Source: Streptomyces sp. CB01580 (lineage in GTDB: Bacteria; Actinomycetota; Actinomycetes; Streptomycetales; Streptomycetaceae). From it: 64,000 bases of DNA. The notes under the pieces are model-generated. The model saw nothing but the letters and a program-made list of their open reading frames with translations. It had not been told where the DNA came from and did not search any database. Position 1 is the stretch's first letter, and every line of letters begins with the position of its first letter. Made by a program: the position numbers and the translations under genes. Of this stretch, positions 1 through 64,000 are shown in pieces. The stretch is taken from NCBI RefSeq assembly GCF_001905795.1, contig NZ_LIXJ01000016.1, forward strand, positions 63,550 through 127,549, written 5' to 3'.

Positions 1-172
1 AGATTCACGGGACGAGTTTCCTTCGCACGACCGCGCTGAAGGGCGGCCTGGTCTTCGGGGGTGGGTACACCGACCCATTGGGGCGGCATCGGCGGAGTCT
101 AGGCGAGTCCGCATCGATGGAACAACGCCCGACGCCCCTCGTTGGTTCCTGTCCGGGTGAACCTGTGACGCG
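1..172. other. Intergenic region beyond ruvB
   Basis: No coding region is supported here. In actinobacteria the gene after ruvB is usually yajC, followed by secD and secF, so this stretch is probably the ruvB-yajC spacer. That is inference, because yajC would start left of the window edge. Confidence 0.4.
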
Positions 173-1246
173 TCACGCCCCGAACAGACCCTGTTGTCCC
201 TTTCCGCCGTGCTGAGGAGGGACAAGACCGAGATGGGCCCAGGCCGCGGGGGTCGCGACGCGCCCGCGCGGCGTCCTGGCCAGCAGCCCTTCCCGGACGA
301 GGAACGGCTCGGCGACCTCCTCGACCGTCTCGCGTTCCTCGCCCACGGCGACCGCCAGGGTCGACAGGCCCACGGGGCCGCCGCCGAACAGCGTGAGCAA
401 CGCGCGGAGCACCGCCCGGTCCAGCCGGTCGAGACCACGTACGTCGACCTCGTACACGCCGAGGGCGGCGGAGGCGACCGGTCGGTCGATCCGCCCGTCG
501 GCCTTGACCTGGGCGTAGTCACGGACACGGCGCAGCAGCCGGTTGGCGATGCGCGGGGTGCCGCGGGACCGCCCGGCGATCTCGGCGGCGCCGTCCTCGT
601 CTATCGCCACGTCGAGGAGGCGGGCCGAGCGCCGGATGACGCGTTCGAGTTCGGTGGGGGCGTAGAACTCCATGTGGCCGGTGAAGCCGAAGCGGTCGCG
701 CAGCGGGGGCGGCAGCAGCCCTGCCCTGGTGGTGGCGCCGACCAGGGTGAAGGGCGGGAGTTCCAGCGGGATCGCGGTGGCTCCCGGGCCCTTCCCCACG
801 ATCACGTCGACCCGGAAGTCCTCCATCGCCATGTACAGCATCTCCTCGGCGGGCCGCGACATGCGGTGGATCTCGTCGAGGAAGAGGACCTCGCCCTCCT
901 GGAGCGAGGAGAGGATCGCGGCGAGGTCGCCCGCGTGCTGGATGGCGGGGCCCGAGGTGATCCGGATGGGGGCGTCCATCTCGGCCGCGATGATCATGGA
1001 GAGGGTGGTCTTGCCGAGGCCGGGGGCGCCGGAGAGCAGGACGTGGTCGGCGGTGGCGCCGCGGGCCCTGGCCGCCTTGAGGACAAGGTCCAGCTGTTCG
1101 CGCACCTTCTCCTGGCCGACGAATTCGTCGAGGTCCTTCGGTCGCAGCGCGGCTTCGACCGCGGTGTCCTCGCCGTCCGCGCCCGCGTCGACGAGACGCT
1201 CGTCGAGTCGTTCGCCGGTGTCGGGTCCGGTCTCGTCCCAGTTCAT
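173..1246 (-). CDS. ruvB: Holliday junction branch-migration helicase RuvB
   Basis: Hexameric AAA+ motor of the RuvABC resolvasome. It pumps DNA through the RuvA-bound four-way junction in recombinational repair. The 357-residue product has the usual family length. Visible motifs are Walker [10 protein letters not shown] (about residues 73-81), Walker [10 protein letters not shown], sensor 1 [10 protein letters not shown] and the arginine-finger and C-terminal winged-helix region around [16 protein letters not shown]. The first 35 residues are acidic and variable, as in other Streptomyces RuvB proteins. It is the last gene of ruvC-ruvA-ruvB, about 80 nt after ruvA, so co-transcription is likely. 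Nothing is missing. Confidence 0.97.
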
Positions 1247-1326
1247 TCAGTCTGTCCCGCCTCGGGTGTTTCGGTGCCGTGCGGTGCCCGGCGCGGCGTC
1301 GGGGTGTGCCCGGGTGCGCGCTCCTG

Positions 1327-1953
1327 TCAGCGCGCGCGGTTGAGGGTCTGGAGCGCGGCCCGCAGCAGCTGCGGCACGGGGGCCTGCCCGTTCTCGGCGA
1401 GTGCCGCCTCGGCCTGCGGGGTCACGGCGGCGACCGCGTCGTCGGCCTCCCGGGCGGCATAGCCGAGGCCGATCAGCGCGGCGTGCAGCTGGTCGCTCCA
1501 GGACGGGGTGACGGCGGTGCCGACGCCCTGCCGGCCGATCCGGGCGCCGACGGGCTCACCGAGCCTGTCCTTCAGTTCGAGGAGGAGTTTCTGCGCGCCC
1601 TTCTTGCCGATGCCGGAGACGGCCGTGAGCGCCTTCTCGTCGCCGGTCGCGACGGCGGTCCGCAGGGCATCGGGGCTGTGCGTGGCGAGCATGGCCTGGG
1701 CCAGCCGCGGGCCGACGCCGCTGGCGGTCTGGAGCAGCTCGAAGACCTGCCGCTCGTCGTCGTCGGCGAAGCCGTAGAGGGTGAGCGAGTCCTCCCGTAC
1801 GACGAGGGAGGTGGCGAGCCGGGCCTCCTCGCCGATCCGGAGGCCGGCGAGGGTGTTCGGGGTGCACTGGACGGCCATGCCGACGCCGCCGACCTCGATC
1901 ACGGCCGTGGTCGGGGCGAGCGCGGCGACGGGGCCGCTGACGAAGGCGATCAT
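1327..1953 (-). CDS. ruvA: Holliday junction DNA-binding protein RuvA
   Basis: Tetrameric protein that holds the four-way junction in a square-planar form and loads RuvB. The 208-residue product opens with the OB fold ([20 protein letters not shown]), carries the tandem helix-hairpin-helix region ([14 protein letters not shown] and [16 protein letters not shown]) and ends with the RuvB-binding domain III. Its ATG overlaps the ruvC stop codon by 4 nt (ATGA), which indicates translational coupling. Confidence 0.97.
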
Positions 1954-2540
1954 CGGGGGACCTTCCGGACGGGGGGCGCGAGCGTACGGACCGCGGGGCT
2001 ACGGGGCGCGCGCGAGGTTCGGGACGCGCCGACGGCCGCCGCGTGCGCCTGCTGGAGGCGGTTGACGGCGGGGGCGCGCCAGATGTGGCAGATGGCGAGG
2101 GCGAGGGCGTCGGCGGCGTCGGCCGGTTTCGGCGGGGCGTCGAGTCTCAGGAGCCGGGTGACCATGGCGCCGACCTGTGCCTTGTCGGCACGGCCGCTGC
2201 CGGTGACGGCCGCCTTGACCTCGCTCGGGGTGTGCAGCGCGACGGGTATGCCGCGGCGGGACGCGCAGAGCATCGCGACGGCGCTGGCCTGGGCGGTGCC
2301 CATCACCGTGCGGACGTTGTGCTGGCTGAAGACCCGCTCCACGGCGACGAATTCGGGGCGGTGCTCGTCAAGCCACTCCTCGATTCCGCGTTCGATGGCG
2401 ACCAGGCGGTGGCCGAGCTCCGCCTCGGCCGGGGTGCGGACGACGCCGACGCCGCGCATCGTCAGGGTCCGGCCGGCCACGCCCTCGACGACACCGACAC
2501 CGCACCGGGTCAGCCCCGGGTCGACGCCGAGTACCCGCAT
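1950..2540 (-). CDS. ruvC: Crossover junction endodeoxyribonuclease RuvC
   Basis: Resolves Holliday junctions by paired nicking. The start is set at the ATG of [14 protein letters not shown], because the acidic catalytic Asp must lie at residue 7. The open frame extends 25 codons further upstream but without family similarity. Other catalytic carboxylates are visible in [14 protein letters not shown] (Glu) and in [14 protein letters not shown] (two Asp). The product is 196 residues, slightly longer than the roughly 175-190 usual, through a basic C-terminal tail. It is the first gene of ruvCAB. Confidence 0.96.
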
Positions 2541-2620
2541 GGGTGATCCCCCTCCGTACCGATCGGTCAACTGTTCCCGCAGGCTATCGGCTCGCACTGA
2601 CAATGCGTCGGGCAATGCGA

Positions 2621-2652
2621 CGGGCCGACGGGGCGTGTCCCCCGTCGGCCCG
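2621..2652 (-). terminator. Hairpin terminator between yebC and ruvC
   Basis: A perfect 13-bp GC-rich stem (CGGGCCGACGGGG and its complement) with a 6-nt loop lies 27 nt after the yebC stop. There is no T tract, which is common for Streptomyces terminators. It may also reduce read-through into ruvC. Confidence 0.6.
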
Positions 2653-2678
2653 TGCGTGAAGGCTGTGCCGAGCCCGGC

Positions 2679-3431
2679 TCAGGCGTCGACCTTCTCCATG
2701 ACCTCGTCCGAGACGTCGAAGTTGGCGAAGACGTTCTGGACGTCGTCGCTGTCCTCCAGGGCGTCGATCAGCTTGAAGATCTTGCGCGCGCCCTCCTCGT
2801 CCAGCTCGACCTGCATGGTGGGCAGGAAACTGGCCTCGGCGGAGTCGTAGTCGATGCCGACCTCCTGGAGCGCCGTACGGACCGCGACCAGGTCGGTGGC
2901 CTCGCTGACGACCTCGTAGGTCTCGCCGAGGTCGTTGACCTCCTCGGCGCCCGCGTCGAGCACGGCACCGAGGACGTCGTCCTCGGTCAGCCCGCCCTTG
3001 GGGACGATGACGACGCCCTTGCGGTTGAAGAGGTACGAGACCGAACCGGGGTCGGCCATCGAACCGCCGTTGCGGGTCATCGCGACGCGTACGTCGGAGG
3101 CGGCACGGTTCCGGTTGTCGGTGAGGCACTCGATGAGCACCGCGACACCGTTCGGGCCATAACCCTCGTACATGATCGTCTGGTAATCGACCCCGCCCGC
3201 TTCGAGACCACCGCCGCGCTTGACCGCGGAATCGATGTTCTTGTTCGGTACGGAGCTCTTCTTCGCCTTCTGGATCGCGTCCACAAGGGTCGGGTTTCCA
3301 TCGGGGTCCACACCGCCGGTGCGGGCCGCGACCTCGATGTTCTTGATCAGCTTCGCGAAGAGCTTGCCGCGCTTGGCATCGATCACGGCCTTCTTGTGCT
3401 TCGTCGTAGCCCATTTAGAGTGGCCGGACAT
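2679..3431 (-). CDS. yebC: YebC/PmpR-family regulatory or translation factor
   Basis: TACO1/YebC family protein. Members are described as transcriptional regulators (PmpR) or as factors that help ribosomes through difficult proline-rich stretches. The 250-residue product begins at [14 protein letters not shown], the family signature; eight upstream in-frame codons are discarded. Family features include [20 protein letters not shown], the central [16 protein letters not shown] strand and the acidic C-terminal region. It lies between pdxT and ruvC, as in other actinobacteria. The partner and target cannot be read from the sequence. Confidence 0.93.
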
Positions 3432-3494
3432 CTGCCTTCTCCTTCGCGTCACCAAAAAATCGATCCGAACCCGGGAGATCCTACCGGGATCGAA

Positions 3495-4088
3495 TCAGCC
3501 GACCTCGCGCACCATGTCCACGAACAAGGCGTGAACACGGTGATCTCCGGTCAATTCCGGGTGGAAGGACGTCGCCAGCGCGTTGCCCTGGCGCACGCCG
3601 ACGATGTGGCCGCCGTGCTCGGCCACCACCTCGGCCCGCGCACCGACCGACTCCACCCAGGGGGCCCGGATGAAGACGCCCTCGACGGGGCCGCCCTCGA
3701 CTCCGGCGACCTCCACGGCGGCCTCGAACGACTCGTTCTGACGCCCGAAGGCGTTGCGGCGCACGATCATGTCGATGCCGCCGAGCGTCTCCTGTCCGGA
3801 GCGCGGGTCGAGGATCTTGTCGGCGAGGAGGATCATCCCGGCGCAGGTGCCGTAGACCGGCATCCCGTCCCGTATCCGCTCGCGCAGCGGTTCCAGCATG
3901 CCGAACAGGGACGCCAGCTTGGACATCGTGGTGGACTCGCCACCGGGCAGAACCAGGCCGTCGACCTCGGCGAGTTCCTCGGGGCGCCGGACCGGCCTGG
4001 CCTGGGCGTCCGCCGAGGCCAGGGCGATCAGGTGCTCCCGTACGTCGCCCTGGAGGGCCAGGACTCCGATCACAGGGGTGTCGCTCAT
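3495..4088 (-). CDS. pdxT: Pyridoxal 5'-phosphate synthase glutaminase subunit PdxT
   Basis: Class I glutamine amidotransferase that supplies ammonia to PdxS in the DXP-independent PLP route. The 197-residue product shows the N-terminal [14 protein letters not shown], the GGESTTM oxyanion region, the nucleophile Cys in [12 protein letters not shown] (about residue 80) and the catalytic His-Glu in [14 protein letters not shown]. It follows pdxS by 6 nt, so the two are co-translated. Confidence 0.97.
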
Positions 4089-4094
4089 CGGTGC

Positions 4095-5015
4095 TTACCA
4101 GCCGCGGTTGGCGTAGCGCTCGGCCTCGGGCAGGGTGTCGCAGTTGATGCCGACCATGGCCTCGCCCAGGTTCCGGGAGGCGTCCGCGATGACCTTCGGG
4201 TCGTCGTAGAAGGTGGTGGCCTTCACGATGGCGGCGGCGCGCCTGGCCGGGGCGCCGGACTTGAAGATGCCGGAGCCCACGAAGACGCCCTCGGCGCCGA
4301 GCTGGCGCATCAGGGCCGCGTCGGCGGGGGTGGCGACGCCACCCGCGGAGAAGAGCACCACAGGCAGCTTGCCGAGCTCCGCGACCTCCTTGACCAGCTC
4401 GTACGGGGCGCGCAGCTCCTTGGCGGCGGCGTACAGCTCGTTGTTGTCGTAGCCGCGCAGGCGGGCGATCTCGTTCTTGATCTGGCGCAGGTGACGGACG
4501 GCCTCGACGACGTTCCCGGTGCCGGCCTCGCCCTTCGAGCGGATCATGGCCGCGCCCTCGGCGATGCGGCGCAGGGCCTCGCCGAGGTTGGTGGCGCCGC
4601 ACACGAAGGGGGTGGTGAACGCGAACTTGTCGCTGTGGTTGACCTCGTCGGCCGGGGTGAGGACCTCGGACTCGTCGATGTAGTCGACGCCGAGTGCCTG
4701 GAGGACCTGGGCCTCGACGAAGTGGCCGATGCGGGACTTGGCCATCACCGGGATGGAGACGGCCTCCATGATCTCCTCGATCATGTTCGGGTCGGACATG
4801 CGGGCCACTCCGCCGTCCTTGCGGATGTCGGCCGGCACCCGCTCCAGTGCCATGACGGCCACGGCGCCCGCGTCTTCGGCGATCTTCGCCTGCTCCGCGT
4901 TGACGACGTCCATGATCACGCCGCCCTTGAGCTGCTCGGCCATGCCGCGCTTGACGCGGGCGGTGCCGGTGGCCGGGGAGTCGGCGGACTGCGGGGTGGT
5001 GGGGAGGGTGGACAC
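4095..5015 (-). CDS. pdxS: Pyridoxal 5'-phosphate synthase lyase subunit PdxS
   Basis: Makes PLP from ribose 5-phosphate, glyceraldehyde 3-phosphate and the ammonia delivered by PdxT, as a dodecamer. The 306-residue product has the family hallmarks [36 protein letters not shown] with a catalytic Lys and [16 protein letters not shown] with the second Lys. The GTG start follows GAGGTCGATCC. The first 25 residues are a variable Ser/Thr/Pro tail typical of actinomycetes. Confidence 0.97.
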
Positions 5016-5183
5016 GGATCGACCTCACTCGGAGAAAGTCACTGAAAAGCGCTGATTGGTGCAGGGCTGAGCAAACTCTCCGGGAGCGGTCCACTTCAAG
5101 GGCCAATGCGAGGCCGGTGGATCGTTTTGGACGCGTACGGGGCGGCTCGTGACCCCGGTCACGCGCGGGAACGGCCGCCGGGA

Positions 5184-5729
5184 TCAGCCGGCGGGACGGT
5201 CGGCGAGGGCCACCGGCGGTTCGTCGTCCATCTCGAAGGCGAGCGGGAACGGGGCGTGCCCGGCCAGCCGGAACCACCGCACGGTGCGGTGGCGGCGCAG
5301 GGCGCGTGCCGCGCGCACCGCGTCGTTGTGGAAGCGCCGGGCCATCGGCACCCGGCGCACGGCCGCGGCGAGTTCGAGTGCCGCCTCCTGGCCGCCGGGG
5401 ATCTCCTTCACGGCCTCCACCTGCGCCGTCTCGCCGAACACCGCCCGCAGCGCGGCGCTCAGCTCGCTCTCCGCGACCTCGCGCTGTTCCTCCTCCGCCT
5501 GACGGGCGGCGTGCGCGGCCTCGTACAGCACGATGGACGCGGCCGGATCGAGCACACCCGACGTCGCCAGTTCCTGGGTCACCGAGGCACGGCGCAGCAG
5601 CTGCGCGTCGAGGGCGGCGCGGGCGGCGTCGATGCGGGTGTGCAGCCGGTCCAGCCGTCCCGCGGTCCAGCTGAGGTACATGCCGATCGCGACGAGCGCG
5701 ACGGCGATCCAGATAAGGGTTTCGATCAC
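5184..5729 (-). CDS. Small membrane-anchored protein of the pimA operon
   Basis: Unknown function. The 181-residue product starts at a GTG (VIETLIWIAVAL), giving one N-terminal transmembrane helix (about residues 3-20). A long helical, charged, probably coiled-coil region follows (RIDAARAALDAQLLRRASV, HAARQAEEEQREVAESELS), then a short basic segment and an acidic tail. The layout recalls LemA-type proteins, but I would not assign that family. It follows pimA by about 90 nt on the same strand and precedes pdxS. A fourteen-codon upstream extension with no clear ribosome site is excluded. Confidence 0.75.
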   Translation of the reverse strand: MIETLIWIAVALVAIGMYLSWTAGRLDRLHTRIDAARAALDAQLLRRASVTQELATSGVLDPAASIVLYEAAHAARQAEEEQREVAESELSAALRAVFGETAQVEAVKEIPGGQEAALELAAAVRRVPMARRFHNDAVRAARALRRHRTVRWFRLAGHAPFPLAFEMDDEPPVALADRPAG

Positions 5730-5820
5730 GGGCGGCAAGGCTACCGTCGGCGCGTGCGCGGCCCGGAGCACGGGCCGGGCCCGGCCCCCGGGCCGGTGCC
5801 CTTCCCGGTCCCGCGTCCGG

Positions 5821-6981
5821 TCAGTCCCGTGCCAGTCCGAAGCGTGCGCGCAGCCCCGTGCGCTCGTCGGTCGCGACCGACGCCGCGCCGTCCGTCACGG
5901 TCTCGTACACCGCGAGGATGTCGGCGCCGACCGTCGACCAGTCGAAGCGCCGCACGTGCGCGCTGCCCCGCTCGCGCAGTTCCGCGCGCCGGTCCGGGTC
6001 GCCGAGCAGCCCGATGGCGGCCGACGCCAGCGCGTCGGCGTTCTCGTTGGCGAAGAGTTCCCCCGCCGCGCCCTGGTCCAGGACCTGCGCGAACGCGTCC
6101 AGATCGCTGGCCAGGACCGGTGCGCCGGCCGACATCGCCTCGACCAGGATGATCCCGAAGCTCTCGCCGCCCGTGTTGGGGGCGACGTACACGTCGACGC
6201 TGCGCAGCAGTCGTGCCTTGTCCTCGTCGCTCACCATGCCGAGGAATTCGACGCGCCCGCGCATCTCCGGCGGCAGCTGGGCGACGGCTTCCTCCTCGTC
6301 GCCCCGGCCCGCCACCAGGAGCCGGGTGTCCGGGCGTGCGGCGAGGATCGTGGGCAGCGCCCGCATCAGGACGGGCAGGCCCTTGCGGGGCTCGTCGATG
6401 CGTCCGATGAAGCCGATCGTGCCGCCCTGCCACTCGGGCCGGGGTTCGGCGGAGGCGAAGAAGCCGACGTCGACGCCGTTCGGGATGACGACGGCGTCGC
6501 CGCCGAGGTGTTCGACCAGGGTCCGGCGCGCGTACTCGCTCACCGCGATGCGCGCGCTGATCTTCTCCAGCGCGGGCTGCAGGATCGGGTACGCGGCGAT
6601 CATGGCCCGGGAGCGCGGGTTGGAGGTGTGGAACGTGGCGACGATCGGCCCCTGCGCGGCCCAGCAGGCGAGCAGCCCCAGCGACGGCGAGGTCGGCTCG
6701 TGGATGTGGATGACGTCGAAGGTGCCGTCGTGCAGCCAGCGCCGCACCCGCGCGGCCGACAGGAAGCCGAAGTTCAGCCGGGCCACGGAGCCGTTGTACG
6801 GCACGGGCACGGCCCGGCCCGCCGAGACCACGTACGGCGGCAGCGGCGTCTCGTCGTCGGCGGGGGCCAGCACCGAGACCTGGTGACCGAGCCGGATCAG
6901 GTGCTCGGCCAGGTCCCGGATGTGGAACTGCACTCCGCCGGGCACGTCCCAGGAGTACGGGCACACGATGCCGATCTTCAC
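5821..6981 (-). CDS. pimA: Phosphatidyl-myo-inositol mannosyltransferase PimA
   Basis: GT4-family GT-B glycosyltransferase that moves mannose from GDP-mannose to phosphatidylinositol, the first step of PIM synthesis at the inner face of the membrane. The 386-residue product starts at a GTG (VKIGIVCPYSWDVPGGVQ). The frame is open upstream into the preceding gene, but that part is shadow. Visible motifs are the N-terminal PGGVQFHIRDLAEHL loop, HIHEPTSPSLG, GRIDEPRKGLPVL and the C-terminal nucleotide-sugar motif FGIILVEAMSAGAPV. The start overlaps the acyltransferase stop by 4 nt (GTGA). Confidence 0.95.
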   Translation of the reverse strand: MKIGIVCPYSWDVPGGVQFHIRDLAEHLIRLGHQVSVLAPADDETPLPPYVVSAGRAVPVPYNGSVARLNFGFLSAARVRRWLHDGTFDVIHIHEPTSPSLGLLACWAAQGPIVATFHTSNPRSRAMIAAYPILQPALEKISARIAVSEYARRTLVEHLGGDAVVIPNGVDVGFFASAEPRPEWQGGTIGFIGRIDEPRKGLPVLMRALPTILAARPDTRLLVAGRGDEEEAVAQLPPEMRGRVEFLGMVSDEDKARLLRSVDVYVAPNTGGESFGIILVEAMSAGAPVLASDLDAFAQVLDQGAAGELFANENADALASAAIGLLGDPDRRAELRERGSAHVRRFDWSTVGADILAVYETVTDGAASVATDERTGLRARFGLARD

Positions 6982-7958
6982 GGGCGGACCTCCCCGTTCT
7001 CCCGGTCCTGTGCGTCCGCCCGGTCCTTCTTCCCGTTCCGGGGCCCCAGATCCGCGAGCCAGAGTCGTTGCAGCATGTGCCAGTCCTCCGGGTGATCGGC
7101 GATCCCGACGGCGAAGGCATCGGCCAGCGCCTGCGTCATCGAGGACGTCTTCTCCGCGCGGCTGCCCGACTCGGGGACCGGGACCGGCGGGTGGACCCGC
7201 ACCTTCATCACGGGCGTGTCGTCGTAGCCGAGCGTCACCGGCAGCAGCAGCGCGCCGGTCTGCTGAGCGAGCAGGGCGGGTCCGGCGGGCATGCGCGCGC
7301 TCTCGCCGAAGAAGCTCACCTCGACGCCGGAGGAGGACAGGTCTCGGTCGGCGACCAGGCAGACCAGGCCGCCCGCGCGCAGCCGCCGTGCCAGGGTGCC
7401 GAAGGCGGCACCGCCGCTGTGTGGGAGCACCTCCATGCCGAGTCCCTCGCGGTAGGCCACGAACCTGTCGTACAGCGTCTCGGGCTTCAGCCGCTCGGCG
7501 ACCGTGGTGAAGGGGACCTTGAGCTCGGTGGTCACCCAGGCGCCCGCCAGGTCCCAGTTCGCCAGGTGCGGCAGGGCGAGGACGACGCCGCGGCCGGCGT
7601 CGAGGCCTTCGGTCAGCCGGTGCGCGTCGGCGACCTCTATGGACGCCTTGATCCGTGCCGGGCTCCAGGTGGGCAGCCGGAACGACTCCATCCAGTAGCG
7701 CATGTACGAACGCATCCCGGCCTTGGAGAGTTCGGCGAGCCGGGCCGGTGACGCCCCGGGCACGACGCGAGCCAGATTCGCCTCCAGCCGCAGCACCCCC
7801 TTGCCCCGTCGCTTCCAGACCTGATCGGCGAGCGTACGGAAGAGGCCGCGGGCGGCCGGTTCGGGAAGCTTCTTGACCACGGTCCAGCCGAGCCCGTACA
7901 GGCCGTCGGTCAGCCGGTCCCGCAGCCCGGTGGGCGCGTCGCCCCTCGCGTCGCTCAC
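6978..7958 (-). CDS. Phosphatidylinositol mannoside acyltransferase (PatA/HtrB type)
   Basis: LPLAT-superfamily acyltransferase expected to acylate the mannose of PIM1 or PIM2. The 326-residue product starts at GTG (VSDARGDAPTG). The catalytic HxxxxD motif is HLANWD within VLALPHLANWDLAGAWV; LVADRDLSSSGVEVSFFG and PVTLGYDDTP also match the lysophospholipid acyltransferase fold. It overlaps both neighbours by 4 nt (pgsA upstream, pimA downstream), so pgsA-acyltransferase-pimA is one tightly coupled unit, as in mycobacteria. Acceptor identity is inferred from context. Confidence 0.92.
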   Translation of the reverse strand: MSDARGDAPTGLRDRLTDGLYGLGWTVVKKLPEPAARGLFRTLADQVWKRRGKGVLRLEANLARVVPGASPARLAELSKAGMRSYMRYWMESFRLPTWSPARIKASIEVADAHRLTEGLDAGRGVVLALPHLANWDLAGAWVTTELKVPFTTVAERLKPETLYDRFVAYREGLGMEVLPHSGGAAFGTLARRLRAGGLVCLVADRDLSSSGVEVSFFGESARMPAGPALLAQQTGALLLPVTLGYDDTPVMKVRVHPPVPVPESGSRAEKTSSMTQALADAFAVGIADHPEDWHMLQRLWLADLGPRNGKKDRADAQDRENGEVRP

Positions 7959-8626
7959 CGCGCCGCCCCGCTCCCCCGCCCGGCGGCAGCATCGGCCGCG
8001 TCGGCCTCGGCGGACTCGCGGCGCACGGTCACCACCCGCTGCACGAGCGTGACCAGGCTGCCCGCGGCGACGATCCACAGCGCGATCGGCAGCAGGACCT
8101 GGACACCGGGGACGCCGAAGGTGTGCAGGCCCGCGACCCCGGCGGCGACCAGCGAGATCACCAGCCGCTCGGCGCGCTCCACGAGCCCGTTGACCGCGAC
8201 CGGCAGCCCGATCGACTCGCCGCGCGCCTTCGTGTACGACACCACCTGGCCACTCGCCAGACAGAAGATCGCGACCGCGCACATCACGTCGTCGTCGCCC
8301 CGGCCCGCGTACCAGAGCGCGAAGCCGCCGAAGATCGCGCCGTCGGCGACCCGGTCGAGGGTCGAGTCGAGGAACGCGCCCCAGCGGCTGGAGATCCCGG
8401 CCTGCCGGGCCATGTTGCCGTCGACGAGGTCGGAGAAGACGAAGATCGTGATGACGACCGTGCCCCAGAAGAACTCCCCCATGGGGAAGAAGACCAGCGC
8501 ACCCGCCACCACTCCTGCCGTACCGATCAGGGTGACCGCGTCGGGGCTCACGCCGAGACGGAGCAGCAGTGCGGCGAACGGCGTGAGGACACGCGTGAAA
8601 AAGGCACGCGCGTACTTGTTCAGCAT
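7955..8626 (-). CDS. pgsA: Phosphatidylinositol phosphate synthase (CDP-alcohol phosphatidyltransferase)
   Basis: Integral membrane enzyme that condenses CDP-diacylglycerol with inositol phosphate, the entry step to PI and PIMs. The 223-residue product contains the full CDP-alcohol phosphatidyltransferase signature DG-x2-AR-x8-G-x3-D-x3-D, seen as DGNMARQAG followed by GAFLDSTLD. About six hydrophobic helices are visible. The gene name pgsA is historical in actinobacteria and does not imply phosphatidylglycerophosphate synthesis. It is the first gene of the PIM operon. Confidence 0.93.
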   Translation of the reverse strand: MLNKYARAFFTRVLTPFAALLLRLGVSPDAVTLIGTAGVVAGALVFFPMGEFFWGTVVITIFVFSDLVDGNMARQAGISSRWGAFLDSTLDRVADGAIFGGFALWYAGRGDDDVMCAVAIFCLASGQVVSYTKARGESIGLPVAVNGLVERAERLVISLVAAGVAGLHTFGVPGVQVLLPIALWIVAAGSLVTLVQRVVTVRRESAEADAADAAAGRGSGAAR

Positions 8627-9054
8627 GGCCTTCCCGAGGGTCTGTGGGCCGGGCGGCCCCTTCGGCCTCCGGCTGGCCCATCGTAGTCACGCCCGCCGGA
8701 CTCCACCCCCCGGCACCCGGCCGCCCGCCGGGGCGCACGACGGACGGCCGCTGCGCGGCGGGGTACGGAAGCGGCCCGGCGCACCGCGGACGCGGCCCGA
8801 GAACCCGCCCGGCGGCCCGGGAACGCGCGGGCGCGGCCGGCCGGTGCCGCGGCGGGCGGACACCGCAGGTCACGGCGTCGGACACGGGCCGGGGACGGCG
8901 ACGGATGGACGCGGCCCGGCCCGAGTGGAAAGCTCGAATTACCGCGGGCGTCGGCGGTGGCCGCCGCGTGGGCTCCCCGTGCCCGTGCGGCCTTCTTCCC
9001 ACATCGCGCAGGTTCTCCTTCCCGATCCGGGCCACTACCTGGGAGGCACGCATC
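8627..9054. other. Divergent intergenic region, pgsA / EF-G-like gene
   Basis: 428 bp between divergently transcribed genes, extremely GC-rich. It must hold the promoters of both transcription units, but I can point to no convincing -35/-10 pair. GGGAGG lies just before the plus-strand start. No small ORF with convincing features was seen. Confidence 0.5.
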
Positions 9055-11277
9055 ATGGGCGACAGGACACACGCACACACCGGGGCCGCCGGCGGGGCGG
9101 CGACGGCCGACCCGCCCCCGTCCCTGCGGAACGTGGTGCTGGTCGGCCCCAGCGGCTCCGGCAAGACCACCCTCGTCGAGGCACTGGCGCAGACGGCCGG
9201 GGCGGTCAACCGGGCGGGCCGGGTCGAGGACGGCGCGACCATCTCCGACTACGACGAGATCGAACGGCGGCGGCAGCGTTCCGTGCAGCTCTCGGTGGTG
9301 CCCGTCGTCTGGGGCGGCTGCCGGATCAATCTGCTGGACGCCCCGGGGTACGCCGACTTCGTCGGGGAGCTCAGGGCCGGTCTGCGGGCGGCGGACGCGG
9401 CCCTGTTCGTGGTGTCGGCGGCCCAGGAGGCCGACGCGGTGGCCGGCACGGCCCGGGCGGTGTGGGACGAGTGCGCCGCCGTCGGCATGCCGCGCGCCAT
9501 CGTCGTCACCCACCTGGACACCGCGCGCACCTCGTTCGACGAGATGACCCGGATCTGCGGCGAGGCCCTCGGCGGCGACGACCCCGACGCCGTGCTCCCG
9601 CTCTACCTGCCGGTGCACGGCCCCGCGGGCGCCGACGGCCACGCCCCGCTCACCGGGCTCACCGGGCTCCTCACCCGGCGTGTCCTCGACTACTCCTCGG
9701 GCGAGCGCCGGGAGACGCCCCCCGACGAGAGCGGGCGGGCCCCGCTCCGTGAGGCGCGCGACCGGCTCATCGAGGGCGTCATCGCGGAGAGCGAGGACGA
9801 GACCCTGATGGACCGCTATCTGGGCGGCGCCGACATCGACGTCGAGACGCTCCTGGGCGACCTGGAACGCGCCGTCGCGCGCGGCGCGTTCCACCCCGTC
9901 CTCGCCGCTGCCCCCGCCGCGGAGGGGGCCTGTCAGGGCGTCGGCACCGTCGAACTCCTGGACCTGATCACCGGCGGTCTCCCCGCCCCGCGGGAACGCC
10001 CCCTGCCCGCGGTCACCCCGCTGCACGGCGCCCGGGCCCCGGCCCTGACCTGCGACCCCGAGGGCCCGCTCCTCGCCGAGGTGGTCAAGACGACCTCCGA
10101 CCCGTACGTCGGCCGGATGTCGCTCGTACGGGTCTTCTCCGGCACGCTGCGCCCCGACGACACCGTCCACATCTTCGGTCACGGCCTCGCCGAACCCGGC
10201 CGGGAGACCCCCTTCCACGAGTCCGAGGCGCGTGTCGGGGCGCTCTCCTCGCCCTTCGGCGCCCAGCAGCGCCCGCTCACCGCGTGCGTCGCCGGTGATC
10301 TGGCCTGCGTCGCCAAGCTGGGCGACGCCGGGACCGGGGACACCCTCTCCGGCAGCGACCTGCCGCTGCTGATGGAGCCCTGGGCCGCTCCGGACCCGCT
10401 GCTGCCGCTGGCCGTCAGGGCCCACGGCAAGGCGGACGAGGACAAGCTCTCCCAGGGGCTCGCACGGCTCGTCGCGGAGGACCCGACCCTGCGTCTCGAA
10501 CAGAACCAGGACACCCACCAGGTGGTGCTGTGGTGTCTCGGCGAGGCCCATCAGGACGTCGCCCTGGACCGGCTGCGCAGCCATTACGGGGTCCGGGTCG
10601 ACGCCGTGCCGCACAAGGTGGCACTGCGCGAGACCTTCGCCGCGCCTGCCGGCGGACGGGGCCGGCACGTGAAGCAGTCCGGCGGGCACGGCCAGTACGC
10701 CATCTGCGAGATCGACGTGGAGCCGCTGCCGCCGGGGTCGGGCCTCGAGTTCGTCGACGAGGTGGTCGGCGGGGCGGTGCCCCGTCAGTTCGTCCCGTCC
10801 GTGGAGAAGGGGGTGCGCGCCCAGGCGGCCCGCGGAGTGGCGGCCGGATATCCGCTCGTCGACGTACGCGTCACACTGCGGGACGGGAAGTCGCACTCGG
10901 TGGATTCCTCCGACGCCGCGTTCCAGACCGCGGGCGCGCTGGCCCTGCGCGAGGCCGCGGCGGACACCCGCATCCAGCTCCTGGAACCGGTCGCCGAGAT
11001 CCGGGTCCTGGTGCCCGACGAGTACGTGGGGCCGGTGATGAGCGACCTGTCCGGGCGGCGCGGCCGGGTCGTCGGCACCGAACAGTCCGGCCCCGGACGC
11101 ACGCTCGTGCGAGCCGAGGTCCCGGAGCTGGAGATCGGACGCTACGCCGTCGACCTGCGCTCCCTCTCCCACGGCACCGGGCGGTTCGACCGGGCGTACG
11201 CCCGGCACGAACCGATGCCCCCGCGGCTGGCGGAACGTATCCGCGAGCAGCAGGAAATCAGCCCCGTTGGCGTGTAA
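9055..11277 (+). CDS. EF-G-like translational GTPase (FusA2 type)
   Basis: Paralogue of elongation factor G. The 740-residue product starts at MGDRTHAHTG, preceded by GGGAGG at 10 nt spacing; a longer upstream frame is shadow. The G domain has P-loop GPSGSGKTT (about residues 29-37), G3 DAPG and a G4 THLD instead of the canonical NKxD. Domain II begins near LLAEVVKTTSDPYVGRMS. Domain IV carries SGGHGQYAICEIDVEP, and a domain V is present. The long charged insertion of true EF-G is reduced. Members of this group are common second copies in actinobacteria; their role is poorly defined. True fusA is not in this window. Confidence 0.9.
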   Translation: MGDRTHAHTGAAGGAATADPPPSLRNVVLVGPSGSGKTTLVEALAQTAGAVNRAGRVEDGATISDYDEIERRRQRSVQLSVVPVVWGGCRINLLDAPGYADFVGELRAGLRAADAALFVVSAAQEADAVAGTARAVWDECAAVGMPRAIVVTHLDTARTSFDEMTRICGEALGGDDPDAVLPLYLPVHGPAGADGHAPLTGLTGLLTRRVLDYSSGERRETPPDESGRAPLREARDRLIEGVIAESEDETLMDRYLGGADIDVETLLGDLERAVARGAFHPVLAAAPAAEGACQGVGTVELLDLITGGLPAPRERPLPAVTPLHGARAPALTCDPEGPLLAEVVKTTSDPYVGRMSLVRVFSGTLRPDDTVHIFGHGLAEPGRETPFHESEARVGALSSPFGAQQRPLTACVAGDLACVAKLGDAGTGDTLSGSDLPLLMEPWAAPDPLLPLAVRAHGKADEDKLSQGLARLVAEDPTLRLEQNQDTHQVVLWCLGEAHQDVALDRLRSHYGVRVDAVPHKVALRETFAAPAGGRGRHVKQSGGHGQYAICEIDVEPLPPGSGLEFVDEVVGGAVPRQFVPSVEKGVRAQAARGVAAGYPLVDVRVTLRDGKSHSVDSSDAAFQTAGALALREAAADTRIQLLEPVAEIRVLVPDEYVGPVMSDLSGRRGRVVGTEQSGPGRTLVRAEVPELEIGRYAVDLRSLSHGTGRFDRAYARHEPMPPRLAERIREQQEISPVGV

Positions 11278-11423
11278 TCACTCACACCGCCCTGCCCCGT
11301 CCGCCGTTTGTCCACAGGGGCGGACGACGCGGGGGTCCGGACGTTACCCTGTGGTCCCAGCTCAGAAGGTGTGCGGGGCACGGCAGTTGGGAAACAGCCG
11401 CAGGAGTGGTTCCTCGGCGGTGA

Positions 11424-13106
11424 GTGGGGGCGACGGTGGCCAACGAAGGATTCGATTTCTCTCCCGGAGCGCAGATCCCGATCCAGGGTTCGGGCGGAGC
11501 GGCGGTGGCGACGAACGCCCTCGCCTCCGCGGCGTACCGCGACAGCCCCGTGGAGAAGATCCTCGACGCCAACAGCGAGTGGCACAAGTCGGAGGTGAAA
11601 GCGGGGCGTTCGAAGTTCTTCAAGTCCGACTACTTCAAGCCCAACCTCGGTGAGGCGTTCTCCCGTGCCGTGCAGGAACGCACACTGGGCGGTGCCCGCA
11701 AGGCGCTCATCCAGTCCTTCGGGAGCGACCCGCGGATGGTCGTCGAGCACTGCCTGTCCGCGACGCGTCTGCGCCGGGCCCGCGACATCAAACTGACCGC
11801 CGTCACGGTCCTGTTCGGCGTTCTCTTCCTGCCCGGGATGCTCCTGTGGGTCATCGCGTTCAGGCTGCGCGACGGGCTCGGCAGGACGAAGGACAAGGCG
11901 CTCTCCTCGCTGGGCAACCTCCTGCTGCCGGTCGTCGGCATCGTGGCCCTGCTCCTCCTGCTCCAACTCCCGCTCACCGGTTTCCTGGCGATCTACGCAC
12001 GGGCGATGATCGTCGCGCCCGTCATCGGCTGGTACGTCGCCAAACGGATCGCCGAGTCCTCCGCCAAGGACCTGCGCGCCCGTTGGGAGGGGCTGCTCTC
12101 CGGCGGCGGCATCGTCGCCAAGGTCCCCGAGGCCTCGCCGAAGAACCCCAGCGAGACCTCCCGCGAGGCGCTGCGCCAGAGCCTGGAGAAGCTCTCCGCG
12201 GAGCAGCAGTCCAACTCGGTCTTCTACGCGGGCCCCAAGGGGATCCTCGGCATGGGGACCCGGTGGGGAAGCTGGCAGCTCGCCGAGGAACTCGTCTCCA
12301 AGGACCCCGACAAGGAGTTCAACCGCTTCCGGAGCTGGGATCTGATTCGAGCCGTCCACGACCAGCTCAAGCAGCTGGAGCGCGGCCCACTGAACACGGG
12401 GGGATTCCCCACGCCGTCGGTCACCCACTGGATCGTGTCGCCCGTCGGTGAGAACGCCGACTCGGTGTCCCGTCCGGACGGCGAGGACGTGGCCACGTTC
12501 CAGATCAAGCCGCACGAGATACAGCGGATCTGCAACCACCAGCAGTTCGGCGGCGGCGACCGGCACTATCTGGGCGTCCAGTTCACCCTCTGGGACGGCC
12601 AGTTGGTCATCACCATGATGATCACGGTCACGGTGCTCTACGAGACCCTGCGCATCGAGGTCACCGGTCATGCGCTCGGCCCGGTCCATTCGCTCTTCAC
12701 CAGCAAGCCCTCGGCGAAGACGAAGACGGTCAACAAGACCGTCCGGTTCTGGGAGACGCGCGACATCACCCTCCCGCTGGTCGATGCCTCCGAGGTCGTG
12801 CGTCTCGCCCTGCGCGCCCCGCTGACCTGGTATCCGCCGCTGCTCGACTACCTGGGCGGCAAGATCGCCCTGCCCGAGCCGTTCGGTCTGCGCCACGCCT
12901 GGGCCGAGAAGCCGTGGCGGCACCGCTTCATGGCGGACGACGCGATGCGCGCGGCCACTCCCGTGCTGCGCGCCGTGCACAGCGCCGCGCTGCATGTCCT
13001 GGAGGAGAACGGCGTCGACACGGAGCGCTTCGACAACCGCTCGATGGTGCTGAGCGGAATGGTGCAGGACCCGACCCCGCGCAAGGCCGACCTGTACGAC
13101 GCGTGA
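11424..13106 (+). CDS. Conserved membrane protein of unknown function
   Basis: 560 residues. After a 120-residue soluble N-terminus (FKSDYFKPNLGEAFSRAV) come two or three hydrophobic segments (about residues 122-200, including LFLPGMLLWVIAFRL and IVALLLLLQLPLTGFLAIYA). A large, probably cytoplasmic, C-terminal domain follows. I do not recognise a catalytic motif. GTG codons at 11424 and 11436 are both possible starts; GGGGG precedes the second by about 5 nt. The gene is plus-strand, 146 nt after the EF-G-like gene, and ends in a long hairpin at 13201. Confidence 0.85.
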   Translation: MGATVANEGFDFSPGAQIPIQGSGGAAVATNALASAAYRDSPVEKILDANSEWHKSEVKAGRSKFFKSDYFKPNLGEAFSRAVQERTLGGARKALIQSFGSDPRMVVEHCLSATRLRRARDIKLTAVTVLFGVLFLPGMLLWVIAFRLRDGLGRTKDKALSSLGNLLLPVVGIVALLLLLQLPLTGFLAIYARAMIVAPVIGWYVAKRIAESSAKDLRARWEGLLSGGGIVAKVPEASPKNPSETSREALRQSLEKLSAEQQSNSVFYAGPKGILGMGTRWGSWQLAEELVSKDPDKEFNRFRSWDLIRAVHDQLKQLERGPLNTGGFPTPSVTHWIVSPVGENADSVSRPDGEDVATFQIKPHEIQRICNHQQFGGGDRHYLGVQFTLWDGQLVITMMITVTVLYETLRIEVTGHALGPVHSLFTSKPSAKTKTVNKTVRFWETRDITLPLVDASEVVRLALRAPLTWYPPLLDYLGGKIALPEPFGLRHAWAEKPWRHRFMADDAMRAATPVLRAVHSAALHVLEENGVDTERFDNRSMVLSGMVQDPTPRKADLYDA

Positions 13107-13200
13107 CACCGCCTGCGGATCGCGTCGGGCTCCCGCGGCCCGGCGCGGACGACGGGCACCGCCGCCCCGGCTCGGTCCGCGCCACGGGTCCGGACGCACG

Positions 13201-13255
13201 AAGGCCGCCCCGCATGCCGGACGACACACCGTCGTCCGGCGCGTGGGGCGGCCTT
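13201..13255 (+). terminator. Long bidirectional hairpin terminator
   Basis: 25-nt arms (AAGGCCGCCCCGCATGCC onward, and its complement ending GGGGCGGCCTT) with a 5-nt loop and only a small internal mismatch. It lies about 95 nt after the plus-strand membrane-protein stop and ends in TTT. The minus-strand HIT gene stops about 170 nt away, so it probably serves both. Confidence 0.8.
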
Positions 13256-13425
13256 TCCGCATGGTCACGGCCGGACTCGAACCGCCGGACGCGCGGGCCC
13301 ACGCCGGGACCCACGGGCCGGCGGCCCGGCACGCGGCCGGATCCGGTCCGTCGGTCAGGACCGGGTCCGGCCGGTCGGCCGCCCGGAGCCGGGCCCGCCG
13401 CCGGGGACCGGTCCGTCCACCGGAA

Positions 13426-13974
13426 TCAGTCCGTCGGCCAGGCCGCGGCCAGCATCGCGCGCGTGTCGGCGAGCAACTGCGGCAGCACCTTCGTATGCCC
13501 GATGACCGGCATGAAGTTGGTGTCGCCGCCCCAGCGCGGCACCAGGTGCTGGTGGAGGTGAGCGGCGATACCGGCCCCCGCGGAAGCCCCCTGGTTGAGC
13601 CCGATGTTGAACCCGTGCGCCCCGGACGCCACCCGCAGGGCGACCATCGCCCGCTTGGTGAAGTCCGCCAGCTCCATGGTCTCGGGACCGTCCAGCTCCG
13701 TGTAGTCGGCCACGTGCCGGTACGGCACCACCATGAGATGCCCACCGTTGTACGGATACAGGTTCAGGACGGCGTAGACGCTGCTACCGCGCGCGACGAC
13801 AAGCCCGTCCTCGTCCGATTTCGACGGGATCGCACAGAACGGACAGCCGTCACCGGCCTCCGAACCGGTCGGCTTGTTCTCGCCCTGGATGTACGCCATC
13901 CGGTGGGGCGTCCACAGGCGCTGAAAGGCGTCGGGCGTCCCCACTCCGATCTGCTGCTCCGGCTCACTCGTCAT
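13426..13974 (-). CDS. HIT-family nucleotide hydrolase/phosphorylase
   Basis: Histidine-triad protein that acts on dinucleoside polyphosphates or adenylated nucleotides; mycobacterial relatives at this locus are Ap4A phosphorylases. The 182-residue product begins MTSEPEQQIGVG. A zinc-type or substrate-loop segment GCPFCAIPSKSDEDG appears near residue 40. The HIT active site is HLHQHLVP in GAGIAAHLHQHLVPRWGG. An alternative ATG lies 12 nt upstream. It follows thrS on the same strand by about 270 nt, the usual actinobacterial arrangement. Confidence 0.92.
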   Translation of the reverse strand: MTSEPEQQIGVGTPDAFQRLWTPHRMAYIQGENKPTGSEAGDGCPFCAIPSKSDEDGLVVARGSSVYAVLNLYPYNGGHLMVVPYRHVADYTELDGPETMELADFTKRAMVALRVASGAHGFNIGLNQGASAGAGIAAHLHQHLVPRWGGDTNFMPVIGHTKVLPQLLADTRAMLAAAWPTD

Positions 13975-14157
13975 GCCGATCAGCATATTGCTTCGCTCCG
14001 TGGCGACGAGTGGCCGGGGCCGCACCCGCGGGCGCACTCCGAGTCCGGGGCGACGGGCGCCCGGCCGCCCCGGCGGGGTCTGCGTCGCGGACCGCGCCGT
14101 AGGCGGCTCCCGCCGCCAAGCGCCCCGATGCGGGCGCTCGCCGCGGGCGGAACGGCA

Positions 14158-14192
14158 CAGGGCCCCGGGGGCGGTCGGCTCCCGGGGCCCTG
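14158..14192 (-). terminator. Terminator downstream of thrS
   Basis: Perfect 12-bp stem CAGGGCCCCGGG with an 11-nt loop, about 55 nt after the thrS stop. It suggests the HIT gene can have its own promoter rather than full read-through from thrS. Confidence 0.6.
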
Positions 14193-14246
14193 CTCCCGCG
14201 CTCACCGGCGCGGACCGTCCGGAAGGCGGGCTCCCGGACCGGCGGG

Positions 14247-16232
<1,986 letters not shown>

Positions 16233-16449
16233 CGGTCTCTCCTGACTCAGGGGGGAACGCACGCTCTCGTCGATGGGCGTGCGATACGAATCGTACCGAG
16301 CCGCGGGCCCCCTCTGCGAAACGGTTTGGCGGCGAAGCCCGCCGCTCCCCCGGCGGGCGCCCTCCCGAACGGGTCCGTGCGGACGCGCGGACGGTGGTGC
16401 GCGCACGGCGGAAGGGGCGGGAGGGGCGGACGGCGCTATGCGCCCGCGC

Positions 16450-17560
16450 ACCCGTCCTGGCCCGCATGCCCCTCCTCGTCCGCGTGCCTCCTCCTCGACG
16501 GGGTCGGCGCCGCCCCGGAGCGTCTTCATGAGCCGGTGGCGCTCCGCCTCGTCGACGCGCACGGGCGCCACCCGCGAGACCCCGGGTCGGGCGCCGGAAC
16601 CCGCCCCGGCTCTCCAGCCGGCCCTCCCCCGGACCGGCAGGCCCGCCGGGTGCACGTGGCCGGCGATCTCGTACGCCTGCCCGTCCGGCTCCAGCCGCAC
16701 GTGGTGCACCTCGGCACCGGTCGGCGCCCTCAGCCGCACGATCCCCGCACCACGCGGCTGCGAACGGCGCAGCCGGACGACGGTGCCGGTGATCCGCACG
16801 CTGACGACGGGCTCGTCCCGGAGGTGGCGGGCGTCGGCCCCGCGCAGGGCGGGCAGCTCGCCGGGGGTGGACTCGACCGGCTCGGGGCGGGGCGGGCGGC
16901 CCTCGGGGGACACCGGCCGCGGGCGTCCGTTCCAGGGCGACGCGGGCCCCCTCCGATCCCCGGACCGGGGCGACGACGGCCTCGGTGAGCTCCCGGCACA
17001 CACCGGCCGCGACCGCGTCGTCGAACGCCTCGAAGCGGCCAGTCGCCCGCTGTGGTCCACGGCCGCCCTGGTGGTGTGCAGGGCGTGGCGGGGCCGTACG
17101 GCGACGGCACGCCCCGTATCCGCGGGGACGAACGCGGCGAGCCTGCGGCCGTCGGACGCCGGGCCGACGAGGACGCCCGCGAGGGCCGCCCGTGCCCGGC
17201 GGCGGCGCGCCCCGCGGTGCCCGGCGCGCGCCCGGGCGGACAGCGCCGCGTAGCGCCCGGCGGCCCCGCCCCGGCGTCAGCCATGCCGTGCGAGCAGCGT
17301 GCCGAGGACGGCGGGGTCGACCGGGCCGGGGCGGGGACGTCCCCGGCCGGTCCGGGAGCCGCGTCCCACCGGGGAAGGGCTGTGAGAGGGAGCATCCCGC
17401 CGCCGCGGCGACCGCGTGCAGGTGGCCCACCTGAAGGGTCTCCGCGCAGGCGGTGGCGAGTGTGCCGCGCGGCGGTGCGGTCCGCCGCGGCACCAGCCCG
17501 CTCGGTTCGGACCGCGCGAGCGCCACGGCTGCGGGCGGCTTCCGGGCCGCTCCCATGGGT
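16450..17560 (-). pseudogene. Decayed conserved gene with multiple frameshifts
   Basis: No single frame is coding, yet protein-like segments alternate between two minus-strand frames. In order: TLQVGHLHAVAAAAG (near 17.43 kb); VDPAVLGTLLARHG, then an in-frame TGA at 17277; [13 protein letters not shown] and [20 protein letters not shown] (17.1-17.26 kb); [20 protein letters not shown] in another frame (16.95-17.05 kb); [15 protein letters not shown] and [20 protein letters not shown] back in the first (16.7-16.9 kb); [14 protein letters not shown] in the second (16.6 kb); and [18 protein letters not shown] in the first. At least five shifts are needed to join them. I cannot name the family. 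It is a pseudogene or a stretch of indel sequencing errors. Ends are approximate. Confidence 0.7.
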
Positions 17561-17712
17561 TCTTCGATGGAGGTCCCGGGCAACTTCCTTGCCCGGGAGC
17601 TGAGTTGTCACCACACGGGACGGCCCGCAACCGGCGTACGGGACCACGGGCGCGGGTATCAGCGATGCGGGCGGGGACCGCCATCCGCCTTACGGGTGCG
17701 AGGAGTTCGGGG

Positions 17713-18438
17713 ATGACTCACTGGTACGAGGGGCCGCTGGCCGCTTTCGACACGGAGACGACGGGCGTGGACGTCGAGGAGGACCGGATCGTCTCGGCCG
17801 CCCTCGTCGTCCAGGAAACGGCGGGCGGCCGGGTGCAGGTCACCCGGTGGCTGGTGAATCCGGGGGTTCCCGTGCCGCCCCGGGCCACCGAGATCCATGG
17901 ACTGACGGACGACCACCTCCAGCGCAACGGCCGTTGGCCGGCACCGGTGATGGAGGAGCTGGCGCGTGCGCTGGCCGAGCAGTGCACGGCCGGGCGGCCG
18001 CTCGTCGTGATGAACGCTCCGTTCGATCTGACGTTGCTGGACCGCGAGTTGAGGAGGCACCGGGCGTCGTCACTGGCCGGGCGCCTGCAGAACGTGCCGC
18101 TGTGCGTGCTGGATCCGCGCGTGCTCGACAAACACCTGGACCGTTACCGCAAGGGGCGGCGGACGCTCACCGATCTCTGCGCGCTGTACGGGGTGGCCCT
18201 GGACGGCGCGCACGACGCCTCGGCCGACGCGACGGCATCGCTGGAGCTGGTGCGGGCGGTGGGACGGCGCTTCTCCTCCCGCCTGGAGCGGCTCACGCCG
18301 GCCGAACTGCACTCCTTGCAGGCGGTGTGGCACGCGGCGCAGGCGCGCGGCCTGCAGGCGTGGTTCGCGAAGAACGGCACGGAGGAAGCGGTGGATCCGG
18401 CATGGCCGCTGCGCCCTGCGCTCCCCAGCGCGGCGTGA
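17713..18438 (+). CDS. DnaQ-like 3'-5' exonuclease (DEDDh)
   Basis: Stand-alone exonuclease-domain protein related to the epsilon subunit of DNA polymerase III. The 241-residue product starts at MTHWYEGPLAAFD behind GAGGAGTTCGGGG. Active-site motifs are ExoI FDTETTG, ExoII VMNAPFDLTLLDREL and ExoIII HDASADATAS, so the DEDDh set is complete. The C-terminal 40 residues are variable. A role in proofreading or repair is inferred from the family; no polymerase neighbour supports it. Confidence 0.92.
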   Translation: MTHWYEGPLAAFDTETTGVDVEEDRIVSAALVVQETAGGRVQVTRWLVNPGVPVPPRATEIHGLTDDHLQRNGRWPAPVMEELARALAEQCTAGRPLVVMNAPFDLTLLDRELRRHRASSLAGRLQNVPLCVLDPRVLDKHLDRYRKGRRTLTDLCALYGVALDGAHDASADATASLELVRAVGRRFSSRLERLTPAELHSLQAVWHAAQARGLQAWFAKNGTEEAVDPAWPLRPALPSAA

Positions 18439-18480
18439 GCCCGCCGAGACACGTCGCGGGCCGCGGTGACACGACAACAG

Positions 18481-18515
18481 AGGCCGGTCCGTCGTTTCCG
18501 CTGACGGACCGGCCT
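18481..18515. terminator. Bidirectional terminator, exonuclease / tRNA-Val
   Basis: Perfect 13-bp stem AGGCCGGTCCGTC with a 9-nt loop. It sits between the plus-strand exonuclease stop and the 3' end of the minus-strand tRNA-Val, 8 nt from the tRNA. Confidence 0.75.
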
Positions 18516-18522
18516 CTCCCGG

Positions 18523-18594
18523 TGGGCGATACTGGGTTCGAACCAGTGACCTCTTCGGTGTGAACGAAGCGCTCTCCCACTGAGCTAATCGCCC
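18523..18594 (-). tRNA. tRNA-Val(CAC)
   Basis: Full cloverleaf on the minus strand: acceptor GGGCGAT with ATCGCCC, D arm TAGCTCAGTGGGAGAGC, anticodon loop TTCACAC (anticodon CAC, reading GUG) and T loop TTCGAAC. The discriminator is A and CCA is not encoded (ACCG follows). It is identical to the tRNA at 22195-22266; the identity spans 81 bp (18517-18597). Confidence 0.97.
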
Positions 18595-18633
18595 GGGAAC
18601 GGGTTGAACCATACAGGGCCCGGCGGCTCCGGT

Positions 18634-19080
18634 TCAAACCGCTTCCAGCCGGGCCGCGAGACCCCGGCGTCCGGCACGCATCATCAAGGCGTGGTTGGCC
18701 AGGAACACGACGCGCCCGGGCACCGCGAGAAGCCGCATCAGCCGCCTGCGCACCTCCACCTCCTGTTCGTAGACGATCCGGCTGCCCGTGCCGCGCGCGG
18801 TGACCGTCCACCGGGCCCAGCCCTCCAGGTCACCGCCGAGCTCCGCCTCCAGCACGCCGGCGCGGGGGTCGCGGAGCCGTTCGCGCATGGTCACGACGAG
18901 GCCGTACGGGAGGACGGAGCGGATCCGGGTGGTGCGGGTGGCGGCATCGAGCGGGGTGACCTCGCGGACCTGCCGCCACCAGCGCGGGTAGTCGTCGGCC
19001 CGTTCGAGGACCGCGTAGACGGCGGCGGGCGGGGCGGGCAGGTCCCAGATGCTGGTGAAGCGGTAGCGGTTCCAGTCCAT
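18634..19080 (-). CDS. SRPBCC-superfamily (START/polyketide cyclase-like) protein
   Basis: 148 residues starting MDWNRYRFTSIWDLP behind ACTGGGGGC. The N-terminal TSIWDLPAPPAAVYAVLERADDYP and RWWRQVREVTPLD are typical of the START-like hydrophobic-ligand fold. Members bind lipids or small hydrophobic molecules; the ligand here is unknown. It is the first gene read away from the divergent large membrane protein; the 56-bp gap must hold both promoters. Confidence 0.85.
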   Translation of the reverse strand: MDWNRYRFTSIWDLPAPPAAVYAVLERADDYPRWWRQVREVTPLDAATRTTRIRSVLPYGLVVTMRERLRDPRAGVLEAELGGDLEGWARWTVTARGTGSRIVYEQEVEVRRRLMRLLAVPGRVVFLANHALMMRAGRRGLAARLEAV

Positions 19081-19136
19081 GCCCCCAGTCTCCGTGGCCG
19101 CGGTGTACTCATGCGGGGATCTGAGTATCCGCACGC

Positions 19137-21719
19137 ATGTCCGATGCCGGGGCCACGGCCACACTCCCGTTCATGGAACACGTGCCGCCGCCCGCGGAGG
19201 AATTGGCGCTCCTCGATCGCGAACTGGCCCGACTGGACGCCCGCCGGTCCCAATTGCTCGTCCGCCGTGCCTGGCTGGTGAGCGTGCTGTCGCGACCCGC
19301 CGTGCCGCCCACGCCGCCGTACGCCGCTCCGCCCGGGCCGTCTCCGGACCGTCCGCCGGTCCCGTTCGCGGCCCCGCCGGGTGTGTCCGGCACGCCGGCC
19401 GGGCAGCGCGGCGTCCGCAACGTGCTGCTCACTCTGGGCGGCCTGCTGCTGACGGTCGCGGCGATCGCGTTCACCCTGGTCAGTTGGGGCGAGATGGGCA
19501 TCGCCGGCCGTTCGGCGGTGCTCGCGGTGGTGACGTTCGCGGCGCTGGGCGTGCCCGCCGTGCTGCTGCGTCGCGGGCTGCCCGCGACGGCGGAATCGGT
19601 CGCCGCGCTGGCCTCGGTGCTGATGGTGCTGGACGCGTACGCGCTGCACCGGGTGGCGGTGCCGGACGCCGACGGCCCCGGGTTCGCCGCGGTGGCCTCG
19701 GCGGTGCTGGCGGCGCTCTGGGCCGGGTACGGCCTGCTGCTGGACCGGCTGCGGCTGCCGCTGCCCCTGGCGGTGGTGAGCGCGCAGTTCCCGTTGCTGC
19801 TGTGGGCGTGGTCGGCGGGGGCCGGGGCCTCGGCGTTCGGCTGGGCGCTGCTGGTGACGGCGGCGATGGACGGCGTGATCGCGTTGCGGGGCAAGAGTCT
19901 CGAAGTGCAGGTGACGGCCTGCACGGGGTGCTGGATGACGGGCCCGGTGGGGCTGCTGATCGGCCTGACGCTGTCGCTGACGTCCGGTACGGCGGGGGCC
20001 GCGCTGGCCCCGGCGGCGCTGCTGCTCGCGGGGGCGGCGGTCGCGGTGTCGGCGGCGTGGCGCGCGCCGACCGGGTTCGCGGTCGGCGGTGGTGTGGTGG
20101 CCGGGTGGTGCACCGTGGCCGCGGTGGGCGGCGTGCTGCGCGCCGGGCAGCCCTGGGGCTGGTCGGTGCTCGCCTATCTGCTGTGCGGGCTGGCGCTGTC
20201 GGCGGTGGTGCGGGCCCCGCTGCCGCGCCGGGTCGGGCAGGGGGTGGTGTGGTCCTCCGCGTCGGTGGTCGCGGCGGCTGTGCTGACCTCGCTGCCTCCG
20301 GTCGTCCTGTCGCTGACGGGCGCGGTGTCGCAGCTGGCGCGGGTGTGGGCGGGCGCGCCGGACGGCGGTGCCCGGGGCGCGCTGGGCGCGGCGGACCTGG
20401 CGTGGTCCCGGATGGGCTCGGCCCCGGTGGTGCTCTTGCTGGTGGCCGTCCTGGCCGCGGCGGCGCACCGGTGGTGGACGCGCGCGGTGCGGATCGTCGG
20501 CGCGACGCCGGGCCCGGCGTGGCGGGGCGTGGCGGGGGCCGTGGCGGTCGTGCTCGGCTGGGCGGGGCTCACCGTGACCCCGGCGGTGCTCGGACTGTCG
20601 TACGCGGCGGCCGTGGCGGTGTGGCTGTTGCTGGTCGTCGCGCTGTTCGCGGGGGCGGTGCGGGCGCTGCGTCGCGGGAACGGCGCGGTGGGAACGGCCG
20701 CGCTGGTGTGCGGTCTGGTCGGCGCAGGGAGTACGGGGTTGCTGTCGCTCGCGGCTGAAGCGACGACGTACGCGGTGTTCGGGGTGTTGCTGGTGGTGTC
20801 GGGGGCGGTCGCGGTGGTGATCGGCGACGTGGCGGCTTCGGCGGCAAGGAATCGGCCCGCGGCACCGACCGTCCGGGCGGCGCGGCGGGAGGACGTGCTG
20901 CACATCGCGCAGGCGGTGGCGGCGTGCGGGGCGGTGGCGTGCGCGACGGTGCTGGCCCTCGCGGCCGGGGCGTCGCTGGGGCTCGACGCGCACCGGGCGG
21001 CCCCGGTAGTGCTCGTCGTCCCCGCGCTGACGGTGCTGGTCGGGGCGTGGCTGCGGGGCCGGCCCCCGGCGCTCGCGGTGGAGGCGGCCGGGGCCGTGGC
21101 CGCGGTGGTGGCGGTCGGCATGGCGGTCCCGGACCGGGCGTTCCTGGCCCTGGTGCTGGCGCTGTGCGGGGTGCTGGCGGCGGGTACGGCCCTGCGGCCC
21201 GAGCGGCGGCCGGTCGCCGGGTACGCGGCGACGACACTGTTCGTCCTGGCGGCCTGGCTGAGGCTGTCGGCCTCCGGCGTCCTCGCCCCCGAGGCGTACA
21301 CCCTGCCGGTGACGGTGCCCGCGCTGGTGGTCGGCGAGCTGCGCCGCCGTCGTGATCCCGAGGCGTCGTCGTGGACGGCGTACGGGGCGGGGCTCGCGGC
21401 CACGCTGGTGCCGAGCCTCTTCGCGGCGTGGTCCGATCCGGACTGGCCGCGGCCGCTGCTGCTGGGCACGGCGGCGCTGGTGATCACGCTGCTGGGTGCG
21501 CGGCTGCGGCTTCAGGCCCTGCTGCTGATCGGTGGCGCGGTGCTGGCCCTGGACGCCGTGCACGAACTCGCGCCGTACGTCGTCCAGGTCGTCGACGCCC
21601 TGCCACGCTGGGTGCCGCCCGCGCTGGCCGGGGTGCTGCTGCTGGTGGTCGGTGCCACGTACGAGCAGCGGCTGCGCGACGCACGGCGTCTCAAGGAGGC
21701 TCTGGGCCGCATGCGCTGA
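19137..21719 (+). CDS. Large polytopic membrane protein of unknown function
   Basis: 860 residues. The N-terminal 60 residues form a short charged helical region (EELALLDRELARLDARRSQL), followed by a Pro-rich linker to about residue 95. More than twenty very Ala/Val/Leu-rich hydrophobic segments then run to residue 850, with almost no long soluble loops. A short basic tail follows (YEQRLRDARRLKEALGRMR). I see no transporter signature. Proteins of this layout occur across Streptomyces without assigned function. The start is uncertain; an ATG at 19173 (MEHVPPPAEE) is also possible, and neither has a strong ribosome site. Confidence 0.85.
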   Translation: MSDAGATATLPFMEHVPPPAEELALLDRELARLDARRSQLLVRRAWLVSVLSRPAVPPTPPYAAPPGPSPDRPPVPFAAPPGVSGTPAGQRGVRNVLLTLGGLLLTVAAIAFTLVSWGEMGIAGRSAVLAVVTFAALGVPAVLLRRGLPATAESVAALASVLMVLDAYALHRVAVPDADGPGFAAVASAVLAALWAGYGLLLDRLRLPLPLAVVSAQFPLLLWAWSAGAGASAFGWALLVTAAMDGVIALRGKSLEVQVTACTGCWMTGPVGLLIGLTLSLTSGTAGAALAPAALLLAGAAVAVSAAWRAPTGFAVGGGVVAGWCTVAAVGGVLRAGQPWGWSVLAYLLCGLALSAVVRAPLPRRVGQGVVWSSASVVAAAVLTSLPPVVLSLTGAVSQLARVWAGAPDGGARGALGAADLAWSRMGSAPVVLLLVAVLAAAAHRWWTRAVRIVGATPGPAWRGVAGAVAVVLGWAGLTVTPAVLGLSYAAAVAVWLLLVVALFAGAVRALRRGNGAVGTAALVCGLVGAGSTGLLSLAAEATTYAVFGVLLVVSGAVAVVIGDVAASAARNRPAAPTVRAARREDVLHIAQAVAACGAVACATVLALAAGASLGLDAHRAAPVVLVVPALTVLVGAWLRGRPPALAVEAAGAVAAVVAVGMAVPDRAFLALVLALCGVLAAGTALRPERRPVAGYAATTLFVLAAWLRLSASGVLAPEAYTLPVTVPALVVGELRRRRDPEASSWTAYGAGLAATLVPSLFAAWSDPDWPRPLLLGTAALVITLLGARLRLQALLLIGGAVLALDAVHELAPYVVQVVDALPRWVPPALAGVLLLVVGATYEQRLRDARRLKEALGRMR

Positions 21720-22147
21720 CGGTCCGCCGTACGGGCCGGTCCGGTCGCCCCCACGGGCCACGGGCCGGTCCGGTCCCCCGCCCGTGCGCCGCGGACGCCC
21801 TGCCCCGGCACCACCCGCAGAAGCGCAGGCGCTCGGCCGAACTGTCCCCGGCCCGAACGGAATTCAGCGAATTCCGTCGCACCGGCCGGGAATTGTGGCG
21901 GAGTTCGGCAAGCCGCCGGGGAACTGCGTTCAAGCGGTCCCGCGCACCGAACTCGCCGGGAATTCCGCTTGCCCAAAGGGCCGTCCTCTTAGCGGTGCGC
22001 GAGGGAAATGCGAATGAGGCGCGCCGGAAGCCGCACCGACCCAAGATTCGAACGACAGTTCCCCAACAAAGGACTCCGTCTTCTCGCGCGCGAGGACGGA
22101 GCAGGAATTCTCGAACGCGCCCGGCATCCGGTCGTTCCGCACGACGC
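21720..22147. other. Non-coding region between membrane protein and tRNA-Val
   Basis: About 430 bp with no supported gene. From about 21850 it is noticeably more AT-rich than its surroundings, with repeated GAATTC-type words (near 21861, 21871, 21960 and 22106). No second copy of the tRNA 3' end was found next to it, so an attachment site is not demonstrated. Confidence 0.4.
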
Positions 22148-22187
22148 GAAGGGGCCCATGAGACTCTTCGGTCTCATGGGCCCCTTC
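22148..22187 (-). terminator. Terminator of second tRNA-Val
   Basis: Perfect 17-bp stem GAAGGGGCCCATGAGAC with a 6-nt TCTTCG loop, just after the tRNA 3' end on the minus strand. The sequence is unrelated to the hairpin after the first tRNA-Val copy. Confidence 0.85.
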
Positions 22188-22194
22188 GTCCCGG

Positions 22195-22266
22195 TGGGCG
22201 ATACTGGGTTCGAACCAGTGACCTCTTCGGTGTGAACGAAGCGCTCTCCCACTGAGCTAATCGCCC
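22195..22266 (-). tRNA. tRNA-Val(CAC), second identical copy
   Basis: Same 72-nt cloverleaf as 18523-18594 with anticodon CAC. Identity covers 22189-22269 and stops abruptly on both sides. The two copies are direct repeats 3.67 kb apart. Confidence 0.97.
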
Positions 22267-22320
22267 GGGCGCAGGCCAAACATTACCCCATGTCAGCGGC
22301 CCCTCATGACCACTCCGGGG

Positions 22321-22812
22321 TCACTCGTGGATCTTCCAGGGCATGGTGATGCCGAACTTCCAGACGTAGATCCCCACCAGCACCGCGGCGATCACCAGGC
22401 CGACCACCGTGAGGATGACGTTGCGCCGCCGGACCTTGGGGTCGAGGGCTCGCTGAGCGGCTTCGGTGACCTTCCGCCGGGTCCAGCGCAGGACCAGCTG
22501 CGCCCAGACGAACTCGGTCGCCCAGATCGCCATGCCACCGAAGATCACCAGCCAGCCGGGGCCCGGTAGCGGCAGCATCACGACCCCGGCCACGACCACC
22601 GCGAGGCCGACCACGAAGACGCCGACCTGCCAGCTCAGGTGCAGGGCCCTGGAGGCCTTGATGAAGCCGGGCGCCCGGGAGCCGAGCGCGCCCTCCTCCT
22701 TCGTCACACTCCCCGAGGTGTCTTCGGGCGTCCCCTCGGCCACGTCCCCCGTGGCGCGTCCGGGCTCCGCCGCCGCGGCGTCACCGGCCCGCTCATCGCT
22801 CTCCGCATTCAC
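22321..22812 (-). CDS. TIGR02611-type small membrane protein
   Basis: 163 residues from a GTG start (VNAESDERAG). An acidic, disordered N-terminus (about 1-55) is followed by paired hydrophobic segments (VGVFVVGLAVVVAGVVMLPL, PGPGWLVIFGGMAIWATEF), a basic loop and a last helix (VVGLVIAAVLVGIYVWKF). The PLPGPGW turn is the family hallmark. The function of the family is unknown. Transcribed away from ssgB, with 190 bp between the two starts. Confidence 0.85.
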   Translation of the reverse strand: MNAESDERAGDAAAAEPGRATGDVAEGTPEDTSGSVTKEEGALGSRAPGFIKASRALHLSWQVGVFVVGLAVVVAGVVMLPLPGPGWLVIFGGMAIWATEFVWAQLVLRWTRRKVTEAAQRALDPKVRRRNVILTVVGLVIAAVLVGIYVWKFGITMPWKIHE

Positions 22813-23002
22813 GACAGCCAACCTACCGGAACGGACTTCATCACCGGAATGGCCGTATAACCCGAAGTTACACAGCGCCGTACGAGCGACCCGAAGGAAC
22901 ACAAAAAGGTCAGAGGGGTTTACAACGCCACCGTAGGTGGCATGTCGATTTCGCCGACGTGCGAATCCCCGAGCGCACACTGAGCGAAAGGCCCTGGCGC
23001 TT

Positions 23003-23416
23003 ATGAACACCACGGTCAGCTGCGAGCTGCACCTGCGCCTCGTTGTGTCGAGCGAGTCATCACTGCCTGTACCTGCGGGCCTGCGGTATGACACGGCCGA
23101 TCCTTATGCCGTGCACGCCACCTTCCACACCGGAGCGGAGGAAACGGTCGAATGGGTTTTTGCCCGTGACCTTCTCGCCGAAGGGCTGCACCGGCCCACC
23201 GGCACCGGAGACGTCCGCGTCTGGCCATCTCGTAGTCACGGCCAGGGGGTCGTCTGCATCGCACTGAGCTCCCCGGAGGGCGAAGCCCTGCTCGAGGCCC
23301 CGGCACGGGCCCTGGAGTCGTTCCTGAAGAGGACCGACGCCGCGGTTCCACCCGGCACCGAGCATCGTCACTTCGACCTCGACACGGAGCTCTCACACAT
23401 CCTGGCCGAGAGCTGA
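23003..23416 (+). CDS. ssgB: Sporulation-specific cell division activator SsgB
   Basis: SsgA-like protein that localises with SsgA and recruits FtsZ to future septum sites in aerial hyphae. The 137-residue product (MNTTVSCELHLRLVV to ELSHILAES) is essentially the invariant Streptomyces SsgB; SCO1541 is the characterised member in S. coelicolor. An open upstream extension is ignored. GCGAAAGGC precedes the ATG. Its presence is the strongest indicator of a sporulating streptomycete. The 190-bp upstream region should hold its developmental promoter, which I could not assign by eye. Confidence 0.98.
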   Translation: MNTTVSCELHLRLVVSSESSLPVPAGLRYDTADPYAVHATFHTGAEETVEWVFARDLLAEGLHRPTGTGDVRVWPSRSHGQGVVCIALSSPEGEALLEAPARALESFLKRTDAAVPPGTEHRHFDLDTELSHILAES

Positions 23417-23434
23417 GCCAGGCCGAGAGCTGCA

Positions 23435-23465
23435 CGGCGCCGTCCGACTCGGGGAGACGGCGCCG
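23435..23465 (+). terminator. Terminator after ssgB
   Basis: 10-bp stem CGGCGCCGTC with an 11-nt loop, 18 nt after the stop. A second hairpin at 23491-23530 has 17-nt arms (CGACGCCGTCATCACGG) with one wobble and a 6-nt loop. Together they form a double terminator. The rest of the 357-bp gap to the next gene shows nothing I can name. Confidence 0.7.
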
Positions 23466-23773
23466 CGCGGAAAACCACACAGGGTGACGTCGACGCCGTC
23501 ATCACGGAATCCACCGTGGTGACGGCGTCGGCGCACGCCCCCTCCGGAGCACGCTTCCCTCCACCGTCGCCCGGCACCGCCCCCCTTCCCGGCCGCGGCG
23601 GCCCGCCCCGGGCCCGGACGAGCACTCGCCGTCTCGACCGCCCGGGCATGGCCGGTATGCGCTCTTCCGGCCGTTCAGGGGCCCTCCGGGCCCTCTGTGC
23701 GGCGGCACCGAGCCAGTAGAGTCAGCCGGCATCGACTGCGGGCGCCGCCCGCCGGAGGCCAGGGAGCGAAAGC

Positions 23774-24346
23774 GTGCTGATCCCCCACGACACCCGGATC
23801 GCCCTCGACACGGTGGTCGATCTGCTGAACACCGCACCGGCGAACGGGCGGCCGGAGGGCGGGCAGGCCGACGGCCTCCCCGACGTCGCGGCGCTCCACG
23901 ACTTCGCGCGCCGCCATCGCATCAGCGGCGTGGGCGAGCTGCACGAGAAGGACCTGCGGGCCGTACGGGACGTGCGGACACGCTTCGCCACGATCTTCGC
24001 GACGGACGACGCGCAGACCGCCGCCACGCTCGTGAACGGCCTCGTGGCCGCCGCCGGCACCACGCCCCAGCTCAGCAACCACGACGGCTACGACTGGCAC
24101 GTGCACTACTTCGCGCCGGACGCCTCGATCGCCGACCACCTCGCGGCCGACTGCGGCATGGCACTGGCCTTCATCGTGGTGGCGGGCGAGCAGGAGCGGC
24201 TGCGCCACTGCGAGGCTCCGGACTGTCGGCACGCCTTCGTGGACCTCTCCCGCAACCGCTCACGCCGCTACTGCTCGAGCCGCACCTGCGGTAATCGTCT
24301 GCACGTGGCCGCGTACCGGGCGCGCCGCAAGGAAGCGGCCGGCTGA
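23774..24346 (+). CDS. CGNR zinc-finger (ABATE domain) protein
   Basis: 190 residues from GTG behind AGGGAGCG. An N-terminal ABATE-type domain (RIALDTVVDLLNTAP to AFIVVAGEQERLRHC) precedes the C-terminal CGNR zinc finger with ligands in CEAPDCRHAFVD and YCSSRTCGNRLHVAAYRARR. Proteins of this family are predicted stress-linked transcription regulators. The gene ends 4 nt before the stop of a convergent small ORF. Confidence 0.92.
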   Translation: MLIPHDTRIALDTVVDLLNTAPANGRPEGGQADGLPDVAALHDFARRHRISGVGELHEKDLRAVRDVRTRFATIFATDDAQTAATLVNGLVAAAGTTPQLSNHDGYDWHVHYFAPDASIADHLAADCGMALAFIVVAGEQERLRHCEAPDCRHAFVDLSRNRSRRYCSSRTCGNRLHVAAYRARRKEAAG

Positions 24347-24350
24347 CCGC

Positions 24351-24527
24351 TCACAGCATGAACAGATCATGCAACGCGGCCATCAGCAGCAGGCTGCCGA
24401 TCACCCCGAGGAAGATCATCAAAGGGGGCTGGGACAGCGCGAAGAGGCAACCACGCGGCTCTTCGGCAGGGCTTGCGGGGACATCGCCCCGGGAAGTGTC
24501 GACCATCTCGGAACGATCATGACGCAC
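24351..24527 (-). CDS. Small single-pass membrane protein, 58 residues
   Basis: Read directly from the minus strand. A GTG start (VRHDRSEM) is preceded by AGCAGG at 7 nt spacing; ATG at 24506 is an alternative giving 51 residues. The N-terminal half is polar (DTSRGDVPASPAEEPRGC). The C-terminal half is one transmembrane helix, LSQPPLMIFLGVIGSLLLMA, ending ALHDLFML. The polar-to-hydrophobic layout, the ribosome site and a stop tail-to-tail with the CGNR gene make this a likely real gene. Function unknown. Confidence 0.65.
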   Translation of the reverse strand: MRHDRSEMVDTSRGDVPASPAEEPRGCLFALSQPPLMIFLGVIGSLLLMAALHDLFML

Positions 24528-24779
24528 CTCGGAGCCTGCTCACGGCCAACCATCCTTCTCGGAAGGGGAGTTCACCCGCTTCAGGGACACATGCGTTCGC
24601 TTCTCCGTCCGATCTTCCGCCAGCCATTCGGCCCGACGGCCGTGCGGAATCCCGCTATTGACGGCGACACCTCCCAACTCCGCCCTCTTCGAAGCGAATT
24701 GGCGTACGCGGAATGGGCGTCCGACCGTGGCGGGAGGGACCGAATCCGACCATGACGAGAGGGGCCGAGTCCGGCCCGG
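24528..24779. other. Intergenic region, small membrane ORF / lacI-type gene
   Basis: 252 bp upstream of the small ORF and downstream of the regulator. No gene, tRNA or strong hairpin was seen. It must contain the promoter of the small ORF if that is expressed separately. Confidence 0.4.
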
Positions 24780-25802
24780 TCAGCTCGTCGGCGGCGTGCT
24801 GGAGGCGCGCACCACGAGTTCCGGCCGGAGCACCACGCTGCGGTGCTCGTGCGTGCCGCCGGCGTCGTCGGCCTCCTCGAGCAGCAGTTCCGCGGCCATC
24901 CGGCCCATCACGGCCGCGGGCCTGCGGACCGAGGTGAGCGGTACGGCAGCGGCGGCGGCGAACTCGATGTCGTCGTAGCCGACGAGGGCGACGTCCTGCG
25001 GCACCCGCACGCCCGCCGCGTACAGCGCCTGCAGCACACCGAGAGCGAGCAGGTCGTTGGCGCAGAACACCGCGGTGGGCCGGGGCGCCAGGCCGAGGAG
25101 CCGGGCCCCGGCGTCCCGGCCCGCCGTCACGTCCAGCCGGTCGCAGGGAATCTCGACGAGGGCCTCGGACGGCAGTCCCGCGTCGGCGAGCGCCGACAGC
25201 GCACCCTCACGCCGGTCCCTGATCTGCTGCAGGTCGTCGGGACCGCTGACATAGGCCACCGAGCGGTGCCCGGAGGAGAGCAGATGTCCGACGGCCAGAA
25301 CCCCGCCGCGCACGTCGTCGACGGAGACCGCGCACCCGTCCGCACCGGACGCCACCCGGTCCACCAGGACGTACGGGATCCCGTGGCGGCGGAACGCCTC
25401 CAGATTGCGACCGGTCGGATCGGCCGGGGTGACCAGCACCCCGCACACCCGCTGCTCGGCGAAGAGACCCAGGTACTCGGCCTCCTCCGACGGGCTCTGG
25501 TCGCTGTTGCAGACCATCACTCCGAGCCCGGCGTCCCGGGCGGCGCGTTCGGCACCCCGCGCCACGTCGACGAAGAACGGGTTGCCCATGTCGAGGACGA
25601 GCAGCGCCACGATCCGGCTGCGGCCCGCCCTCAGCTGACGGGCCGACTCGCTGCGCACGTAGCCGAGCTCCTCGATGGCGGCCAGTACCCGGGCCCGGGT
25701 CTCCGGCGACACCGCCTCGGGCCGGTTGATCACATTGGACACGGTGCCCACGGAGACCCCGGCCTGCCGGGCCACATCCTTGATCCCTGCCACGCGCGCC
25801 AC
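24780..25802 (-). CDS. LacI-family transcriptional regulator
   Basis: 340 residues from GTG (VARVAGIKDVARQAG); a second GTG lies 9 nt downstream. The LacI helix-turn-helix is IKDVARQAGVSVGTVSNVIN, with hinge helix SARQLRAG. A periplasmic-binding-protein-like sensor domain follows (IVALLVLDMGNPFFVDVARG to FCANDLLALGVLQALY). The usual target would be a sugar transport or catabolic operon, but no such genes are adjacent, so its regulon cannot be inferred. Confidence 0.93.
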   Translation of the reverse strand: MARVAGIKDVARQAGVSVGTVSNVINRPEAVSPETRARVLAAIEELGYVRSESARQLRAGRSRIVALLVLDMGNPFFVDVARGAERAARDAGLGVMVCNSDQSPSEEAEYLGLFAEQRVCGVLVTPADPTGRNLEAFRRHGIPYVLVDRVASGADGCAVSVDDVRGGVLAVGHLLSSGHRSVAYVSGPDDLQQIRDRREGALSALADAGLPSEALVEIPCDRLDVTAGRDAGARLLGLAPRPTAVFCANDLLALGVLQALYAAGVRVPQDVALVGYDDIEFAAAAAVPLTSVRRPAAVMGRMAAELLLEEADDAGGTHEHRSVVLRPELVVRASSTPPTS

Positions 25803-25953
25803 TCGCCCTGCCCCACTGATGCCCTCCGCCGCGCCGGTGCGCGGCGTCGCCCCATCGTACGAAGCCGTCGCGCGGGCTCCGCGTCGCGGCTCCGGCGGGC
25901 CCGCCGGCGGACCCACGCCGCCCCACCGGGTGGAGGGCGGGGCGGCGCGCCGT

Positions 25954-26409
25954 TCAGATGCCGTGCTTCTTCAGAATGGCCTCGATGTCGCTGAAGTCGT
26001 CGTCGGGGGACGCGGACGACTGCCTGGTCTTCGTACCCGGAACCGGCTGCGTGCGGGCGCCCGGGGAGCCGAGCGAGGGTGCCGACGCGGCGGGGGCGAC
26101 GGCTCCGCCGCGCGCCGCCCGTTCGGCCGCCCTGCGTTCCTTGCGGGTGCCGGACCCCCGGCGTTCGACGGCGCGGGTCGTCATGAACAGCACCCAGGCG
26201 ACGGCGAGCAGTCCGAAGCCGAGCCACACGCTCGGCCTGAAGGCGATCCCGGCGACCCACTCCACGACACCGGTCAGGACCAGGCCAATCGGCACCAGGG
26301 AGTAGGCGGCGATCCGGGTCGCGGCGAGGAAACGCTTCCGGTACGCGGTGACGGCGGCGATGCCCAGGCCCGCCGCGGACGCCGCGGAGCAGATGGTCTC
26401 GGCAAGCAT
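25954..26409 (-). CDS. Membrane protein with cytoplasmic tail, unknown function
   Basis: 151 residues starting MLAETICSAASAAGLG behind a strong TGGAGGCTCCG. Three hydrophobic segments occupy about residues 5-85 (SLVPIGLVLTGVVEWVAG, GFGLLAVAWVLFMTT). A basic stretch (RKERRAAERAARGG) follows, then a Ser/Pro linker and a conserved-looking acidic end (DDDFSDIEAILKKHGI). The terminal helix resembles short protein-interaction tails. No family assigned. Confidence 0.8.
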   Translation of the reverse strand: MLAETICSAASAAGLGIAAVTAYRKRFLAATRIAAYSLVPIGLVLTGVVEWVAGIAFRPSVWLGFGLLAVAWVLFMTTRAVERRGSGTRKERRAAERAARGGAVAPAASAPSLGSPGARTQPVPGTKTRQSSASPDDDFSDIEAILKKHGI

Positions 26410-26713
26410 CGGAGCCTCCAGGTACGAGCGAAACGTCTGACGCCCCACGAGAGAAACGTCCCTTCCATCCTGCACCGGCCGACGGCCGGGCGGCCACGGT
26501 CCCGGATCACTTCAGGGTGATCTCAGGGCCGGGATCCTCCCCAGGTGCCGATCCGGGCACGCCCCGGGGAGGTTCCTCGGGCGCCCCGAGGAGCACTCCG
26601 CCGGATCCGCCGTCTCGGCGCCACCCGGTCCGCCGTACCGGCGGTTCCCGGTACGGCTCCGGCGGCCCCGGAGCCGATTGGGCCGTCGCGGCGGGCCCTG
26701 CGAGACTGGCCGC

Positions 26714-27238
26714 ATGAGCGATTCGACCCCCGCGGCCCCTCTCGTCCTCGACGTCTGGTGCGAACTCCAGTGCCCCGACTGCCACCGCGCCCTCTCCGAC
26801 GTGCAGGCCCTGCGGGCCCGGTACGGAGACCGGCTGGAGGTGCGGCTGCGGCACTTCCCCCTGGAGAAGCACAAGCACGCCTACGCCGCCGCGCAGGCTG
26901 CCGAGGAGGCCGCGGCCCAGGGCCGTGGCCGGCCGTACGTCGAGGCGGTCCTCGCCCGTTGCGGCGACCTGGACCGCTCCGGTGAGCCGCTGCTGATCGA
27001 GGTGGCGCGCGAACTCGGCCTGGACGCCGAGGAGATGGACACCGCACTGATCGACGGGCGGCACATGCTGATCGTCGACGCCGATCAGGCCGAGGGCAAG
27101 GCGATCGGGGTCACCGGGACCCCGACGTACGTGATCGGCGGCGAGCGGCTGGACGGCGGCAAGAGCCAGGACGGGCTGCGCGAACGGATCGAGGAGATCG
27201 CCGACCGGCTGCTCGCCGAAGGCACCGACCGGGGCTGA
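26714..27238 (+). CDS. DsbA-family (FrnE-like) thioredoxin-fold protein
   Basis: 174 residues starting MSDSTPAAPLVLDVW. A thioredoxin-fold strand leads into CPDCH, a CxxC pair near residues 21-24. A helical insertion with HFPLEKHKHAYAAAQAAEEA follows, then the cis-Pro region GVTGTPTYVIGG. There is no signal peptide, so it is cytoplasmic. The likely role is thiol-disulfide exchange or a related redox reaction; substrate unknown. A longer upstream frame from 26678 was rejected. Confidence 0.88.
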   Translation: MSDSTPAAPLVLDVWCELQCPDCHRALSDVQALRARYGDRLEVRLRHFPLEKHKHAYAAAQAAEEAAAQGRGRPYVEAVLARCGDLDRSGEPLLIEVARELGLDAEEMDTALIDGRHMLIVDADQAEGKAIGVTGTPTYVIGGERLDGGKSQDGLRERIEEIADRLLAEGTDRG

Positions 27239-27296
27239 CCCGCCGCACCGCGCGGCCTCCGCCCGGGAGCGGACCGGTGCCGAGAGGGGCGCCGGG

Positions 27297-27517
27297 GGCC
27301 CAGGTCGTGTCGTCGAAGTGCCGTCTGCCGTGCGACGCCTGGCGCACACGCTCGCGGCGCTGTCGGACCCGTCCTCGTACGTCCGGTGCGGGGGCGATCC
27401 TCCGCCTTGCAACGGGGTCCGGCCCGTTCGAGCGTAGCCGAGAACCCGGGGAGAAGCACCGGACGCCGCACGGCCCGGCCTCCGGCCGAACGACGGCACT
27501 TCGACGACGCGGCCCAG
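27297..27517. mobile_element. MITE-like element with inverted ends and flanking direct repeat
   Basis: A perfect 17-nt inverted repeat GTCGTCGAAGTGCCGTC (27309-27325, complement at 27492-27508) bounds about 207 bp of non-coding DNA. Immediately outside is a 7-bp direct repeat GGCCCAG (27297-27303 and 27511-27517), as expected of a target-site duplication. The inner sequence has no ORF of note. It looks like a miniature inverted-repeat element or the remnant of a larger transposon. It fills the gap between the DsbA-like and GNAT genes. Confidence 0.55.
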
Positions 27518-27533
27518 AGGGGCTTGGAGGGGC

Positions 27534-28370
27534 CTAGAGGGGCTTGGTCAGGTGGTGGCGCGTGGTGCGGTAGCCGAGCGACTCGTACAGCCGCAGGGCC
27601 GGTGTGTTGGCGGCGAAGACGTGCAGCCCGAGGCTGCGGGCGCCCGCGTCCAGCGTGATGTGCTCCGCCCGCAGCATCAGGGCGCGCCCGAAGCCGTGAC
27701 CCCGGTGCTCCTCCCCCACCCCGACGTCGAAGACGTACCCGGCCGGTCCGCCCCGGCCGGTCCCCCGCACCGTCACCCAGACGTACCCGACGACCACACC
27801 GTCGTGGACGAGGACGTGGAAGTGCGCGCCCTCGGTGCGCAGGCCGTCCGGCAGATCCCGGGCGTGGTCGGACCGGGACTTGCGCATCGCCTGCTCGGCC
27901 GGGACGCCCCGCTCGGTCCAGGACCGCGCGTACGCCTCGACGGCGGTCTCGTGCCAGTGCGCGAACTCCTCGGGCGTCATCGGCCGGGCGGCGACGCCCT
28001 CGGGGAACGGCGGCGCCGTCGGGCCGAGGTCCTTGGTCATGTTGCGGCCGCGCTCGGTGTAGCCGAGGGCGGCCGCCAGTCGTGCCGCCGCCTCGTTGCC
28101 CGCGGGCACCTCGACGGACACCCGGGTGCAGCCCCAGGCGCGCAGCACCTCCTCGGCGGCGAGCGCGGCGATGGTGCCGCGCCCGCGCCGCCGCGTCGGC
28201 TCGGCGATGTTCAGGGAACGCAGCACACCGGCTGTCGTACCGAACGCCGGATCCGTACCGATCTCGACGGTCCCCACGGGCCGTCCGTTGTCGCACACGT
28301 CGTACGCGCGGTTCCTCGCACCGTCGGTGCCTTCCCGAATCGGCCCGGTCGGCCGGATGGTGGTGGTCAT
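27534..28370 (-). CDS. Tandem-domain GNAT acetyltransferase
   Basis: 278 residues starting MTTTIRPTGPIREG. It has two GNAT folds. The first ends with acetyl-CoA loop RRRGRGTIAALAAEEVLRAWG (around residue 65) and GNEAAARLAAALGY. The second has EEHRGHGFGRALMLRAEHI (around residue 220) and NTPALRLYESLGYRTT. The layout resembles mycothiol synthase-like and other double-GNAT enzymes, but the substrate is unknown. The MITE-like element lies just after its stop. Confidence 0.87.
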   Translation of the reverse strand: MTTTIRPTGPIREGTDGARNRAYDVCDNGRPVGTVEIGTDPAFGTTAGVLRSLNIAEPTRRRGRGTIAALAAEEVLRAWGCTRVSVEVPAGNEAAARLAAALGYTERGRNMTKDLGPTAPPFPEGVAARPMTPEEFAHWHETAVEAYARSWTERGVPAEQAMRKSRSDHARDLPDGLRTEGAHFHVLVHDGVVVGYVWVTVRGTGRGGPAGYVFDVGVGEEHRGHGFGRALMLRAEHITLDAGARSLGLHVFAANTPALRLYESLGYRTTRHHLTKPL

Positions 28371-28471
28371 CGGTGTTGTTCTATCCGCCGACGCCCGGCT
28401 CGTCACCCCGTTTCACGGATTCGGTTCCGCGGACCCGGCACCGCGGTCCGCGAAACCGCGGGCGAACACGT

Positions 28472-29293
28472 CTACGGGTCGAGGTCGTTCCCGGCCCGCT
28501 CGTCGAAGATCCGCATGGCCTTCGCGGTGGCCGGTCCGGGAGCACCGGGCAGCTCCCGGCCGTCCACCCGGTGGACGGCCTGCACATCGCGCAGGGTGGA
28601 GGTCAGGAAGATCTCCTCCGCCCGCTCCAGGACGTCGAACGACAGGTCGGTCTCCTGGGCCCCCGTCCACTCCACGGCCAGCGCGCGGGTGATTCCGGCG
28701 AGACAGCCGGAGGCGACGGGCGGGGTGTACAGCTGCCCGTCGAGCACGACGAAGACGTTGGAACCGGTCCCCTCGCAGAGCCGTCCGACGGTGTTGGCGA
28801 AGAGGGCCTCCGAGGCGCCGTGCTCATGGGCACGGGCGAGCGCCACGACGTTCTCGGCGTACGACGTGGTCTTGAGCCCGACCAGCGCGCCGCGCTCGTT
28901 GCGCGTCCAGGGAACGGTGATCACGGCGGTGCTGTCGGGTCGGCGGGTCGCCTCGCCCAGGGCGACGAAGAGGCCCGGACCGGCGTCGCCGCGGTCGGAG
29001 CCGAGCGGCGAGACCCCACCGGTGTACGTGATGCGCAGCCGGCCCAGCGGCATCGGGTTGGCGTCGAGGACGGCGGCGCAGGCGCGGCGCACCTCGTCGA
29101 GGTCGGGCTCGGCCAGGCCGAGGCCGCGGGCCGAGCGGGCCAGCCGGTCGAGGTGGCGGGTGAGGGCGAAGGGCCTGCCGTCGACGGCCCTGACCGTCTC
29201 GAAGACGCCGTCGCCCACGGTCAGCCCGTGGTCGAGCACGGACACCCGGGCCTCGTCGGCGTCCCTCAGTGCGCCGTCGACCCACATCCTCAT
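28472..29293 (-). CDS. pabC: Aminodeoxychorismate lyase / class IV aminotransferase PabC
   Basis: PLP enzyme that releases p-aminobenzoate and pyruvate from aminodeoxychorismate for folate. The 273-residue product starts MRMWVDGALRDADE. It has the fold-type IV pattern: the VLDHGLTVGDGVFETVR opening, the catalytic Lys in LVGLKTTSYAENV, and EGTGSNVFVV. The ATG shares one base with the pabB stop (TGATG), so the two are translationally coupled. A branched-chain or D-amino-acid aminotransferase is possible from the family alone, but context favours pabC. Confidence 0.9.
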   Translation of the reverse strand: MRMWVDGALRDADEARVSVLDHGLTVGDGVFETVRAVDGRPFALTRHLDRLARSARGLGLAEPDLDEVRRACAAVLDANPMPLGRLRITYTGGVSPLGSDRGDAGPGLFVALGEATRRPDSTAVITVPWTRNERGALVGLKTTSYAENVVALARAHEHGASEALFANTVGRLCEGTGSNVFVVLDGQLYTPPVASGCLAGITRALAVEWTGAQETDLSFDVLERAEEIFLTSTLRDVQAVHRVDGRELPGAPGPATAKAMRIFDERAGNDLDP

Positions 29294-30384
29294 CACGCGA
29301 TTCCTCCAGTCGGTTCGTGTTCGTCGGTCGCTTCGTGTTCGCCCGACGCCACGGCGAGCAGCCGCGACGCCTTGAGTTCGGTCTCGTCCCACTCTCGCTC
29401 GGGGTCCGAGCCCCAGGTGATGCCGGCCCCGGTGCCGAACCGGAGGACCGGCGCGCTCCATGTCCGGTCGATCCAGAAGGTCCGTATGCCGACGGCCAGG
29501 GAGGCCCTGCGGCGATCGGCGTCGACCCAGCCGATGCCGCCGCAGTAGGGGCCGCGCGGCGCGGTCTCCAGCTCCTCGATGATGCGCAGGGCGCTGGATT
29601 TGGGCGCCCCGGTGACGGAACCGGGCGGGAAGGCGGCCGCGAGGAGTCCCGGCCACCCGGCTCCCTCGGCCAGCTCTCCGCGCACGGTGGAGACGAGGTG
29701 GACGAGGCCCGGATGCTTCTCCACCACGCACAGGTCGGGGACCGTGACCGATCCGGTGGCACAGATCCGGCCGAGGTCGTTGCGGACCAGGTCGACGATC
29801 ATCACGTTCTCGGCGTGGTCCTTGTCCAGGAGGTCGTCCTCGGTCCGCCCGGTGCCCTTGATCGGGCCCGACTCCACGGTGCGTCCGTCCCGGCCGAGGA
29901 AGAGTTCGGGGGAAGCGGTGGCGATCTCCACGCCGTGCGCGGGCAACCGGATCGTTCCGGCGTGGGGGGCGGGGTTGCCGCGCGCCAGGAGCGCGGTGAG
30001 CGCGTCCACGTCCGCCGCCGGGTCGGGCAGTACCGCGGTCAGCACCCGGCAGAGGTTGGCCTGGTAGACCTCGCCCGCCGCTATGTACGCACGGATCCGG
30101 CGTACACCCTCCATGTACGCGGCACGGTCCAGGGACGAGGTCCAGGCGTCGGCGGCGGGTCCGCGCCAGGCCCCGCGCACCGGCGCGGGCACCTCCTGCG
30201 TACGCACGGTGTCGAAGCGCGCGCAGACGAGGCGGCCCTCGAAGTCGGCGGAGACGGCCCAGAAGCCGGACGATTCGAGGGCCGCGGGATCACTGGTCAC
30301 GTCCCGCAGGCCGGACGCGACGAGACCGCCGAAGCGGGCCATGGGAGCGAGGTCGTGCACGTCGTCGAGTCTAGAACGGCGCAC
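29293..30384 (-). CDS. pabB: Aminodeoxychorismate synthase component I PabB
   Basis: Chorismate-binding enzyme that makes 4-amino-4-deoxychorismate with glutamine-derived ammonia. The 363-residue product from GTG (MRRSRLDDVHDL) has the chorismate-binding core: IAAGEVYQANLCRVL, SPELFLGRDGR, ESGPIKGTGRT, DLVRNDLGRIC and FPPGSVTGAPKSSALRIIEE. It lacks an extensive N-terminal extension, so it is shorter than full-length PabB or TrpE (about 450). The glutaminase partner PabA is not adjacent. Confidence 0.9.
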   Translation of the reverse strand: MRRSRLDDVHDLAPMARFGGLVASGLRDVTSDPAALESSGFWAVSADFEGRLVCARFDTVRTQEVPAPVRGAWRGPAADAWTSSLDRAAYMEGVRRIRAYIAAGEVYQANLCRVLTAVLPDPAADVDALTALLARGNPAPHAGTIRLPAHGVEIATASPELFLGRDGRTVESGPIKGTGRTEDDLLDKDHAENVMIVDLVRNDLGRICATGSVTVPDLCVVEKHPGLVHLVSTVRGELAEGAGWPGLLAAAFPPGSVTGAPKSSALRIIEELETAPRGPYCGGIGWVDADRRRASLAVGIRTFWIDRTWSAPVLRFGTGAGITWGSDPEREWDETELKASRLLAVASGEHEATDEHEPTGGIA

Positions 30385-30435
30385 CCGTAGGGCTTCCGGG
30401 ACGGACGCGCGCCAGCACGCTGCACAAACGTGTTT

Positions 30436-30463
30436 TTGTACTGGCCCGGGAATCCGCTAGAGT
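30436..30463 (+). promoter_or_regulatory. Sigma-70-type promoter of the tRNA cluster
   Basis: TTGTAC (30436-30441) and TAGAGT (30458-30463) with a 16-bp spacer, 42 nt before the first tRNA. It is in an unusually AT-rich patch. The assignment is by eye. Confidence 0.6.
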
Positions 30464-30505
30464 TCAACACGTCGCCGGGACGCGGAAGCGGACCGGGAAA
30501 GACAA

Positions 30506-30578
30506 GCGGACGTAGCTCAGTTGGTAGAGCGCAACCTTGCCAAGGTTGAGGTCGCCAGTTCGAACCTGGTCGTCCGCT
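30506..30578 (+). tRNA. tRNA-Gly(GCC)
   Basis: Acceptor GCGGACG with CGTCCGC and discriminator T. Anticodon loop TTGCCAA on a CAACC/GGTTG stem; T loop TTCGAAC. First gene of the five-tRNA cluster. CCA is not encoded. Confidence 0.97.
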
Positions 30579-30616
30579 CGCAGAAAGGTGGGGGGTCTTC
30601 CCGAACCCTCACTCGT

Positions 30617-30690
30617 GGTGGAGTGGCCGAGAGGCGAGGCAACGGCCTGCAAAGCCGTCTACACGGGTTCAAATCCCGTCTCCACCTCCA
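30617..30690 (+). tRNA. tRNA-Cys(GCA)
   Basis: Acceptor GGTGGAG with CTCCACC, discriminator T, and an encoded CCA at 30688-30690. Anticodon loop CTGCAAA on ACGGC/GCCGT; T loop TTCAAAT. Only this tRNA of the cluster encodes CCA. Confidence 0.96.
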
Positions 30691-30691
30691 A

Positions 30692-30763
30692 GGACGATTA
30701 GCTCAGCGGGAGAGCGCTTCCCTGACACGGAAGAGGTCACTGGTTCAATCCCAGTATCGTCCA
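30692..30763 (+). tRNA. tRNA-Val(GAC), copy 1
   Basis: Acceptor GGACGAT with ATCGTCC. Anticodon loop CTGACAC on CTTCC/GGAAG; T loop TTCAATC. One nucleotide separates it from the CCA of tRNA-Cys. It differs from copies 2 and 3 only at two acceptor base pairs. Confidence 0.97.
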
Positions 30764-30781
30764 CTGGTCCGCAAGGATCCC

Positions 30782-30853
30782 GCGCGATTAGCTCAGCGGG
30801 AGAGCGCTTCCCTGACACGGAAGAGGTCACTGGTTCAATCCCAGTATCGCGCA
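30782..30853 (+). tRNA. tRNA-Val(GAC), copy 2
   Basis: Acceptor GCGCGAT with ATCGCGC; the body is identical to copy 1. The two acceptor changes are compensatory on both strands, so the stem stays paired. Confidence 0.97.
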
Positions 30854-30876
30854 CGCAGTACACGCGGGTTCACCCT

Positions 30877-30948
30877 GCGCGATTAGCTCAGCGGGAGAGC
30901 GCTTCCCTGACACGGAAGAGGTCACTGGTTCAATCCCAGTATCGCGCA
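30877..30948 (+). tRNA. tRNA-Val(GAC), copy 3
   Basis: Identical to copy 2 over its full length. Last tRNA of the cluster, followed immediately by a terminator. Confidence 0.97.
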
Positions 30949-30954
30949 CCACCG

Positions 30955-30988
30955 AAACCCCCGGTCGTCTTGACGACCGGGGGTTTTT
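30955..30988 (+). terminator. Intrinsic terminator of the tRNA cluster
   Basis: Stem CCCCCGGTCG with its complement around TCTTGA, flanked by AAA and a run of five T. This is the most classical rho-independent terminator in the window. Confidence 0.9.
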
Positions 30989-31176
30989 CCGTTTCCGCGG
31001 CACGCCATGGTCTCCGCGTCACGCCCGTGGACGGCGGGGGCGGGGCGGGAACGCACCGCGGGCCCGGACGGGTGGTGTCCGGACCCGCGGTGCGTCGTCG
31101 GCCGGTGTCCCCCACTGAGGAGAGTCCGGTGTCCCCCGCGCGGGAGAACGGGTGTCCGCCCCCGCGGGGGCGGGGA

Positions 31177-31449
31177 TCAGGACGAGAAGAGCATGCGGCC
31201 GAAGCTCTTGTGACGGTAGTGACCGCCGTGGTGCTGCGGCGCGCCCCAGGCGGGGGCCGGCGCGGCCGGGTACGCCTGGGGGGCGGGCGGCGCGGGCGGG
31301 GCCTGCTGCGTCCACTGCGCCTCGATGCGGGTCAGGGTCTCCAGCTCGCCGTAGTCGAGGAAGATCCCCCGGCAGCCGCTGCACTGTTCGATCTGTATGC
31401 CGTTGCGGTTGTAGGTGTGCATGGGTGCGTGGCACTTGGGACACTGCAT
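31177..31449 (-). CDS. TFIIB-type zinc-ribbon protein
   Basis: 90 residues. The N-terminal half is a zinc ribbon with ligands in MQCPKCHAPM and IEQCSGCRGIFLDYGELE, the zf-TFIIB pattern. The C-terminal half is Pro/Ala/Gln/His-rich and ends in a basic patch HHGGHYRHKSFGRMLFSS. GAGGAGTTGAGAG precedes the ATG. Such proteins are widespread with unknown function. Confidence 0.9.
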   Translation of the reverse strand: MQCPKCHAPMHTYNRNGIQIEQCSGCRGIFLDYGELETLTRIEAQWTQQAPPAPPAPQAYPAAPAPAWGAPQHHGGHYRHKSFGRMLFSS

Positions 31450-31520
31450 GATTCGACTCTCAACTCCTCGCCGTCGGGTGGCCGCCGCCGGACGGCTTAC
31501 CCGCCGACGGCCGGTTCAGC

Positions 31521-32492
31521 CTACGACGTGTGTTCGGCCGCCAACTCGGACGGGAGGGAGGCGATTCGGACACAGGCGTCGATCACCGCCCGCTCCACCT
31601 CGTCCGGAGCCCGGCCCTCCGCCGCGGACTTGGCGTACGCCAGCGCGGCGGTCTGCACGGTGAGGGCCCGGGCCGGGACGTCCAGTTCGGGCCAGGGGTC
31701 GCCCCCGGCGGGTACGGCGGGTCCACCCGCCGCCCGGTAGGAATCGAGGAACCGCAGCCAGACGTCGGGCGGAAGCAGCCCGGCCGCGTACCAGGCGGCG
31801 GGGCGGGCGAGGTCCCAGGCGGGGTCGCCGAGTCCGGCGTCGTCGATGTCGATGAGCGTCCAGGGGCCCTGCGGCGCGGGGTGGCGGACGAGTTGTCCGA
31901 GGTGCAGATCGCCGTGGCAGAGGAAGCGCGCGCGGTGCGCGGGCGGCGTGGCCTCGCCGCGGGCCCAGGCGGGCAGGCGCAGCCAGGCCGCGAGTACGGG
32001 GGCGGTCGCCGGGTCGTCGGGCCGGGCGGCGCGCATCCGGGCGACGGCGAGCGCCGCCTTGGCGGGTCCCCGCATGGGCGGGAGGGCGAGGGAGGAAGGG
32101 GGCGGGGTGCGGTGCAGCGCGGCGAGCAGCGCGGCCGCCTCCCCCCAGGGGGCCGCATCGGGATCGTCCGGGTCGACGGGCTCGCCGTGCGGCCACAGAG
32201 TGACGGGGCGACCGTGGAGAACGGCGGACGCCTCGTCGGGCCGGGGCCGCAGCGGGGCGAGCAGGATGCCGGTCAGCCGGGGGTGGTCCGCGAGGGCGAT
32301 ACGGGTCAGCAGGTCGGGGACGGGGGTGCCGGGGGCGTGGGCCTTGGCCACGACGGGTCCGCTGCGGACCACCGTTCCGTCCGCCCGGTCCGCGAGCGTC
32401 TTTGGCGGTGGGCAGGCGCAGGCGGTCCCGGACGGCGGGTGGGCGGCCCGGTGGGCGAGGGCGCCCAGCGCCCGTACGACTGCGGTGGTCAC
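31521..32492 (-). CDS. Aminoglycoside phosphotransferase-like kinase
   Basis: APH/choline-kinase-fold protein, 323 residues from GTG (MTTAVVRALGALAH). The N-lobe has VVRSGPVVAKAHAPG with the likely ATP-site Lys. The catalytic loop is FLCHGDLHLGQLV and the metal site is LIDIDDAGLGDPAWDLARP. The family phosphorylates small molecules or takes part in antibiotic resistance; the substrate is unknown. It is adjacent to the zinc-ribbon gene on the same strand, 71 nt upstream. Confidence 0.88.
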   Translation of the reverse strand: MTTAVVRALGALAHRAAHPPSGTACACPPPKTLADRADGTVVRSGPVVAKAHAPGTPVPDLLTRIALADHPRLTGILLAPLRPRPDEASAVLHGRPVTLWPHGEPVDPDDPDAAPWGEAAALLAALHRTPPPSSLALPPMRGPAKAALAVARMRAARPDDPATAPVLAAWLRLPAWARGEATPPAHRARFLCHGDLHLGQLVRHPAPQGPWTLIDIDDAGLGDPAWDLARPAAWYAAGLLPPDVWLRFLDSYRAAGGPAVPAGGDPWPELDVPARALTVQTAALAYAKSAAEGRAPDEVERAVIDACVRIASLPSELAAEHTS

Positions 32493-32621
32493 GGTCTCCC
32501 CCGGTGGCGGACGGACGCGGGCCGGTCCGTGCGGGGCCCGGTGGTGGACGGACGCGGGCCGGCCCGTCGCACCGTGCCCGGCGACGAGCGTACGCGGCCG
32601 GAAAGGACCAGGACAGCGCGA

Positions 32622-32651
32622 TGTCCGGTCAGCTCCCCAGCTGACCGGACA
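32622..32651 (-). terminator. Terminator after small membrane protein
   Basis: Perfect 13-bp stem TGTCCGGTCAGCT with a CCCC loop, about 90 nt after the stop at 32740. The rest of the 247-bp gap to the kinase holds an imperfect direct repeat of about 26 bp (near 32505 and 32540). Confidence 0.75.
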
Positions 32652-32739
32652 AACGCTGCCGTCCGCCGCACCCCCGTCCCCACGGGGTTGTTGGCCGGAT
32701 GTCCCGGTCCGGACCGCTCTTCCGGACCCGGGGCGCCGC

Positions 32740-32949
32740 TCAGCGCCCCAGCATCACGCCCACGGACGACGCCTGTGTGACCACCGCGTCCCAGCCGCCG
32801 AAGACGACCACGAGCAGGGCCGCCAGGGGAAGAACCATCGCCGTCGCCACCAGCGGGTGGCGGTGGCCGGACGACGAGCGACGGCGGAAGGAGGCGTGGA
32901 GCCTGCTTCCCCGTGCACGGATCATGGTCCGCGTTGCCGTGTCCGCCAT
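32740..32949 (-). CDS. Small conserved membrane protein, 69 residues
   Basis: Starts MADTATRTMIRARG behind AGGAGAGGAAAC, an excellent ribosome site. A basic N-terminal half (LHASFRRRSSSGHRHP) is followed by one transmembrane segment (LVATAMVLPLAALLVVVFGG) and a short tail WDAVVTQASSVGVMLGR. Function unknown. A longer frame to 33210 was rejected because coding character and the ribosome site support the inner start. Confidence 0.85.
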   Translation of the reverse strand: MADTATRTMIRARGSRLHASFRRRSSSGHRHPLVATAMVLPLAALLVVVFGGWDAVVTQASSVGVMLGR

Positions 32950-33519
32950 GTTTCCTCTCCTGACCGAATGTGGGGCGGCGGGCGAGTGACCTCGGGGGAC
33001 GAGTGCCGCCCACCGCTTGATCCCAACACTAGGGAGGCGGGAGAGGGACGGCGTCATGCCCGCGTACCGAATGCCGGGCATCCCGGAGGAGGAGCCGCGG
33101 CCGGTCGTCGTACTCCCCTGGGTGGAGATCGGCCGCCGGGTCCCCCGGGGATTCACCGGGACGAACCGGCGGGTCCCGGTGACCGGCCCCGCGGGCGTGA
33201 TGTCACTCACGCGTCGCGCCCCGGGAGCGGCGGGCCCCAGGTGCGCCGCACGGTCCCCGCGGCTCCGGGCGCACCGTGCCCGGAGTGCGGGGGCCGATTC
33301 GTCCGGACCGCGGCCCCGGCGTCAACACCACGTCGGCACACCTCTCTTGATGCCCCGTTCCACACGTCGAGGGAACCGCAGCGCGCCCACACGTCGTCAT
33401 GGACCGTGCCATGCACCGGTAAACGATCGGCGGGCGAGGGCGCGGCCTCTGAGCGCCCCGGGCGCCGGGTACGTAAGCTGTGCTCGTCAGGCGTACCAGG
33501 CAGCGGGGATGGGCAGAAA
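32950..33519. other. Divergent intergenic region upstream of the Ser/Thr kinase
   Basis: 570 bp. Frames open across it on both strands (for example 33017-33529 plus) but are Arg/Gly/Pro-rich and lack conserved motifs, so I call none. It should hold promoters for the minus-strand small protein and the plus-strand kinase; none is convincing by eye. Confidence 0.45.
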
Positions 33520-34872
33520 ATGGCGATGATGCGGCTCCGGCGCGAGGACCCGCGTGTCGTCGGCTCGTTCAGGTTGCACCGGCGGCTCGGCGCGGGCGGA
33601 ATGGGTGTCGTCTACCTCGGTTCGGACCGGCGGGGACAGCGGGTGGCGCTCAAGGTGATCCGGCCGGATCTGGCGGAGGACCAGGAGTTCCGTTCGCGGT
33701 TCGCTCGCGAGGTGTCCGCCGCGCGGCGGATCCGCGGGGGTTGCACGGCACGGCTGGTGGCCGCCGATCTGGACGCGGACCGCCCGTGGTTCGCCACGCA
33801 GTACGTGCCCGGGCCCTCGCTCCACGACAAGGTGGCCGAGGAGGGCCCGCTGTCGGCGGCCGAGGTGGCCTCGATCGGGGCGGCGCTCTCCGAGGGGCTG
33901 GTGGCGGTGCACGAGGCGGGGGTCGTCCACCGCGACCTGAAGCCGTCGAACATCCTCCTCTCCCCCAAGGGCCCTCGGATCATCGACTTCGGGATCGCCT
34001 GGGCGACCGGGGCCTCCACGCTCACGCACGTCGGCACGGCCGTCGGGTCGCCCGGGTTCCTCGCTCCCGAGCAGGTGCGCGGCGCTGCCGTGACACCCGC
34101 GACGGACGTGTTCTCGCTCGGTGCCACGCTGGCGTACGCGGCGACGGCGGACTCGCCCTTCGGACACGGCAGTTCCGAGGTGATGCTGTACCGCGTGGTG
34201 CACGAGGAACCGCAGTTGTACGACGTGCACGACGCGCTGGCGCCGCTGGTGAGCGCCTGCCTGGCGAAGGACCCTCAGGAACGCCCGAGCACGCTCCAAC
34301 TCTCCATGCGACTCAAGGAGATCGCGGCGCGGGAGGCACAGGGGCTGCACGAGAGCCGCCCTCCGGTGCAGCGTTCGGCGCGGGAGCTGGACCGGCCGAC
34401 GGGCCGCAGCGGGGGCCCGTACACCGAGCAGCGGACCCGGCGGACGGCTCCCCCGGCGCCCCGCCGGCGACAACAGCAGCAGAGGCAGCCGCAGAGCGGT
34501 CGGCAGGTGGCGCCGTCGCGTCCCGGGGCGCCGCGCACGGGCGGTTCGCGGCCCCAGCAGGTGCGTGACACCACCCGGTCCGGCAGGCGCACGCACGGGA
34601 CGAACGGCCGTCCGGGCACCCGGCCCGGGACCCGCACGACCTCGACGGGCCGTCGCCCCGCCAACCCGCGGCTGCTGCGCCAGCGCCTCGTCGTCTTCGT
34701 CGTGGTGACGCTGCTGGTGGCGCTGGGCATCGCGGTGGCGCAGGGCTGCCAGGGTCCGGCCCGAGGACTGGGCACGGAACGCACGCAGGTCGAGCCGCAG
34801 CGGCACGACGGGAGCGGGACCGGGAAGACCGACGCGGACGCGAGCGGAATCCGGGGCCCGGGGCTCCGTTAG
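33520..34872 (+). CDS. Membrane-anchored Ser/Thr protein kinase
   Basis: Hanks-type kinase, 450 residues. Start at MAMMRLRREDPRV after GGGGATGGGC; the two following ATG codons are alternatives. Kinase motifs: glycine loop GAGGMGVVY (about residue 24), VALKVIRPD with the Lys, HRDLKPSN (about 136), IDFGIAW, and activation segment end FLAPEQV. After residue 265 comes a long Arg/Gln/Pro/Gly-rich juxtamembrane linker, then one transmembrane helix near 388-408 (LVVFVVVTLLVALGIAVAQG) and a short extracellular tail of about 40 residues. It has no PASTA or other sensor domain, so the external signal is unknown. Confidence 0.93.
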   Translation: MAMMRLRREDPRVVGSFRLHRRLGAGGMGVVYLGSDRRGQRVALKVIRPDLAEDQEFRSRFAREVSAARRIRGGCTARLVAADLDADRPWFATQYVPGPSLHDKVAEEGPLSAAEVASIGAALSEGLVAVHEAGVVHRDLKPSNILLSPKGPRIIDFGIAWATGASTLTHVGTAVGSPGFLAPEQVRGAAVTPATDVFSLGATLAYAATADSPFGHGSSEVMLYRVVHEEPQLYDVHDALAPLVSACLAKDPQERPSTLQLSMRLKEIAAREAQGLHESRPPVQRSARELDRPTGRSGGPYTEQRTRRTAPPAPRRRQQQQRQPQSGRQVAPSRPGAPRTGGSRPQQVRDTTRSGRRTHGTNGRPGTRPGTRTTSTGRRPANPRLLRQRLVVFVVVTLLVALGIAVAQGCQGPARGLGTERTQVEPQRHDGSGTGKTDADASGIRGPGLR

Positions 34873-34900
34873 GGCCGGCCGCGGAGGCTCCCACGGCCGC

Positions 34901-35719
34901 TCAGGACTGCGGGCGGCCCGAGGCCACGGCGTAGAACGCGACGGCGGCGGCCGCTCCCACGTTCAGCGAGTCGATGCCGTGCGCCATGGGGATGCGGACC
35001 CATCGGTCGGCGGCGACGAGGGCCCGGGTGGACAGTCCCTCGCCCTCGGCGCCGAGCATCAGCGCCACCTTGTCCATCCGGTGCGGGGCCGCCCGGTCGA
35101 TGCTGTCCGCCTTTTCGTCCGGAGTCAGGGCGAGGAGTTCGAAGCCGGCCTCCCGTACCGTCTCCAGCCCCTTGGGCCAGGTGTCGAGACGGGCGTACGG
35201 CACGGAGAAGACCGCACCCATCGACACCTTGACGGAGCGCCGGTAGAGCGGGTCGGCGCAGTCCGGGGAGAGCAGGACGGCGTCCATGCCGAGGGCTGCG
35301 GCGCTGCGGAAGATCGCCCCGATGTTGGTGTGGTCGTTGACGGCTTCCATGACGGCCACCCGGCGGGCCTTCGCCAGGAGTTCCGCGGCGTCCGGCAGCG
35401 GCTTGCGCTGCATCGAGGCGAGGGCGCCGCGGTGGACGTGGTAGCCGGTGACCCGTTCGGCGAGTTCGGGGCTGACCGCGTACACCGGGGCGGGGACCTC
35501 GTCGATGACGTCGCGCATCAGGTCGATCCACTTCGCGGACAGCAGCATCGACCGCATCTCGTACCCGGCGTGCCGGGCGCGTCGGATCACCTTCTCGCCC
35601 TCGGCGATGAAGAGGCCCTCGGCGGGCTCCCGTCTGCGCCGGAGTTCGACGTCGGTGAGTCCGGTGTAGTCGCGCAGGCGGGGGTCGTCGGGGTCGTCGA
35701 CGGTGATGAGGTCAGCCAC
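34901..35719 (-). CDS. SpoU/TrmH-family RNA 2'-O-methyltransferase
   Basis: SPOUT methyltransferase of tRNA or rRNA, 272 residues from GTG (VADLITVDDPDD). The N-terminal substrate-binding domain (LFIAEGEKVIRRARHAGYE) precedes the knot. Motif 1 is NDHTNIGAIFRSAAALG, motif 2 ALMLGAEGEGLS and motif 3 IPMAHGIDSLNVGAAAAV. The knotted SAM site is therefore intact. The modified nucleotide cannot be told from sequence. Convergent with the kinase gene, 28 nt apart. Confidence 0.93.
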   Translation of the reverse strand: MADLITVDDPDDPRLRDYTGLTDVELRRRREPAEGLFIAEGEKVIRRARHAGYEMRSMLLSAKWIDLMRDVIDEVPAPVYAVSPELAERVTGYHVHRGALASMQRKPLPDAAELLAKARRVAVMEAVNDHTNIGAIFRSAAALGMDAVLLSPDCADPLYRRSVKVSMGAVFSVPYARLDTWPKGLETVREAGFELLALTPDEKADSIDRAAPHRMDKVALMLGAEGEGLSTRALVAADRWVRIPMAHGIDSLNVGAAAAVAFYAVASGRPQS

Positions 35720-35818
35720 GGGTTCGATACTGCCTTGTCCGGTGTGTGGTGCCAACGGCTTGACGGAAGTTCCGTTACCGCCGGTTACTCTGTGCGGGGC
35801 GGGAGGTGTGGGTGCCGG

Positions 35819-37081
35819 TCATTCGGCGCGGGGCGGCGCGGTGTCCGTGCCGATCGCCACGACGTCGCCGACGACGATGACGGCCGGGGGGCGTACGTCC
35901 TCGGCGGCGGCGCGCTCGGCGACGGTCGCGAGCGTCGCGTCGACCCGGCGCTGGGCGGCGGTGGTGCCCTCCTGGATCAGGGCGACGGGGGTCTCGGGGG
36001 CCTTGCCGTGGGCGATGAGGGTACGGGCGATGGCGCCGATCTTGTCGACGGCCATCAGCAGCACGAGCGTGCCGCGCAGCCTGGCGAGGGCCTGCCAGTC
36101 GACCAGTGAGCGTGCGTCGTCGGGGGCGACGTGGCCGCTCACGACGGTGAACTCGTGGGCGACGCCCCGGTGGGTGACGGGGATTCCCGCCGCGCCGGGC
36201 ACGGAGATGGAGCTGGAGATGCCGGGGACGACCGTGCAGGCGATGCCCTCGGCGGCCAGCGCCAGTGCCTCCTCCATGCCGCGGCCGAAGACGAAGGGGT
36301 CGCCGCCCTTGAGCCGTACGACGGCCTTGCCTGCCTTGGCGTGCTCGATGAGCGCCTGGTTGATCGCGTCCTGGGCCATGAAGCGGCCGTACGGGATCTT
36401 CGCGGCATCGATCACCTCGACGTGCGGGGGGAGTTCGTCGAGCAGGTCGCGCGGGCCGAGGCGGTCGGCGATGACGACGTCCGCCTCGGCGAGGAGGCGG
36501 CGTCCGCGCACCGTGATCAGGTCGGGGTCGCCGGGGCCGCCGCCGACCAGGGCGACGCCGGGCGTGCGGGTGCGGTGGTGGGGCGCGGCGATGCTGCCGT
36601 CGCGCAGTCCCTCGACGATGGCGTCGCGGACGGCGGCGGAGTGGCGCGGGTCGCGGCCGTGGGTGTCGGTGGTGAGCACGGCGACGGTGACGCCCTCGCC
36701 TCGGCCGGTGGCCGGGGTCCAGGCGGTGGCGGCGTCGGCGTCGTCGCTGCGGACGCACCAGACGCGGTGGCGTTCGGCCTCGGTGGAGGCGGCGTCGTTG
36801 GCCGCGGTGTCGTCGGAGGCGATCAGGACGTACCAGGCATCGGCCAGGTCCCCGTCGGCGTACCGGCGGCGCTCCCAGCGGATCTCACCGGCGTCCGCCA
36901 TGGCCTCGACGGACGGGGTCGCGGTCGGCGAGACGAGGACGATGTCGGCGCCCGCCGCGATGAGCGCGGGAAGGCGGCGCTGGGCGACCTGGCCCCCGCC
37001 GACCACGACGACACGGCGCCCGCCGAGTCGCAGTCCGACGGGGTACGCGGGGTGATCGGCGCGGTCTGCGTGCTCGGCCAT
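35819..37081 (-). CDS. Siroheme synthase / uroporphyrinogen-III C-methyltransferase (CysG-like)
   Basis: 420 residues starting MAEHADRADHPAYPVG. The N-terminal domain (about 15-150) is a CysG_N-type NAD-dependent dehydrogenase, with VVVVGGGQVAQRRLPALI and ADIVLVSPTA. The C-terminal domain (about 170-410) is a SUMT methylase, with VALVGGGPGDPDLITVRG, the loop VRLKGGDPFVFGRG and VVPGISSSISVPGAAGIP. It gives precorrin-2, and probably sirohydrochlorin, for siroheme and cobalamin. It is shorter than the 457-residue E. coli CysG, so chelatase activity is uncertain. It lies next to bluB-cobT, separated by a terminator. Confidence 0.9.
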   Translation of the reverse strand: MAEHADRADHPAYPVGLRLGGRRVVVVGGGQVAQRRLPALIAAGADIVLVSPTATPSVEAMADAGEIRWERRRYADGDLADAWYVLIASDDTAANDAASTEAERHRVWCVRSDDADAATAWTPATGRGEGVTVAVLTTDTHGRDPRHSAAVRDAIVEGLRDGSIAAPHHRTRTPGVALVGGGPGDPDLITVRGRRLLAEADVVIADRLGPRDLLDELPPHVEVIDAAKIPYGRFMAQDAINQALIEHAKAGKAVVRLKGGDPFVFGRGMEEALALAAEGIACTVVPGISSSISVPGAAGIPVTHRGVAHEFTVVSGHVAPDDARSLVDWQALARLRGTLVLLMAVDKIGAIARTLIAHGKAPETPVALIQEGTTAAQRRVDATLATVAERAAAEDVRPPAVIVVGDVVAIGTDTAPPRAE

Positions 37082-37232
37082 GGCGGTGCGGGCTCCTCGT
37101 GCGGGGTCGGAGTGCGACGGCCGCTGCGGCGGTGGAGCGGCTGTGACGTGGGGTGATGCGAGGTTCGCGGGTGGGTCCACGATACGCGTCGGGCGCGGGC
37201 CGAAGTGGCACGCGGGAGCCGCGGTGCGGACG

Positions 37233-37265
37233 GGTGGGCCTCCCCGGCGCCCGGGGAGGCCCACC
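37233..37265 (-). terminator. Terminator after bluB-cobT
   Basis: Perfect 15-bp stem GGTGGGCCTCCCCGG with a CGC loop, 3 nt after the stop codon. It lies between the fusion gene and the CysG-like gene, so the latter probably has its own promoter in the 150-bp gap. Confidence 0.85.
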
Positions 37266-37268
37266 GCA

Positions 37269-40200
37269 CTACTTCTCCGTGACGCCTGCCGCGTCGAACG
37301 TCGCCACCTCGTGCATCGCACGGGCCGCGCTCTGCACGATCGGCAGCGCCAGCAGCGCGCCCGTGCCCTCGCCGAGGCGGAGGTCGAGGTCGACGAGCGG
37401 GCGCAGCCCCAGCTTGTTGAGCGCGGCGACGTGGCCGGGCTCGGCGCTGCGGTGGCCCGCGATGCAGGCGGCGAGGGCCTCGGGGGCGATCGCGCGGGCG
37501 ACCAGGGCCGCGGCGCCCGCGCTGACGCCGTCGAGGATGACGGGCGTGCGGAGCGAGGCACCGCCCAGCAGGAAGCCGGCCATCGCCGCGTGTTCGAGGC
37601 CGCCGACCGCGGCCAGGACGCCGATCGGGTCGGCCGGGTCGGGCTGATGAAGCTCCAGCGCGCGGCGGACGACGTCGACCTTGCGGGCGTGCATCTCGTC
37701 GTTGATGCCGGTGCCCCGGCCGGTCACCTCGGCCGGGTCCAGGCCCGTGTACACGCAGATCAGCGCGGCCGACGCGGTGGTGTTGGCGATGCCCATCTCG
37801 CCGATCAGCAGGCCCTTGTTGCCCGCCGCGACCAGATCGCGGGCGGTCTCGATGCCGACCTCGACGGAGGCGAGGACCTCTTCGCGGGTGAGGGCGGGGC
37901 CGGTCGTGAAGTCGGCCGTTCCGGCACGCACCTTGCGCGGGAGGAGACCGGGGGTCGCGGGCAGGTCCATGGCCACGCCGACGTCGACCACGCAGACCTC
38001 GGCACCGACCTGCGCCGCGAACGCGTTGCAGACCGCGCCCCCGCCGAGGAAGTTGGCGACCATCTGGCCGGTGACCTCCTGCGGCCAAGCGGTGACGCCC
38101 TGGGCGTGCACCCCGTGGTCGCCCGCGAAGATCGCGACGGCCGCGGGCTCCGGGACCGGCGGCGGGCACACCCGGGAGAGCCCCGACAACTGCGCGGAGA
38201 TGATCTCCAGCATGCCGAGCGCGCCGGCGGGCTTGGTCATCCGCTTCTGGCGCTCCCACGCCTCGCCGAGCGCCTTGGCGTCCAGCGGGCGGATGTTGGA
38301 GATGGTCTCCTGGAGCAGGTCGTGCGGTTCCTCGCCGGGCAGGGCGCGGCGGCCGTACGTCTCCTCGTGGACCACCCAGGACAGCGGACGGCGCTTGGAC
38401 CAGCCCGCCTGCATCAGCTCGGGCTCCTCGGGGAACTCGTCGACGTATCCGACGCACAGATACGCGACGACTTCCAGGTGCTCGGGCAGGCCCAGGGCAC
38501 GGACCATCTCGCGCTCGTCGAAGAAGCTGACCCACCCGACGCCGAGGCCCTCGGCCCGGGCGGCGAGCCACAGGTTCTCGACGGCGAGCGCCGACGAGTA
38601 CGGGGCCATCTGCGGCTGGGTGTGCCGCCCGAGGGTGTGCCGGCCACCGCGGGTGGGATCGGCGGTGACGACGATGTTGACCGGGGTGTCGAGGATGGCC
38701 TCGATCTTGAGTTCCTTGAACTGCTTGGCCCGGCCCTTGGGCAACGACTTGGCGTAGGCGTCGCGCTGACGCTGCGCCAGTTCGTGCATGGAACGGCGGG
38801 TCTCCGCCGAGCGGATGACGACGAAGTCCCAGGGCTGCGAGTGGCCGACGCTGGGCGCGGTGTGCGCGGCTTCGAGGACGCGCAGCAGCACCTCGTGCGG
38901 GATCGGGTCGCTGCGGAAGCCGTTGCGGATGTCGCGACGCTCGCGCATGACGCGGAGCACGGCCTCGCGCTCGGCGTCGTCGTACCCGGGGGCGGGCGGA
39001 GTGGCGGGGGCCCCGGTCCCGTCGGGCGCGGGCGCCTCGTGGGCCTCCGCCTCCTGCACGGGGGCCTGTGTCTCCTGCACGGGAAGCTGCGGCACCGCCG
39101 GGGGCCCGGTGTGGCCCTCCGGTCCCGGCTGCGGCTCGACGGCCGGGAGGACCTGCGCGGGGGCGGTCCCCGCGGGCGTCGAAGCGTCCGGGGTCGCGAC
39201 GGCCTCCGGGACCGCTTCGGGGTCCTCCGCGACCGCCTCGGGCTCCGGGACGGCTTCGGGCTCCGCAACCGCCTCGGGGGCCTCCGGGACCGCTTCGGGC
39301 TCCGGGACGACGGCCGACGGCACCTCGGCGGCGGTCTCGGCCACCGGGACGGGCGCCGGTGCGACGGGCTGCTCGGGGCTCTGCTCAGTGGCCTGCGCGG
39401 AGGCGTCCTCGGCCGGTACGGCGTTCTCGACGGCCTGGGGGGCCTCGGGAGCCTGCGCGGGCTGGGGTGCCTGGGGTGCTTCGGGAGCCTGCGTGGCCTC
39501 GGGGGCGGCAGTGTCCTCGGTGGTCGCGGGTTCCACGGCCTCGGCCGGGACCGGCTCGGCGGCGATCGCCGCGTCCTCGGGCTCCGCCGCGACGGCCTCC
39601 TCGGCGACGGGAGCCGGCGCCTGGTCCGCCGGTACCGGGACCTCGACGGGTGCGGCGCCCGTGACGGCCTCGGCGGCGGGCCCGGCCTCCACGTGCTCCG
39701 GTGCGGCTACGGCTTCGACGACCTCGACGGGCTCGGCCGCATCGGCCACGGGCTCGGGCTCGGGCTCGGGCGACTCGATCACGGCGTCCGGCGTCGTGTC
39801 CGACGGCGCCTCGGCCTCCGCCGGCGCGACGGTCCCGGCATCCGGCGCACCGGCGACCGCGTCGTCGACCGGCGCGGCGGCGCCCACCGGTTCTTCGGCG
39901 GGCGCGTCGACCGGGGCCCCGGCGGGATCCGGAGCCGCCTCGGCCACCGGAACGTTCGCGGGTTCCGGGGCGCTCACGGCCTCCGGCGCGACGACCTGCT
40001 CCGGGGGTGCCGCCACGGGCACCGGTTCCACGGCGGGCCCGGCGACCGGTTCCACGACCGGCTCGACGGCGGCCTCCGGGGCCACTGCTTCCGGAGCGAC
40101 GGCTTCCGGAGCGACGGCTTCCACGGCAGCCGCTTCCGCGACCGGCGCTTCAGGGGCCACTGCTTCAGGGGCCGCTGCTTCCGGGGCCGCTGCTTCCGGG

Positions 40201-41132
40201 GCCGCTGCTTCCGGGACGACGGCCTCCACGGCCGCGGACTCCCCGCCCGGCGCTTCCGGCGCGACGGCTTCCGCCGCCATCGGGGCGGCGGCCTGCGGAG
40301 GCGCCTGGGGCGCCGGGGCCGACCACGGGCTGCCGCCCTGCGGCAGGATCTGGCCCAGCTGCGGGCCGGGCAGCACCGACGCGCCGCCCGGCGTCCGGAG
40401 GTACTCGGGCCCAGCGGTGGGCGGTCCGGCCTGCGGCGCGACGGCCGCGGGCTGTACCTGGGGCTGGGGCTGGGCCTGGGGCTGGGGTGCGCCCGCCGGG
40501 CCGCGGTCGGCGAGCGAACGGACCACACCGCCGGTCGGCGTCCCGCCGTAGGACGGCCCGTCCGCCGCGACGGGACCGCGGTGCAGCGGCCGACGCGGCG
40601 CGGCCTTGGGCTGGGGCGTCGCCCCGGGGGGCGGGGCGGGCGCGGGAATGCGGGCGCCCCCGGGGTCGACGGAACCGGAGTCCTGGCCACCGGCCCCCTG
40701 CGCGTGCGTACCAGGCGGCGGCTCGGTCGTCGCCTGCTGTCCGGCGTATGCGTCCGGGACCTGCGCGGGTACCGGCACCGGCGCCTGGACGGGCTGCTGT
40801 GCCCGGGCGGGATCCTGGACCGGCACGGACCCCTGCGGTCGCGCGGACGACTCGTCGGATGCCTGGACGTGCACCGCCTGCGTCGCGTGGCCGCCCTGCG
40901 CGGGCACGGAGGCGTGCGCGGCGGCGTCGGGGTACTGGCCGGGGGCCGGAACGGGCTGCGGGTCGCTCCAGGCGCCCTGGGGGCTGGGCATGAGCAGGAG
41001 GTCGTCGTCCTCGGGCGCGTAGTCGGAGGGGGCGAGGTAGGCGTAGTCGGCCGGGGCGGCGACGCCCGGCTGCTCCACCGTGCCTGCGTTCTCCGGCAGT
41101 CCCTCACCCGGGATCTGGCCGGTGTCACTCAT
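37269..41132 (-). CDS. BluB-CobT fusion with long disordered N-terminal arm
   Basis: 1287 residues starting MSDTGQIPGEGLPEN. Residues about 1-715 are low-complexity Ala/Pro/Glu/Val sequence with pentapeptide repeats (PEAAA, PEAVA) and no folded domain. Residues about 716-930 form a nitroreductase fold of BluB type (RRDIRNGFRSDPIPHEVLL, SVGHSQPWDFVVIRS, GVGWVSFFDEREMVRALGLP). BluB cuts reduced FMN to 5,6-dimethylbenzimidazole. Residues about 937-1287 are CobT (TKPAGALGMLEIISAQ, FAGDHGVHAQGVTAWP, GEMGIANTTASAAL), which turns the base into its ribotide for the lower ligand of B12. Fusing the two could channel the base. The arm is unexplained. No B12 riboswitch was seen upstream. Confidence 0.93.
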   Translation of the reverse strand: MSDTGQIPGEGLPENAGTVEQPGVAAPADYAYLAPSDYAPEDDDLLLMPSPQGAWSDPQPVPAPGQYPDAAAHASVPAQGGHATQAVHVQASDESSARPQGSVPVQDPARAQQPVQAPVPVPAQVPDAYAGQQATTEPPPGTHAQGAGGQDSGSVDPGGARIPAPAPPPGATPQPKAAPRRPLHRGPVAADGPSYGGTPTGGVVRSLADRGPAGAPQPQAQPQPQVQPAAVAPQAGPPTAGPEYLRTPGGASVLPGPQLGQILPQGGSPWSAPAPQAPPQAAAPMAAEAVAPEAPGGESAAVEAVVPEAAAPEAAAPEAAAPEAVAPEAPVAEAAAVEAVAPEAVAPEAVAPEAAVEPVVEPVAGPAVEPVPVAAPPEQVVAPEAVSAPEPANVPVAEAAPDPAGAPVDAPAEEPVGAAAPVDDAVAGAPDAGTVAPAEAEAPSDTTPDAVIESPEPEPEPVADAAEPVEVVEAVAAPEHVEAGPAAEAVTGAAPVEVPVPADQAPAPVAEEAVAAEPEDAAIAAEPVPAEAVEPATTEDTAAPEATQAPEAPQAPQPAQAPEAPQAVENAVPAEDASAQATEQSPEQPVAPAPVPVAETAAEVPSAVVPEPEAVPEAPEAVAEPEAVPEPEAVAEDPEAVPEAVATPDASTPAGTAPAQVLPAVEPQPGPEGHTGPPAVPQLPVQETQAPVQEAEAHEAPAPDGTGAPATPPAPGYDDAEREAVLRVMRERRDIRNGFRSDPIPHEVLLRVLEAAHTAPSVGHSQPWDFVVIRSAETRRSMHELAQRQRDAYAKSLPKGRAKQFKELKIEAILDTPVNIVVTADPTRGGRHTLGRHTQPQMAPYSSALAVENLWLAARAEGLGVGWVSFFDEREMVRALGLPEHLEVVAYLCVGYVDEFPEEPELMQAGWSKRRPLSWVVHEETYGRRALPGEEPHDLLQETISNIRPLDAKALGEAWERQKRMTKPAGALGMLEIISAQLSGLSRVCPPPVPEPAAVAIFAGDHGVHAQGVTAWPQEVTGQMVANFLGGGAVCNAFAAQVGAEVCVVDVGVAMDLPATPGLLPRKVRAGTADFTTGPALTREEVLASVEVGIETARDLVAAGNKGLLIGEMGIANTTASAALICVYTGLDPAEVTGRGTGINDEMHARKVDVVRRALELHQPDPADPIGVLAAVGGLEHAAMAGFLLGGASLRTPVILDGVSAGAAALVARAIAPEALAACIAGHRSAEPGHVAALNKLGLRPLVDLDLRLGEGTGALLALPIVQSAARAMHEVATFDAAGVTEK
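40081..40250 (-). repeat. 15-bp tandem repeats in the disordered arm
   Basis: Short direct repeats such as CCGGAGCGACGGCTT and CCGGGGCCGCTGCTT encode PEAVA/PEAAA-type pentapeptides within the BluB-CobT arm. Copy number may vary between strains by slippage. Confidence 0.7.
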
Positions 41133-41465
41133 GCGTACCCCTCGCCCATCGTCAGTGCTAGTTCGGCCCTTCGTCCGGGACGCCCGACCACGCCGCGCCG
41201 ATGCTCGTCGATGAGAACGAGCGGGCGCGCCGCACGGCACGAGAGAGTCGCGGACATACCGCATTCTCCCGGTCGTTCGCCACCGCGGCAGCTCATTTCG
41301 CCACGGCCCGCTGTGGACTGCGCCACGTCGCGCGTCCCCCGGTTCTGCCGTACCACAACAGGGACCAAAACGGTCCCCTTTTCCGGACATTGACGAACGA
41401 AGCGACGAACGCCCAGCCGCGGTGCAACGATCGGCCAGCCTACCTCGCGCTCCGTGCCGACCTGG
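41133..41465. other. Intergenic region, cobL / bluB-cobT
   Basis: 333 bp between same-strand genes. A small hairpin GGGACC/GGTCCC at 41361-41377, flanked by A and T runs, may end the cobL transcript. I see no convincing cobalamin riboswitch elements. A promoter for bluB-cobT is expected but not assigned. Confidence 0.45.
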
Positions 41466-42695
41466 TCAGGGGGCGAGGTCCGAACGGGCCGCCGCGAGCA
41501 GGAAGACGACCGAGCGTTCGCGCTCCGACCAGGCCGATGTGTCGAGTTCGACGGACTGGAGGAGCGAGCACCGGACGGCGTATCCGTGCCCGGTGAGTGC
41601 CGCGCCGAGCGCCTCGGCCTCGTCGCGTGTCGATGCGTGGGTCACGATCCGTTCCGGCCGCCGTTCGGTGACGGCGGTGACGACGGCGACGCCGCCTCCC
41701 CCGATCCGTACGACGTCGGGCTCCGGCAGTCGCTCCAGCACCTGCGGCGCCCGGCCCTCGACGACCTGGACCTGGACCCCGAAGGCGCGGGCGGCGGCCA
41801 CCGTCCGGGCACAGGCGGCGGGGTCGCTGTCGACGGCGAGCACGGCCGCCCCGAAGCGCGCGGCCTCCACGGCCAGAGCCCCGCCACCGGAACCGATGTC
41901 CCACAGCAGATCCCCGGTGCGGGGGCCCAGCAGGGCCAGTTGGGCGGCGCGCAGGCCCGGCGACTCGCCCTCGCCGCTCGCGCCCCGGGGATCGGCCGGG
42001 TACGCCTCGGGGGGCAGCGCCCAGCCACGTACACCGCGCGGCCCGCCGGGGTCGTGGCCGGCGATCCAGGCGCCGGCGGCCTGCGGTTCGGAGCCGCCGC
42101 CGATGACGATCACCACGTTGGGGTCGCGCCAGACGTGGTCGGCGGCGCGCTCCGAGGTGACGACGCTGACCTGTTCGCGCGCGGTGCCGAGTTCCTCGCA
42201 GACGACGAAGGTGCGGTGGACTCCTTCGAGGAGCAGGGCGAGTTCGGCGGGGCCCGCGCCGGGCGAGGTGAGGACGGCGACCTTGTGGTGGGCGCGGCAG
42301 ACGTTGACGGCGCGGCGCAGGGTGCGGGGGTGGGCGACGACGATCCGGGCGTCCTCCCACGGCATCCCGGCGCGGGCGAACGCGGCGGCGACGGACGACA
42401 CCGCGGGCACCACCTCGACTTCGAGCCCGTGCACGGGCGCGCGGAGGTTGCGTACCACTCCGAAGAAGCCGGGGTCGCCGTCGGCGAGGACGACGGCACT
42501 GCCGCGGTGTCCGGCGATGCGGCGGGCGGCCAGGTCGATGGAGCCCAGGCGGATGCGTTCGGCGTGCGCGGGTACTTCGGGCAGGGCGAGATGGTGGGCG
42601 GCTCCGGCGACGAGCGTGGCGGCCGAGAGGGCGGCCGTGGCCGCTCCGGTCAGGGGCGACCCGTCCCAGCCGATCACGGTGACCCGATCGGCCAT
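41466..42695 (-). CDS. cobL: Bifunctional precorrin-6Y C5,15-methyltransferase CobL (CbiE-CbiT)
   Basis: Methylates C5 and C15 of the corrin ring and decarboxylates the C12 acetate. The 409-residue product has CbiE first (about 1-205; VTVIGWDGSPLTG, VVLADGDPGFFGVVRNL, VVPAVSSVAAAFARAGMPW) and CbiT second (about 230-400; SAM motif LLWDIGSGGGALAVEAAR, VLAVDSDPAACARTVAAA). The VPAVSS start of the CbiE active site is intact. It is upstream of bluB-cobT on the same strand with a 333-nt gap. Other ring-synthesis genes must lie elsewhere. Confidence 0.94.
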   Translation of the reverse strand: MADRVTVIGWDGSPLTGAATAALSAATLVAGAAHHLALPEVPAHAERIRLGSIDLAARRIAGHRGSAVVLADGDPGFFGVVRNLRAPVHGLEVEVVPAVSSVAAAFARAGMPWEDARIVVAHPRTLRRAVNVCRAHHKVAVLTSPGAGPAELALLLEGVHRTFVVCEELGTAREQVSVVTSERAADHVWRDPNVVIVIGGGSEPQAAGAWIAGHDPGGPRGVRGWALPPEAYPADPRGASGEGESPGLRAAQLALLGPRTGDLLWDIGSGGGALAVEAARFGAAVLAVDSDPAACARTVAAARAFGVQVQVVEGRAPQVLERLPEPDVVRIGGGGVAVVTAVTERRPERIVTHASTRDEAEALGAALTGHGYAVRCSLLQSVELDTSAWSERERSVVFLLAAARSDLAP

Positions 42696-42810
42696 CTGTC
42701 GTCAGTCTCCTGGAGTTGTCGCAGGTCAAAAGTGCGTGGATGCGTGAAAGGGGTGCGAGGGGGAGAGTACCCGCTCGGTACCGGTACGGGCCCGCGCCCC
42801 CGGGGAAGGG

Positions 42811-43449
42811 TCAGTGCCAGTCGCCGCGGGCGCCGTAGCCGCCCGCGTCGGCGAGTTGCTCGGCGACGCCGTCGAGGTCCTCGGGGAGCAGGCCCCACAC
42901 GATCAGGTCGGTCCTGATGTCGGTCCAGCCGCCGTCCTCCGTCCGGGTGCGGGCTATGCGGGCGTTGCGCAGGACTCCCTCGCTGATGCAGCCGAGTTTC
43001 TGGGCGACCTGCTGGGCGGCGGTGTCTCCGGCGGGGGTGCGCAGTTCCATGCGTTCGAAGCCCTGGTCGCGGAAGAGCCACTGGGCGAGCGCGAGTACGG
43101 CTTCGGTGGCGTATCCCTCGCCTCGCGCCCAGGGGGCGGTGATGTACGTGGCCTCGGCGGCGAGGGTGCGCCAGTCGGTGCGGTGCAGGCGGACCGAGCC
43201 GACGAGCCGTTGGGTGAGGAACTCGGTGACGGCGAGGACGATGCCGTCACCGGTGGTGCGCTGCGCGGGGGCGATCCGGCGCACCCAGCGCTCGGCGTCG
43301 ACCCGCCCGAAGGGGTGGGGGGCGTCGATCCAGGCGGTGACCAGCTCGTCGTTCATCATCTCGATGTACGCGGGTACGTCCACCATGTCGAACGGGCGCA
43401 GCACCAACCGGTCCGTGCTGATGGAGATGTCCGGGAAGGTGGAAGTCAT
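42811..43449 (-). CDS. RimJ/RimL-type GNAT acetyltransferase
   Basis: 212 residues starting MTSTFPDISISTDRL; a 13-codon upstream extension is ignored. Opening TDRLVLRPFDMVDVPAY and acetyl-CoA segment APWARGEGYATEAVLALAQW match the acetyltransferase_3 group that acetylates protein N-termini or small amines. RMELRTPAGDTAAQQVAQKL follows as usual. Substrate unknown. It lies upstream of cobL on the same strand but 115 nt away, with no clear functional link. Confidence 0.9.
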   Translation of the reverse strand: MTSTFPDISISTDRLVLRPFDMVDVPAYIEMMNDELVTAWIDAPHPFGRVDAERWVRRIAPAQRTTGDGIVLAVTEFLTQRLVGSVRLHRTDWRTLAAEATYITAPWARGEGYATEAVLALAQWLFRDQGFERMELRTPAGDTAAQQVAQKLGCISEGVLRNARIARTRTEDGGWTDIRTDLIVWGLLPEDLDGVAEQLADAGGYGARGDWH

Positions 43450-43531
43450 GCGCCGCTCCATGCCGAAGACCGTGTAAAGGCACAGCATGGCGCATCGGAC
43501 GGGCGGCGCGCATGGGCGGGTCGGTACGACG

Positions 43532-43570
43532 GAGCCCCGCGCACCCCGTGGGCCGGGGTGCGCGGGGCTC
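43532..43570 (-). terminator. Terminator of the metNIQ operon
   Basis: Perfect 16-bp stem GAGCCCCGCGCACCCC with a 7-nt loop, 34 nt after the metQ stop. It separates metQ from the divergent GNAT gene region. Confidence 0.85.
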
Positions 43571-43603
43571 GTCCGGCCGGTGCGGCGGCCGGGTGCGCGA
43601 GGG

Positions 43604-44461
43604 TCAGGAGGAGGTGCCGAAGGCCGGGACGATCGCGCCCTTGTAGGTGTCCTCGATGTACTTCTTGACCTCGTCGGAGTGCAGGAGCTCGACGAGCTTC
43701 CGGACGCGCGGGTCCTTCTCGTTGCCCTGCTTCACGACGACGATGTTGGCGTACGGGTTGCCGTCGGCCTTCTCCTGCACCAGGGCGTCCTTGGTGGGGT
43801 TGAGCTTGGCCCCGATCGCGAAGTTGCTGTTGATGACGGCGGCGTCGACGTCGTTCAGGGCGCGGGGCACGGTCGCGGCCTCCAGCTCCTTGAACGACAG
43901 GCCCTTCTTGTCGGTGATGTCACCGAGATTGGCGTCGGTGCCGACGCCCGCCTTCAGCTTGATCAGGCCGTTGTCGGCGAGGAGGTGGAGGGCGCGGCCC
44001 TCGTTGGTGGTGTCGTTGGGCACCGCGATGGTCTGGCCGGGCTTGATCTCGGCGATCGACGCGACCTTCTTGGAGTAGACGCCGAGGGGCTCCAGGTGGA
44101 CGGTGGCGACGGAGACCAGGTGGGTGTTGTTCTTCTTGTTGAAGTCGTCGAGGTAGGGCTGGTGCTGGAAGAAGTTGACGTCGACCTGGCCGTTCTCGGT
44201 GGCGGTGTTCGGCAGGACGTAGTCGGTGAACTCCTTGACCTCCAGCTTGATGCCCTTCTTGGCCGCCAGGTTCTTCTCGACGAAGTTCAGGATGTCGGCG
44301 TGCGGGGTCGGGGAGGCGCCGATGACGAGCGCCTTGGAGGTGTCGGCCTTGGCGCCGTCCGCCTTGGACGCGGGGTCGGAGTCCGTGCCGCAGGCGGTGA
44401 GGCCGAGGGCCAGGGCGGCGGTGGCGGCGGCAGCCGCGGTGATCTTGATGTTCTTACGCAC
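43604..44461 (-). CDS. metQ: Methionine-binding lipoprotein MetQ (NLPA family)
   Basis: Substrate-binding lipoprotein of the methionine ABC importer, 285 residues. A lipoprotein signal runs to the lipobox LTAC (Cys at 24). Mature-domain family motifs are LVIGASPTPHADILNFV, FFQHQPYLDDFNKKN, LEPLGVYSKKVASI and IAVPNDTTNEGRALHLL. Substrate could be L- or D-methionine or related oligopeptides, but the NLPA fold and NIL-domain MetN next door favour methionine. It is the third gene of metN-metI-metQ. Confidence 0.95.
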   Translation of the reverse strand: MRKNIKITAAAAATAALALGLTACGTDSDPASKADGAKADTSKALVIGASPTPHADILNFVEKNLAAKKGIKLEVKEFTDYVLPNTATENGQVDVNFFQHQPYLDDFNKKNNTHLVSVATVHLEPLGVYSKKVASIAEIKPGQTIAVPNDTTNEGRALHLLADNGLIKLKAGVGTDANLGDITDKKGLSFKELEAATVPRALNDVDAAVINSNFAIGAKLNPTKDALVQEKADGNPYANIVVVKQGNEKDPRVRKLVELLHSDEVKKYIEDTYKGAIVPAFGTSS

Positions 44462-44549
44462 GAAAAGTGCCTCTTTCTGGTGATGAGGGTGATGCGCCCG
44501 GACAAGGAGTTCGGGCTTGAGGGGAACGGAGGTCTCGGGTGGCGGCGCG

Positions 44550-45221
44550 TCAGGTGGTGGCGCGGCCGCGGCGGGCCAGCAGCCGTACCACGAGGTCGCC
44601 GATCAGCTGGATCACGCTCACGATGACGACGAGCAGCACGACGGTGGCGAGCATGAACTGGTTGTCGAAGCGCTGGTATCCGTAGGTCACGGCCTTGGAG
44701 CCGAGCCCTTCGCCACCGACCGCGCCGGCCATCGCGGAGTAGCCGACGAGCACGATGACGGTGGTGGTGACGCCGGAGACGAGCGAGGGCAGCGCCTGCG
44801 GCAGCAGCACCTTGCGCACGATCGTCGGGATGGATCCGCCCATCGACTGGACGGCCTCGACGAGTCCGTGGTCGACCTCCCGGACGGCGGTCTCGACGAG
44901 CCGCGCGAAGAACGGGACGGCGCCGACGGTGAGCGGCACGATCATCGCGGTGGGGCCGATGAAGGTGCCGACGACCCAGGTGGTGAAGGGGATCAGGGCG
45001 ATCAGCAGGATCATGAACGGCAGCGAGCGGCCGATGTTCACGATCACCCCGACGACCTTGTTCACCACGGCGTTCTGGAGCAGTCCGCCCTTGTCCGTCA
45101 GGACGAGCAGGATGCCGAGCGGCAGTCCGACGAGGACGGTGACGACGGTGGACCAGAGCACCATGTAGAGGGTGTCGACGGTCCCCTGGGCCAGCAGCGG
45201 CTGCATGTCCGACCAGGTCAC
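44550..45221 (-). CDS. metI: Methionine ABC transporter permease MetI
   Basis: 223 residues with five hydrophobic segments. The permease coupling region ETAVREVDHGLVEAVQSMGG, followed by LPQALPSLVSGVTTT, matches the EAA loop of MetI. The start overlaps the metN stop by 4 nt; metQ follows after 88 nt. Confidence 0.96.
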   Translation of the reverse strand: MTWSDMQPLLAQGTVDTLYMVLWSTVVTVLVGLPLGILLVLTDKGGLLQNAVVNKVVGVIVNIGRSLPFMILLIALIPFTTWVVGTFIGPTAMIVPLTVGAVPFFARLVETAVREVDHGLVEAVQSMGGSIPTIVRKVLLPQALPSLVSGVTTTVIVLVGYSAMAGAVGGEGLGSKAVTYGYQRFDNQFMLATVVLLVVIVSVIQLIGDLVVRLLARRGRATT

Positions 45222-46291
45222 TTCGCCACCTCCTTGGTGAGCGGTGCGGGGGTGCCCCCGGTGGTTGTCCCGGCGGTGTTCCCGGCGCCGTCGGTCACGA
45301 CCTCGGCCTGGAGCCCCTGTTCGCGCAGGAAGCCGATCGGGACGACGTTCTCGTCGAAGCCGCCGGGCAGTTCGATGCGCATCCGGCCGATCTGCTTGCC
45401 ACCGACGGTGTCCATCGCGGCGCCCAGGATCGAGATGTCGATGTTGTACGTGCGGGAGAGCTGGGAGATCACCGGCTGGGTGGCGGCCTCGCCGTGGAAG
45501 GTGACGTCGACGACCGTGCGGTCGGGGCCGGAGGGCGTACCGCCGACGGGGAAGAGTTCGCGGGCCAGCTCGGAGCCGGGGGTGGCCAGCAGTTCGGAGA
45601 CGGTGCCGGACTCGACGACGCGCCCCTTGCGCATCAGTGCGGCGGAGTCGCAGACCGTCTTGACGACGTCCATCTCGTGCGTGATGAGCAGCACGGTCAG
45701 GCCGAGTTGCTGGTTGAGGTCGCGCAGCAGCTGGAGGATGGAGCGGGTGGTCTCGGGGTCGAGCGCCGACGTGGCCTCGTCGGAGAGCAGCACCTTGGGG
45801 TCCCCGGCGAGGGCGCGGGCGATGCCGACGCGCTGCTTCTGGCCTCCGGAGAGCTGGCCGGGGTACGCCCTGGCCTTGTCGGCGAGGCCGACCAGGCCGA
45901 GGAGTTCGAGGGCCTTGCGGGACCGGTCCCTGGCGCCGACACCGAGGATCTCCAGCGGCAGTTCGACGTTGGCCTGGACGGTGCGGGAGGCCAGCAGGTT
46001 GAAGTGCTGGAAGACCATGCCGATGCGGCTGCGCGCCTCGCGCAGCTCCTTCCCGGCCCGCCGTCCCCGGCCGGCGAGGGCGGTGAGGTCCTGTCCGGCC
46101 ACGGTCACGGTGCCCGACGTGGGGCGTTCCAGGAGGTTGACGCAGCGGATGAGGGACGACTTGCCGGCGCCGCTCTGCCCGATGACGCCGTACACCTCGC
46201 CCTCGCGGACGTGCAGGTCGACGCCGTCCAGCGCGGTGACCTCACGGCCGCGCGCCTGATAGACCTTCGTGAGGCCCGTAGTGGTGATCAC
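45218..46291 (-). CDS. metN: Methionine ABC transporter ATPase MetN
   Basis: 357 residues from GTG (VITTTGLTKVYQARG). Walker A GQSGAGKSS, signature LSGGQKQRVGIARAL, Walker B VLLSDEATSALD and H-loop LLITHEMDVV are intact. The C-terminal NIL domain (about 265-345; TVVDVTFHGEAATQPVISQL) senses internal methionine and inhibits transport in E. coli MetN. The open frame continues upstream, but the residues there lack similarity. A possible leader peptide lies 213 nt upstream. Confidence 0.95.
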   Translation of the reverse strand: MITTTGLTKVYQARGREVTALDGVDLHVREGEVYGVIGQSGAGKSSLIRCVNLLERPTSGTVTVAGQDLTALAGRGRRAGKELREARSRIGMVFQHFNLLASRTVQANVELPLEILGVGARDRSRKALELLGLVGLADKARAYPGQLSGGQKQRVGIARALAGDPKVLLSDEATSALDPETTRSILQLLRDLNQQLGLTVLLITHEMDVVKTVCDSAALMRKGRVVESGTVSELLATPGSELARELFPVGGTPSGPDRTVVDVTFHGEAATQPVISQLSRTYNIDISILGAAMDTVGGKQIGRMRIELPGGFDENVVPIGFLREQGLQAEVVTDGAGNTAGTTTGGTPAPLTKEVAK

Positions 46292-46503
46292 AGGGTTTCC
46301 GTCACTGTCGAGTGCGCGGCGCGATGTCCGCCGGGCACGGGGCATTCGTCTGATGAGACCTGTTCGGACGTCCCGAGCGGGGCCGGGCACGGTCGCGAGG
46401 CATGTGATGGCCGGGGCGGCGGTGCACGGAAGGGCTCGTTCCGCTGGGTGCGGACGGCGCGGGCTCGGTCTCGCTTCGGGGCGCGAGGATCGGGCGGGGG
46501 CCC

Positions 46504-46590
46504 TCAGAAGGTGCGCATTCGACACATACGACGAACACCGGGCGTCATGTTCGCCTCGGTCGCAAGGGTGCGGCTGCTCGTCGTGGTCAT
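46504..46590 (-). CDS. Possible Met/Cys leader peptide upstream of metN
   Basis: A 28-codon minus-strand ORF ends MTPGVRRMCRMRTF before TGA. The likelier start is the internal ATG at 46548, which has GAGGCGAAC just upstream and gives a 14-residue peptide with Met and Cys codons near its end. Its place ahead of a methionine transport operon suggests translational attenuation. I found no strong terminator stem in the 212 nt before metN, so the mechanism is not shown. Confidence 0.4.
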   Translation of the reverse strand: MTTTSSRTLATEANMTPGVRRMCRMRTF

Positions 46591-46932
46591 GTCCCAAGTA
46601 AAACAGATGTCAGATTCCGCCCGGCCGATACGTCCGGATGGCGGACAGCCGTGGACACTCGGGCCGACCCGCTCCCGCGCTCACCACGATTCCTGCTTCT
46701 GGGGCCGTGACCTGCACAAATGCGGCCGGGCACGTGCTGTCTGCGCCATGCGCCGCAGGCCCGTCGGCGGTGCACGCTGTGGTCAAGGCCACGATCCGGG
46801 GCGAGGGCCGCCACCGCGGTCCGTACATCCGGCGGGCGCCGGCGGGGCGACTCGGCCCGGTCCGCGCGGGACCGGTCGGTGTCGGACGGGGGCGCACGCG
46901 GGGCGTCGTCTTCCCCGTAATACCCTCGCTTC
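46591..46932. other. Divergent intergenic region, metN leader / small membrane gene
   Basis: 342 bp. An AT-richer patch (about 46595-46625) lies just upstream of the leader ORF and is the likely promoter area of the met operon. No further gene is supported. Confidence 0.4.
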
Positions 46933-47292
46933 ATGCTTGACGCCCTGACGGTCGCGGTCGCCGTGTCCGCGCTCGCCCTCGCCGCCTGGTGCGGACTGGC
47001 CGCGTACCGGGACCAGCCGACCAAGGACTGGCACTTCATCGGGATGGCCGTGGTCCTGCTGCTGGCACTGGCCCAGTTGGTGGTGGGCATCGTGCGGCTG
47101 GCCCGCGGCGAGCGGCCGGAGCAGGGTACGGCGATCTTCATCGCCTATCTGGCCGGGGCCTTCCTCGCCGTGCCCGCGGCCGGTTTCCTGTCGCTCAGCG
47201 AGCGGACCCGGTGGGGTTCGGTGACGGTGTCGGCGGGAGCGGTCGTGCTGGCCGTACTCGAAGTACGGCTCTACGACATCTGGGGAAACTGA
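46933..47292 (+). CDS. Small membrane protein, four helices
   Basis: 119 residues starting MLDALTVAVAVSALAL. Four hydrophobic segments are visible (1-25, 35-55, 65-85, 92-112), ending VLEVRLYDIWGN. No family motif recognised. The next membrane gene starts 25 nt after its stop, so the pair is probably an operon. Confidence 0.75.
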   Translation: MLDALTVAVAVSALALAAWCGLAAYRDQPTKDWHFIGMAVVLLLALAQLVVGIVRLARGERPEQGTAIFIAYLAGAFLAVPAAGFLSLSERTRWGSVTVSAGAVVLAVLEVRLYDIWGN

Positions 47293-47317
47293 CCGTGGAC
47301 AAGTGGGGAAACCGACC

Positions 47318-47755
47318 GTGACCGACACCGACCGCACCCCCGCGACGGACTCCGCCGAGCAGCGGCCCTTCGACCTCGGCACCGGTCCCGGCCGGGTGCT
47401 GCTCTGGTTCTACGGGGTCTTCACCGTCGCCGCGGCGTCCCGTTCGATCGTGCAGATGATCCTGGACTTCGACAAGGCGCCGCTCGCCTACGTGCTGTCG
47501 GCCTGTGCCGCTGTCGTCTACGGGTTCATCACGTACTCGCTGGCGCGCGGCGGCGAGCGGGCGCGCAGGTCGGCGCTGGTGTGCTGCGCCGCCGAGCTGC
47601 TGGGTGTGCTGGTCGTCGGGACCTGGACGATGGTGGCGCCCTCGGCGTTCCCGGACGCCACCGTCTGGTCCGACTTCGGGATGGGCTACCTGTTCATTCC
47701 GGTGATCCTGCCGGTCACCGGAATGATCTGGCTGCGCCGCGCGAAGAGCGCGTGA
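47318..47755 (+). CDS. Small membrane protein, probable partner of the preceding gene
   Basis: 145 residues from GTG at 47318 (VTDTDRTPATDS), with GGGGAAACCGACC upstream; a GTG five codons earlier is possible. A soluble N-terminus is followed by four hydrophobic segments (VLLWFYGVFTVAAASRS, AYVLSACAAVVYGFITYSLA, LLGVLVVGTWTMVAP, YLFIPVILPVTGMIWL). Function unknown. The intergenic sequence shows a short near-duplicate of TGGGGAAACTGACCGTG. Confidence 0.75.
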   Translation: MTDTDRTPATDSAEQRPFDLGTGPGRVLLWFYGVFTVAAASRSIVQMILDFDKAPLAYVLSACAAVVYGFITYSLARGGERARRSALVCCAAELLGVLVVGTWTMVAPSAFPDATVWSDFGMGYLFIPVILPVTGMIWLRRAKSA

Positions 47756-47844
47756 CCGCGGGTGCGCGCCGGGCGGAACCGGTGCGCACCGCGCCGGCCC
47801 CCGTACCCCGCCGCGCCCTTGCCCGTCCGCCCCGTGCCCGGTGT

Positions 47845-48348
47845 CTACGCGCTGGCCACGTACACGGGAGCGGTCGCGTCCTTCTCCAGCAGGACCATCC
47901 GGACGCCGTCCCGTCCGGTCTCGTTGCCCACCGCGGCGTATCCAGCGCGCTGGTACAGCCGGAGGTTGTTCTCGCTGCGATGCCCGGTGCACAGCAGGAA
48001 GCGGGTGGCCGACCGCTCGTCGACGAGTCCTGATTCGGCCGCCCGCAGCAACCGGGCGCCGAGCCCGTGTCCCCGGAGCCGGGGATGGACGCAGAGCCTG
48101 CCGATCCGGCCGGTGCCGTCCTCGTCGGTGAACCCGCGGACCGAACCGACGACCTCGTCCCCCAGGCGCGCCACGAACACCAGTTGTGTGGCGATCTCGG
48201 CGCGTACCGAGTCGAGCGTCTGGACGAGCGGATCGATGCGGTAGTTGCCGTACAGCTCGGCCTCGCCCTGGAAACAGAGGTACTGAAGTTTCAGGATCTC
48301 TTCGGCGTCCTGTGCCGTCGCCGCCGAGATGATCACGCTCATGCCCAT
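47845..48348 (-). CDS. GNAT-family acetyltransferase (internal start)
   Basis: If translated separately, the 167-residue product begins MGMSVIISAATAQDAEE, with GGAGG 9 nt upstream. It shows a complete GNAT fold: LGDEVVGSVRGFTDEDG, RIGRLCVHPRLRGHGLGARLL (acetyl-CoA loop) and ENNLRLYQRAGYAAVG. Substrate unknown. There is no stop codon between this gene and the sigma-like region upstream, so it is also the C-terminal part of a longer frame. Confidence 0.8.
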   Translation of the reverse strand: MGMSVIISAATAQDAEEILKLQYLCFQGEAELYGNYRIDPLVQTLDSVRAEIATQLVFVARLGDEVVGSVRGFTDEDGTGRIGRLCVHPRLRGHGLGARLLRAAESGLVDERSATRFLLCTGHRSENNLRLYQRAGYAAVGNETGRDGVRMVLLEKDATAPVYVASA

Positions 48349-48951
48349 GTGCGCATGCCTCCGCCCACCTGATCCACCGGTTGTCTCACGCTCCCTTCCC
48401 CGGGGGCCGGGAGCGACAACCTCCGCCGCGAGCATTCTGCGCAGACATCCAAGGCATCGGGAACGGATAGGGCCCAAACTCCCCTGTGACATACCCAACT
48501 TCCCTGCGATTTCCCGGTAGGTCGGGTCCTCGGGGGCGAGCAGCGCCGCCAGCAGCCGGGCGCATCGGCCGGGCAGCCGGCCGATCGCGGCACGCAGGGC
48601 CCGGCGTTCCTCTGCGTCGAGGGCGGTCCGTTCGGGTCCATCGGACGGATCCGCGAAGGCCGCGTCGCGGTAGGGGTGTTCGCGCCGGGCGGTGCGTCGG
48701 GCCCGGCGGGCCTCCGCCCGCACGGTCTCGCGCACCCAGCGGCCGGTGTCGGCCGGTGGCCGGCCCCGCGCGAGCCGTTCCAGCAGCCGCAGCCAGACGG
48801 CCTGTTCGAGGTCGGCGGGTTCGATCGCGGCCCCGGTCGCGCAGGTGGTGGCCTCCGCCGCGGCCTCGGCGTGCACCAGCGGACGGAGGGCGTGGACGAC
48901 GGCCGCGGAAGTGGCGGTGCTCGCCGCGGCGGCAGGATCGGGAAGGGTCAT
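47845..48951 (-). CDS. ECF-sigma-like region in frame with GNAT domain (368-residue frame)
   Basis: Starts MTLPDPAAAAST. Residues about 40-110 resemble sigma region 2 (DLEQAVWLRLLERLARG, RWVRETVRAEARRARR). Residues about 115-180 resemble region 4 (LPGRCARLLAALLAPEDPTY, REIAGKLGMSQGSLGPIRSR). After ERETTGGSGGRR it runs without a stop into the GNAT domain. Either one fused protein is made, or the sigma portion is read through while GNAT starts internally. A direct sigma-acetyltransferase fusion would be unusual. A lost stop codon is an alternative. Confidence 0.7.
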   Translation of the reverse strand: MTLPDPAAAASTATSAAVVHALRPLVHAEAAAEATTCATGAAIEPADLEQAVWLRLLERLARGRPPADTGRWVRETVRAEARRARRTARREHPYRDAAFADPSDGPERTALDAEERRALRAAIGRLPGRCARLLAALLAPEDPTYREIAGKLGMSQGSLGPIRSRCLGCLRRMLAAEVVAPGPRGRERETTGGSGGRRHAHMGMSVIISAATAQDAEEILKLQYLCFQGEAELYGNYRIDPLVQTLDSVRAEIATQLVFVARLGDEVVGSVRGFTDEDGTGRIGRLCVHPRLRGHGLGARLLRAAESGLVDERSATRFLLCTGHRSENNLRLYQRAGYAAVGNETGRDGVRMVLLEKDATAPVYVASA

Positions 48952-49061
48952 GCCCCAACCAACTCCCCCGCCCCGACAACCGGTCGCCCGGTCCGGCGCT
49001 CACCACCCGACCGGGGCATTCCCCGGCCGGGCGGTGACGACGTCCCGCGTACGGGCCGGTG

Positions 49062-50252
49062 TCACCTGGCGGCGAAGTCCGCCGCGGCGAGAAGGGCGGT
49101 GTCCGGGTTGTCGGCGAAGATGCCGTCGATCCCCGTCTCGAAGTACGTCCGGAAGGCGCCGAACGCGTCGCCGTACGCGGCGGGGTCCGTGCCGCGCCGG
49201 AAGTCGGCCGGCAGGAAGGAGTTCTCGTTGCGCATGGTGTACGGGTGGAGGACCAGGCCATGGGCGTGCGCGTCCCGCACCAGGGTGGTCGGCCCGGTGA
49301 GCCGCCCGGAGGCGTCCTTGGGGATGATCAGGTCCAGGGTGGGTCCTATGCCCTGGGCGTAGGAGGCGATCCACTTCAGCCCCTCGGGCTTCACCAGGTC
49401 GGCGACGGTGCGCGGGTCGCCCGACGCGACGAAGTCCCAGGGCCGCTCGGACGGCCCGGAGAGCAGGACGACGCCCGGCGTGGCGACGAGCCGGGAGAGT
49501 CGCTGGATGCTGCTGGGCTCGAAGGACTGGAGGATGAGCGGCGCGTTGCGACGGTGGCGGTTGTAGCGGCGCAGCAGCTTGGCGAGGGGCTCCTCCAGGC
49601 CGAGGCCCAGACCTCGGAAGTAGGTGGGGTGCTTGGTCTCGACGTACAGCCAGACCGGCCTTCCGCGCCGACGGCCCTCGCGGTCGGCCCAGCGCAGGAC
49701 CTCCTCGAAGGTGGGGACCTCCCAGCGGCCGTCGTAGAGCGTGTTCTTCTGCCGGGTGCCAGGGATGCGCTCCTTGGCCCGCAGCGTCTTCAGTTCGGCG
49801 AGGGTGAAGTCCTCGGTGAACCAGCCGGTGAGCGAGACCCCGTCGACCGTCTTGGTGGTCCGACGGCTCACGAACTCGGGGTGCGCGGCGACATCGGTGG
49901 TGGCGGTGATGTCGTTCTCGTGACGGCAGACGAGATGGCCGTCCTTGGTCGGTACCAGGTCCTGCTCGATGACGTGCGCCCCCATGTCGAGCGCGAGCTG
50001 GTAGGAGCCCAGGGTGTGCTCGGGCCGGTAGCCGCTGGCGCCCCGGTGCCCGATGACGGTGGGCACCGGCAGGTCGAGGCGGAAGCCGTGTCCCGTGCCC
50101 GGCCGGCCCGTCCGTTCGGCGGCGTCGCGGCCGGTCGTGCCGGCGGCCTCGGCCGTTCCGCCGGCGAGTCCGAGGGCGGCCGTGCCCAGGACGGCGGCCC
50201 CCGCCCCCAGCATCGTTCTGCGGCCGGGACCCGCCTGCGCGCGCTCTGTCAT
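49062..50252 (-). CDS. Secreted glycerophosphodiester phosphodiesterase
   Basis: 396 residues starting MTERAQAGPGRRTML behind GAGGAGCATTC. The N-terminus is a Tat-type signal (RR, then hydrophobic LGAGAAVLGTAALGLAGG, cleavage after AEAA). The GDPD core has HRGASGYRPEHTLGSYQLAL and EQDLVPTKDGHLVCRHE, the metal and active-site His/Glu/Asp set, then VWLYVETKHP and IDGIFADNPDTALLA. It hydrolyses glycerophosphodiesters to glycerol 3-phosphate outside the cell, so it may feed phosphate or carbon supply. Confidence 0.93.
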   Translation of the reverse strand: MTERAQAGPGRRTMLGAGAAVLGTAALGLAGGTAEAAGTTGRDAAERTGRPGTGHGFRLDLPVPTVIGHRGASGYRPEHTLGSYQLALDMGAHVIEQDLVPTKDGHLVCRHENDITATTDVAAHPEFVSRRTTKTVDGVSLTGWFTEDFTLAELKTLRAKERIPGTRQKNTLYDGRWEVPTFEEVLRWADREGRRRGRPVWLYVETKHPTYFRGLGLGLEEPLAKLLRRYNRHRRNAPLILQSFEPSSIQRLSRLVATPGVVLLSGPSERPWDFVASGDPRTVADLVKPEGLKWIASYAQGIGPTLDLIIPKDASGRLTGPTTLVRDAHAHGLVLHPYTMRNENSFLPADFRRGTDPAAYGDAFGAFRTYFETGIDGIFADNPDTALLAAADFAAR

Positions 50253-50486
50253 GAATGCTCCTCGCGTGTGATGTCTCGCACCTGTCGGACGCGGGCCGAG
50301 CGTAGGCAGTCGTACCGTCGAGGGAGCGGCAGCCGGACGAACTTGGCGCAAACACGTGTCAACGTCCGGTATCCGTTGGATGAACCCGACGTGCGGTCTG
50401 CGGGTACCCGCGAGTATCGTCCTCACCTGCATGGACCGTCACGATCCCGCGCCCCGGCCGGCCCGGCCGCTACACCGGAGGAACCG

Positions 50487-51158
50487 TTGTCCCGACTCGC
50501 GCTCATCAAGGCAGTGCTCGGACCGTTTTTGCGCCTGATGTTCCGCCCCCAGGTGGAGGGCGCGGAGAACATCCCCGGGGACGGTCCGGTGATCCTCGCG
50601 GGCAACCACCTGACGTTCATCGACTCCATGATCATGCCGATCTGCTGCGACCGGCCGGTGTTCTACATCGGCAAGGACGAGTACGTGAAGGGCAAGGGGC
50701 TCAAGGGCCGCGCGATGGCCTGGTTCTTCACGGGCTGCGGCATGATCCCGGTGGACCGGGACGGCGGCCGGGGCGGTGTCGCCGCGCTGATGACGGGCCG
50801 TCGGGTGCTGGAGGAGGGCAAGGCCTTCGCCATCTACCCGGAGGGCACCCGGTCCCCCGACGGCCGGCTCTACCGGGGCCGTACCGGCATCGCTCGGCTG
50901 ACGCTGATGACGGGCGCGCCCGTGGTGCCGTTCGCGGTGATCGGCACGGACAAGCTGCAGCCCACCGGCGCCGGTCTGCCGCGCCCCGGGAAGGTGACGG
51001 TCCGTTTCGGCGAGCCGATGGAATTCTCCCGCTACGAGGGCATGGACCGGGACCGCTATGTGCTGCGGGCGGTGACCGACTCCGTGATGGCCGAGGTGAT
51101 GCGGCTGTCCGGTCAGGAGTACGTCGACGTGTACGCAACGAAGGCCAAGGCCGCGTGA
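50487..51158 (+). CDS. 1-acyl-sn-glycerol-3-phosphate acyltransferase (PlsC type)
   Basis: 223 residues from a TTG start (LSRLALIKAVLG) with a perfect GGAGG at 5 nt spacing; the start is chosen because of this site. Motif I is NHLTFID (NHxxxxD), motif III EGTRSPDG, and GAPVVPFAVIG is motif IV. A hydrophobic segment around MAWFFTGCGMIPV associates it with the membrane. It makes phosphatidic acid or a related lipid. Several paralogues are normal in Streptomyces. Confidence 0.92.
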   Translation: MSRLALIKAVLGPFLRLMFRPQVEGAENIPGDGPVILAGNHLTFIDSMIMPICCDRPVFYIGKDEYVKGKGLKGRAMAWFFTGCGMIPVDRDGGRGGVAALMTGRRVLEEGKAFAIYPEGTRSPDGRLYRGRTGIARLTLMTGAPVVPFAVIGTDKLQPTGAGLPRPGKVTVRFGEPMEFSRYEGMDRDRYVLRAVTDSVMAEVMRLSGQEYVDVYATKAKAA

Positions 51159-51179
51159 GCTGACGCACGGCAGAGCGAG

Positions 51180-51213
51180 GGGGTCCGTACCCGGTGTGGG
51201 TACGGACCCCTTT
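51180..51213 (+). terminator. Terminator after plsC-like gene
   Basis: Perfect 13-bp stem GGGGTCCGTACCC with a 5-nt loop and a TTT tail, 22 nt after the stop. Confidence 0.85.
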
Positions 51214-51351
51214 CGTGTGCGCACCGCCCGGATTTCGTGTGCGTGCCGCCGGTACGCCCGACGCTCCTGCTGCGCGGGCGGACGGCGGGCCGCCACTCGG
51301 GCGCGGCCGGGGCGCTGAGCCGCCGCTCGGGGCGGCCGGCGCGGTGGGCGG

Positions 51352-52896
51352 CTACTCGGGCACGATGCCTTCCGCCAGCTTCTGGCCGCGCAGCAGGAAC
51401 CAGGCCGCGACGGCGGTCGCCAGCAGGACCGCCGCGCCCGCGCCCGCCGCGAGCCGCAGCCCCTCGACGAACGCCTCCTGCCCCGCGGCGACCAGTGCGT
51501 CGGCCTGCGGCGCCGGTAGGCCGTGGGCCGCTTCGACGGCCCCGCCCAGTGAGTCGTGGGCGGCTGCCGCGGCGGCGGCCGGGATGCCTTCCGGGGTGAC
51601 GAAGTCCTGGTAGACGCCGGTGACGACGGAGCCGAGCAGGGCGATGCCGAGGGCCGCGCCGAGTTCGTACGCCGTCTCGGAGACCGCGCCCGCGGCGCCC
51701 GCCTGCTCCTTCGGGACGCTGGAGAGGATCACGTCCGCGGTGACGGTGAACGCGAACCCCGCGCCGACGCCGACGACCAGCAGCACGGCACCGATCAGCG
51801 GATAGCCGGTCTCCTTGTGGATCACGGTGACCGCGGCGAGCGCCAGCCCGATCGCGCCGAGACCGCCGGACACCACCGCGCGCACCGAGTAGTGGCGGGC
51901 CACCCGCCCGGCGACCAGACCCGCGACGACGGCCCCGACCGTCGCGGGCAGTTCGGCGAGTCCCGCCTCCAGCGGTCGGCGGTCCTGCACCAGTTGCAGG
52001 AACTGGGACAGGAAGAAGACCAGACCGGACAGGCCGAGGATGGTCAGCAGGTCCGCGAGGACCGCGCCGGAGAAGCCGCGGTGGTGGAAGAGGCGCATGT
52101 CCAGCAGCGGCGCGGGAAGCGTGAGCTGTCTGCGTACGAACCAGCCGAGCGCGGCCAGACCGCCGAGACCGGCGACGGACGCACCCCAGCCCAGCCCGTG
52201 CGCGGCCAACTCCTTGACGGCGTACACGACACCGATCATGCCGAGGAACGACAGCGCCACACTGCCCAGGTCCCAGGGTCCCGGGGCCGGGTTCTTCGAT
52301 TCGGGGATCATCCTGGCGCCGACGACGACCAGGACGGCCATGACGGGCAGGTTGATCAGGAAGACCGAGCCCCACCAGAAGTGCTCCAGGAGGAACCCGC
52401 CGACGACGGGACCGACGGCCGCGCCCGCCGAGGCCATGGCTCCCCAGATGCCGATGGCGAGACTGCGTTCGCGCGGATCGTGGAAGAGGTTGCGGATCAG
52501 GGCGAGCGTGGACGGCATCAGGGTGGCGCCCGCGACCCCGAGCAGCGCCCTGGCCGCGATCATCATCTCGGGGCTGCTCGCGTACGCGTTGAGCACGGAG
52601 ACCGCGCCGAAGGCGATCGCCCCGCACAGCAGCAGCTTCTTGCGGCCGATGCGGTCGCCGAGGCTCCCCATGGAGACCAGGAGACCGGCGATGACGAAGG
52701 AGTAGACGTCGCCGATCCAGAGCAGCTGGGTGCCGGACGGCTTGAGGTCCTCGGTGAGGAACGGGGTGGCGAGACCCAGGACGGTGGCGTCGACGGCCAC
52801 GAGCAGCACCGCGAGGACGAGGACGGCCAGGGCGATCCACCGCCCCGGCCGCCGCAGTTCCCGAGGGGCTTGCACGTGCTGGTCGAGTGTGCTCAT
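51352..52896 (-). CDS. MFS drug-efflux transporter (DHA2, 14-helix type)
   Basis: 514 residues, MSTLDQHVQAPRELRR. About fourteen hydrophobic helices. Motif A is GSLGDRIGRKKLLL and motif C appears as GVAGATLMPSTLALI plus GAAVGPVVGGFLLEHFWWG. The pattern fits proton-driven export of cationic or antibiotic-like compounds. It is the second gene of a TetR-MFS operon, overlapping the tetR stop by 4 nt, so it should be under that regulator. Substrate unknown. Confidence 0.93.
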   Translation of the reverse strand: MSTLDQHVQAPRELRRPGRWIALAVLVLAVLLVAVDATVLGLATPFLTEDLKPSGTQLLWIGDVYSFVIAGLLVSMGSLGDRIGRKKLLLCGAIAFGAVSVLNAYASSPEMMIAARALLGVAGATLMPSTLALIRNLFHDPRERSLAIGIWGAMASAGAAVGPVVGGFLLEHFWWGSVFLINLPVMAVLVVVGARMIPESKNPAPGPWDLGSVALSFLGMIGVVYAVKELAAHGLGWGASVAGLGGLAALGWFVRRQLTLPAPLLDMRLFHHRGFSGAVLADLLTILGLSGLVFFLSQFLQLVQDRRPLEAGLAELPATVGAVVAGLVAGRVARHYSVRAVVSGGLGAIGLALAAVTVIHKETGYPLIGAVLLVVGVGAGFAFTVTADVILSSVPKEQAGAAGAVSETAYELGAALGIALLGSVVTGVYQDFVTPEGIPAAAAAAAHDSLGGAVEAAHGLPAPQADALVAAGQEAFVEGLRLAAGAGAAVLLATAVAAWFLLRGQKLAEGIVPE

Positions 52897-53444
52897 CGTT
52901 CTACGCTCCGACGCGCGCCGCCGAGCAGCAACTCGACGATCATGTACTGGAAGTCCTGCCCGGCGATCCGGCCCGCCTGAACGGCCCAGGCCCCGGTGGA
53001 GAAGAGTCCGTAGAGGGTCTCGGTCAGCCAGGCGGGGGTGAGGTCGATCCGGAACTCGCCGCGTTCCTGGCCGCGCCGGAAGAAGGCGGCGACCCTGGCG
53101 TCCAGCCGGTTCCAGCCCTCGTTCAGCTCGTCGCCCTCGAAGAGCTGGTTCTCCGTGACGAGGAAGGACAGCAGCCCGGCACTCGGCTCCACGGCCGCGA
53201 CCAGCCTCCGCAGCGCCTCCTCGGACGTGCCCTCGTCGAGCGCGGCGGCGTCGAGCGCGGCCTCGAATTCCCGGATGCCCAGGTCTTCCAACGCCCTGAC
53301 CAGGGCATCCCGTCCCGCGAAGTGCCGGTGCAGGGTGGCGCGCCCGATGCCCGCGGCCCGAGCGACCTCGTCCATGGTGGCGGTCGATTTTCGGGTCAGC
53401 AGCGCGGCGGCGCTGCGGAGCACCTGTTCACGGTCGAGTCTCAT
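52893..53444 (-). CDS. TetR-family repressor
   Basis: 183 residues starting MRLDREQVLRSAAALL; a possible start nine codons upstream overlaps the operator. The helix-turn-helix is MDEVARAAGIGRATLHRHFA (about residues 22-41). The C-terminal ligand-binding domain ends YMIVELLLGGARRSVER. The short leader and the palindrome 19 nt upstream of the ATG point to autoregulation of tetR and the efflux gene. Confidence 0.93.
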   Translation of the reverse strand: MRLDREQVLRSAAALLTRKSTATMDEVARAAGIGRATLHRHFAGRDALVRALEDLGIREFEAALDAAALDEGTSEEALRRLVAAVEPSAGLLSFLVTENQLFEGDELNEGWNRLDARVAAFFRRGQERGEFRIDLTPAWLTETLYGLFSTGAWAVQAGRIAGQDFQYMIVELLLGGARRSVER

Positions 53445-53462
53445 GAGACGACGATAAACCAT

Positions 53463-53482
53463 ATGAGACAAATATGTCTCAT
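53463..53482. promoter_or_regulatory. Palindromic operator of the TetR-MFS operon
   Basis: Perfect 8-bp inverted arms ATGAGACA and TGTCTCAT around AATA. It lies in an AT-rich stretch upstream of tetR and also between tetR and the divergent HAD-like gene, so it may control both. This is a typical TetR-operator layout. Confidence 0.75.
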
Positions 53483-53593
53483 CGAGGATCGTCGTCCGTA
53501 CCGAGGGAGACCATCGCCCGTACCGAGCGGCCCGTCGCCCCGCGCGCTACGGGACCGTCGCCACCGCGGCGGACGGAAGAGGACCATGTCGGT

Positions 53594-54115
53594 ATGAAGC
53601 CGCTGCTGCTGATCGACATCGACGGTCCGCTCAATCCGTACGCGGCACTCATGAACCGCCGTGTCCCGGACGGCTACACGCGGCACTGGACGCGGCCGAC
53701 GGGCTGGGAGTTCGGACCGCCGCTGCCCGTCCTGCTCAACCCGGAGCACGGCCTGGCGCTGCTCGGCCTCGCCGGGCGCTACGAGCTGGTCTGGGCGACG
53801 ACCTGGATGGACGAGGCCAACGTGTGGATCGGGCCGCGTCTGGGCCTGCCCCCGCTGCCGTACATCGACTGGCCGTCGCTTCCCGTCGCCGCTCCCGAGG
53901 ACACGTACTGGAAGACGCCGTACATCGTGGCGTACGCGGCCGGCCGGCCCTTCGCCTGGATCGACGACGAGATCGCCGACCGGGACCGGGAGTGGGTCCA
54001 TGGGCAGGGGGCGGCGGCGCTGCTGCTGTGGATCGATCCGCGCACCGGGCTGCTGCCGGGCGACTTCGAGACGCTCGCGGGGTGGGCGGACGGGCGCCGG
54101 GGCGGCGCGCGCTGA
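53594..54115 (+). CDS. HAD-like hydrolase domain protein
   Basis: 173 residues starting MKPLLLIDIDGPLNP; the DIDGPLNP stretch is HAD motif I with the two catalytic Asp. WATTWMDEANVWIG follows near motif II, and FAWIDDEIADRD is the C-terminal acidic motif. The pattern matches the small HAD family found in RNA-repair (Swiss Army Knife) proteins, but here it is stand-alone. The start is chosen at the motif; an upstream frame of 40 codons is dismissed. Confidence 0.85.
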   Translation: MKPLLLIDIDGPLNPYAALMNRRVPDGYTRHWTRPTGWEFGPPLPVLLNPEHGLALLGLAGRYELVWATTWMDEANVWIGPRLGLPPLPYIDWPSLPVAAPEDTYWKTPYIVAYAAGRPFAWIDDEIADRDREWVHGQGAAALLLWIDPRTGLLPGDFETLAGWADGRRGGAR

Positions 54116-54138
54116 GCCGCCCGCGCGCCGCCCCGGGC

Positions 54139-54174
54139 CCTGTGCGGCGGTGTCCGCCACCACCGCCGCACGGG
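54139..54174. terminator. Bidirectional terminator, HAD-like / sigma gene
   Basis: Stem of 11 Watson-Crick pairs (GTGCGGCGGTG) extended by a wobble and two more pairs, with an 8-nt loop. It lies between two convergent stops 70 nt apart. Confidence 0.7.
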
Positions 54175-54185
54175 GTCGGCGCCCG

Positions 54186-55100
54186 TCAGCCGTCGAGGAC
54201 GGCCAGATCGAGGCCGGGCAGGCGCGCCGGGTCCTCCGTGACGGACAGGGCGACGATCCTCCCCCGCTCGATCGTGAAGACCATGACCGACAACCGCCCG
54301 CCCTCACGCATCGAGACGACCGCCGGTTCCCCGCCGGCCAGGGCCCGCTGCGACGAACGGGCGAACGGCGCGAACATCATCGCCCGGCGGGCCACGGCCT
54401 CGGCGCCCCGCGCCACGATCGGCATGCCCGCGCCACCGGCGCCCGCGTCCGAGCGCACGACCACGTCCGGGTCGAGCACGGCGACGAGGGCCTCGAAGTC
54501 ACCGCCGCGGGCGGCGGCCAGGAAGGCGTCGACGACCTCGCGCCTGCGGGCGTGGTCCGGACCCGGGTCCGGATCCGCCCCGCGCACCCGGCGCCGGGCC
54601 CGGCTGGCGAGCTGCCGCGTCGCGGCCGGGGTACGGTCCACGACCCGCGCGATCTCGTCGAAGGGCACGGCGAACATGTCGTGCAGGACGAACGCGAGCC
54701 GCTCGGCCGGGTCCAGCGTCTCCAGGACGACCAGCATCGCGAGGCCGACCGAGTCGGCCATCAGCGCCTGTTCCTCGGGGTCGTCGTCCGGACGGCCGCC
54801 GAGCACGGGTTCAGGGGCGTGCGCCTCGGGCACTCCCGCGCCGGGGAACGCCTCGTCCAGGAACGCCTCGCGCCGGGAGCGGCGGGAGCGGAGCATGTCC
54901 AGGCACACCCGCCCGACGACCGTCGTCAGCCAGCCGCCCAGGTTCTCGATCGCCGCGCTGTCGGTACGGCTGAGCCGGATCCAGGCTTCCTGGACGGCGT
55001 CCTCCGCCTCGCTCGCCGAGCCGAGCATCCGGTGGGCCACGGCCTTCAGTTGGTTCCGGTTCTCCTCGAAGCGTTCCGCCAGCAACTCGTTCGTCTCCAC
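54186..55100 (-). CDS. ECF41-type sigma factor with SnoaL-like C-terminal domain
   Basis: 304 residues starting METNELLAERFEENR. Sigma region 2 is VAHRMLGSASEAEDAVQEAW with WLTTVVGRVCLDMLRSR. Region 4 is LETLDPAERLAFVLHDMFAV with FDEIARVVDRTPAATRQLAS. After residue 190 a NTF2/SnoaL-like domain follows (VVDAFLAAARGGDFEALVAV), the hallmark of ECF41 sigma factors, where it modulates activity without a separate anti-sigma factor. An aldo/keto reductase lies 185 nt upstream; ECF41 genes are often near oxidoreductases, which may be targets. Confidence 0.93.
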   Translation of the reverse strand: METNELLAERFEENRNQLKAVAHRMLGSASEAEDAVQEAWIRLSRTDSAAIENLGGWLTTVVGRVCLDMLRSRRSRREAFLDEAFPGAGVPEAHAPEPVLGGRPDDDPEEQALMADSVGLAMLVVLETLDPAERLAFVLHDMFAVPFDEIARVVDRTPAATRQLASRARRRVRGADPDPGPDHARRREVVDAFLAAARGGDFEALVAVLDPDVVVRSDAGAGGAGMPIVARGAEAVARRAMMFAPFARSSQRALAGGEPAVVSMREGGRLSVMVFTIERGRIVALSVTEDPARLPGLDLAVLDG

Positions 55101-55285
55101 AGTGGCCTTTTCCTCCGTCGTGATCCGTCACCGTGATGACGCGCCGGGGGCCGTCGATGTGACAGAGGCCCGCCCGCTCTCATCGGCCCCGCCCCGCTGC
55201 CTTCGTCGGCCCCGCTCCGCCCGACGCACCGGACCGGCCGGGGCGCACCGCCCGCCCGGTCCGCCGGCGCGCACGCGCCTCTCGC

Positions 55286-56257
55286 TCAGCCCCACGGCAG
55301 CGCGGCCCGGTACCGCCAGTACGCCTCCGGATCCTCCACGAGCGCGCCGAGCCGGGAGCGCCGCTCCTCGTCCAGTTCGACGACGGCCGCGTGCAGGTTC
55401 CCGGCGAGCTGTTCGACGGTCGCCGCGCCCGAGAGCACCACTCCGGCCCACGGCTGGTACAGGACGAACGCGAGTGCGACCGCATCCGCCCCCACCCCGG
55501 CGTCGGCCGCGATCTCCCGGATCACCGCGGGGGCCTCCGTCCCGGCGAGCCGCCCGTTCGCCATGCCCTCCTTGACGATGACGGTGAGCCCTGCGTCGTG
55601 CGCCTCGGCGAGCGCCGCTCCGGCCGACGTCTCCAGTGCGTTGAAGGTGGCCTGGACGGTACGGAAGAGCGGCTCGCCGTCGACCGTGACGGCGAGCGCG
55701 GCCCGGATGGCGTCGGCCTGCCGGGGGCCGCTGGTGGAGAGGCCGACGGTGACCCCTTCGGCGGCGAGCCCGGCGAGCCGCGCGTGCAGCTCCCGGTCGG
55801 TCAGGGCCGGGCTGTCGACGGTGACCGAGTGGATCTGGTAGAGGTCGAGGCGGTCGCCGAGCAGGGCGCCGGTCTCGGCGCGCTGGCGCAGGAACGTGGC
55901 GAGGCCGTGGTCCTTCACCTCGTGCGCCTCGGCCTCGACCTTCCAGTCGGCGGTGTAGGTGTAGCCCCATTTGCTGCCGACGACGACGTCGTCCGCCTCC
56001 GGGTGCGCCTTCAGCCAGTCGGCGAGGAACTCCTCCGAACGGCCGTACGAGCGGGCCGCGTCGATGTAGCGGACGCCCTGCGCGTAGGCGGCGTCCAGCA
56101 GTTCGTGGGTGCGTTCGCGCAGCGCCTCGACGCCGCGGTCGCCGGGCAGATCGCGGTCGCGGTGGAGGTTGATGTAGCCGGGTCTGCCGACCGCCGCGAG
56201 ACCGAGCCCGATGTGGGCGGTCGGCGTCGTCGCTGTGGCCAGCCGTGCGAAGGGCAT
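55286..56257 (-). CDS. Aldo/keto reductase
   Basis: 323 residues starting MPFARLATATTPTAHIG. TIM-barrel AKR signatures: YIDAARSYGRSEEFLADWL with the catalytic Asp and Tyr, VGSKWGYTYTADW with the Lys, and LYQIHSVTVDSPA with the His. NADPH-binding end is present (GVVLSGAATVEQLAGNL). Substrate unknown. Confidence 0.93.
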   Translation of the reverse strand: MPFARLATATTPTAHIGLGLAAVGRPGYINLHRDRDLPGDRGVEALRERTHELLDAAYAQGVRYIDAARSYGRSEEFLADWLKAHPEADDVVVGSKWGYTYTADWKVEAEAHEVKDHGLATFLRQRAETGALLGDRLDLYQIHSVTVDSPALTDRELHARLAGLAAEGVTVGLSTSGPRQADAIRAALAVTVDGEPLFRTVQATFNALETSAGAALAEAHDAGLTVIVKEGMANGRLAGTEAPAVIREIAADAGVGADAVALAFVLYQPWAGVVLSGAATVEQLAGNLHAAVVELDEERRSRLGALVEDPEAYWRYRAALPWG

Positions 56258-56367
56258 CGTGGGCTCCTCGTCGTTCGGGTGCGCTCCGCGTCAACGTAAC
56301 CCGGCCCGGCAGGACAGGAGGGCGGGAGCGCGTGCGCGCCCTCCCGCCCTCCGGTTCCGCACCGTCG

Positions 56368-59086
<2,719 letters not shown>

Positions 59087-59114
59087 GGGTTTCTCCTTAC
59101 GGTGCAATCACTGA

Positions 59115-59151
59115 TGGGTATAACTATGCAGTCCTCCGTATGGTTTGTCAA
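59115..59151 (-). promoter_or_regulatory. argG promoter with overlapping ARG box
   Basis: On the minus strand TTGACA (59146-59151) and CATAGT (59123-59128) are spaced by 17 bp, a near-consensus promoter rare in this GC-rich genome. The -10 lies within TGCATAGTTATACCCA (59115-59130), close to the arginine-repressor box pattern TGAATWWWWATTCA, so ArgR binding would block RNA polymerase. Confidence 0.75.
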
Positions 59152-59322
59152 AGGTGCTGGTGGGCGGCGCGGCGCGGGCCCTGCGGCCCCGTTCTCCCGT
59201 CGTGGCGGACCGGTCCGACGGGCCGTGCCCCGCGTACGACGGGACGCGCCCCCGCCCGGGCGGGCGGTGCCGCCCGGTGAAACGGCCTGTCCGGACGGGG
59301 CCGCCGCGACGACAATGCCGCC

Positions 59323-59922
59323 ATGGGAAAGACGTACGAACGAATCGACGGGCGGCTCAGGACCTTCATCGAGGAACAGCGCATCTTCTTCACCGCGACC
59401 GCGCCGCTGGACGGCGAGGGCACGGTCAACCTCTCCCCCAAGGGCGTCAGCGGCTCCTTCGCGGTCGTCGACGAACGGACCGTGGCCTACCTGGACTTCG
59501 CGGGCAGCAACGCCGAGACCATCGCCCACCTCCGGGAGAACGGCCGCATCACCCTGATGTGGTGCGCCTTCCAGGGGCCGCCGACCATCGTGCGCGTGCA
59601 CGGCCGCGGCGAGCCGGTCTTCCGCGACGACCCCCGGTTCCCGTCGCTGCTCGGGCACTTCCGCCAGGTGGATCCCGACCCGCACGGGCTGCGCGCCGTC
59701 ATCGTGGTGCGGGCGGAACTGATCCGGGACAGCTGCGGGTTCGCCGTCCCGTTCATGTCGTACGACGCGGACCGGCCCCTGCACGCCCAGCGTTTCGCCC
59801 GCGAGGACGACGCTTCGCTGAGCACGTACTTCGAGCAGAAGGAACACATCGCGACCAGCATCGACGGGTTGCCGGGCCTGCCGCTCCCGCTGCCGGCGAT
59901 GCCGGGCGTGGAACGGGACTGA
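59323..59922 (+). CDS. Pyridoxamine 5'-phosphate oxidase-family flavoprotein
   Basis: 199 residues, MGKTYERIDGRLRTFI. Split-barrel flavin fold with FFTATAPLDGEGTVNLSPKG, TVAYLDFAGSNAETIAHLR and ITLMWCAFQGPPTIVRVHG. Members use FMN or F420 and act on varied substrates; the exact one is unknown. Divergent from argG with about 170 nt between the gene and the argG promoter. Confidence 0.88.
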   Translation: MGKTYERIDGRLRTFIEEQRIFFTATAPLDGEGTVNLSPKGVSGSFAVVDERTVAYLDFAGSNAETIAHLRENGRITLMWCAFQGPPTIVRVHGRGEPVFRDDPRFPSLLGHFRQVDPDPHGLRAVIVVRAELIRDSCGFAVPFMSYDADRPLHAQRFAREDDASLSTYFEQKEHIATSIDGLPGLPLPLPAMPGVERD

Positions 59923-59993
59923 GCGCCTGGCGGTGGGCGTGGCCGCCGTGGCGGGTCCGGGTACGGCGGGGCGCCGCGGGGTACCGTCCGGGC

Positions 59994-60695
59994 ATGCGCA
60001 GATCCCTGCTGGCCGGCACGGTCCTGCTCGCACTGGCGGGCACGGTCGCGGCCGGGCCCGTCGCCGCGCCGCCCCTGCCCGCCCGGATGGCTGACACCGG
60101 CGGCGGCACTCAGTTGATCACGGCCGAGGCCCCGGCCGGGGGCTCCACCACGGGCACCGTCACCTGGTGGGACCTGCGCCGGGGCGTCTGGACGAGGGCC
60201 GGGTCGGCCCCGGCCCGGTTCGGCGCGAAGGGCCTGGCCGAGGGGGCGACCCGCAAGCAGGGCACCTCCACCACGCCCACCGGCCTGTACGGCCTGCCGT
60301 ACGCCTTCGGGACCGGGGCGGCGCCGCACGGCACCGTCCATCCGTACCGCCGGATCACCGGCCGGTCGTGGTGGTGCCAGGACAACGCGGCGCGCGCCTA
60401 CAACCGCTGGGTGGAGCCCCGGCCCGCGGACTGCCGGGCGAGCGAGGCGGAGCGGCTGGCCGACCATCCGACGCAGTACGCCCGCGCCCTCGTCATCGGC
60501 TTCAACTACGTGCGCCCGGTGCGCGGGCGCGGCGCCGGGATCTTCCTCCACGTCGACGGGCGCGGCGCGACCGCCGGGTGCGTCTCCGTACCGGCAGCCG
60601 CGATGGACCGGATCCTCGGCTGGGTGGAACCGGCCCGTCGTCCGCACATCGCGATCGGGACCCGTTCGGGCCCGACCTCGATCATCCGCTACTGA
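59994..60695 (+). CDS. Secreted L,D-transpeptidase-family protein
   Basis: 233 residues starting MRRSLLAGTVLLALAG. A signal peptide with a likely Ala-X-Ala cleavage region (TVAAGPVAA) precedes the domain. The active-site stretch is GIFLHVDGRGATAGCVSVP with the His and catalytic Cys, in the YkuD-like order. It may cross-link or modify cell-wall peptidoglycan. The usual SxGC motif is replaced by TAGC. Earlier part of the open frame is shadow. Confidence 0.88.
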   Translation: MRRSLLAGTVLLALAGTVAAGPVAAPPLPARMADTGGGTQLITAEAPAGGSTTGTVTWWDLRRGVWTRAGSAPARFGAKGLAEGATRKQGTSTTPTGLYGLPYAFGTGAAPHGTVHPYRRITGRSWWCQDNAARAYNRWVEPRPADCRASEAERLADHPTQYARALVIGFNYVRPVRGRGAGIFLHVDGRGATAGCVSVPAAAMDRILGWVEPARRPHIAIGTRSGPTSIIRY

Positions 60696-60781
60696 GAGCG
60701 TCCACGAACCGGTGGCCGACGCATCCGGGACGACGGACGGCCGGTCCGCGGACGGCCGGCGGCACATACGAAGCGTGCGCG

Positions 60782-60813
60782 GGGCCGGTCCCGGTGACGC
60801 CCGGGACCGGCCC
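60782..60813. terminator. Bidirectional terminator, L,D-transpeptidase / argR
   Basis: Perfect 13-bp stem GGGCCGGTCCCGG with a 6-nt loop between convergent stops. Confidence 0.8.
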
Positions 60814-60836
60814 GGCGGCACCGGATGCCGCGTCGG

Positions 60837-61373
60837 TCAGCGCTCGTTCTGGGCCAGGCGCAGCAGGTGGTCGGCGAGGGCCTGGCCGCCCGCCGGGTCC
60901 CGGCTGATCAGCAGCAGCGTGTCGTCGCCCGCGATGGTGCCGAGGATGTCGTGCAGTTCGGCCTGGTCGATGGCCGAGGCGAGGAACTGCGCGGCGCCGG
61001 GGGGCGTGCGCAGCACGACGAGGTTGGCCGACGCCTCCGCCGAGATGAGCAGTTCGGCGGAGAGCCGGCGCATCCGCTCCTCCTTCGCGGATCCGCCCAG
61101 CGGCGCCTGCGGGGTGCGGAAACCGCCCTCGCTCGGCACCGCGTAGATCAGCTCGCCCCCGGTGTTGCGGATCTTCACCGCACCCAGTTCGTCGAGGTCG
61201 CGGGAGAGCGTCGCCTGGGTGACGCTCAGCCCGTCGTCGGCGAGCAGCCTGGCCAGCTGGCTCTGCGAGCGCACCGGCTGCCGGTTCAGGATGTCCACGA
61301 TCCGGCGGTGGCGCGCGGTGCGGGTCTGCGGCACGGAGGGCCCGCTCTGCTCGGTCTCCTGCGCCTCGGTCAT
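60837..61373 (-). CDS. argR: Arginine repressor ArgR
   Basis: 178 residues from [13 protein letters not shown]. Winged helix (about 25-85) with [20 protein letters not shown] and [14 protein letters not shown]. The C-terminal hexamerisation and arginine-binding domain carries [15 protein letters not shown]. It represses arginine synthesis in the presence of arginine, and so may act on the argG box and on its own operon. The gene follows argD by 10 nt. Confidence 0.97.
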
Positions 61374-61383
61374 CGTCGTCGCC

Positions 61384-62580
61384 TCATTCTCCGGATCGTC
61401 CGTCCCCGTGTACCGCGTCGAGGGCGCCGGGAAGTGCCCGGAGGAACGCCTCCACCTCGGCGTCACCGATGATCAGCGGCGGCATCAGCCGCAGGACGTC
61501 GGGGGCGGGGGCGTTCACCAGGATTCCGGCTCCCTGAGCCGCCTGTTGCACCTGGGGCGCGCGGGGCTCGGTGAGCACGATACCCAGCAGCAGGCCGGAG
61601 CCGCGGACGTGGGAGACCAGAGGGTGCCCGAGACCTTCCACTCCGTCCCGGATCCTCTCGCCGAGCCGCTTCACCCGGTCCAGGGCTCCGTCGGTCGCCA
61701 GGGTGTCCAGGACGGCCAGTCCGGCGGCACAGGCGATCGGGTTGCCGCCGAAAGTCGAGCCGTGGTGGCCCGGCTTCAGCAGCTCGGCGGCCGGGCCGAA
61801 GGCGACGGTCGCGCCCAGCGGCAGCCCGCCGCCGAGCCCCTTGGCGAGGGTGACGACATCGGGCTCCACGCCCTGGTGGGCCTGGTGCTCGAACCAGTGG
61901 CCGCAGCGGCCGATGCCGGTCTGCACCTCGTCGAGGGCGAGCAGGGTCCCCGTGGCCCGGGTGATCTCCCGGGCGGCCTCCAGATAGCCCCGGGGCGGCA
62001 CGATCACACCGTTCTCGCCCTGGATCGGTTCGATGACGACCAGCGCGGTGTCGGTGGTGACGGCGGCGCGCAGGGCCTCGGCGTCCCCGTACGGGACGTG
62101 GGTGACGTCGCCGGGCAGCGGCTGGAACGGCTCGCGCTTCCCCGGCTGGCCGGTGAGCGCGAGCGCCCCCGTGGTCCGGCCGTGGAAGCCGCCCTCGGTG
62201 GCGACCATGTGGGTCCGGCCGGTCAGCCGGCCGATCTTGAAGGCGGCCTCGTTGGCCTCGGCGCCGGAGTTCGCGAAGTAGACCCGTCCGTCGCGGCCGA
62301 AGAGCTGGAGCAGCCGTTCGGCGAGGGCGACGGGCTGCGGCGCGATGTAGAGGTTGGAGACGTGGCCGAGGGAGGCGACCTGGGCGGAGACGGCCTCGAC
62401 GACGGCGGGATGGGCGTGGCCCAGCGCGTTGACCGCGATGCCGCCGACGAAGTCGAGGTACTCGGTGCCGTCGGCGTCCCACACCCTGGCCCCCTCGCCG
62501 CGGACGAGGGAGAGCCGGGGGGTGCCGTAGTTGTCCATGAGCGCGTGCTGCCAGCGCTGCGCGTACTCCTGGTTGCTCAT
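61384..62580 (-). CDS. argD: Acetylornithine aminotransferase ArgD
   Basis: PLP enzyme converting N-acetylglutamate semialdehyde to N-acetylornithine. 398 residues, [16 protein letters not shown]. Class III aminotransferase features: [33 protein letters not shown], catalytic Lys in [15 protein letters not shown] and [15 protein letters not shown]. Starts inside the argB stop (4-nt overlap). Complete. Confidence 0.97.
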
Positions 62581-63491
62581 GACTCCCCCTGGGTGTCGGG
62601 TGCCTCGTCGGGCACGACCATCGTGCCGATTCCCTCGTCGGTGAAGATCTCCAGCAGGATCGAGTGCTGGACCCGGCCGTCGATGACCCGGGCGGTCTCG
62701 ACGCCGCCCCGTACGGCGTGCAGGCACCCCTCCATCTTGGGCACCATGCCGCTGGACAGCTCGGGCAGCAGCTTCTCCAGCTCGGTGGCGGTGAGGCGGC
62801 TGATCACGTCGTCGCTGTTCGGCCAGTCCTCGTACAGGCCCTCGACGTCGGTGAGGACCATCAGCGTCTCGGCCCCCAGCGCGGCGGCGAGCGCGGCGGC
62901 GGCGGTGTCGGCGTTGACGTTGTAGACGTGGTGGTCGTCGGCGGAACGGGCGATGGAGGAGACCACGGGGATGCGGCCGTCGTCCAGCAGCGCCTGGATC
63001 GCGCCCGTGTCGATGGCGGTGATCTCGCCGACCCGGCCGATGTCGACGGGTTCCCCGTCGATGACCGGGCGATGCCGTACGGCCGTGATGGTGTGGGCGT
63101 CCTCGCCGGTCAGGCCGACGGCGAGCGGGCCGTGCCGGTTGAGCAGCCCGACCAGCTCGCGCTGGACCTGTCCGGCCAGCACCATCCGTACGACGTCCAT
63201 CGCCTCGGGCGTGGTGACGCGCAGGCCGGCCTTGAACTCGCTGGCCAGACCCTGCTTGTCGAGCTGGGCGCTGATCTGGGGACCGCCGCCGTGCACCACG
63301 ACGGGCTTGAGGCCGGCCTGGCGCAGGAACACGACGTCCTGGGCGAAGGCCGCCTTCAGCTCGTCGTCGACCATGGCGTTGCCGCCGAACTTGATGACGA
63401 CGGTCCTGCCGTGGTGCCGGGTCAGCCAGGGCAGTGCCTCGATGAGGATCTGCGCCTTCGGGAGTGCGGTGTGCTTCCGCGCCGTGGTCAT
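62577..63491 (-). CDS. argB: Acetylglutamate kinase ArgB
   Basis: Phosphorylates N-acetylglutamate, the controlled step of arginine synthesis. 304 residues, [15 protein letters not shown]. Amino-acid kinase motifs [54 protein letters not shown] and [13 protein letters not shown]. Hexameric, arginine-inhibited enzymes have an N-terminal helix like the one here. Overlaps argJ by 4 nt and argD by 4 nt. Confidence 0.97.
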
Positions 63492-64000
63492 GAGCTGTAC
63501 GCGCTGTTCTCGTGGACGTAGTCCGCGGTGAGGTCGTTGGCCCAGATGACGGCGGACTCGGTGCCGGCGGCCAGGTCGGCGGTGACGGCGACCTCCCGGT
63601 AGCGCATGTCGACCAGGTCACGGTCCTCGCCGAAGCTGCCGTTCCTGCAGACCCAGACACCGTTGATGGCGACGTTCAGCTGGTCGGGATCGAAGGCGGC
63701 CTTCGTGGTGCCGATCGCGGAGAGGACCCGGCCCCAGTTGGGGTCCTCGCCGTGGATGGCGCACTTGAGGAGGTTGTTGCGGGCGATGGAGCGGCCCACC
63801 TCGACGGCGTCGTCCTCGGTCGCGGCGTTGATCACCTCGATCCGGATGTCCTTGGAGGCGCCCTCGGCGTCGCCGATGAGCTGCCGGGCGAGGTCGGCGC
63901 AGACGGCGCGCACGGCCTGGGCGAACTCGTCCTGGTCCGGAGTGGTCCCGCTGGCGCCGGAGGCCAGCAGCAGCACGGTGTCGTTGGTGGACATGCAGCC
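63488..64000 (-). CDS. argJ: Glutamate N-acetyltransferase ArgJ, C-terminal part
   Basis: Partial: the window ends inside the gene, so about half is missing at the 5' side. The visible residues include [56 protein letters not shown] and the end [17 protein letters not shown]. These match the beta subunit and C-terminus of the self-cleaving ArgJ. The self-cleavage site lies just outside or close to the edge and cannot be checked. It is the first known gene of argJ-argB-argD-argR. Confidence 0.94.

Follow-up and report, generated by a model that had tools for sequence, protein, structure and literature searches.

In the analyzed 64,000-nucleotide stretch of Streptomyces sp. CB01580 (the window), a gene for an ECF-like sigma factor continues without a stop codon into a gene for a GNAT acetyltransferase. 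We consider it very probable that these are two separate tandem genes, which were joined in the lineage of the window by one T-to-G base change that converted the stop codon TAG to GAG. The locus resembles a usual pair of genes in which a putative fusion arose recently and by accident. The conserved cluster to which the two genes belong, with a glpQ-like gene upstream, is better supported by the comparison of relatives than the fusion itself.

The joined frame and its two halves

The features are listed in the coordinates of the window:

48951 to 47845, minus strand: joined sigma and GNAT frame (368 codons; starts with ATG at 48951 and stops at 47847-47845)
48388..48951, minus strand: putative sigma-70/ECF-like gene, codons 1-188 (TIGR02937 match; in the S. 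atratus clade the frame ends at the next codon)
48385..48387, minus strand: codon 189, site of the lost stop (GAG in the window, TAG in the relatives L031-L035 and L112)
48340..48364, minus strand: strongly conserved GNAT start region (ribosome site, spacer, ATGGGCATG; mean identity ~0.96 over the 19 bases ahead of codon 204)
48358..48362, minus strand: GNAT ribosome-binding site GGAGG (GGAGG in 100/109 loci)
48346..48348, minus strand: ATG of residue 202, most likely the native GNAT start (ATG in 109/109 loci)
47845..48348, minus strand: GNAT acetyltransferase, residues 202-368 and stop codon (PF00583 and PF13673 above cut-off; GNAT fold in the predicted model)
49062..50432, minus strand: glpQ-like glycerophosphodiester phosphodiesterase gene as a listed frame, located upstream in the same direction (its true start is probably within this frame)
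50353..50385, minus strand: PHO-box-like triple 11-nt repeat upstream of glpQ (noticed by eye, then tested in relatives)

The initial annotation described a sigma-factor-like frame of 368 codons that runs without a stop into a GNAT acetyltransferase, and such a frame is present on the minus strand, in the order ECF-like sigma half, disordered linker (approximately residues 176-204) and complete GNAT domain. It should be noted that the length of this frame is, by itself, no signal, because the DNA is GC-rich, long mechanical frames are listed on both strands of this region, and only 1-3 stop codons interrupt the joint frame in those relatives whose two genes share a frame. The structure predicted from 31 rows (mean pLDDT 74.5, pTM 0.45) contains a helical half, a stretch with pLDDT below 50 at residues 176-204, and a GNAT half; the low-confidence stretch may represent a flexible linker between two folded halves.

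Residues 23-174 match the NCBIfam model TIGR02937 (sigma70-ECF) with 51.6 bits, compared to the curated cut-off of 42.9. Thus, the annotated sigma regions 2 and 4 were recovered at the level of this model, and not by the Pfam models of the individual regions: Sigma70_r2 scored 16.7-18.0 bits (gathering cut-off 24), and for region 4, Sigma70_r4 and Sigma70_r4_2 scored 11.8 and 10.3 bits (cut-offs 24.1 and 25.7, respectively). The sigma assignment therefore draws on the NCBIfam match, on the order of regions 2 and 4 and on the conservation of the family. We regard this half as a putative, ECF-like sigma-70 factor, which would bind core RNA polymerase and direct initiation.

The GNAT domain starts at about residue 204 and matches PF00583 with 52.6 bits (cut-off 20.7), in agreement with the full GNAT fold that had been annotated. 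With the predicted model as a query, the best 50 PDB matches listed by Foldseek were all acetyltransferases by title, so this search was uninformative on the sigma half. The second half is a clear GNAT acetyltransferase, with a predicted acetyl-CoA-dependent activity. The genome of the window yields 95 PF00583 matches with E values of at most 0.001; GNAT genes are therefore common neighbours.

Stop codons and GNAT starts in relatives

Relatives were collected in two ways. A protein search of 61 genomes yielded some match at E 0.001 in 60 of them, many of which were unrelated GNATs or other sigma factors, and loci were taken from the 30 best places, including that of the window itself. From a scan of the genome contigs of 84,980 species, the best 80 of 433 relatives were kept; because these were ranked by contiguous match, the set is biased towards loci whose two genes share a frame. 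Altogether, 110 loci were compared, 109 of which contain both genes (the remaining one is L019). The two sets overlap slightly, with some genomes present in both, and 106 of the 109 junction sequences are distinct.

In each of the 108 other loci with both genes, the sigma frame stops before GNAT codon 204. The stop, TAG or TGA, is located between -26 and -132: TAG at -54 in 41 loci, TGA at -66 in 27, TAG at -45 in 19, and elsewhere in 21. All five nearest relatives, those of the S. atratus clade (L031-L035), have TAG where the window has GAG. The window falls within this clade (support 0.999), the five other members of which include S. atratus JCM 3386 and S. gelaticus, and is placed as the sister of S. 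atratus JCM 3386 with weak support (0.51). Over the 60 bases ahead of codon 204, the window and L031 differ at two positions, -53 and -45, the latter being the first base of the stop codon. When 392 genomes of the genus were scanned (an even sample of a larger group that included the genome of the window), a pattern search detected the junction stretch (within 3 mismatches) in two other genomes, both with TAG in frame with the sigma gene. Since the nearest relatives keep TAG, one base away, a single T-to-G change is enough to open the junction, whether it is fixed, polymorphic or erroneous. The lineage of the window is represented by one assembly, so a polymorphism or an error is not separable from a fixed change.

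The ribosome site ahead of the GNAT domain is present as annotated, with GGAGG 9 nt from the ATG of residue 202, and it is conserved in relatives: GGAGG, as in the window, is found in 100 of the 109 loci, AGAGG in six, GAAGG in two and AGGGG in one. Codon 202 is the likely native GNAT start because it is ATG in every locus, whereas codon 204 is ATG in 107 loci and ATC in two. The mean identity of the 19 bases ahead of codon 204 is 0.96 (38 non-redundant loci; also in the set of 28 loci), compared to 0.83-0.84 for third positions sampled further into the GNAT gene and for bases -33 to -20. The second domain thus keeps an independent start, ribosome site and ATG(202), in the window as well as in the relatives. 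In L019 (genome G003, 1353-1536), the GNAT leader and the GNAT gene come immediately after glpQ, with no sigma gene between them; no sigma homologue was found in this locus at E 1e-8, and the only sigma-like match at E <0.01 lies past the GNAT gene, on the opposite strand (2e-5, 32% identity). This arrangement indicates that the GNAT gene stands alone in at least one genome.

The initial annotation had proposed either a true fusion, linking transcription initiation to acetylation, or two overlapping products, and had suggested a comparison of stop positions in related genomes, in which a stop between the domains and an independent GNAT start would indicate the simple loss of a stop. The comparison points to such a loss: a stop codon lies between the domains in 108/108 loci, the GNAT has a conserved start region, and at the stop codon the window is one base away from its closest relatives. 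A conserved sigma-GNAT fusion family was rejected in view of the stops, with no other fused locus among the 108. A ranking by contiguous match would favour true fusions; still, none appeared among the 80 loci selected in this way.

Neither half looks decayed. For the window compared to L031, dN/dS is 0.31 in the sigma core and 0.15 in the GNAT domain. Where at least 93% of the other rows agree, the window has one deviating residue in the sigma half and three in the GNAT half (E218, R293 and Q334), within the range of 30 relatives (0-5 in each half). The dN/dS of the sigma core is 0.31-0.45 in pairs that include the window versus 0.15-0.29 among other clade members, which is a weak hint, from a small sample, that selection on the sigma half has been relaxed or has changed.

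Several other features of the region were recorded. The GNAT start region (48340-48364, minus strand) contains an imperfect palindrome, CATGC-N8-GCATG, and a 24-nt block of this region has a single site in the genome of the window (up to 3 mismatches). In 107 of 109 loci, a mini-frame of five codons ([AG]TG, four codons, TGA) runs across the GNAT start and ends on codon 204; its conservation is inseparable from that of the start region, which it overlaps. An alternative GNAT start at -27 (GTG in 91 loci, ATG in six, TTG in three, other triplets in nine) is possible in some relatives and was rejected as a general start, given the nine loci with other triplets and an in-frame stop at -24 in L025. 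The window alone folds a stem between the two genes; a conserved hairpin at this place had no support from RNAalifold across the 38 non-redundant loci (-13.7, covariation term +0.36). Consensus scans of the gene pair found no promoter-like site and one terminator-like site, inside the GNAT coding region and on the other strand (mean of 0.4 in shuffles). Among plasmid records, no place covers 80% of the query, and a literature search for a sigma-GNAT fusion returned no relevant match.

A conserved cluster behind a PHO-box-like repeat

Wherever both were found, the sigma gene and the GNAT gene are neighbours, and glpQ is located upstream, in the same order and on the same strand, in all 107 two-gene loci where it was found; in the two loci without it (L038 and L063), the sigma gene is at the contig end. 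Of the 77 loci with sufficient sequence ahead of glpQ, 58 have the PHO-box-like repeat there, versus 0/77 on the opposite strand, a descriptive count because the regular expression was shaped on the repeat of the window and a few relatives. A generic PHO-box pattern produced 11 matches in the whole window, compared to 5.2 expected, none of them at the repeat upstream of glpQ. We take the family name glpQ from the likeness to SCO1565 (glpQ1) of S. coelicolor and, judging by gene numbers and order, presumably the three genes are orthologues of SCO1565, SCO1564 and SCO1563.

Judged by the comparison of loci, glpQ, the sigma gene and the GNAT gene form a conserved co-directional cluster behind a PHO-box-like repeat, and this cluster suggests that phosphate starvation raises the sigma factor and the acetyltransferase together in Streptomyces. 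In S. coelicolor, glpQ1 is induced by phosphate starvation via PhoP, with four footprinted repeats; the part of this report that describes PhoP dependence gives it for glpQ1 only (PMC7866108). SCO1564, a sigma factor, and SCO1565 are listed among phosphate-starvation-like expression profiles (PMC2267785). The Euclidean distance of SCO1564 in that study (0.10) is smaller than the mean over all genes (0.134), which implies that the shape of its profile was the reason for its listing; SCO1563 is absent from Table 1 of the same paper. SCO1564 was also placed in inferred germination networks (PMC3902916), and sco1563 is described as a GNAT gene with changed expression after a change in supercoiling (PMC6637917). 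This cluster with its PHO-box-like repeat, the sigma factor of which is poorly studied, is the part worth following.

Weighing the readings of the open junction

The arrangement can be accounted for as follows. The ECF-like sigma and GNAT genes, in tandem behind glpQ, are probably co-transcribed on phosphate starvation, with PhoP probably switching on glpQ, and the sigma and GNAT genes by run-on. In relatives, the ribosome would leave at TAG or TGA, and the GNAT would be initiated at its own site. In the lineage of the window, a T-to-G substitution would have changed the sigma stop TAG to GAG, and because the 45-nt spacer happens to keep the frame and has no stop, ribosomes translating the sigma gene would run on into the GNAT gene. 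The ribosome would pass through 15 spacer codons and produce a 39.6-kDa fusion that replaces the free sigma factor, while the internal start (GGAGG, 9 nt, ATG 202) should still be usable and yield a free 18.1-kDa GNAT. The genome as assembled is therefore likely to be able to make both the fusion and the free GNAT.

The raised dN/dS of the sigma half in pairs with the window counts against this explanation, as does the fact that the lineage is known from one assembly. What remains in doubt is whether the stop was truly lost, and recently, or whether that assembly contains an error. An error of sequencing or consensus, with a genome that truly reads TAG and no fusion, is unlikely, although it deserves to be kept in mind: the open junction is unique to one assembly (82 contigs) among the 109 loci, and a single base carries the whole effect. 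However, the assembly is 99.99% complete with 0.11% contamination, and the change is a substitution, not a change in homopolymer length. The junction is a clean worked case of how, in GC-rich DNA, the loss of one stop can generate a frame that passes for a multidomain protein, and it calls for caution in annotation pipelines and in surveys of domain architecture.

A bifunctional protein maintained by selection, in which the acetyltransferase is brought to RNA polymerase and initiation is linked with acetylation, would fit with two intact domains, a flexible linker and genes that are always neighbours where both are found. We consider this very improbable, because none of the 108 other loci is fused, the GNAT start site is retained, gene order is kept where the frames differ, and L019 has no sigma gene; the association of neighbours could stem from shared regulation alone. 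It is just as improbable that the window encodes a fixed, functional fusion, i.e., a sigma factor of a phosphate-starvation cluster covalently tethered to the neighbouring acetyltransferase. If it were true, the acetyltransferase would be carried to promoters by RNA polymerase, and a single base change would have given rise to a bifunctional transcription factor, as a natural experiment of very recent date; with one base in one assembly, the fusion is of little weight unless confirmed. Readthrough of the stop in relatives, at some rate, might also occur, in which case the fusion would be an old minor product that became constitutive in the window. Both genes are in one frame in 80/80 of the best-ranked loci, which speaks for such readthrough, but the ranking by contiguous match selects for exactly that, and in the less filtered set (28 other loci from the search of 61 genomes) the genes are in one frame in 14 and in different frames in 14. 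As the identity of the stop (TAG or TGA), its distance (-26 to -132) and the frame all vary, and the RNA alignment contains no convincing structure, programmed readthrough is unsupported and we give this reading scarcely any credence.

The loss of a stop between two tandem genes, our preferred reading, can be compared to known systems. The GNAT half resembles two stand-alone GNATs, PaiA (1tiq), which has a similar GNAT fold by Foldseek (TM by target 0.77), and YpeA (2pdo), which matches in sequence (E 1.4e-4); identity to both is below 25%. The closest likeness in arrangement is in S. coelicolor, where SCO1564 and SCO1563 lie beside SCO1565 (glpQ1), with the same annotated functions and neighbouring gene numbers, on the assumption of orthology stated above; there, they are two genes, whereas the window has one open frame. 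ECF sigma factors with a fused C-terminal domain are known as well, e.g., ECF41 (PMC3426412), in which, as in the window, sigma regions 2 and 4 are followed by a further domain in one chain. In ECF41, the fused domain defines a widespread family, whereas the fusion in the window is found in one of 109 loci, with the stop codon one base away.
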